Source: a virus. Taken from it: a stretch of DNA of 28,651 bases. The notes below the pieces were generated by a model, which was not told the origin of the DNA, did no database searches, and saw only the letters and a list, made by a program, of their open reading frames with translations. Positions 1 through 28,651 of the stretch are shown piece by piece. Every line of letters starts with the position of its first letter. Position 1 is the stretch's first letter. Both the position numbers and the translations under genes were made by a program. The stretch spans positions 1 to 28,651 of the IMG/VR virus record IMGVR_UViG_3300014911_000021. One strand, 5' to 3'.

Positions 1-297
1 CGCGCGAAGATGGCACAGATTTCACGGGATTTTAAAAACACGGAGGGCTGTTTAAGAGACGCTCTAAGGGGCTGTAGCTCAAAATCGAGAGGTTGTAAAT
101 CGTGTTTGATAACGACATAACACGTGCGACATGCGACATGCCAAACGACATATTTTTTGGGCAGGATTGAGGCCCGGCTCGGTGAGCGCATAAAACCACC
201 GCCCGGTTTTGAGTAGTTTTTCAAAGGTCCGGTCGCTTAGTCCGGGGTATTTTTATTAACCACAGGCACGGGACCCGGCCGCGTCTGGGGACGATAT
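1..297. other. Non-coding left flank, possible phage end
   Basis: I see no convincing gene here. Bases 11-30 resemble a dispersed CACAGATTTCACGGGAT-type motif, degenerate forms of which recur elsewhere in the window. Four CGACAT hexamers sit at 113-118, 127-132, 134-139 and 146-151; the middle pair forms a 7-bp tandem (GCGACAT twice). A short inverted repeat, AAAACC/GGTTTT at 192-210 with a 7-base loop, lies downstream of the methylase gene and might end its transcript, but it is weak. The layout would fit a Mu-like phage end carrying transposase-binding repeats next to host DNA. The junction itself cannot be placed from one sequence. Confidence 0.35.
113..151. repeat. Four CGACAT direct repeats
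   Basis: CGACAT occurs at 113, 127, 134 and 146, a spacing of 14, 7 and 12 bases, with the 127/134 pair forming a perfect heptad repeat GCGACAT. Clustered direct repeats close to the end of a transposable phage are what transposase end-binding sites look like, but these could equally be an operator. The assignment is inference from position only. Confidence 0.4.
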
Positions 298-1086
298 TTA
301 CCACCGCTTGGGTAGCGGGTAGTTGGTAATTAAGAGTTCGTGACGATTTTTAGCTTTCGCTTCAACGACGCGGGCTACCGAGTACTTGACGTTTATCCTT
401 TTTCTGGGCAGGCCTTTGTACAGTCTGCGAATTTCGGGGCTGTCGTTGATGCTTAAAAGGAACTTGCCTTTGATGAGCCGCAAGGTATCGGCGAGGCGGG
501 CGTGATCGTCCAGGGTGAACGGCGATTTATAGCCGACGGTGTCGAGGTAAGGCGGATCGCAATAAAACAGGGTGAACGGTCGGTCGTAGCGTTTTATGCA
601 ATCGGCGTAATCGAGGTTCTCGACGTACACGGCATCGAGCCTTCTGTGGCAGCGGCGGATGGCCGAGAAGGCGGTGCGGCGGAGGCGAGATTTACCGGTT
701 GCACCGTAGCCGAAGTTGCTGCAGGAGGTGCCGCCCTTGCCGCCGAAGGCGGTCTTCATAATGAACCAGGAGCGGGCGGCCTTCTGGATGTCGGTCAGGC
801 CGGGCTGGGCCTTGCAGGCGTTGAACTCGGCGCGGCTGTGGGTGACAAGGCGAAGCTCTCTAACAAACTCTCTGGGGTGGTAGCGGACCACGCGAAAGAG
901 ATTTATCAACTCTGAGTTGATGTCGTTTATTACCTCAACCTTGGATTTGTTCTTGACGAAGAGTAGGTTGGCGGCCCCGGCGAACACCTCTACGTAGCAG
1001 GTGTGATCGGGGAGCAATTTACAGAGGCGAGCGGCCATATTAGCCTTACCGCCCATCCATGGAAAGAAACTGGCCATCCTGACCAT
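298..1086 (-). CDS. DNA adenine methylase, D12/Dam class
   Basis: A 262-residue protein with the order of motifs of D12-class N6-adenine methyltransferases. The N-terminal FFPWMGGK (residues 7-14) and FAGAAN (35-40) fit the AdoMet-binding region, INDINSEL (53-60) follows, and the catalytic DPPY is at 177-180. The length is normal for the Dam family. The target is probably an adenine in a short palindrome such as GATC, which cannot be proved from sequence. It is the last gene of the leftward virion block, separated from the gene before it by a terminator-like hairpin, so it may have its own promoter. A second in-frame ATG three codons in is possible. In phage Mu the modification gene mom also lies at the genome end, and the likely role here is likewise protection of phage DNA. 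Confidence 0.9.
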   Translation of the reverse strand: MVRMASFFPWMGGKANMAARLCKLLPDHTCYVEVFAGAANLLFVKNKSKVEVINDINSELINLFRVVRYHPREFVRELRLVTHSRAEFNACKAQPGLTDIQKAARSWFIMKTAFGGKGGTSCSNFGYGATGKSRLRRTAFSAIRRCHRRLDAVYVENLDYADCIKRYDRPFTLFYCDPPYLDTVGYKSPFTLDDHARLADTLRLIKGKFLLSINDSPEIRRLYKGLPRKRINVKYSVARVVEAKAKNRHELLITNYPLPKRW

Positions 1087-1092
1087 CCAATC

Positions 1093-1190
1093 TCAGGTGG
1101 TTGGAGTTAACAAAAAATTATCGATAATGCCGACGTGAAAAAATGTTCAGCAGTGGCCGCTGCTGGGCAGGCGGTTAATCAGGTGGTTGG
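1093..1190. repeat. 12-bp direct repeat TCAGGTGGTTGG, two copies
   Basis: The identical 12-mer TCAGGTGGTTGG occurs at 1093-1104 and 1179-1190, on either side of the hairpin at 1148-1165, in the gap between the methylase and the last tail-region gene. It may mark the edges of an inserted segment or be a protein-binding pair. No function is proposed. Confidence 0.5.
1138..1165 (-). terminator. Probable rho-independent terminator of the leftward virion operon
   Basis: Read on the minus strand, an 18-base inverted repeat (CAGCAG/CTGCTG arms, 1148-1165) is followed four bases later by six T residues (1138-1143 as A on the plus strand). It lies about 70 bases beyond the stop of the 157-residue protein, where the virion operon would end. 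The gap between stem and T-run is slightly longer than ideal. Confidence 0.55.
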
Positions 1191-1235
1191 CCGCCCGCGT
1201 CGGCTATTCCAAAAAGCTATTTACTTTTCACAGAG

Positions 1236-1709
1236 CTATGCAACGTCCAAGGTGAGGACGTCGGTTGTTTTGTTATAATTATTCTTTTTCAGGCCGGTCG
1301 GGGCCGGCGGCGGGACGTGGATGCTTAGCGAGACCTCTTCGGGAGTACCTTCGTGGAGATTGCCGGCTGAGTCGTAGCAGGCGAGGGCGAATTTCCAGTA
1401 CCCGCACTCCGGGACCGTGTGTCTGGTAGAAACAACGGCGGTGCCGTGGCCAAAGGGATTTTTACCAAAAGGAAGATGGCCGAAGCCGGCACAACGCATA
1501 CTGTGGGCCTTGCCGAATCGATGACGGCCGAAGGGGGCCCGGCCGAAGCCGTAAATACCGGCACCTCGCGGAACCAGATCGAGCTTGGCACGCGAGGCGG
1601 GATTTTTCCAGTCGACGTTGCCTTCGCCATCGTTGGCGTGAAGCTTTGCGTAATCGCCGGGCAAGTAACCAATGGGCACAACAAATAGTATTGTAACGCG
1701 GGCCTTCAT
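1236..1709 (-). CDS. Unrecognised phage protein in tail module
   Basis: A 157-residue protein with no family I recognise. The N-terminus (RVTILFVVPIGYLPGDYAKL) is followed by a glycine/phenylalanine-rich middle with repeated FG and PFG units at about residues 54-88 (YGFGRAPFG, FGHLPFGKNPFG). A C-terminal part with an IHVPPPAPTGL proline hinge resembles the edge of a fibronectin-like beta domain. The start codon overlaps the stop of the hub-like gene by four bases (ATGA), so the two are translationally coupled. It is the most downstream gene of the tail module and could be a minor tail-tip or attachment protein; that is inference from position. Confidence 0.6.
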   Translation of the reverse strand: MKARVTILFVVPIGYLPGDYAKLHANDGEGNVDWKNPASRAKLDLVPRGAGIYGFGRAPFGRHRFGKAHSMRCAGFGHLPFGKNPFGHGTAVVSTRHTVPECGYWKFALACYDSAGNLHEGTPEEVSLSIHVPPPAPTGLKKNNYNKTTDVLTLDVA

Positions 1710-3865
1710 AGAATAGCCACCTCCGCAAATCTCAAATCCCTGGTAATCAGCTTCATCTTCTGCTTGTCGGGCAGATATATGATTTTTATGATCTCGGGAT
1801 AAATAGCAGTTCCGCCCATCTGGGAGCGGAGCGGGTAATCTCGTCCAGTAATCTCCTCGATGCAGTCGCCGCAGGCAAATTCCGGCTCGCCGGAACCATC
1901 ACCAAGCCAGAGACGCTCAAGGGTGAACTGGCCGCTGATCGACATGTCTTCGTTGGCCTCTCTTATAGCCTGAAGGTGATTGCCAAACCAAACCGTGTCG
2001 TCCGCCTCCCGTGCAGGCAGGGCAGAGCCGTAAAAATCACTCGACGCGGTGCGCTGGTCGAGATGGTACTTACCGGAAAAGTCGTACACCTTTGAGTGGT
2101 GAAAAGGCGAGCCGGAATAACCGGCCGGTGTGGCTACGGCATACAGGCGTTCGTCCATCTGGATAGAGCAGGTGACGCGGACACGGGTCCACCAATCACC
2201 CTCTTTATATGACAAGCCAAGCAGCTTGTCATTACATAGCGATGTCCAAAAATTGAGCTGGACACCGTCAAGAGGGCCGCCGGAGATGGTTCCTTCGGAT
2301 TGGTCAACCATCTCGGCGAGGTTCGGCTGATTAATGCGGATGCCCGCCTCGTCTTTTAAGTTGCTGATAGCAGCGGGTATCTGCTGCCAGTTGAAGCCGC
2401 CGTCGAAGCTGAATTCAACGATGATTCCAATGGTGTTTAAGTCGTCTTTATCGACCGTTAAAGAAGGCAGCAACCGCCGAGCAACCGGTGCGTAGAGACG
2501 CTTACCATCGGCATCGGTAATATACCGGGCGGAGATGACCGTGGCAAAATCGAAGGGCATACCTCGATCATAAACTGCTGCGCTGTAGGCGCCGGATTCG
2601 TTGAGGGTCCATTTTCTGCCGACGTCCCGCTTAAAATTCGAGCCTCGCGAGTGATAGTATTTATAAAAGCTGTACTGGTTGGGATTGGTCTCGGCCTGCA
2701 GGTCGGCATCGGTCTTGTACAGGTTGGCGTTATTTTCGGATGTATCGGGCACCAGGTCGGAGTCGGACCAGGCGGGGACAAGCTCGGCGGTGAACTCAAA
2801 ACGGTGCGGGGCACCGAGGCCCCAGGGTTTATTAATAACGGCGGCGATATCCTCAGCCAAGGTCATCGACCAGAGCATCTTTTTGCCCTCTGATATCGGC
2901 ACATCGATAGGCTCGGCGACGTACGGGGCGTGAAGCGCGTGAAGGACGGTCGGCGATGAAGATGATCGCACATATGACGATGCCGCTGCGAGCTTATAAA
3001 ATACAAAATTAGCATTGCCTTCGGAGTCGTAATCTTCACGGAAACTCCAACCGAGGTGCTTACAGATAAGTTCAAGGGCATCGAGGGCGTTAAGGCCATC
3101 GACAACGATGTGATTCAAGACGCGATCCCAGTCTGCGTGCGATAGGCCGCTCAACGTGCTTGGGTCGCGTATCGGCAGGTAGTCATAGGCTTCGTTGGCA
3201 TCCGGTGATAGGATGTAACGAACCATCTGGCGTGCGGTCCAGGGGACGGCTGATTCGGGGCCGGCGAATATCGGCGTGTAACACATTAAACCCCCGGTTT
3301 TGTCCAAGACTTTCAATTCGACAGGGTCGCGGTTCGGCTTGCCGTCGGCGTTAAAGATGGCTCGGCGGCCACTCAGCCAACGAAACGAATGGTCTATCGG
3401 CTGCTGGTCGGGGGTGCCGAAACTGCTATAGTCGTCCGGGCCGCGAATCGCCTGGCCAAAGACCGGGGTGGTTACAGACAGTAGCCATCGATAATCTCGA
3501 CAGACGACCGCACACCGCTCGTGTGCCCCGGAGCGGTCTGTGCCGCCGGAAAAATCGGACAGGTAGCTCGTGACGAACCCGGAAAAGACGCAGGTCCTTT
3601 CAGCGGCGTTCGGCTCGTTTGTCCTGATGCGGACCATGTCGGCCCAGCTTACAATATTTTCGTGCCATCTTAAAAGCGGCCACCACAGAACGGCGGTCGA
3701 TGGTTTTGCGCCGTGGGCTATCTCGATGCGGTCGATATTGGCCGCCCATACGGGCCGCCAGTTAGCGGGATATGACGGCGGTGAACCGGTGGCGGGCTTG
3801 TATTCAGCGACAAGCTGCCGGGCGGTGCGCGTTATGCTTTTCGCATCTGAGTCAGCCAACGTCAT
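1706..3865 (-). CDS. Putative tail hub/baseplate-like protein
   Basis: A 719-residue protein downstream of the tape measure. The N-terminal 250 residues contain short strand-rich stretches (VRIRTNEP, CVFSGFVTSY) and an RDYRWLL motif. A segment near residues 255-295 (ALDALELICKHLGWSFREDY) has the helix-plus-strand look of gp27/late-control-D hub domains, in which a module index is followed by a 'Y-F' strand. The C-terminus (EIIKIIYLPDKQKMKLITRD) also looks like a tail-assembly protein. It is coupled by ATGA overlaps to the genes on both sides. The position after the tape measure and the large size support a tail-tip hub. No catalytic motif is visible and the family assignment is tentative. Confidence 0.5.
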   Translation of the reverse strand: MTLADSDAKSITRTARQLVAEYKPATGSPPSYPANWRPVWAANIDRIEIAHGAKPSTAVLWWPLLRWHENIVSWADMVRIRTNEPNAAERTCVFSGFVTSYLSDFSGGTDRSGAHERCAVVCRDYRWLLSVTTPVFGQAIRGPDDYSSFGTPDQQPIDHSFRWLSGRRAIFNADGKPNRDPVELKVLDKTGGLMCYTPIFAGPESAVPWTARQMVRYILSPDANEAYDYLPIRDPSTLSGLSHADWDRVLNHIVVDGLNALDALELICKHLGWSFREDYDSEGNANFVFYKLAAASSYVRSSSSPTVLHALHAPYVAEPIDVPISEGKKMLWSMTLAEDIAAVINKPWGLGAPHRFEFTAELVPAWSDSDLVPDTSENNANLYKTDADLQAETNPNQYSFYKYYHSRGSNFKRDVGRKWTLNESGAYSAAVYDRGMPFDFATVISARYITDADGKRLYAPVARRLLPSLTVDKDDLNTIGIIVEFSFDGGFNWQQIPAAISNLKDEAGIRINQPNLAEMVDQSEGTISGGPLDGVQLNFWTSLCNDKLLGLSYKEGDWWTRVRVTCSIQMDERLYAVATPAGYSGSPFHHSKVYDFSGKYHLDQRTASSDFYGSALPAREADDTVWFGNHLQAIREANEDMSISGQFTLERLWLGDGSGEPEFACGDCIEEITGRDYPLRSQMGGTAIYPEIIKIIYLPDKQKMKLITRDLRFAEVAIL

Positions 3866-4260
3866 ATCAGGCCTCGCAAGGTAGCTACAAAATCACAAAC
3901 GACATCGCCGGTGCCTGTAAAGTGAAACTGCTTGCCGCCGGTGCCGGAGAGAATCCTTATGTTCTCAAAAACAACGTTGTAGTAAGTGGTTCCGGCGAAG
4001 GAGTAGTCGGCGGCGCCGAGCCATTGATATTGCTCGATCGCTTGGATGGCGGTGACCAAAGCGGACCGGCCGGCGGCATAATCTCCACCGACGTTAGCGC
4101 GGAGCCGGCCGGTTACGACAAGGCCCCAGCCTCGCGAGCCCATGTGCAGGGCGGCGAGTCCGTGCGTGCCGGGAAAGCCGACGTACTGGCGTTGGGCCGC
4201 CCTGGGCTGGAAGGCCACCTTAATCTCGCTGCCAAAAATTGCCGTTAAAGCTGTAGCCAT
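3862..4260 (-). CDS. Unrecognised tail-module protein
   Basis: A 132-residue, glycine- and aromatic-rich protein between the tape measure and the hub-like gene. An upstream TTG at 4266 is in frame, but the ATG at 4260 (MATALTAIFG) is the more likely start. The middle is predicted beta-rich (GWGLVVTGRLRANVGGDYAAG, ending FHFTGTGDVVCDFVATLRG). The C-terminal strand pattern is like distal tail or tail-completion proteins, which usually sit at this point of siphovirus operons. The stop overlaps the hub-like start by four bases. I cannot name a family. Confidence 0.55.
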   Translation of the reverse strand: MATALTAIFGSEIKVAFQPRAAQRQYVGFPGTHGLAALHMGSRGWGLVVTGRLRANVGGDYAAGRSALVTAIQAIEQYQWLGAADYSFAGTTYYNVVFENIRILSGTGGKQFHFTGTGDVVCDFVATLRGLI

Positions 4261-4275
4261 ACACAAAAACCGTTA

Positions 4276-5901
4276 TTAAAGTTCGCCCGGTTCCGACCTG
4301 GCGCCAACACGACTCTCACCAACAACAGGATTGTAATTTATGCTATTGTCGTAATAGTGGGTCACGGAAGCGCCCCCTCGTTGCCCCCGAAGATCAGAGA
4401 GGGCTTGCTCGGCAGCTTGCACCTTTATCGCAGGTAAGCCGCCGCGATACAACTCCTCAATAGGCCAAGTAGTCATCCCTGCAATATCACCGCTAATGGC
4501 GTTAATGACACGGGCTCGCCTTTCCCGCTCCGCCTCAGTTAAGTCGTCGGCGGGTATCTGCTGCAATTCAGACCGAATTTCCTCAAGGGCCATAACATAG
4601 GGTTCGAGTCGATCCCTGACCCAGCGGTCAGCACCGCGAGAGACAAGGGCTTCGTGTTGCTTGCGCATCCTTGCAATTCTTCTTTGTGCACCGCCGAAAC
4701 GTGGACCTATTTCAAGCTCAACTTCCGCCTTAGCGGCCTCCATTTGTCGCTGCTTTGCGAGGTCGTACCCCAGGTAGGCTTCCGTGATAGGTCTAATCTG
4801 CTCGGGACCGGCCGCCCCAACCTTTTCGGCGGCGGCGAGTCTGCTGGCGATTGCTTTTGGGGACGCGAACTTCCCCAAGGCTGTTGTTAGTTCTCCGGGG
4901 AAGCCCTGGGCAGCGAGTATCTGCGTTCTCTGAGATTCCGGCAGGCTTGAAATATAATCGATAGTTGCCTGCATTCGCTCATCCGTTGAGAGGCCCTGCC
5001 ACTTTAAGCCTAACGCCTTCTCCATTGCTGCGATTGGCTTCGGATAAACGCCGGATGCAACCCTTGATGCCTGTTCGAGCATTGTTGCGGCTAACAACTC
5101 GTTCGATGCCACAGCCAGGGAGCCGACATACCCGCTAATAGCCGCACCGAGTGTGGCGCCTTCGCCTGATGTCAAATAGGCTGTGCCGCCCTTTTGCAGA
5201 CCGGTTAGGTACTGGCCGAAGTCAGTAGACGTGCTTGCGGTGTAGCCAGCGTAAAGTTTACTAAAAAATCCTTTGTACGCTTCCCCTGTCGCTGCCGTTC
5301 CGGCGACGCCAGCGAACTTGAAAAACTTGCCTACCTCTGCTGCACCCAGGCCAGCAGCGCCGAACATAGGCGAAATATCCATGAGCAGTTGCATGATGGC
5401 CGGGTTCTTGATTCCGCCCTGGGCGGCAAAAGCAATGTCGGCGGCGATCATCATCTGGCCGGCGGCGCCGACCGAAGGCAAAGCACCTGCTTTTTGGATG
5501 CCAATAGCTTTTCTGGCCCATTCGGCCTGCTTACCGATCGTGCCGGTCTGTAATTCGAGGGCCTGGCCTATCTCAGCATAAGACAGGGAGCTTTCGTAAA
5601 ACTCTTTTTGCAGTTGTGCGATACGCTCGAGCTTTTCAATTATAGCCGCAAGTGCCTTTTGGATGCCCTGTAGGCCCGCCCACGCCCCGATGAAACCGAC
5701 AATTTGATTTTTAAGACCGCTAAACACGCCGCCCATGCGAGACAACTTCTGCGTTGTCTTTTCGGTGGCATCGGCACCCCGCCTTTGCCCTTCGGCGGTT
5801 TTTTCGCCGACACCTTTTGCGGCGGCGCCGACCTTTTCGAGCTTTTGCTTGCTCTCCTCGGCGCCGGGCGTCTTTACGTGTATGTTTACGTCTTTGGCCA
5901 T
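4276..5901 (-). CDS. Tail tape measure protein
   Basis: A 541-residue protein that sets tail length and is carried inside the tail tube. The first 60 residues are a charged coiled coil (EESKQKLEKVGAAAKGVGEK), followed by a hydrophobic helix at about 66-90 (IVGFIGAWAGLQGIQKALAA) and a long alanine/glycine-rich helical body. A second charged coiled coil lies at 380-480. It is short for a tape measure, so the tail should be short for a siphovirus, on the order of 80 nm if the usual ratio of about 0.15 nm per residue holds. It lies directly after the tail tube gene, with a 28-base gap. No lytic transglycosylase or peptidase insert is visible. Confidence 0.85.
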   Translation of the reverse strand: MAKDVNIHVKTPGAEESKQKLEKVGAAAKGVGEKTAEGQRRGADATEKTTQKLSRMGGVFSGLKNQIVGFIGAWAGLQGIQKALAAIIEKLERIAQLQKEFYESSLSYAEIGQALELQTGTIGKQAEWARKAIGIQKAGALPSVGAAGQMMIAADIAFAAQGGIKNPAIMQLLMDISPMFGAAGLGAAEVGKFFKFAGVAGTAATGEAYKGFFSKLYAGYTASTSTDFGQYLTGLQKGGTAYLTSGEGATLGAAISGYVGSLAVASNELLAATMLEQASRVASGVYPKPIAAMEKALGLKWQGLSTDERMQATIDYISSLPESQRTQILAAQGFPGELTTALGKFASPKAIASRLAAAEKVGAAGPEQIRPITEAYLGYDLAKQRQMEAAKAEVELEIGPRFGGAQRRIARMRKQHEALVSRGADRWVRDRLEPYVMALEEIRSELQQIPADDLTEAERERRARVINAISGDIAGMTTWPIEELYRGGLPAIKVQAAEQALSDLRGQRGGASVTHYYDNSINYNPVVGESRVGARSEPGEL

Positions 5902-5929
5902 AATAAATCCAGCTTTTAGCGTTTAGCGA

Positions 5930-6838
5930 TCAGGCGGCGTCTTCGATTGTGATTATCTTGTTCGTACCTTCGAGCGTCAGAGGTGTATCCGGGTCATTGG
6001 CTATGTCGAACTGGGCACTATAACCGGTGTACTGGGCACCCACATCGGAATTTTCACCGGCGCTTAAAAAGACCACGTTGGCGATTGTGATGACCTTGCT
6101 CGTCGCTCCCCGCGACTGCACAACCGTTAAAACTAAGTCGGCGGCGGATGCCAAAAGCAACTGCTGGCATTTGAGCTTAGCGGTGGCTATCTCTGAATCC
6201 TGAAAGCCAATTGAGCCTGATGCCGTCAAACCATTTAAGATGGCATCGACCGCCGTGTAGGCGACATCGGCATCGTTACAGGCACGGGCCAGCGGTAATT
6301 GGAGCGAGAATGTAAAATCGGTAACGTGATAAACAGAGACCGCTCCATGTGCCGTAGTGCTTACCCGATAGCCGCCGCGAGCGGATGAGATATCGCTCGG
6401 CGCCGCCTGCCCATCGAGCATGGTGTGCATATCGGCGAAAGTCTTTGTCTCATCGGCGGCCTTGCATTCGAATCCGAACTCGACCTGCGCGAAACCGCCC
6501 TTGGTTAGCCGGATACTGATGCGGTGGATGACCGGGTTGGTGATTGTGTGCTTAACGTAGCCGGTTGCGGCGGCGACGCCGCTGATTCGTTCGTAAAACA
6601 CATACGTGTCGACCGTGCCGGTCAATAGGTTTATCGCCTCGACCCAGTCCTGCGAGACGATTGTGCCGCGACAGAACTGGACCTCACGGTCCACGGTCGG
6701 CAGTTGCAGACCGTCCGGCGCGGAACGCAGGATGTTTTCGTAACCTTCGGAGATAACCGCAGTCATCGTGCCGCCGACATCAACACCGTTGATGACGGAT
6801 GCCTGGGGTGCCATTACTCTTTTATTTACAGTTGCCAT
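5930..6838 (-). CDS. Major tail tube protein (probable)
   Basis: A 302-residue, beta-rich protein of low charge (for example VGGTMTAVISEGYENILR near the start). It contains two long strand-rich halves, residues 20-130 and 160-300, compatible with a duplicated tube fold. It stands between the DUF1834-like tail terminator and the tape measure, which is the normal place of the tail tube gene. A good ribosome-binding site (AGGAG, 8 bases before the ATG) points to high expression. The absence of a sheath gene upstream means it is the tube of a non-contractile tail. Homology to a named tube family is not visible by eye. Confidence 0.65.
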   Translation of the reverse strand: MATVNKRVMAPQASVINGVDVGGTMTAVISEGYENILRSAPDGLQLPTVDREVQFCRGTIVSQDWVEAINLLTGTVDTYVFYERISGVAAATGYVKHTITNPVIHRISIRLTKGGFAQVEFGFECKAADETKTFADMHTMLDGQAAPSDISSARGGYRVSTTAHGAVSVYHVTDFTFSLQLPLARACNDADVAYTAVDAILNGLTASGSIGFQDSEIATAKLKCQQLLLASAADLVLTVVQSRGATSKVITIANVVFLSAGENSDVGAQYTGYSAQFDIANDPDTPLTLEGTNKIITIEDAA

Positions 6839-6848
6839 AACAAAACTC

Positions 6849-7307
6849 CTAAACAGTCATAAAGCTGGTTTCAAACTTCATTTCGATTGCGTGCATCTTC
6901 GGCGCATCAAGGGCCTCGATGTCGCCGGTGTAATAAAGTTCATCACAAGTCAGTTCGCCGCCTGGGTGGACTTTGTCGAAGGCAGCAATAACGAGGTCGC
7001 GGATTTTGCTCGTGCCGAGCTTCCTCGAGCTGCCAAACCGGGCGACGCCGTCAGATTTAGACGTGATACCGATGAGGACACGAAACTCAAGAATCTGGCG
7101 AAGGTCCTTGTCGCCCTCGCGGGCGGTATCGGTGCCGAAATAACCGACAAAGGCGAACGGCGAGTAGCGAGCAAAGGCTTCCATGCCGGCTTTTGTAGCG
7201 CCTACCTGGTGCTTCCACACCTCGGCCGTCTTAAAAACATATAGGGCTTTCAGGGTGTCGGCCATCCATTGTTCGAGCTTCGCTATCATGCCACCATCGT
7301 TTGCCAT
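6849..7307 (-). CDS. Mu gp37-like (DUF1834) tail protein
   Basis: A 152-residue protein with the pattern of the Mu gp37/DUF1834 family: an N-terminal helix (MIAKLEQWMADTLKAL), a variable centre with short strands (FRVLIGITSK) and an RDLVIAAFDKVHPG segment. The end is a strand pair containing KMHAIEMKFETSF. The family acts as a tail terminator or adaptor between neck and tube. It lies between the gp10-like gene and the tube gene, as in other Mu-like siphophages. AAGGA lies about 8 bases before the ATG. Confidence 0.6.
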   Translation of the reverse strand: MANDGGMIAKLEQWMADTLKALYVFKTAEVWKHQVGATKAGMEAFARYSPFAFVGYFGTDTAREGDKDLRQILEFRVLIGITSKSDGVARFGSSRKLGTSKIRDLVIAAFDKVHPGGELTCDELYYTGDIEALDAPKMHAIEMKFETSFMTV

Positions 7308-7336
7308 TTTTATTCCTTAGCCACAAAGACACAGTA

Positions 7337-7930
7337 TTAATTTGTTCCTATTTTTCTTGCGATAGAATCTTCTATCGCGCCTGCCATACCATCGAGGCTG
7401 TCGAGGACACCATCTGCCAAGGCACCTGAGCCCTGGACGAAGACGCTCTTAACTAAGACAAAGAGCGGGCGGAACTTGCCACGCTTGCCTCGCTTGTAAC
7501 CGAAGAGTAATCGGCCTTTTGTCTTGACAAAAAAACCGTCCGGCACCTGGCGGGGAGAGATGAATCTTGCGACGCCGGCACCAGTTAGGTTCTCGCCGAC
7601 AGGGATAGTTAAAAACTTTCCCTTCTTTGGCGTGATGGTCTTTTCTTCATCGCCCAACAACCAGGCATACTTCGAAACGGCGGAACCTTCCGCCACACCG
7701 ACGACACCCTCGAAGTCGGATTCGAGCCAGCCATCGACCGCCCTTCGCAAAGAACCTGTCCTTACCTTCAGGGACTGGCCGGATATATAGTCGCTCGAAA
7801 CCTTATTCGCCGCGAGCTTGACGGCCTCGCCGAGGCCTTCGGATGCGGCATCGAGAAGCGAACGGCCCATCGAACCTAATTCATCGGCAGCCCGGGCAAA
7901 AGAAGGTCCCATCTGGAGTGTTACCTTCAT
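7337..7930 (-). CDS. HK97 gp10-like / virion morphogenesis protein
   Basis: A 197-residue, basic protein. The motif VRTGSLRRAVDGW (residues 57-69) is the hallmark of the HK97-gp10/tail-completion family, in which an 'R-TG-L' turn is conserved. The rest is a lysine-rich beta region (KKGKFLTIPVGE) ending in a helix. These proteins close the head-tail neck. It overlaps the connector gene's stop by four bases (ATGA), so it is translated together with it. Confidence 0.75.
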   Translation of the reverse strand: MKVTLQMGPSFARAADELGSMGRSLLDAASEGLGEAVKLAANKVSSDYISGQSLKVRTGSLRRAVDGWLESDFEGVVGVAEGSAVSKYAWLLGDEEKTITPKKGKFLTIPVGENLTGAGVARFISPRQVPDGFFVKTKGRLLFGYKRGKRGKFRPLFVLVKSVFVQGSGALADGVLDSLDGMAGAIEDSIARKIGTN

Positions 7931-8877
7931 AGCTGGGGCCTCCTGTATTTTTTCAGGATTTGTTCGACCATAGGCAGTAGTTTTATTGCACTGAACTTGC
8001 TTATCGAGCCACCTTCGAAACCTACACCGGCAAGGCCGATATCGTCCTTTCGCTTAAAGATAAATGTCGCCTGCTCAATCGCCGCCTCTCGCAGGTCGGC
8101 GGGCATTGCAGTCTCGCCGGGACCGGGGCTCAGGCCGGCGGCACAATAGCCGCCGCGATAGATAACCTGTATGCAATCAAGGGTGGAGAACCAGGGTGCA
8201 TACATACTATAGAGGATGCCGTCTTTGCCGTTATTGATCAGGCGGTAATCGCTGTCGGCCGTCAAGGCGGTTGCTGAATCAAAGTCATAATCAAGAGCCT
8301 GCTTTATTGAGGTTACCGATATGACAGGGTAACGCTTAAGCTGCAACTGCGGTCCGCAGCCGGTATAATACTCGGTGACATCGATGGGCGTTAAAAGTAG
8401 TGAGCGGCCTGTAAAACCGTCAAAGAGAGATTCGATTCCGAGCAGGATTCTGTTTAACGTCTGATCGTGGTCGGTATCGGTTATGCCGAGACGTTCTTTG
8501 ACATCGGCAAGTGTGCATATTCTGCCGGTCGCAGAGTCGGCCAAAAGGATGGCATTAGCAGTGGTATCTTCTCCGGCGGCGCATAGTGTGCGGATGCGGA
8601 CGAACTTGGCGGTTTCTGTAAAGGTTCCGATTTTTGAATCACCGGAAGTAATAGGGACGGCGGGGACACCTGCGTGCTGGTCAAGATTCTCGGTGACACC
8701 GCCATCGTCGGATGTATCGATCTGGACATCGGCAATATCGTTGGCCGAGCCGCCGCCGGCGTTTTCAACGACAACAGTAAAGCCGGCGAGGCTCTCGATA
8801 TTCATCCAATCAATAAGAGTCGTTAGCGAATCATCGACAGCTATCGCAGCGCTCGTTTTTGCCACAAGTTGTGCCAT
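7927..8877 (-). CDS. Head-tail connector with extra N-terminal beta domain
   Basis: A 316-residue protein made of two parts. Residues 120-316 match the gp6-like/DUF1320-type head-tail connector: CTLADVKERLGI, then a helix bundle beginning TLNRILLGIESLFDGFTGR, then AAIEQATFIFKRKDD and a C-terminal helix. Residues 1-118 form a strand-rich domain (AGFTVVVENAGG, ADVQIDTSDDGG) like the small beta-sandwich found in phage head or fibre proteins. Ordinary connectors start at about the CTLADV point, so this one is about 110 residues longer than usual. AGG lies 9 bases before the ATG. Confidence 0.75.
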   Translation of the reverse strand: MAQLVAKTSAAIAVDDSLTTLIDWMNIESLAGFTVVVENAGGGSANDIADVQIDTSDDGGVTENLDQHAGVPAVPITSGDSKIGTFTETAKFVRIRTLCAAGEDTTANAILLADSATGRICTLADVKERLGITDTDHDQTLNRILLGIESLFDGFTGRSLLLTPIDVTEYYTGCGPQLQLKRYPVISVTSIKQALDYDFDSATALTADSDYRLINNGKDGILYSMYAPWFSTLDCIQVIYRGGYCAAGLSPGPGETAMPADLREAAIEQATFIFKRKDDIGLAGVGFEGGSISKFSAIKLLPMVEQILKKYRRPQL

Positions 8878-8991
8878 TATTACAGCCTCGTTACAGACGC
8901 TTTAATAAGTGATTAAAGACCCTTCGTTTTGTATTTGTCCGGCGATTTTTCAGGTCGGAATTGTTTGTCTTTCGGGCTTTGATTTACCTGC

Positions 8992-9219
8992 TTACAGTCC
9001 GGCCTGTCCGGCTTCCGGGTCTTGTTCATTGCTTTTACCCTGCTTTTTCGACGGCCTGTTTTGCTGAGAAGTTGCTTTGGCGTACTTAAAGGGTGGCAAT
9101 TGCTGAGCCGCCAGCTCGTCCTTAATTGCGGCGAGCGTCGCCTTCGAGATGTTGTAAAACTGACCGGCGACAAACAGGCCATGCTTGCCACGATAGGTTG
9201 TGATTGTTTTTACAAACAC
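8992..9219 (-). CDS. Small unrecognised head-region protein
   Basis: A 75-residue protein if translation starts at the GTG at 9219. That GTG has AGAAAGGA seven bases upstream, whereas the further in-frame GTG at 9240 has no ribosome-binding site. The N-terminal 40 residues (YRGKHGLFVAGQFYNISKAT) look like a small beta unit with a helix (LAAIKDELAAQQLPP). The C-terminal half is a lysine/glutamine-rich, disordered tail. It lies between the capsid cluster and the connector, where small head-tail adaptor proteins are common. No family is recognised. Confidence 0.55.
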   Translation of the reverse strand: MFVKTITTYRGKHGLFVAGQFYNISKATLAAIKDELAAQQLPPFKYAKATSQQNRPSKKQGKSNEQDPEAGQAGL

Positions 9220-9255
9220 GACAAAATCCTTTCTCTTCACTACGTTTCTAATAAA

Positions 9256-9283
9256 TACCCGCCCGCCCGAAGACGGGCGGGTA
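9256..9283 (-). terminator. Strong hairpin after the capsid cluster
   Basis: TACCCGCCCG at 9256-9265 and CGGGCGGGTA at 9274-9283 are a perfect 10-bp inverted repeat. An alternative pairing closes an AAGA loop over eight G-C pairs (9262-9281). On the minus strand it is followed by a T/A-rich tract (TATTTATTAG) but no clean T-run. It could work as a partial terminator that lowers transcription past the capsid genes, or as an RNA-stability hairpin. Confidence 0.4.
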
Positions 9284-9307
9284 ATTTCTCACACATCACC
9301 GACAACA

Positions 9308-9319
9308 GGCCGTCAGGCC
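9308..9319. repeat. GGCC-GTCA-GGCC hairpin over a stop codon
   Basis: A 12-base inverted repeat with a four-base loop. The stop codon of the 152-residue head protein lies in and beside the loop. The same GGCCGTCAGGCC unit recurs at 19831-19842 in the hairpin cluster. Confidence 0.4.
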
Positions 9320-9771
9320 GAGATTAGCTCTGCCAACCCCATACCGGCAGCATTGCTGGGTAGCACATCTGCGGGGAAACCAATGGCGATTATCGCCAGA
9401 TTGGCTCCGGTTGTGCCATTGCCGGCGTGTGGGGCATTGACCTTGACGTAACGCTTGTGCGTCTTCGCAAGGTCAAGGAATATGCCGTATAGCTTATTAT
9501 CGTCCGTTGCGCTAATCACGGCGGACAGGGCGGCGCCTGTTATGTCGGCGTAGGTGCCGCCCGACGTGTCGCATTCCTCAAGTTTGGGAGCGGCGTCTTC
9601 TGCGGTTGAACCGACTGCGGCGTCCAGATCGCCAACAACCAAAAGGACCAGCACAGCCGCGAGGCCCTGCGTGTCGAAATATGTGTTATTGGCAAAATCG
9701 CCGTCATCCTTGAGTTGCGGGCGGAGCATAATGCCCAGCTTCAGCGACTTTAGAATAGCTCTTAAATCCAT
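9313..9771 (-). CDS. Probable head decoration or minor head protein
   Basis: A 152-residue acidic protein just after the major capsid gene. An in-frame TTG at 9777 exists, but the ATG at 9771 has GAGG eight bases upstream and is preferred. The sequence is a helix (MDLRAILKSLKL) followed by strand-rich segments. It contains TGAALSAVISATDDNKLYG and ends with a hydrophobic beta segment (ANLAIIAIGFPADVLPS). Gene order (protease, capsid, this gene) and small size suggest a decoration or capsid-stabilising protein. No family match is claimed. Confidence 0.6.
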   Translation of the reverse strand: MDLRAILKSLKLGIMLRPQLKDDGDFANNTYFDTQGLAAVLVLLVVGDLDAAVGSTAEDAAPKLEECDTSGGTYADITGAALSAVISATDDNKLYGIFLDLAKTHKRYVKVNAPHAGNGTTGANLAIIAIGFPADVLPSNAAGMGLAELISA

Positions 9772-9820
9772 AATCAAACCTCACTTTCTTAAAAACAAAA
9801 AAGCATTCCCTGCCTGCCGA

Positions 9821-11200
9821 TTAGCTGGCGGCGGTTATCAATCCGCAAATGGGGCCGGCATCGGTCGTATCGCCGACGCCGTGGGCGTTGATAGCTACAC
9901 GGTTCCTGCCGCGAAGCGCGACAAGGCCCTGGTCGAAGTAACGCTGGTCGGATTGAGCGAACTCCATCCCGCCGCGAGTTCCGAGCATTGCGCCGAGCCG
10001 CAGGTTGGCGAGCAGGGCACAGATTTGGCTGTTGGCCTCTGCCTTCGGCATCACTTGCGTGAACTCGACATCGTAGCCAAGATACAGCCTCTGGCGTCTC
10101 TGCATTCCAAGAAGTATTTCCGACATCGGTGTGCCGCCTGCTGCTATTGCAAGGGGCACCATCACGGTGTAATAGAAATACTTGTGCACGAACCACTTAG
10201 CGTTCTCGTCATCGGCGCCTGTCGGCAGCGTGCCCGCAACCGCCTCAAAGTTAGCAAGCGTAAGCTCGCTGTAGGCGTTACCGGCACCGACCACCAGGCT
10301 CTTGATGTTGCCAATCGTCGAATCGACTGCTCGCAGTGCGCCGACTATTCCGGTGAAGCCGAAGTAGGTACTGGTCCCGTCTCCAAGGAATCCGCACAGG
10401 TCTTCGTAGTACGCAAAGCTGCGGGCGAACAACTGGCCGTAAAGCTCGGCTAACGGAATCGCCGAATCCTCATCAAGCTCCAGCGAATATGCACTCAGAG
10501 CGGTCATCACCTTTGGCGTCAACATCAGGCATTTCGCCTCAGGATCGGTCAGGGTCGGAGCGGTACCTTCGCCGGGGACATAGACGGTCAGGAGTTGGTC
10601 TATCTTCGGCGTAGGAGTCTGGCCGGCACCCATCGGGACGGGCATTGCGTTGCGGCGGTACACACCGTATTGCTCAAGGAGCAGTATCAGGCCGGGGGCC
10701 TGCTCGATGGTGACAAGGGCGGAGCCGGACGCCTGAGACGTGGTTGTTGCGGTTTTTTTGCCGTTATCATCCAGCCAGTTTACCTCCGCGCCCATACGGT
10801 CGAGGGCCTTCAGTATGGCTGTGCGCTTGCGGGCGACGTCAACCCTTCCCATCCCGGCAGTCATCGATGCGGCCATGATTGCCAGCCCGACGAGCTTGGC
10901 CTCCACGGGAGAGCTGTAGATGCCGTTGTAGCGGCCCTTACTATCAGGGCTGTAGCCTTCGGCCGCCTTGAGCTGGCGAACTTGCTTTTGCAGATTGTCG
11001 GCGAGGGTTTTTAGCTCATCGGCCTGAGACTTGACATCGGCGACTTCTTTCTTTGCGGCCTCGATGGCCTCGACGTCCTTGGCCTTTCGCTCGTCGATAA
11101 GATCGAGCACTTCCTGCTTAGACGCCTTGTTATCTTTCAAATCACCGAGAGCCTTTTCAATCACCTCTACCGTTTTATTTGTAATTTTACCATTATCCAT
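9821..11200 (-). CDS. Major capsid protein, HK97 fold
   Basis: A 459-residue protein. Residues 1-85 are a highly charged coiled coil (VIEKALGDLKDNKASKQEVL), which acts as the scaffolding delta domain of HK97-type capsids and is removed by the prohead protease encoded just upstream. The remaining part has the expected mixture of a long helix (AKLVGLAIMAASM), an E-loop-like region, and P- and A-domain segments (VPMGAGQTPTPKIDQLLTVY; FLGDGTSTYFGFTGIVGAL). AAAGG lies about 9 bases before the ATG. The four-base gap to the protease gene shows tight coupling. Confidence 0.85.
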   Translation of the reverse strand: MDNGKITNKTVEVIEKALGDLKDNKASKQEVLDLIDERKAKDVEAIEAAKKEVADVKSQADELKTLADNLQKQVRQLKAAEGYSPDSKGRYNGIYSSPVEAKLVGLAIMAASMTAGMGRVDVARKRTAILKALDRMGAEVNWLDDNGKKTATTTSQASGSALVTIEQAPGLILLLEQYGVYRRNAMPVPMGAGQTPTPKIDQLLTVYVPGEGTAPTLTDPEAKCLMLTPKVMTALSAYSLELDEDSAIPLAELYGQLFARSFAYYEDLCGFLGDGTSTYFGFTGIVGALRAVDSTIGNIKSLVVGAGNAYSELTLANFEAVAGTLPTGADDENAKWFVHKYFYYTVMVPLAIAAGGTPMSEILLGMQRRQRLYLGYDVEFTQVMPKAEANSQICALLANLRLGAMLGTRGGMEFAQSDQRYFDQGLVALRGRNRVAINAHGVGDTTDAGPICGLITAAS

Positions 11201-11204
11201 AATA

Positions 11205-11993
11205 TCAACCTTTCGATATTTCGTTCGCTAATTTTTGAATAGACTCCAATCGCTCGGCCGACACACCGTCATCGCCGGCGATGGCCGGTTCGGAGTCGCT
11301 ACCGAGCATAGACTCCGCCAGGCCATCGGGATCGGTGACGAGTAAATCTTTTATTTGCATGAATTGAAGGTCAACAAACTCCTTCAATTCGGAAAAATGC
11401 GAATCGATGTAATCTTTTAATGTGCCGGGAATCTCGGCCTTGTCGCGGCTGCCGGAATCCGGCTGGAAGCCGAGAATAGATTTGATAGTGCTTACAGCCT
11501 GTCGATTTGCACCGACCGCGACGCATGATATTTCGTAAAGTTCAATCTTGGTTATGATGTAAATTCGCTTACCGTCCTTGACTTCTTCGTGGCCATCGAG
11601 GATGCGAAATCCGATAGAGACGGCCCGCATAGTTTTGTTTTTATAAACGGTCCAGTATTTATTGCCGAGTTCGTATTCGACATCAAATTGCAACACCATC
11701 TCGACATGATGTTTTTTTTGTTTTGCAGTCTCGATGTCCCAATGACCGATGCCCGGCGGCTCTCCGCTGCCAAGCCTGTGCAGGTGGCAGGCTAAGCAGA
11801 TGGGATTCTTGGCGAACTCATCTTTGCGATGTATAGCCTCGAACACGGCATCCGGCACAACCTTTTCGTTATCGCGATCGACTATGTCGGATGAGACGAC
11901 AAAATTTATTCGATGACCGTCAATATCTATGGCGTCCTTCGTGTCGGCAACAAAGGCATGTACATATCTCAGTTCTTTTGTGTCGTATTCCAT
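11205..11993 (-). CDS. HK97-family prohead protease (U35)
   Basis: A 262-residue serine protease that matures the capsid. The fold signature is present: FVVSSDIVDRDNEKVVPDA (residues 31-49), the catalytic-histidine segment CHLH (69-72), MRAVSIGFR with the likely nucleophile Ser126 (122-130), and ELYEISCVAVGANR (151-164). The start is the ATG at 11993, because GAGGTG embedded in the last codons of the portal gene lies four bases before it; the upstream TTG at 12005 has no site. A C-terminal 90-residue extension is charged and probably disordered. Confidence 0.85.
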   Translation of the reverse strand: MEYDTKELRYVHAFVADTKDAIDIDGHRINFVVSSDIVDRDNEKVVPDAVFEAIHRKDEFAKNPICLACHLHRLGSGEPPGIGHWDIETAKQKKHHVEMVLQFDVEYELGNKYWTVYKNKTMRAVSIGFRILDGHEEVKDGKRIYIITKIELYEISCVAVGANRQAVSTIKSILGFQPDSGSRDKAEIPGTLKDYIDSHFSELKEFVDLQFMQIKDLLVTDPDGLAESMLGSDSEPAIAGDDGVSAERLESIQKLANEISKG

Positions 11994-11994
11994 T

Positions 11995-14277
11995 TTACAC
12001 CTCAAAATTTACTTTTTCGTAGAAATCCAAATCAAAGCTCTTACCGGCCGCCGATACCGCAAGCTCCATGCAGCGGCAGTTGGCGATCTCAGCGGCCGAG
12101 CCGGATGGATCGCCGGGGTACATCAGCCGGTCCGAACCCACCTCGAAGAATTGACCCAGAGGGATTCCGGCGGCATACTTTGTCTCGGCTGCCCGATGTG
12201 ATGGGCGGACATTTTTATCGCGGGCACTAAGCCAGCTCTTTAACTCGACTCCGGCAGTCTGCATACCGGCATGACGGCCGGTCGAGACGGCGCCACCTGT
12301 CTGGGTGCGGGCGATAAGCTGAGACCTTTTGCGGTTGCCGTCCAGGACATCAGTAATTCGCTTTGTAAGTTCATTCAGGCCTTCGCCGGCTTCAAGGCCG
12401 GTGCGTAGCTGCCGAGCAACGCGTGTCTGGGTTGTGGCGTTGACTTTCGAGATTTTATGGGCGCTGGTCTGGATGGCCCGTCTCTGGATGGGACTGAGCT
12501 TTGTTCGCTTAACGGCTTCATCAAGCCCATCGCCGGCAAGGCCTGCTACCTCACTCAATGTCTGGCGAATACCAAGCTCCGAAGCCTTTTCAAAAAAGGT
12601 CTTATTGATGACCTTTATTTTGTTGTTTTCTTTTTGCAAATCAAAAACCACACGGGCAATTATGCGATCGGTGTCCTTGACGGCCTTGCCGCCAAATTCA
12701 TCGTATGCCTTTTTGAGCTTCTCGGTAAGCTCGCGGCGCTGCCGTATAAACAAAACACGCATCGCGGATTTGTATTCGTTCTCGATACGTAGCCAGGAAG
12801 ACGTCCACCTCCGCCATATTCGCAACCGTTGTCGCTCATCGTCTTTTTTAACAACGATATCTTTAGCGACGGCAGATTTACCTTCGCCTTCTTCGACCTC
12901 GCCTTCCGGCACCGATGGCCCTGTTACGGCCTCGATGCCGCCTTCCATGATATAACTTGCCGGCACCTGGCCCATACTTATCCACCAGTCATCGCCCCAG
13001 GGGACATGCTCGAACGGCAGATCACCGGCATCGATGATCTGGTTAAGGGGTACGCCCTTGTCTATGTAGGGCATCATCTTTTCGGCACGCAGCCTGAGCA
13101 TCTCCTGTATTGCCGGGTGAGAGTCAATGTCAAACCACGCAAAGACATCCTTGCGGGATTGTATCGCTTTAAGTTTTTGCTGCCTGTAGTGAAGTCTGCT
13201 GCTGAGCGATTGCCGGGAACAGGTTCTTTTTGATTCAGAAAACGGGACGGCCTTGTTTTTGCCTGCCTGGAATTTGTATTTGTCAATTATTCCAGAGTTG
13301 ATACTGTCGGCGATGATGCTCAAAATCGGGGCGATGCAGTAAAGGATGAACCGTTGAGTCGCCGGGCCGTGCGAGTACTGTGCTTCCGTTGCAAGCCCCG
13401 CCACCTCGGGGGGCACACCGAATAGCGAGCATATTGTATTGGCGTTGTGCCTGGAAAGATCGACCATTTGGAGGTCCGCCATCGTCTGCGAGACGGTTTT
13501 TACGTCAAGGCCGCCGCTTGCCAGAAAGGTTTTGCCCGCCTTCGATGAGCCTCCGTGCTCCTGGGCGAACTGGGCCTTCAGCAGCCGGACCTCTTCTTCG
13601 GTAAGCTTCACGCCTGCCGGGGCGGTCAGTACCACACCAAGCCGTGCCCCGTTGGCAATGGTCGATTCGTTGAACTGCTCGGCTTGATAAGAAGTCGAGA
13701 TGGCAAGCTCGCCCGCAGTCATAGGACCTGCACCGCGATAGGGGTTGTCGGGGTTGAAATTTTTAATCACGTGCACGTCATCAACAAATAAAGGAACAAC
13801 CGTGCCCTGGTTGGTCATAAGCCGGTATTCGGTTACAGCTCCGTACCTATTCGGCACCGGTGTTATCTGGTTCGGGCCTACAACCAACATTTTGGTAGGG
13901 GCAATGCCTTTCGACTCGATGGTTATCCAATATACCTCACGAAATAACACATAGAACCCGATTGTCTGCGAGAGAAGGTCGGTGAGCTTCATTTCGGGGT
14001 TGTTAAAGAGGAAGTCGTAAGCAGGCCCCGCCTCGATAATTTTATCGTCACCCGTTGACAGCATCAACTGGATGCTGTTACAGACATCGATGATTGTGTT
14101 GACGCACAGCCATACCCAGCCGACCTGGCTGTAAGGATGGCGGGGTCGCCCGCGTCCGATGTTTTTTGCGCCCAGGACGTCGAGACCTAAGTCCCATAAG
14201 CTGTTCAGCTTGCTTAAAGGCAGGGTGAAGTCTTTTTGTTTCGCGAACTTTTTAAGCCATTTCAACAAAATCAGCAT
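11995..14277 (-). CDS. Portal protein fused to MuF-type head morphogenesis domain
   Basis: A 760-residue protein. Residues 40-450 follow the HK97/SPP1 portal pattern: GWVWLCVNTIIDVCNSI, the DDVHVIKNFNPDNPYRGAGP clip region, and the hydrophobic helix FILYCIAPILSIIADSI. An acidic linker follows (residues 455-480). Residues 500-760 match the phage-Mu gpF (SPP1 gp7) minor head protein: ARTQTGGAVSTGRHAG, LKSWLSARDKNVRPSH, and the C-terminal NCRCME with its cysteine pair. In Mu these are two separate genes, so this is a natural fusion. The ATG at 14277 overlaps the terminase gene by 26 bases; no good ribosome-binding site is visible, so coupling is likely. Confidence 0.85.
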   Translation of the reverse strand: MLILLKWLKKFAKQKDFTLPLSKLNSLWDLGLDVLGAKNIGRGRPRHPYSQVGWVWLCVNTIIDVCNSIQLMLSTGDDKIIEAGPAYDFLFNNPEMKLTDLLSQTIGFYVLFREVYWITIESKGIAPTKMLVVGPNQITPVPNRYGAVTEYRLMTNQGTVVPLFVDDVHVIKNFNPDNPYRGAGPMTAGELAISTSYQAEQFNESTIANGARLGVVLTAPAGVKLTEEEVRLLKAQFAQEHGGSSKAGKTFLASGGLDVKTVSQTMADLQMVDLSRHNANTICSLFGVPPEVAGLATEAQYSHGPATQRFILYCIAPILSIIADSINSGIIDKYKFQAGKNKAVPFSESKRTCSRQSLSSRLHYRQQKLKAIQSRKDVFAWFDIDSHPAIQEMLRLRAEKMMPYIDKGVPLNQIIDAGDLPFEHVPWGDDWWISMGQVPASYIMEGGIEAVTGPSVPEGEVEEGEGKSAVAKDIVVKKDDERQRLRIWRRWTSSWLRIENEYKSAMRVLFIRQRRELTEKLKKAYDEFGGKAVKDTDRIIARVVFDLQKENNKIKVINKTFFEKASELGIRQTLSEVAGLAGDGLDEAVKRTKLSPIQRRAIQTSAHKISKVNATTQTRVARQLRTGLEAGEGLNELTKRITDVLDGNRKRSQLIARTQTGGAVSTGRHAGMQTAGVELKSWLSARDKNVRPSHRAAETKYAAGIPLGQFFEVGSDRLMYPGDPSGSAAEIANCRCMELAVSAAGKSFDLDFYEKVNFEV

Positions 14278-15631
14278 CCGTTTCGGTTAATGATATTATT
14301 TGAGGCCTCACGTTCGGCTGGTGGGCGGCCTCTTTGCATAACGCCGAGGCCCAGAATTCATCGGCGTGCTCGGTGTCGGATTGGGTTGTGTCGTATCGTA
14401 CATTGCCACCGGTTGTTACCGTTTTTTTTATCGAATGAAAACTCTCGCGGACCTCCATATCATCCGGCACGCGAGTACGCCTGTCCTGCATAAGGCCGAG
14501 CTGGCGTGAGGCAAGGGCGTCTTTTACAGGAGCCGTGAACTTTACCTTCTCTACCCGATAATTGCCGAATATTTTTTGCAGGCTCTCGACCAGCATATCG
14601 CCAAGCCCGGTCGCATCGCCGCAGGCACGGACGATATTGTGTTTGTTAATTAAATCCTCGGCCATTTGCTGCTGGGCGCCGTAAGGGGTCTTGCGCATTC
14701 GCACAATCTCTCGACAAACCATAACGTCGCCGACTAATTCATCAATCCAGAATACCGTCTTGTGTTTTTCACGGGCGATGTCAAAGCCCATGTATTTCGG
14801 GCCGTCGCCGGCGGCTTTCAAGCACTCACCATCCTGACAAGCATAATACAGGTCGTAAGGAATCAGTGTTGATGCAGCCGATGACGGGATGCACATATAC
14901 TCGCGGTTGTATTTATCCTCATCCCTCGCCCTGGCCCGGCACTCACGAAGAAATTTTTCCCTCGCATTTTTGTCGATATTGCCGAGCTTGTAAATCTTCT
15001 CGGCAAGCCCCTGCTCGACCGCCACTGTAATCGGCACATAATGATAAGACCAGGGCAGCACATAATCTTTATCGGGACTAAGCTCGCCAGCGAGGATTTT
15101 CTTTGCCTCAATGACTGTGCGGTCAAACAGCGAACCTTCAGCGCTGCGCGTTGTCATGATGGATATGTTATAGCCCCACATCGTAACCGGCTCAGCAGCC
15201 GAGTACATCTCATCAGGACTATCATGCCAGTCGAATTCATCGAGACAAACATCGCCGCCTTTTGAGCGAAATCTGCGGGGATTGGAGCTCATGCAGTTTA
15301 TACGAGAACCGTTGGGGAATCTAATTACGTAATTGTTGTAAGTGTAAGATTTGCCTTCGATGGAATCTTCGAGCCGTTCGGTGAATACCTCAATCACGGC
15401 ATCAAACAATTCGCACCACCGGCGGCAGTACTGGGCGAACTCAAACGCTGCGGACTCATCCGCGCTCGAGAACCAGTAGTCCCGCTTGTGGTCGATGAGG
15501 TTTCTATCGCGGACGGCCTTGTAGCTCTCGGCGTAGGTTGCGCCTATGCGGCGGGATTTGTCCCAGAGTTTATACCGCGATTCGTCCAGAATCCAATCAT
15601 TCTGGTATGGCAGGAAATAGCTTTCCGGCAA
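14252..15631 (-). CDS. Terminase large subunit, Mu gp28-like
   Basis: A 459-residue packaging motor. The ATPase part has a variant Walker A (DKSRRIGATYA, residues 24-34) and Walker B (DVCLDEF, 127-133). The RNase-H-like nuclease has three acidic sites, GFDIAR (D284), GDATG (D339) and HADEF (D424). The start is taken as TTG at 15631 (PESYFLPYQNDW), with AGG nine bases upstream. No in-frame ATG occurs before the Walker A motif. It follows the gp27-like small terminase by 14 bases. Mu-type phages package by the headful mechanism from a pac site near one end. Confidence 0.9.
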   Translation of the reverse strand: MPESYFLPYQNDWILDESRYKLWDKSRRIGATYAESYKAVRDRNLIDHKRDYWFSSADESAAFEFAQYCRRWCELFDAVIEVFTERLEDSIEGKSYTYNNYVIRFPNGSRINCMSSNPRRFRSKGGDVCLDEFDWHDSPDEMYSAAEPVTMWGYNISIMTTRSAEGSLFDRTVIEAKKILAGELSPDKDYVLPWSYHYVPITVAVEQGLAEKIYKLGNIDKNAREKFLRECRARARDEDKYNREYMCIPSSAASTLIPYDLYYACQDGECLKAAGDGPKYMGFDIAREKHKTVFWIDELVGDVMVCREIVRMRKTPYGAQQQMAEDLINKHNIVRACGDATGLGDMLVESLQKIFGNYRVEKVKFTAPVKDALASRQLGLMQDRRTRVPDDMEVRESFHSIKKTVTTGGNVRYDTTQSDTEHADEFWASALCKEAAHQPNVRPQIISLTETDADFVEMA

Positions 15632-15645
15632 TTTTTCGGCCTGAT

Positions 15646-16215
15646 TTACGATTTTACAACCCCTAAATGGTCGTCAATAATTTCCTGGATTTTTTTCCGG
15701 TCAACGCCGGCGGCGGCAAGCTTCTTTTCCGTGGATTCGCACGCAGCCTTAACCTTCAACGCCAATTGCTCGCGGACATACTTGTCGCTGTTTATCGCGA
15801 TTGCCGTGCAGTCCTTCATTGCCTTTGCCACATCGCGGATCTGGTCGGCATCGAAATTGTCGTGGCCCCCGATAAACTCGATAGCAACCGCCGTTATCAT
15901 CTCGGCTACGGCCTTCTGTGTCTGCGATGCCTTCTCATTTGTAAGGTCGCTCATTATCTGGCGGGTGATCAGGCCCGCCTGGCGGAACCGCGCCATCGTC
16001 CGAAGCTGCACGGCCCAGCGGCCGATGGCGGACTTTGAGACGCCGAAGCCCCACTGGTCACAGTACGTGACAAGGTCCTCGTATCGCGGCGAACCTTCTG
16101 CGTGCTCACCGGCAAAGTCGGCCGGCCACTCGTTGTCCACAATCATACGAGTCAGGGTCTCTCGCAGATCCTGTGGCAGCTTGTCGATACTCGAATGTGC
16201 GCGGCGTTTTGTCAT
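15646..16215 (-). CDS. Terminase small subunit, DUF3486 (Mu gp27-like)
   Basis: A 189-residue, charged helical protein. The N-terminus KRRAHSSIDKLPQDLRETLT is the DUF3486 signature. A helix-turn-helix-like region, FGVSKSAIGRWAVQLR, lies at residues 57-72, and a long coiled-coil C-terminal half follows. It is thought to recognise the packaging site and feed DNA to the large terminase, which is the next gene. The start at 16215 has no clear ribosome-binding site. Confidence 0.85.
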   Translation of the reverse strand: MTKRRAHSSIDKLPQDLRETLTRMIVDNEWPADFAGEHAEGSPRYEDLVTYCDQWGFGVSKSAIGRWAVQLRTMARFRQAGLITRQIMSDLTNEKASQTQKAVAEMITAVAIEFIGGHDNFDADQIRDVAKAMKDCTAIAINSDKYVREQLALKVKAACESTEKKLAAAGVDRKKIQEIIDDHLGVVKS

Positions 16216-16252
16216 TTATTTTAGACACCGATTAACACGGATTTGTACGGTC

Positions 16253-16456
16253 TTAAAAATACTTTACATCTTTTGAAAAATCGTAAGGCTCATATTCTGG
16301 TTCGTCGTATCCAAACTCTTTCGCCAAACTCGCACGCTCCGCCCAACCATGCAAATGTGCGTCGTATTGAAACCAATTCCATAGCCATATAAACGGATTG
16401 AGCACCTTCAACAAAACCCTGAACCGCCCTGTCTTTTGTCCTTTGCCATCCATCAT
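16253..16456 (-). CDS. Small unrecognised protein
   Basis: A 67-residue protein with a hydrophobic, tryptophan-rich helix (VLLKVLNPFIWLWNWFQYD, residues 15-33) and an acidic, tyrosine-rich C-terminus (EPEYEPYDFSKDVKYF). It follows the gp26-like gene by three bases. It could be membrane-associated through the tryptophan helix, but one such stretch is not enough for a call. Confidence 0.45.
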   Translation of the reverse strand: MMDGKGQKTGRFRVLLKVLNPFIWLWNWFQYDAHLHGWAERASLAKEFGYDEPEYEPYDFSKDVKYF

Positions 16457-16459
16457 CTG

Positions 16460-16765
16460 TTATATATCCAGAGCCTCGTCTGTTGTGATTCGCTGGGCCA
16501 CCTCGATGCCGGCGGCGGTCAGCTTGCCGACCTTGTCGGTGAATTTGTCGGCGCCACCGAGAGCATCGTCCACGAAAAAGAGGTAGCCCTTGGCCTTTAA
16601 GTACTCAATGTCCTTGCCGAACAGGCTGAAGTCGTACATCGGGTCAACGGCACAGACGGTCTGGTACAACGATCGCATCGTCAGGCCGGATGGATATACC
16701 AGGTCGAGGTTGCGAAGGATAAGCCTTCTTGCCTGTTTGATTTTTACCGGGTCTGCGCCGTTCAT
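16460..16765 (-). CDS. Mu gp26-like small protein with winged-helix look
   Basis: A 101-residue protein resembling the VpaChn25_0724-type family seen next to gp25/gp27 in Mu-like phages. It has RRLILRNLDLVYPSGLTM (helix and helix), FGKDIEYLKAKGYLFFVDD (helix plus wing), and KVGKLTAAGIEVAQ at the end. This is the layout of a small winged-helix domain. The ATG overlaps the stop of the gene before it by four bases. Its role in particle assembly is unknown. Confidence 0.65.
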   Translation of the reverse strand: MNGADPVKIKQARRLILRNLDLVYPSGLTMRSLYQTVCAVDPMYDFSLFGKDIEYLKAKGYLFFVDDALGGADKFTDKVGKLTAAGIEVAQRITTDEALDI

Positions 16766-17127
16766 TTTTTAAGCTCCTTAACTATCTCGCGGGCGATCTC
16801 GCCCGACATCTTCGGCAACTGCTCAAAGGCACGCATCGAGCCTTTTATCTCGCTGACCAACTTAACCAATGAATCGAGCGACCGCTCCTGCTTGTTGACG
16901 TTGCGAATGAAGTCCACCTTATCAACATATCTGTTCGTACATTCTCTTTGGCATTTGGTCTGTGCCGCGAAGACCTCGGCGATCTTTTCGTCTTGATTGT
17001 TGAGCCGTTTGCCGAACTCGCATAAACTGCTCTTAATGGTTCGTAAGTTAAAAACTATCATGCCGCCAACCACGGCAATCGCGCTGCCTACCACCGTTAT
17101 CATTAACTGCCAGCCGGCCGGTACCAT
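16762..17127 (-). CDS. Mu gp25-like (DUF2730-type) membrane/coiled-coil protein
   Basis: A 121-residue protein with one transmembrane helix at residues 6-27 (WQLMITVVGSAIAVVGGMIV). It is followed by a charged coiled coil (residues 35-118) that includes two cysteines (TKCQRECTN). This architecture and position match Mu gp25/DUF2730. AAGGA lies seven bases before the ATG. Holin or i-spanin activity is an alternative, since it follows the lipoprotein gene. Confidence 0.6.
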   Translation of the reverse strand: MVPAGWQLMITVVGSAIAVVGGMIVFNLRTIKSSLCEFGKRLNNQDEKIAEVFAAQTKCQRECTNRYVDKVDFIRNVNKQERSLDSLVKLVSEIKGSMRAFEQLPKMSGEIAREIVKELKK

Positions 17128-17136
17128 GATGAGTCC

Positions 17137-17724
17137 TTAAATTTTAAGTTCGGCAACGAGCTTCTTTGTTGCCATTGACTGTTTGTTATTCTGCGCCGCT
17201 TTGAATACACCTCTCGCTTGCTCATCGACTGCGGCGAGGAAGTCCCTATTAGCATCGATAATCTCCTGTAGGCCTTGCGATTTTTTACGGGCACGGGCGA
17301 ACCATTCGGCGAGCTTTACACCACCCAAAGTTGTGCCGCCGAAGCCGAATAATATCGCTAACTGCTCGGCAAGTGTAAGACCCTCTCCAACTGCATCGAA
17401 TACCTTTTCGGTTGTCGGGCGTTTCGCCGCATCAGCGTAGGCTGCCTGCAGCGTGGATTCGTAATCTGCAATCTCCGGCGTGGTGGGCATTCCTGTAAAT
17501 TGCAGGCTTGCCCCAGTCCCCTCGACCAATTGCTTTGTCGCCGGCGTCCGCGCATCTGCGCCGTTGGCATCGACCGCCCGGGCGTTGAGGTAGGTGCGGA
17601 AGGCGACCTGCCTTTGCGATTCACTCGGTGCCAATCGCAGCGTGTCACAGCCAGAAAATAGGCCACAGAGAACCACAGAGATTAAGAGTGTGATTGACAA
17701 GATGATAATTTTGCGTCTGTACAT
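17137..17724 (-). CDS. Lysis-region lipoprotein with second hydrophobic segment
   Basis: A 195-residue protein. A type-II signal peptide (residues 1-26, lipobox LFSGC with the lipid-bearing Cys26) is followed by Asp at +2, which in Escherichia coli keeps lipoproteins in the inner membrane. A second hydrophobic stretch lies at about 117-141 (LAEQLAILFGFGGTTLGGVK), then a basic helical C-terminus. AAGGAG lies eight bases before the ATG at 17724. The first 43 bases overlap the end of the CsrA-like gene in another frame. It may belong to the lysis set (spanin-like), but two membrane links in one protein is not the usual o-spanin form. Confidence 0.6.
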   Translation of the reverse strand: MYRRKIIILSITLLISVVLCGLFSGCDTLRLAPSESQRQVAFRTYLNARAVDANGADARTPATKQLVEGTGASLQFTGMPTTPEIADYESTLQAAYADAAKRPTTEKVFDAVGEGLTLAEQLAILFGFGGTTLGGVKLAEWFARARKKSQGLQEIIDANRDFLAAVDEQARGVFKAAQNNKQSMATKKLVAELKI

Positions 17725-17939
17725 TTCAGACTCCTTTCAGGTCTTTGTGTTGTTCGCGGGTTCTTGCGCCTCGCGGCGCCGCGAACGATTTCAATTTCCG
17801 GGGCGAACTCGAATGTGAGCCTTGCAAAATCTAACAGGCCGTTGTGAGCGAGCCGGATTACGCCGAGGCTTTTGCCTTCGGCGATAATCTCGACATAATC
17901 ATCGCAATGCAAGGTCAATACCAATCGAGTTCGACTCAT
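17682..17939 (-). CDS. CsrA-like translational regulator (putative)
   Basis: An 85-residue protein from the ATG at 17939, which has GGAAAGGA seven bases upstream. Residues 6-58 resemble CsrA: LVLT at the first strand, a DDYVEI strand, KSLGVIRL, and ARLTFEFAPEIEIVRG, which parallels the conserved 'vRLG..AP.eV.vhR.E' of the family. Arg53 sits at the place of CsrA Arg44. The paired arginines at CsrA positions 6-7 are missing, so RNA binding may differ. The C-terminal 25 residues are extra and overlap the lipoprotein gene. The ribosome-binding site lies in a small hairpin loop typical of CsrA targets. Moderate confidence only. Confidence 0.55.
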   Translation of the reverse strand: MSRTRLVLTLHCDDYVEIIAEGKSLGVIRLAHNGLLDFARLTFEFAPEIEIVRGAARRKNPRTTQRPERSLKCTDAKLSSCQSHS

Positions 17940-17941
17940 AT

Positions 17942-17955
17942 TGGAATCCTTTCCA
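17942..17955 (-). promoter_or_regulatory. AGGA-loop hairpin over the ribosome-binding site
   Basis: In the minus-strand RNA the sequence UGGAA-AGGA-UUCCA folds into a 5-bp stem with an AGGA loop. The loop is the Shine-Dalgarno sequence of the CsrA-like gene. CsrA-family proteins bind GGA displayed in such loops and block translation, so this looks like an autoregulatory site. The fold is seen in the sequence; the binding is inference. Confidence 0.5.
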
Positions 17956-18008
17956 GACCGTTCAGTCTTTGATTTTAGGGCGGGGCGCATACAAACAGCC
18001 CGCGACAA

Positions 18009-18150
18009 AGTTTCAGCAACTCAGCCGACGGGCTGTGATTTTCCAGCTCATCGAGCGGATGCTGCCGGCATCCGCGATCCGGCCCGGGGCCGGAATTAAA
18101 AAAAGACTATAAAGGTATATCGGCTGGAGTCAAGAAAAAAAATTGAAATT
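18009..18150. other. Intergenic stretch with two tandem hairpins
   Basis: No gene is seen. GCGGATGC at 18055-18062 pairs with GCATCCGC at 18068-18075 over a TGCCG loop, and TCCGGCC at 18078-18084 pairs with GGCCGGA at 18088-18094. A run of A residues follows on the plus strand, so neither hairpin is a normal terminator for leftward transcription. They would lie in the 5' leader of the CsrA-like gene. The TGCCG loop and its GCTGCCGGC centre are shared with the hairpin at 19797-19819. Confidence 0.5.
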
Positions 18151-18525
18151 TTATGATTTATTTTTGGAGCGGGTGTTTTCGGCAATAATCTTCAGTAGGT
18201 CGATGATATCCTGGATGCCGAGGAACCATCGCAAAAAGGCCGATGCCACGAGCACTATGAGGAGCGGGACTATTACATACGCACACGCTATGCCAATCAT
18301 AGCAAACGTTTTTGGCTTGCAAGCGATAAGGGCGGTTAAGGCAATTAAAGCCCCTGCTATAATCAGGCTAATTATTATCTCAGGCCGAAGAATTTTCTTG
18401 GATATTGAATTTTTGAATCTTGCAACAACAAACCGCTCGCCGCAGACCTCGCACTTCATCTTACCGCCAGCGTAATCGCCGGGGACGGTGTGAATGTTCT
18501 CGCAATGTGGACATTGGGTCTTCAT
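18151..18525 (-). CDS. Zinc-ribbon membrane protein, unrecognised
   Basis: A 124-residue protein. Residues 1-30 form a four-cysteine zinc ribbon (CPHC at 5-8, CEVC at 25-28). Two transmembrane helices follow at about 49-69 (EIIISLIIAGALIALTALIA) and 74-98, then a short basic tail (ENTRSKNKS). The cytosolic zinc ribbon plus two-helix hairpin is common in bacterial membrane proteins of unknown role. It overlaps the 114-residue membrane gene by four bases (ATGA). It may be an accessory protein acting at the envelope, such as holin-like or superinfection-exclusion; neither is proven. Confidence 0.6.
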   Translation of the reverse strand: MKTQCPHCENIHTVPGDYAGGKMKCEVCGERFVVARFKNSISKKILRPEIIISLIIAGALIALTALIACKPKTFAMIGIACAYVIVPLLIVLVASAFLRWFLGIQDIIDLLKIIAENTRSKNKS

Positions 18526-18866
18526 GGTTTATGCTCTTGATTGCTATGTGCACGATTGCTAATAGCTTTGATGAGCGAACTGATGCCGAGCAGAAGAATA
18601 CTTAAGAATAGAATGACGAAAGAGGCGGCAACCGTGACGGTGGTTTTTAGCGACTCGACGACGTTCATAATGTTGTTGACAAGCTCCTCAGCCTTTGATG
18701 CGCCCCATGTATAATGGTGTATCTCATAGAAGCTGGAGAGGATAATACCACAAACAGACGCTATTATTCCTAATATACCAAGGGCCTTGAAGGAAATTGC
18801 TGGTGACTTGTTCGGATTTTCTATGTGAGAAGGCGCTTTTGGTTTAATAATTGATTTGTCCTGCAT
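18522..18866 (-). CDS. Two-helix membrane protein, unrecognised
   Basis: A 114-residue protein with a charged, proline-rich N-terminus. Transmembrane segments lie at about 27-46 (KALGILGIIASVCGIILSSF) and 76-98 (TVTVAASFVILFLSILLLGI), with a loop of some 30 residues between them and a basic, histidine-containing tail. Class II holins have two transmembrane helices and a similar length, but the position beside the regulators rather than a muralytic gene makes holin only one option. Confidence 0.5.
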   Translation of the reverse strand: MQDKSIIKPKAPSHIENPNKSPAISFKALGILGIIASVCGIILSSFYEIHHYTWGASKAEELVNNIMNVVESLKTTVTVAASFVILFLSILLLGISSLIKAISNRAHSNQEHKP

Positions 18867-18887
18867 TTACGAGGCTTCCCCAAAAAT

Positions 18888-19361
18888 TCACTTCTTGTGT
18901 TTTTTGCGGGGACCTAACTCGGATTCATAGATAGAAAGCAAATCCCCGAGCATTTCTTTATCCTTTTTTGACAATTTATCATAATGGGAAATTGCGTGTT
19001 TTAACGAATCAACTGCGAAGGAAATATTCAGGCGGGAATCCAATCCGCTTAAATCTTTAAGGCCTTTAGCTATCAACGCGGATACTGTGTTGCGTTCCTT
19101 TTGACTCAAAGATTCAAACCATTTTATTGTTTCGGTTCGCTGGATCATATAGGAAAGAGTTGCATAAACATCCTCACATTCGTCAGACATCAACATGGCT
19201 TGAAGTGTTATCGGGAGGACAAGCCACACCCGCAAAGCACTCTCGACGGCGCGATACTTTATCTGCCTTCGCTCCTCGACTTGTGCTGCAAACCGTTCTG
19301 CAATTCCTTTATCAATATCGTGATTGAACGGCGCTTTGTTAGGATTTTGCTCTCTCGGCAT
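18888..19361 (-). CDS. Probable ribbon-helix-helix regulator
   Basis: A 157-residue protein from the ATG at 19361 (PREQNPNKAPFNHD); an ATG at 19382 is also in frame, and neither has a clear ribosome-binding site. Residues 12-50 (FNHDIDKGIAERFAAQVEER, RAVESALRVWL) fit a ribbon-helix-helix domain: one strand, helix A, turn, helix B. The C-terminal 100 residues are helical (LSQKERNTVSALIAKGL) and may serve in oligomerisation. It is the first gene of the leftward block and faces the rightward regulator across an operator rich in ACAAG repeats, so it may be the phage repressor. The call rests on pattern only. Confidence 0.5.
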   Translation of the reverse strand: MPREQNPNKAPFNHDIDKGIAERFAAQVEERRQIKYRAVESALRVWLVLPITLQAMLMSDECEDVYATLSYMIQRTETIKWFESLSQKERNTVSALIAKGLKDLSGLDSRLNISFAVDSLKHAISHYDKLSKKDKEMLGDLLSIYESELGPRKKHKK

Positions 19362-19403
19362 AAAATTTTTTCCCACACACATACTACGGTAAACCCAGAA
19401 ATA

Positions 19404-19473
19404 ACAAGGCCTTACAAGATTATCAACCTTGTTTGCCCCCTATTTTAACAAGAAAAAACAAGTATTATACAAG
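19404..19473. promoter_or_regulatory. Putative operator: phased ACAAG repeats
   Basis: ACAAG occurs at 19404, 19414, 19448, 19458 and 19469, with an inverted copy (CTTGT) at 19428-19432. Neighbouring copies are 10-11 bp apart, about one helical turn. The cluster fills the gap between two divergent genes whose products both look like ribbon-helix-helix proteins, a class that binds short phased repeats. AAGGCCTT at 19406-19413 is an additional palindrome. Confidence 0.6.
19464..19469 (-). promoter_or_regulatory. Candidate leftward -10 box
   Basis: A perfect TATAAT reads leftward at 19469-19464, about 100 bases before the regulator ATG at 19361. A good -35 box at 16-18 bases is not seen. The box touches the last ACAAG repeat, so occupancy of the operator should repress it. 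Confidence 0.35.
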
Positions 19474-19480
19474 ATTTCCC

Positions 19481-19508
19481 TTGACTTTTGCCGATATATC
19501 ACTATACG
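19481..19508 (+). promoter_or_regulatory. Candidate rightward early promoter
   Basis: TTGACT at 19481-19486 and TATACG at 19503-19508 are separated by 16 bases, a plausible sigma-70 promoter just downstream of the ACAAG cluster. Transcription would start near 19515, only about three bases before the ATG at 19518. Confidence 0.45.
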
Positions 19509-19517
19509 TTGTATGTT

Positions 19518-19781
19518 ATGAAAGTTGAACAAATACAACTCTCGGTTAAGCGAAAAGTGGACAGGCCTATCCTGACGAAACTCAATATGGTTGCGTCTAT
19601 CGTCCACCGCAACGCCCATGACACGGCGAGGTACTTCCTGGTACGGTCATTAGATCAGTTCATCAAAGATTATGATTCGGCCAGGTACAAGGTATCTGGC
19701 ATGACCGTAGACCAATTTCTCGCCGAGGATGGTATCGGCCAGTCAACAACCCAGTCAGCAGCTCAGCCGATGGTCGGCTGA
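19518..19781 (+). CDS. Probable ribbon-helix-helix regulator, first rightward gene
   Basis: An 87-residue protein from the ATG at 19518 (MKVEQIQLSVKRKVDRPILT). The strand VEQIQLSV is followed by helix A (ILTKLNMVASIVHRN) and helix B (AHDTARYFLVRSLDQFIKDYD), the order of a ribbon-helix-helix DNA-binding domain. It is the first gene of the early block, facing the leftward regulator. It could act like Ner or Cro in Mu-type switches. An in-frame TTG at 19488 would place the start inside the promoter and is rejected. No Shine-Dalgarno sequence precedes the ATG, so the message may be leaderless. The stop codon lies in a perfect 9-bp hairpin. Confidence 0.55.
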   Translation: MKVEQIQLSVKRKVDRPILTKLNMVASIVHRNAHDTARYFLVRSLDQFIKDYDSARYKVSGMTVDQFLAEDGIGQSTTQSAAQPMVG

Positions 19782-19989
19782 GATAATATATCAAACCCGG
19801 CACGCTGCCGGCGTGCCGGCGAAAACAGCGGGCCGTCAGGCCCGATACGAGCGTTTTGCGTTTCATAAGGACGGTGTCCGGTGGAGTTGCCAGCGAAACC
19901 GGACACCGGGTAAGAAACCGGCCTTTAGGCCGTTAAGGATTTGCGGCGGTTGGCGTTGGAAGCGCTGGCAAACCACCCGCGACCGCCGC
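19762..19989 (+). ncRNA. Hairpin-dense untranslated region (structured RNA candidate)
   Basis: Six inverted repeats, all perfect over the arms given, lie in 228 bases. CTCAGCCGA/TCGGCTGAG is at 19762-19782 (9 bp) and CCGGCACGC/GCGTGCCGG at 19797-19819 (9 bp). CGGGCC/GGCCCG at 19829-19844 has 6 bp with a GTCA loop, and CGGTGTCCGG/CCGGACACCG at 19872-19908 has 10 bp with a 17-base loop. CGGCC/GGCCG is at 19919-19932 (5 bp) and GCGGCGGT/ACCGCCGC at 19943-19989 (8 bp). None is followed by a T-run. The region has no good ORF. It may be a structured early RNA, a leader for the following genes, or a string of REP-like palindromes. Confidence 0.45.
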
Positions 19990-20036
19990 GAATATAACCA
20001 AATACCGCTTGGATTGTAGCGATTATGGATTGAACA

Positions 20037-20222
20037 ATGGCATATAAGCCGGTCGAGAATATCAGCTTCAACAAGAAAAAGCACCCGGGACTGCTCTGGA
20101 TAGCGAACGTGATCGGAGAGGCAACAAACGAAGAGGCTGCGACCGTTGTGAGGAGACTGGTTGAGCAGGCGGGCACCGAAGAGATTGAAGGGCTTGGAAT
20201 AGACCGTATATTCAATTGTTAA
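20037..20222 (+). CDS. Small possible DNA-binding protein
   Basis: A 61-residue protein (MAYKPVENISFNKKKHPGLL). A short basic N-terminus precedes helix-rich sequence LLWIANVIGEATNEEAATVV RRLVEQAG, which could be helix A and B of a small ribbon-helix-helix or similar domain. GGAT lies eight to nine bases upstream of the ATG. The stop at 20222 is followed by the hydrolase gene. Being short, it could be a chance ORF, but codon use looks like its neighbours. Confidence 0.45.
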   Translation: MAYKPVENISFNKKKHPGLLWIANVIGEATNEEAATVVRRLVEQAGTEEIEGLGIDRIFNC

Positions 20223-20248
20223 AGAACATTCAAAGGGCTTTTACAGCA

Positions 20249-20968
20249 ATGATAAAGACGGCACAAGGTAATAAGAAAGTGAAGTTTATAGCTGCCGGTA
20301 TAATCGTAACAATTTTCTCCTTCTTAACTTACGCAGGCCCGCGTTCGCCGCGTTGCGTCGCAACGGGAGGGCATCCGGGCCTGCGGTTTTTATTTAGCCA
20401 CGGCTCGACTGAGCTCGCCGAAGTCAGAGGACACAGAGAATTATGGGCTTGGTTTGATCACCCACCACAAAAAGCCTCGCCGGCTTTCGATACACAACCG
20501 CTGTCGCATTGCAAAATAGTCCGTGCCCCTGTGCGCACGGGGGCACGGGCCGGAATTCATTGCGAATCCCGCAAGACAAAGGTTACGGCGTACTGTCCGT
20601 GCGGCAGGTGCTGCGGGCGATTCGCCGACGGCGTTACGGCGTCGGGGCACAAAATCAAAGCGGGGGACAGACTGTGCGCAGCCGATAAGCAGGTGCCGTT
20701 CGGCACGGCTGTTATAGTGCCGGGTTACAACAACTCCATGCCGGCCCTTGTGCTTGACAGGGGCGGGGCAATACGCGGCGACAGGCTCGATGTGCTCTTT
20801 GACACGCATGCCGAGGCGAAGGAGTGGGGTGTTAAGACTTTGAATTGTTATTTTGCGCGGGACCGACTCCGCAAGGACTCGCACGTACGGATGGCGGCAG
20901 CCGGGGGGCAGGGATGTTATTCCAAACCACCGGCTGCACTTTCGATTTTGATAAATGGTAATTGGTAA
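20249..20968 (+). CDS. 3D-domain cell-wall hydrolase (putative endolysin)
   Basis: A 239-residue protein from the ATG at 20249 (AAAGGG about 10 bases upstream); an in-frame TTG at 20216 is less likely. Residues 11-29 are a hydrophobic signal or anchor segment. Residues 30-105 are a low-complexity linker. Residues 108-202 match the 3D domain (double-psi barrel, as in MltA-type lytic transglycosylases): VTAYCPCGRCCGRF, then PFGTAVIVPG, then LDRGGAIRGDRLDVLFDTH with Asp170, Asp178 and Asp181. It would cut peptidoglycan glycan strands for phage release or entry. The linker DNA holds a terminator-like inverted repeat and a dispersed motif. The C-terminus ends in a TGGTAAT tandem repeat. Confidence 0.75.
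   Translation: MIKTAQGNKKVKFIAAGIIVTIFSFLTYAGPRSPRCVATGGHPGLRFLFSHGSTELAEVRGHRELWAWFDHPPQKASPAFDTQPLSHCKIVRAPVRTGARAGIHCESRKTKVTAYCPCGRCCGRFADGVTASGHKIKAGDRLCAADKQVPFGTAVIVPGYNNSMPALVLDRGGAIRGDRLDVLFDTHAEAKEWGVKTLNCYFARDRLRKDSHVRMAAAGGQGCYSKPPAALSILINGNW
20332..20391 (+). terminator. Terminator-like inverted repeat inside the hydrolase gene
   Basis: CGCAGGCCCG at 20332-20341 and CGGGCCTGCG at 20376-20385 are a perfect 10-bp inverted repeat, followed by a T-run (20387-20391). The loop contains a smaller CGTTGCG/CGCAACG repeat at 20351-20365. It is a good intrinsic-terminator shape but lies within an open reading frame, between the signal segment and the catalytic domain. Confidence 0.4.
20394..20445. 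repeat. Dispersed-repeat-like insert within the hydrolase linker
   Basis: The bases read TTAGCCAC, then GGCTCGACTGAGCTCGCC with GAAGTC, then AGAGGACACAGAGAA. The outer parts together resemble a CCACAGAGGACACAGAG-type motif, as if a palindromic GCTC-GACT-GAGC element had entered it without breaking the frame. The motif family is my recollection from PVC-type genomes; the inserted look is inference. Confidence 0.35.
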
Positions 20969-20975
20969 TTGGTAA
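20956..20975. repeat. TGGTAAT tandem heptad repeat
   Basis: TGGTAAT occurs at 20956 and 20963, followed by TGGTAA at 20970. The repeat encodes the last residues of the hydrolase, its TAA stop, and the start region of the next gene. Confidence 0.7.
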
Positions 20976-21263
20976 ATGGCAAAAAAACAGCGGAAGACGG
21001 ATAAGCCCGGGCCGATCGAAGGGCTCGCTGGGGAGATTTTTGATGTAAAGTCAGATGAGCGATTCGGTTGTCTGGGTGTGCCGTACATATATGAGCGGGT
21101 ACAGGCTGCCGACAAGGTGCTCGGGCTTGCGGCACAATTGGTCAAAGGGGCGAAGAACAGGGTGCGGGGCGTGTGTTTCGATGCGGGGAAATATGCAATG
21201 ATATCGAAGCCGAAGCTGAACGAACTGAAACGAGCACTGCGAAAGGTGGGGGTAAAAATGTGA
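20976..21263 (+). CDS. Unrecognised 95-residue protein
   Basis: A basic protein (KKQRKTDKPGPIEGLAGEIF at the start). It has a central helical part (IYERVQAADKVLGLAAQLVK) and a C-terminal strand-helix ending in lysine/arginine-rich KLNELKRALRKVGVKM. Small basic proteins at this place in early operons of transposable phages are often DNA-binding, but no motif supports a name. It starts eight bases after the hydrolase stop, across the TGGTAAT repeat. Confidence 0.6.
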   Translation: MAKKQRKTDKPGPIEGLAGEIFDVKSDERFGCLGVPYIYERVQAADKVLGLAAQLVKGAKNRVRGVCFDAGKYAMISKPKLNELKRALRKVGVKM

Positions 21264-21407
21264 AACCACGGAAAAGATAACAATCGGTGGAATCCGTGAA
21301 ATCCGCCCGCCGTGCCGCCGGCAAGTCGCGGCAGGTGGTTAAAAAATGAAAAATATCGGCAGTATTTGAAAATCGCGGAGCGAGTGGATGATGCAGGGAT
21401 GCCGAAG
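21264..21407. other. Short gap with dispersed repeat-like sequence
   Basis: Bases 21264-21302 contain CCACGG and a GTGGAATCCGTGAAATCC-like stretch. This belongs to the same CACGGATT-type motif seen at 11-30 and 16221-16245. A possible in-frame 5' extension of the helix-turn-helix gene (from GTG at 21312) crosses the second half but lacks a ribosome-binding site. Confidence 0.4.
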
Positions 21408-21902
21408 ATGAACGAAACAAACGGGATAATTGACGTGAGTGACGACAATATCTTATTGCAGCAGGTTGCCGAAGAGCACGGCGTGACGGCCAAGCAGATA
21501 GCGATGCTGACCGGCAGGGCGGTATCGACTGTCTATAAGTACCTTGCCGGCGGGTTGTCGATACCATCGGTTGTGTGGCGGCAATTATATCAAAAAACCG
21601 CCGACCCGCGAATCATCCAACTGATAACCGGTGATACGCTGGTAGCCATTGTTCCTCTTGTGCCGGCTGCGATAAAGGTGGATGCTCCCACGCTTTCAAA
21701 ACTCATCGATGCCCGCAAAAAACAGATACGCTGCGAGGAGTACGCGATAAAGATTCTTGAGGATGGCAGGGTCGATGAGGCCGACAAAAAAGCGGTGGCC
21801 GGCTACAAAAAAGAGTTCGCTAATATGGTTGTGTGCCAGTCGCAGCTATTTCAGGCAATAACCGGACAGTTTGAATCCGTCTGCGGGAGGTCGAAGGCAT
21901 GA
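21408..21902 (+). CDS. Helix-turn-helix regulator, CII-like
   Basis: A 164-residue protein from the ATG at 21408 (AGGG nine bases upstream); the ATG at 21399 and a GTG at 21312 are also in frame. The first half has a helix-turn-helix: LLQQVAEEHGVTAKQIAMLT, then GRAVSTVYKYLAGG. It is followed by WRQLYQKTADPRIIQLITGD, a pattern like phage regulatory CII-type proteins, in which a 'D-rii-litgd' box follows the helix-turn-helix. The C-terminal half is a charged helical region (DEADKKAVAGYKKEFANMVV). It probably controls early or late transcription. The stop overlaps the next ATG by four bases. Confidence 0.6.
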   Translation: MNETNGIIDVSDDNILLQQVAEEHGVTAKQIAMLTGRAVSTVYKYLAGGLSIPSVVWRQLYQKTADPRIIQLITGDTLVAIVPLVPAAIKVDAPTLSKLIDARKKQIRCEEYAIKILEDGRVDEADKKAVAGYKKEFANMVVCQSQLFQAITGQFESVCGRSKA

Positions 21903-22276
21903 CGCTGCTTACAAAGAGAATTGATAGAGAGCGAATCAGCTGTCAATCGGGGGTTGTAAAAGATGTGGTATGCCCGGAATGTTTTAGGTTGTGCGAATGG
22001 CCGAAGATATATCCACAAACAACTGACAGATACCACAGGACTACGCGAATCTATTACGCCTGGTGTTTCAGATGTGGCGCCGGGTTCATTGTCGATCAAT
22101 TCAAACGTGAATGTCGCTGGGTGATCCATAGGTACCGCAAATATCAACTCAAAGATCATATACCTACATTGATGGGCGACTGGGTATTGTTGAACGACCT
22201 GCCGAAACCGGCGCATATTGTAATTGGCCCGGGCGGTGACTTCGATACTCACATCGAACTGAAGGGGGCAAAATGA
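21899..22276 (+). CDS. Zinc-ribbon protein, unrecognised
   Basis: A 125-residue protein coupled to the helix-turn-helix gene by an ATGA overlap. A four-cysteine pattern, CPEC and CFRC, at about residues 25-28 and 56-59 makes a zinc ribbon. A basic, aromatic stretch follows (VDQFKRECRWVIHRYRKYQL) and then a C-terminal part of loose composition ending GGDFDTHIELKGAK. It could help the transposase or transcription, but no family is recognised. Confidence 0.6.
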   Translation: MTLLTKRIDRERISCQSGVVKDVVCPECFRLCEWPKIYPQTTDRYHRTTRIYYAWCFRCGAGFIVDQFKRECRWVIHRYRKYQLKDHIPTLMGDWVLLNDLPKPAHIVIGPGGDFDTHIELKGAK

Positions 22277-22312
22277 CGGCTGGGCAAGAAGGTACGAAAG
22301 AGAGTCGTGGCC

Positions 22313-24247
22313 ATGATTAAATATTTCGATGTTGATGAAGTTGCAAGGGTTTGTGCCTGGACGAAGCGCCACGTTCAGCGGCTGTGCCAGTCGGGTGAGC
22401 TGGCCGGAGCGGTCAAAAAAAACGGTCGTTGGCAGATACCGGTAACGGCTGATCCGAGATTGGCCGGCATCACAACACCTGAGCAGCTCACGAGGATGGC
22501 CGAAATCGAACTGGTCCCGGCAAAAAAACGGGATGAGGCATTGACAAGATTGGGACTCATAAAATCTTTTGAGACGTTCGCCGCAGAGGCGAATATCACG
22601 CGAAAGGTCGCCATAGCACAGTTCGCTGCGGCGAACGATGTGACGGTTCGTTCGCTCTATCGATGGATCGCGAATTACAGACGCGATGGCTTGATGGGCC
22701 TGGTCGATTCACGTGGCGGTCGCGCAGCCGAGATAATCAGCCCTGAGGCCTTCGATTACTTTAAGCTCAACTGGCTTGATGCCAGGCAGCCAACAATCAA
22801 GATGATATGGCAGATGACACAATTCATCAACCAAAAGGAATCACGCGGCTGGCGTGTGCCGAGTTACGGGTGGATGGTCCGCCTGGTCGAGGAGCAGATA
22901 CCATACCCTGTGCAGGTGCTGCATCGGGAGGGTCAAGCGGCCTACAATGCCAAGTGTGCGCCGTACATACTGACTGACCCTGATAGTATCGAGCCGGGCA
23001 GTGTGTGGGTTGGCGACCATCATCAACTGAACTGCTGGATAATGTATCGGGGCCGATGGATACGGCCGTGGATTACGGCCTGGCAGGACATGAGGAGTCG
23101 GGCGATAGTCGGCTGGTATTTTTCCGCCGGGCCGAATCAGGTGACGATTATGATCGCCATGAAACGGGCGATCGAAAGGTACGGGCCGCCGGATTCTGCG
23201 AAAATAGACAACGGCAGGGATTACGACAGCGAGATGTTCACCGGTACCACCAAGCAGCGGCGGATATTGAACAAGGGCTATATAGACGAGGCGAACGTTA
23301 CCGGCATTTATGCTATGCTCGGCATAAGCGTGTCGTTTGCTATTCCATACCATCCGCAATCCAAGCCGATTGAGCGGTGGTTCGATACGTTCGACCAACA
23401 GTTTTGCAAGCAGCTCGCCACATATTGCGGCAAAGACAGCGGCAGAAAACCCGAGTACATGAAGGCACTCCTGGAAAGCGACAAGGCGAAAGCCGCTGCT
23501 TACGATCTCGATGGCCTGGCAAATCTGGCGGGCGAATATATCGAGGCGTACAATTGCCGGCCACATACCGGGCGAGGGATGGAGGGCAAAAGCCCCGCCG
23601 AGGTGCTGGCGACTCGACAAAGCAGAAAGATGCTTGCCGATGGTGTGCTGGATTTGCTGATGCGTGTGTGGAGCGGCGAGCTGACGGTCGGCAAAAACGG
23701 CGTCAAGTTCAAGGGCCTTTGGTTCGGCCAATACGATGCGGCTCTTTTAATGCACCAGGGACGCAAGGTCCGCGTGGCATACGATCCGGACGACCTCGAA
23801 AAGGTCTGGGTCTATGATGCAACCACCTACAAGCTTCTCACTATCGCCGAGCAGGCACAACTGATTCGATACGGCACGGGCGTTAGCGAGACGGCATTGA
23901 GAGAGGCCTCGGCCAAAAAACAGAGGAGCCGCCGACTTATCAAACAGGCAGCGGGCGCAGCCCGCACAGCACATACCGACCTTGCGGCGCTCGCAGTGGA
24001 GGCGATGCAAGATGCCACACAAGGGGCCACGGGCGGCGACGGGGGATCGCAGACGCTAAGACCGGTCACAACCCCGTTAGATAGCCAAGTCGGGGCACAC
24101 AGGCGATTGGACAGGCAAAGAAGGGTTAAAAAGGCTGCAGGCGCCGAGAGCATCGACACTGTATTCGACCTGGGGTTTGATGAGATAGAGGTAAGACGTG
24201 ATGGAGAGAACGTGATAGATTTAGGTTTGTTAGATGAGCGACAATGA
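22313..24247 (+). CDS. MuA-type DDE transposase
   Basis: A 644-residue transposase from the ATG at 22313 (AAAGAGAG about eight bases upstream); GTG at 22307 is an alternative. Residues 1-45 are an excisionase/MerR-like helix-turn-helix (YFDVDEVARVCAWTKRHVQR). Residues 80-140 hold a second helix-turn-helix (VAIAQFAAANDVTVRSLYRW). The catalytic core has VGDHHQLN (Asp235), KIDNGRDY (Asp299) and PIERWFD (Glu354), spaced 64 and 55 residues as in MuA. The Mu-transposase C-terminal beta barrel follows at about 440-510 (GKNGVKFKGLWFGQYDAALL), then a basic tail for MuB contact. It carries out replicative transposition. The stop lies inside the MuB-like gene (14-base overlap). Confidence 0.93.
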   Translation: MIKYFDVDEVARVCAWTKRHVQRLCQSGELAGAVKKNGRWQIPVTADPRLAGITTPEQLTRMAEIELVPAKKRDEALTRLGLIKSFETFAAEANITRKVAIAQFAAANDVTVRSLYRWIANYRRDGLMGLVDSRGGRAAEIISPEAFDYFKLNWLDARQPTIKMIWQMTQFINQKESRGWRVPSYGWMVRLVEEQIPYPVQVLHREGQAAYNAKCAPYILTDPDSIEPGSVWVGDHHQLNCWIMYRGRWIRPWITAWQDMRSRAIVGWYFSAGPNQVTIMIAMKRAIERYGPPDSAKIDNGRDYDSEMFTGTTKQRRILNKGYIDEANVTGIYAMLGISVSFAIPYHPQSKPIERWFDTFDQQFCKQLATYCGKDSGRKPEYMKALLESDKAKAAAYDLDGLANLAGEYIEAYNCRPHTGRGMEGKSPAEVLATRQSRKMLADGVLDLLMRVWSGELTVGKNGVKFKGLWFGQYDAALLMHQGRKVRVAYDPDDLEKVWVYDATTYKLLTIAEQAQLIRYGTGVSETALREASAKKQRSRRLIKQAAGAARTAHTDLAALAVEAMQDATQGATGGDGGSQTLRPVTTPLDSQVGAHRRLDRQRRVKKAAGAESIDTVFDLGFDEIEVRRDGENVIDLGLLDERQ

Positions 24248-25358
24248 CATTCAGAAGGGCTTCGAGAGAGAGGCCCGCTTGGTGGTGGTAAGGATGCCAA
24301 AGAAAATAACCAAACAAGAAGCCGACGAAATAGCGGACGCCCTGGCCGACTTCCTCGATCGCTACGAGCTGACACAGGGACAGGTCGCAAAGGCTGTCGG
24401 TGTGAGCAGCGCCTCGATAAGTCAGTTCCTCAACAAAAAGTACAAGGCCAATGCCGAGGCCCTGACGAAAAAGCTAATCGACTACATGGATGGATATTCC
24501 CGGCGCCGCCGCATGGCAAAGTGCGAAGGTTACATACGGACAAACGTTGCGCGATTCATTGAGGTAATCATCAAGAACACGCACGCACAAAGCACGGCCG
24601 ACGAGGGCAAGATAGGAATCATCATCGGTGATGCCGGCCACGGAAAAAGCGTCTGTCTTCGCGAGTATGCAGCCGTGCACGCCAATGTTATATACGCCGA
24701 ACTCGATGACACCATGACTTCTAAGGGTATGTTTGCCGAAATATGCAAGGCGGCCGGCGTCGATGACTCAAGGGGGATAGGCAAGCTAACGAATGAGCTG
24801 ATAAGCTGCCTCGGGCAAAAAGACCGCGTAGTCATTCTCGATGAGGCATCGGCTCTGACCGTTAAAAAACTGAGCCAGCTGCGCCAGATAATCACCGTTC
24901 GCTGCAAGTGCCCGCTGATCCTTAGCGCCAACAATCACCTATTAGGTACGATGAATCAATCGATGGCCAAGCGTGGTAACGAGTCGCTTGACCAGTTCAA
25001 GTCGAGGGTGACGTTCGTCCTTAACCTCGACGAGATGGCGGTAAGCAGAAGAGACGGGCTTTATACCCGGGATGATATCCGCAAGCTTTATGAGAGGGGC
25101 GGGATAAAGCTCGCCGCCGATGCGGTGGCGACACTCCGAAAGATTGCCCGGACCCCGCAAACAGGACGCCTGCGGACATGCAGCCACGCCATAGCGGCAC
25201 TGAGATTGTCATCGAAGGTCAAGCCCGGCACCAGGATCGATACAAACCTGATATTAAACGCAATCCGGCAGTTAGGGCTGCCGGTTATGGATTACCTGCC
25301 GGTCAATATCGGCAGGGCCGATGAAGAAAAACAAGAAGCGGTTGCAAAAACGGCGTAA
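24234..25358 (+). CDS. MuB-type AAA ATPase with N-terminal helix-turn-helix
   Basis: A 374-residue transposition target selector. An N-terminal Cro/CI-type helix-turn-helix spans about 44-80 (ELTQGQVAKAVGVSSASISQ). The ATPase has Walker A GDAGHGKS (132-139), Walker B VVILDEA (199-205), and a sensor-like ILSANNHLLG (229-238). MuB binds non-specific DNA as a filament and stimulates MuA, and provides target immunity. The gene overlaps the transposase end by 14 bases, so translation is coupled and their ratio fixed. Confidence 0.92.
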   Translation: MSDNDIQKGFEREARLVVVRMPKKITKQEADEIADALADFLDRYELTQGQVAKAVGVSSASISQFLNKKYKANAEALTKKLIDYMDGYSRRRRMAKCEGYIRTNVARFIEVIIKNTHAQSTADEGKIGIIIGDAGHGKSVCLREYAAVHANVIYAELDDTMTSKGMFAEICKAAGVDDSRGIGKLTNELISCLGQKDRVVILDEASALTVKKLSQLRQIITVRCKCPLILSANNHLLGTMNQSMAKRGNESLDQFKSRVTFVLNLDEMAVSRRDGLYTRDDIRKLYERGGIKLAADAVATLRKIARTPQTGRLRTCSHAIAALRLSSKVKPGTRIDTNLILNAIRQLGLPVMDYLPVNIGRADEEKQEAVAKTA

Positions 25359-25426
25359 TTAAATGCTCAATAAACAACAAATAAACTGGCTTCAGAAGGA
25401 TAGCGCGGATAAGAGCACGGTAAACT

Positions 25427-25978
25427 ATGAAGAATGAATCAAGAGCAGGGCTTAATCAAAAGCAGATACGTCTGCTTCAAATGGCAGTTAGAGGCGCCGG
25501 CCTTCGGGGCAAGGGCTTCGATGGTCGGTACCGGCTGCTGTTGGCTCAATATAAAACACCGGCCGGGCACAATGCCACCAGTTGCAAGCAGCTCAACAAC
25601 AGCCAGCTTACCGATGTCTTAGCGATCTGCGAAAGCCTCGGCTGGCGTTATCCGGGAAGGCCGGCGAACTACTTCCGCAAGAAACTTGCCGAGACGATCT
25701 ACGGCGACGGCTCGGCCAGCTTTGCACAGCAGTGGGCCATCGGCAAATTAGCCGAGGACTTGGGCTGGGGTGACACGCAATTGGCAGGGTTCCTCAGAAG
25801 TCAGACAGACGACGAAGTGAGTTATGTTGCAGCGCTAAGTCCTTCCCAGGCACACGGCGTTATCGAGGCGTTAAAAAACATGTTCGGCCGGGCGGCCGGT
25901 AAAAAATTCAAAAATCTCAAGGAGATCCAAGCAGACATGGAGGTTTCACGTGGCAAAGAGACGTGTCAAGTCGGCTAA
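25427..25978 (+). CDS. gemA: GemA-like protein, DUF1018 (Mu gp16)
   Basis: A 183-residue protein. The N-terminal half follows DUF1018: LNQKQIRLLQMAVRGAGLRG, then YRLLLAQYK, then LNNSQLTDVLAICESLGWRY. The second part (QQWAIGKLAEDLGWGDTQLA and the helix AHGVIEALKNMFGRA) matches the C-terminal GemA core. In Mu it modulates host gene expression and DNA topology. Its end overlaps the Gam gene by 29 bases. The 68-base gap before it has no obvious promoter. An ATG at 25434 in another frame is not used. Confidence 0.75.
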   Translation: MKNESRAGLNQKQIRLLQMAVRGAGLRGKGFDGRYRLLLAQYKTPAGHNATSCKQLNNSQLTDVLAICESLGWRYPGRPANYFRKKLAETIYGDGSASFAQQWAIGKLAEDLGWGDTQLAGFLRSQTDDEVSYVAALSPSQAHGVIEALKNMFGRAAGKKFKNLKEIQADMEVSRGKETCQVG

Positions 25979-26468
25979 GCCGGCAATTATTCCAATTGAG
26001 TCCTGGCAGCAGGCGGATGATATCCTCAGAAAGCTGGGGGACAGCCAGCTTGCCATAAACCGGGCCGAGGCTCTCGCTAAGACCCGAATCGATGATGCCA
26101 AGAAGCAACTTGCAGTCGAGGTCGCACCGCAGCAGGAACAGATAGACATTTGCGTGCGAAGCCTCGAGGCATTTTGCTCGGCCCACAAGGACTCTTTCAG
26201 AAGGGCGAAAAGCCGGCAGATGAACTTCGGCGTCGTCGGCTGGCGAAAGAGCACGTCCATTCGAACCAAAAAGACCACGCTCGAACTAATTAAAGAGTTT
26301 TTCACGCCATCGAAAAAGAAGGCGTGCATCAGGATCAAAGAGACTGTTGACAAAGAGGCTTTAAGCAAACTTACGGATGAGGAGCTTGTTTCGGTCGATG
26401 CCCGGCGAGAGGTCAAGGATGACTTCTATGCCGAGCCGGATTTGCCGGAGGCGGTGGACTATGAGTGA
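25950..26468 (+). CDS. gam: Mu Gam-like host-nuclease inhibitor
   Basis: A 172-residue protein from a GTG at 25950, chosen because GGAGG lies six to seven bases upstream inside the gemA gene. The first half is a long coiled coil (WQQADDILRKLGDSQLAINR, EVAPQQEQIDICVRSLEAFC). It is followed by the small beta region MNFGVVGWRKSTSIRTKK, typical of Mu Gam, and an acidic end. Gam is a Ku-like dimer that binds DNA ends and protects linear phage DNA from RecBCD-type exonucleases. Confidence 0.88.
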   Translation: MAKRRVKSAKPAIIPIESWQQADDILRKLGDSQLAINRAEALAKTRIDDAKKQLAVEVAPQQEQIDICVRSLEAFCSAHKDSFRRAKSRQMNFGVVGWRKSTSIRTKKTTLELIKEFFTPSKKKACIRIKETVDKEALSKLTDEELVSVDARREVKDDFYAEPDLPEAVDYE

Positions 26469-26835
26469 TAAAAAACCACATATCACAACGGACGAAGCGG
26501 CGGCATGTTTGACGCTGCTCGAAAGTGCAGCGGGGCCGATGACGGCGGCTGAGATAGCCGCGAGGCTGAACCTGGCTGGGTGCCGGGAATCCCAGCGGCG
26601 GCACGTGCGGGCTTTGGTCAAGCACCTGCGTGATACGGATGTGTGGATAGCAGCAACTCTGAGCGACGGCTATTTTTTGACGAAGGACCCCGACGTATGG
26701 GCTAAACACAACGTTGACAAGCAAATCGGGGCAAAGAAGGTGATAAGCCAGGCATATAGAAGGGAGAAGTGTTGCCTGCGAGATCGCTTAGGCCAGGGCC
26801 TTTTGTTTAATCCAAACCCGAGGGTGTGTGTATGA
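26461..26835 (+). CDS. Winged-helix-like small protein
   Basis: A 124-residue protein from the ATG at 26461 (GGAGG nine bases upstream), overlapping the Gam stop by eight bases. Residues 10-70 have the layout of a winged helix: helix (DEAAACLTLLESA), helix-turn-helix (MTAAEIAARLNLAGCRESQR) and helix RRHVRALVKHLRD, then a beta wing with VWIAATLSDGYFLTKD. The C-terminus is basic (QAYRREKCCLRDRLGQGLLF). Likely DNA-binding; target unknown. Confidence 0.6.
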   Translation: MSDKKPHITTDEAAACLTLLESAAGPMTAAEIAARLNLAGCRESQRRHVRALVKHLRDTDVWIAATLSDGYFLTKDPDVWAKHNVDKQIGAKKVISQAYRREKCCLRDRLGQGLLFNPNPRVCV

Positions 26836-27035
26836 GCGGAAGGCCGAGCCAATACCAGTTGCGAGACATGCTGAGCGATCTCTTGGATATCGAAGAAGGC
26901 CTCTCGGACTGGGAGATAGGTTTTGTCGAGAGTCTGAGCAGGTGGGATGGCGATTTTACGGAACGGCAAGCAACGGCACTTGAAAGGTGCTGGAATAAGC
27001 ATTGTTTGGATAGGGTCACGGCAAATGATTGCTGA
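26832..27035 (+). CDS. Small phage protein, unrecognised
   Basis: A 67-residue protein whose ATG overlaps the previous stop by four bases. It is acidic at the start (LRDMLSDLLDIEEGLSDWEI) and contains FVESLSRWDGDFTERQATAL, then ERCWNKHC. The 'W..dFTE.Q..ALE..w..H' pattern is common in small helicase-loader-like or replication-associated phage proteins, but I cannot assign a function. Confidence 0.5.
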   Translation: MSGRPSQYQLRDMLSDLLDIEEGLSDWEIGFVESLSRWDGDFTERQATALERCWNKHCLDRVTANDC

Positions 27036-27294
27036 CAATAACGAATTAATGGTAACAGAGATGACAACTGTCGGAAGGATGAGGCTCGACTCGCAGATTC
27101 AGACGGCGATGGAGGCTGCCGGCTATAAACCTTACGACTATAAATCGCTGGACCTCGGCTTTGAATTGCCTATTACCTGGCCGCTCGACCCAGAATGCGA
27201 GGTAACGCAGGCGCAACTAATTGTTATCGCAAGGAAGCTCAACTTGCGAGTCGTCAATACCGATACTATGGTTCAAGCTCGAAAGGGAATTTGA
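27025..27294 (+). CDS. Small protein, unrecognised
   Basis: An 89-residue protein from the ATG at 27025 (AGGG about ten bases upstream), overlapping the previous stop region; later ATGs at 27049 and 27061 are alternatives. It has helices with acidic and tyrosine-rich parts (YKPYDYKSLDLGFELPITWP) and a C-terminal EVTQAQLIVIARKLNLRVVN segment that could be a small dimer interface. The end overlaps the next start by one base (TGATG). Confidence 0.5.
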   Translation: MIADNNELMVTEMTTVGRMRLDSQIQTAMEAAGYKPYDYKSLDLGFELPITWPLDPECEVTQAQLIVIARKLNLRVVNTDTMVQARKGI

Positions 27295-27833
27295 TGGCGT
27301 TTCAATCGCAAATGACACAGGGTTACCCGGCTGAGTCGGAAATCGATGCGGAATTAGCCAGTCTCGGTATCGAGCTGGTTACCGAGAACAACCCAAACTA
27401 TACAGCCGAACATAAACAGCAGGTATGGGGCACCACCAACGCGGCACGGTGGACGATGACACTCGGCGTTTATCCAGCAACGCCAACAACCTTTAACGTT
27501 CGCGGCGGTAAATACCTCTACAAAGGCACGGCAAAGACATACACGCCGGGTGAGGCGATAGATCCGGTCGATAATGACACGACTTATATCTGGATGAACC
27601 CGGATAATACTATCGACTCAGGGATAGACGGTGACGGCTGGCCGGGGACTGAACACATCAAATTAGGCGAGGTTGTTGTCAACTCCAGCGGTGTGATAAC
27701 GTCTGTGATCGACAGGCGGGGCGAGGAGTTTTTGAGGATACCTGATCCGGTGACCGATGTGGCCGCCGCTGTGGTTTGCAAGGATAATCAGATGATTTGT
27801 AAAGACAATGAAATTGTAATAAAAGGGGTTTGA
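27294..27833 (+). CDS. Probable virion or fibre-like structural protein
   Basis: A 179-residue protein from the ATG at 27294 (AAGGG upstream). It starts MAFQSQMTQGYPAESEIDAE and then has strand-rich sequence with many glycines: FNVRGGKYLYKGTAKTY, IDSGIDGDGWPG and LGEVVVNSSGVITSVIDRRG. The last part ends in CKDNQMICKDNEIVIKGV. This resembles N-terminal segments of tail fibres or virion accessory proteins, in which an 'i-lGevvv-sg-it-v-drRg' motif is frequent. Being downstream of early replication genes is unusual. Confidence 0.5.
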   Translation: MAFQSQMTQGYPAESEIDAELASLGIELVTENNPNYTAEHKQQVWGTTNAARWTMTLGVYPATPTTFNVRGGKYLYKGTAKTYTPGEAIDPVDNDTTYIWMNPDNTIDSGIDGDGWPGTEHIKLGEVVVNSSGVITSVIDRRGEEFLRIPDPVTDVAAAVVCKDNQMICKDNEIVIKGV

Positions 27834-27834
27834 T

Positions 27835-28473
27835 ATGGATTTTAACGAAGAAGGAATTTCCCGTATAGCTACGGTCGGCAGCGTGGACTTAAACTCGGTT
27901 GCATCGACCAACCTGTTCACCGTACCGGATGGAAAAAAGCTGTTAGTTGATTCTTTAGTGCTGCGCAATTTAAGCGCAGATGCGGCAAATGCAGTCGCCC
28001 AGGCAGGCCAGTCCGGCGACAAGGACGACTTCTGCGGGCCTAAGACCTTGAGCAATCTTTCGGCGGCGGGCAAGGCGACCGAATTAAGACCCGTATTGGG
28101 CCGGTTGACCGGCTCTGATACCTGGGACCCGGGGTCGATTGCCGATGGCGGCGAAGAGGCCAAAGAGGTCACGGTGACCGGCGCTGCGCTCGGCGATTTT
28201 GCAAGAGCCTCCTTCAGCAACGATGTCTCGGACCTTGTCTTAGATGCTCAGGTAACGGCAGCCAACACGGTGACGTGCATTCTTGCCAACAATACCGGCG
28301 GTGCGATAGACCTGGCTTCCGGGACGATTAAGGTCGAGGTCTTTAATCTGGATCGACCGGCGGCGATTGTCGAGTACGCGGGCGGGACGGTATTTGTTAT
28401 TGACGTTACGACCGCAGCCGGAAGCGCGTGCACCTGCTCGGTTGACCTGATGGGCCGCTTGGTAGATGCGTAA
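27835..28473 (+). CDS. Phage structural protein with beta-sandwich domain
   Basis: A 212-residue protein, ATG with AGGGG six bases upstream. The first half (SRIATVGSVDLNSVASTNLF, VPDGKKLLVDSLVLRN) is a strand-rich attachment-like part. Around residues 100-165 the pattern KEVTVTGAALGDFARASFS followed by VTAANTVTCILANNTGGAID and LASGTIKVEVF is the small beta-sandwich found in many head or tail accessory proteins. It probably belongs to the particle (decoration or fibre). It overlaps the next start by one base (TAATG). Confidence 0.6.
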   Translation: MDFNEEGISRIATVGSVDLNSVASTNLFTVPDGKKLLVDSLVLRNLSADAANAVAQAGQSGDKDDFCGPKTLSNLSAAGKATELRPVLGRLTGSDTWDPGSIADGGEEAKEVTVTGAALGDFARASFSNDVSDLVLDAQVTAANTVTCILANNTGGAIDLASGTIKVEVFNLDRPAAIVEYAGGTVFVIDVTTAAGSACTCSVDLMGRLVDA

Positions 28474-28651
28474 TGCCGAATGTAATCTATGAAAAGTTGA
28501 AAAAGCTTGCGGATGAGGCCGGCTTAACGAGCGAACAGGTTGCCGGTGCGACAAAAAAGCAGGCAGCAACAATGATGGGTACAGATGCTGTTTATATAGA
28601 CGACAAGGTCTATGGGGTTGCAAAAAAAGCGGTACTTGCCGAACTGGAAAG
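28473..28651 (+). CDS. Partial unrecognised ORF running off the right edge
   Basis: An ATG at 28473 (MPNVIYEKLKKLADEAGLTS) opens an ORF with 59 codons to the window end and no stop. It overlaps the previous stop by one base. Its content, basic and helical with QVAGATKKQAATMMGTDAVY, does not point to a family. The one-base overlap and in-phase extension make it a real coupled gene rather than a chance ORF. Confidence 0.6.
   Translation, partial: MPNVIYEKLKKLADEAGLTSEQVAGATKKQAATMMGTDAVYIDDKVYGVAKKAVLAELE

Follow-up and report, generated by a model that had tools for sequence, protein, structure and literature searches.

A 70-bp stretch (19404-19473) of the window, by which we mean the whole 28,651-nt virus record analysed here (IMGVR_UViG_3300014911_000021), is likely the operator array of a temperate-phage immunity module, read by a ribbon-helix-helix (RHH) type repressor that the gene on its left would encode. 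The word ACAAG occurs there on the plus strand at 19404, 19414, 19448, 19458 and 19469, and on the minus strand at 19428-19432. The first two copies form a pair with a step of 10 (19404-19418), and the last three follow each other in steps of 10 and 11 (19448-19473) and end 7 bp before the -35 box of the rightward promoter. These coordinates, together with sequence shuffles, bear out the first-pass annotation, which had reported five direct copies and one inverted copy in 70 bases, with steps of 10 and then of 10 and 11. The ACAAG group is the 5-mer cluster of highest density in the 28.6-kb window. In 3000 dinucleotide shuffles of the 135-bp intergenic region, the most copies of any 5-mer within 70 bp was five, seen once, and no 5-mer reached six; ACAAG itself came to a maximum of four copies, in 1 of 5000 shuffles. 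The window array was also significant in a test for self-matches at a lag of 10 (p = 0.013). Across the 2.64-Mb assembly, the remaining ACAAG-N5-6-ACAAG matches are single pairs and the clustered array is unique.

The array lies between two divergent genes. The left gene, coding for a predicted RHH-type repressor of 164 aa, is at 18888-19382 on the minus strand, or 18888-19361 if translation begins at MPREQN, and the right gene, coding for a predicted RHH protein of 87 aa, is at 19518-19781 on the plus strand. Both start away from the array, as had been proposed, and the DNA between them is the divergent regulatory region of a leftward operon and of the early transposition operon. The leftward operon consists of the left gene followed by small membrane and zinc-ribbon genes, and the early operon is ordered right gene, HTH gene (21312-21902), MuA, MuB, GemA and Gam. 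Terminase and other late genes lie to the left of the array on the minus strand. Matches to DDE_2, Mu-transpos_C, AAA/phrog_296, GemA and Mu_Gam place the window, an entire contig from a metagenome-derived genome, among Mu-like transposable phages, here as a prophage of a Planctomycetota bacterium; its MuA (22307-24247) starts with an HTH_17 (excisionase-like) domain. The zinc-ribbon gene (18151-18525) has the same slot after the left gene in most relatives, several with apparent membrane stretches, and is a candidate for a lysogen-expressed function such as superinfection exclusion.

The rightward early promoter reads TTGACT-16-TATACG (19481-19508, plus strand), with TTGACT at 19481-19486 and GCCGA at 19490-19494 in the spacer, and the position of the ATG at 19518 suggests that its transcript is probably leaderless or nearly so. 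This promoter is near-constant across relatives, as TTGACTTYTGCCGAYATA and variants, and TTG-N-GCCGA is kept in most of them. One ACAAG group had been described as overlapping a leftward TATAAT box and lying just upstream of TTGACT. Both boxes are present, with TTGACT just after the array and TATAAT at 19469-19464, but this TATAAT is without a clear -35 and a consensus scan scored another candidate leftward promoter highest, TTAAAA-18-GATAAT (19448-19419, minus strand, 9/12; consensus scan only). A second promoter of the same kind as the rightward one, TTGACTCCAGCCGATATA..TATAGT, points leftward at 18106-18133 (minus strand), between the left operon and the late genes. GCCGA is found in this second promoter too, at 18120-18124 on the minus strand in the window and at 5561 on the minus strand in the related locus L052. 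As a general host promoter element GCCGA was rejected, since it is absent at that position before 28 host tRNA genes; most other TTGAC-N4-GCCGA sites in the host do not resemble promoters, with L102 as a possible exception.

Downstream of the promoter, three GC-rich hairpins occupy 19762-19844 (plus strand), the first running across the right gene's stop codon. Most relatives likewise have a GC-rich hairpin that overlaps the end of their first early gene at its stop codon, often followed by a second (the window, L073, L070, L072, L059, L032, L054, L069, L056, L037, L057, L060 and L065). The 23 loci examined contain 43 hairpins compared with 8.2 expected, and the stem sequence varies between relatives with pairing kept. 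The hairpin at the stop codon explains the odd conserved C-terminal ending QPxVG and, having no U-run after it, is not a plain terminator.

Relatives were collected with a MuA profile, which retrieved Planctomycetota prophages from genome and viral collections. Those with named records are, with few exceptions, MAGs of Planctomycetota, a good number of which belong to Phycisphaerae, and the divergent left/right pair is at the same place in most relatives with enough flanking sequence. A 55% identical MuA (L033) is on a contig binned as Deltaproteobacteria, reflecting either misbinning or cross-phylum transfer. Viral-contig scans with single proteins, either regulator or MuB, returned nothing, and the left protein alone as query against 392 genomes of the phylum found only itself. 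A profile of the window's left-protein group yielded eight further loci, chosen by protein alone, which formed a held-out set. Some of these (L187, L185 and L188) apparently lie in integrase-type elements, judging by neighbouring genes, which suggests that the module also occurs outside Mu-like phages.

The exact word ACAAG is private to the window prophage: no relative has it as an array, no close relative sharing the word was found, and a sibling search for ACAAG before TTGACTTNTGCCGA gave six contigs, all lacking a repeat array or related genes. What is conserved is the spacing. Nineteen homologous regions between the divergent genes of Mu-like prophages, for the most part on Planctomycetota or viral contigs, gave 28 pooled 5-mer self-matches at lag 10, compared with 4.9 +/- 2.9 in shuffles and 7.2 +/- 4.4 (highest value 21 among 300 sets) in actual sequence of slightly lower A+T content drawn from the same loci. 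Weaker peaks were seen at lags 20 and 21, with no other comparable peak. A mismatch-tolerant test gave a pooled z of 5.9 at lag 10 and below 2 at the other lags from 7 to 13, and the eight held-out regions gave 18 matches at lag 10 vs 2.5 +/- 2.0 (z 6.6); the loci are related and not fully independent, and both z values overstate their independence. Individually, 7 of the 19 regions reached p < 0.05 at lag 10, and significant 10-bp phasing is absent in about half of the 19, namely those of the left-protein groups L032/L051/L057 and L062/L069/L041.

The words repeated at lag 10 differ from locus to locus, for instance GAGAA/GGGAA/AGGAA in L042, TTTTCTG in L056 and TTCTTACAAA/TACTTACAAC in L037, and in the held-out set CTGTA/CTGTA/CTGTT in L160 and steps of TCACG/TACG/CACG in L167. 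Where the window has ACAAG, other relatives have RRGAA, CTGTA, TTCTG, TAAGAA or TACGWATTTA. The architecture is conserved: short words, differing between loci, recur in 10-bp steps ahead of the same promoter. The first-pass annotation had staked its reading on conservation of the ACAAG spacing among relatives, and in both sets of regions the one-turn phasing is kept and the word is not.

Comparisons between pairs of phages revealed which protein the array follows. For hundreds of bases to either side of a stretch at -400 to 0 relative to the -35 box, L051 and L071 agree at about 100%; within it identity drops to about 50%, apart from one more similar stretch inside the left gene. From the rightward -35 box onward they are again 98-100% identical and their right genes are identical. 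The exchanged stretch therefore extends from the middle of the left gene, including its N-terminus, through the array up to the rightward -35 box. A similar pattern separates L072 from L070 and L073: its left gene falls into another group than theirs and its array differs, but the promoter is shared and the right proteins are near-identical. In both comparisons left-gene sequence and array are exchanged together between otherwise similar phages, which is the pattern of heteroimmunity. From these swaps we conclude that the array belongs to the left protein and not to both, correcting the earlier suggestion that both RHH proteins read it, and that the left gene, judging from these sequence comparisons, behaves like the repressor of the module. 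In four loci (L035, L043, L031 and L054) the left slot is taken by a CI-like XRE gene, and the DNA between the divergent genes is without a significant lag-10 peak. With such loci among the relatives, and an HTH protein in the window's own early operon, the view that RHH repressors replace the CI/Ner type was too strong.

The fold of the left protein was approached through profiles. It has an RHH-like N-terminal region and a conserved lysine-rich C-terminal tail, and its order of secondary structure (extended, helix, helix) fits RHH. An AlphaFold2 monomer model from five sequences was of low confidence (pLDDT 55) and its structure matches were uninformative. A profile of 14 sequences covering the N-terminus of the left protein group (A7) matched SvtR best among solved structures (2kel, E 0.046) and DinJ third (E 1.1), colinear across the RHH domain at weak E-values. 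No Pfam RHH family matched any member of groups A2, A4 or A7, or either flanking protein, the sole hint being a sub-threshold RHH_4 match (E 0.014) to the left protein of L065; this lowers the case for membership in a sequence family and not that for the fold. A direct comparison of left-family and right-family profiles gave nothing, and the left groups A7 and A5 align weakly. Left genes of relatives encode 100-160 aa and fall into several groups with little similarity, many with a lysine-rich C-terminal tail. Given these matches, the left protein probably has an RHH fold.

The right protein gave a confident model (pLDDT about 89-96 over residues 1-50), with an extended segment at 1-12 and helices at 13-29 and 33-60. 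Its top Foldseek and VIA matches are nearly all RHH proteins (TacA, AtaR, KacA, Arc, PutA, AmrZ, CopG and NikR), the best with Z 5.7 and rmsd 2.9 over 56 residues, every Foldseek E-value being at least 0.1. The right protein is therefore predicted to be RHH. Structure prediction, the check that had been suggested for both proteins, thus upheld the proposed fold for the right protein and left an unusable model for the left, for which RHH remains probable from the A7 profile. The right proteins form one alignable family of 19 members, two of them in the window, where an RHH paralogue of 61 aa is encoded at 20037-20222 (plus strand). Relatives outside this family have other RHH-looking small right proteins, and that of L041 (6544-6978) apparently comprises two tandem small RHH-like units in a single chain.

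A further element, AAG-N0-2-CTT, is found near the predicted leftward start in 14 of the 19 related regions (0.7 expected); its window version is AAGGCCTT at 19406-19413. Among its occurrences, in the window and 13 of 18 further related regions, the form GCAAGTCTTTA is frequent, and the element is retained even as arrays and left genes vary. The first ACAAG copy (19404) falls for the most part inside AAGGCCTT, so the first pair and the second group are possibly different things, and the two ACAAG groups may differ in origin.

Several other readings of the array were weighed. The right RHH protein might bind it, as a Cro/Ner or Apl-like factor repressing both promoters, with the left protein acting elsewhere. 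Its RHH fold is the better supported of the two, and phage 186 Apl binds one-turn direct repeats between pR and pL (PMC7498355), but the different arrays beside identical right genes in L051 and L071, and beside near-identical ones in L070, L072 and L073, speak against it, as does the recovery of the held-out arrays through the left protein; we regard this reading as unlikely. An equally unlikely alternative keeps the same switch and changes the fold, with the left protein a winged-helix excisionase of the Cox/Apl kind lying head to tail on phased direct repeats. One-turn direct repeats are a signature of recombination directionality factors (PMC7498355) and the left model is of low confidence; set against this are the end-to-end alignment of A7 with SvtR and DinJ, both RHH, the RHH-like order of secondary structure and the lack of any Pfam HTH or excisionase match to the left protein.

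The Mu operator doubles as an enhancer, and the repeats could mainly serve to enhance transposition, as the internal activation sequence of Mu does, with MuA binding them through its N-terminal HTH_17 domain and an operator function being secondary. The HTH_17 start of the window MuA belongs to an excisionase-like class favouring phased direct repeats. However, the MuA N-terminus is conserved over the family and the repeat word changes with the left gene, making this very improbable as the main function; enhancer use could be an additional role only. Curved AT-rich promoter DNA, in which the 10-bp period would be A-tract phasing with no protein sites, would suit regions of 74% A+T. Yet the lag-10 excess persists for words containing G or C (20 vs 6.3 +/- 4.0, maximum 18 of 300), real stretches with 70% A+T lack it, and the ACAAG, CTGTA and TACG words are not A-tracts. 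The test with G/C-containing words led us to drop this reading, whose chances we consider negligible. A centromere or partition array of the ParR/parC kind was also dropped, there being no ParM or ParA gene next to the pair and the only AAA protein of the early operon being MuB.

In the operator reading that we prefer, RHH dimers of the left repressor would bind ACAAG half-sites side by side on one helix face, about one turn apart, cooperatively covering the area between the leftward promoter and the rightward -35 box. The transposition operon (right RHH gene, HTH gene, MuA and MuB) would then be off, and the left gene would be autoregulated through the same array. The right RHH protein would be the first product of lytic growth and would oppose the repressor in a Cro/Ner-like way, perhaps through the conserved AAG-N-CTT element by the leftward start. 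The N-terminus of the left gene and the array would together be an exchangeable specificity cassette, giving each phage its own word. We infer binding, cooperativity, repression and the role of the right protein from these comparisons, and control of lysogeny is suggested by gene order; the left operon, leading on towards late genes, could also serve late control.

More broadly, we see an even chance that one RHH immunity module is common to Planctomycetota prophages, transposing and integrase-type alike. In this module the DNA-reading end of the repressor would co-evolve with a phased array of a five-base word and the two would be exchanged as a unit, so that many private specificities surround a near-invariant early promoter and RHH proteins flank the switch on either side. 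Textbook accounts of phage immunity centre mostly on HTH repressors acting at a few palindromic operators, and the prophage set described here, from a phylum whose phages have been little studied, seems to rely on RHH repressors and one-turn arrays. A literature search, largely without subscription journals, found no description of RHH immunity in Mu-like or Planctomycetota phages. The natural repressor/word pairs (19 plus eight) bear on the way an RHH protein comes to read a new DNA word and on the origin of immunity groups, and L051 and L071, near-identical apart from the cassette, are a ready-made experiment.

The layout resembles that of Mu, with a divergent repressor and an early operon leading to the A and B genes, although the late genes of the window lie past the left gene and are read leftward. 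The Mu c repressor and Ner belong to the winged-helix/HTH class and not to RHH; neither flanking protein here matches an HTH family, unlike a Mu-type c/Ner switch. Arc and Mnt of P22 are phage RHH repressors too, and the structural matches to the right protein include Arc. They control the secondary immunity region of P22, whereas the RHH genes of the window hold the primary slot beside MuA. SvtR of SIRV1, a viral RHH protein that represses its own gene and is believed to spread along DNA (PMC5569661), is the best solved match of the left profile (2kel), at an E-value not significant by itself; it comes from an archaeal virus, acts on imperfect inverted repeats and has no divergent partner, unlike the window module. 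ParR of R1 and pSK41 binds 10-11 bp direct repeats in parC as RHH dimers with autorepression, and the R1 parC array is split around the promoter of its own operon (PMC5016525). The window differs in that no ParM/ParA partner is seen, the array lies between divergent prophage regulators and its word varies among relatives. Omega (ParB) of pSM19035 is an RHH protein on arrays of short contiguous repeats, of which at least four are needed (PMC9499535), but these are 7-bp heptads with a partition function, compared with 10-bp steps in the window. Apl of phage 186 also has one-turn direct repeats between divergent early promoters (PMC7498355), but is excisionase-type and not a prophage repressor, differing in this from the proposed left protein. 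Comparable use of arrays is thus documented for ParR/parC and omega and, with another fold, for Apl.
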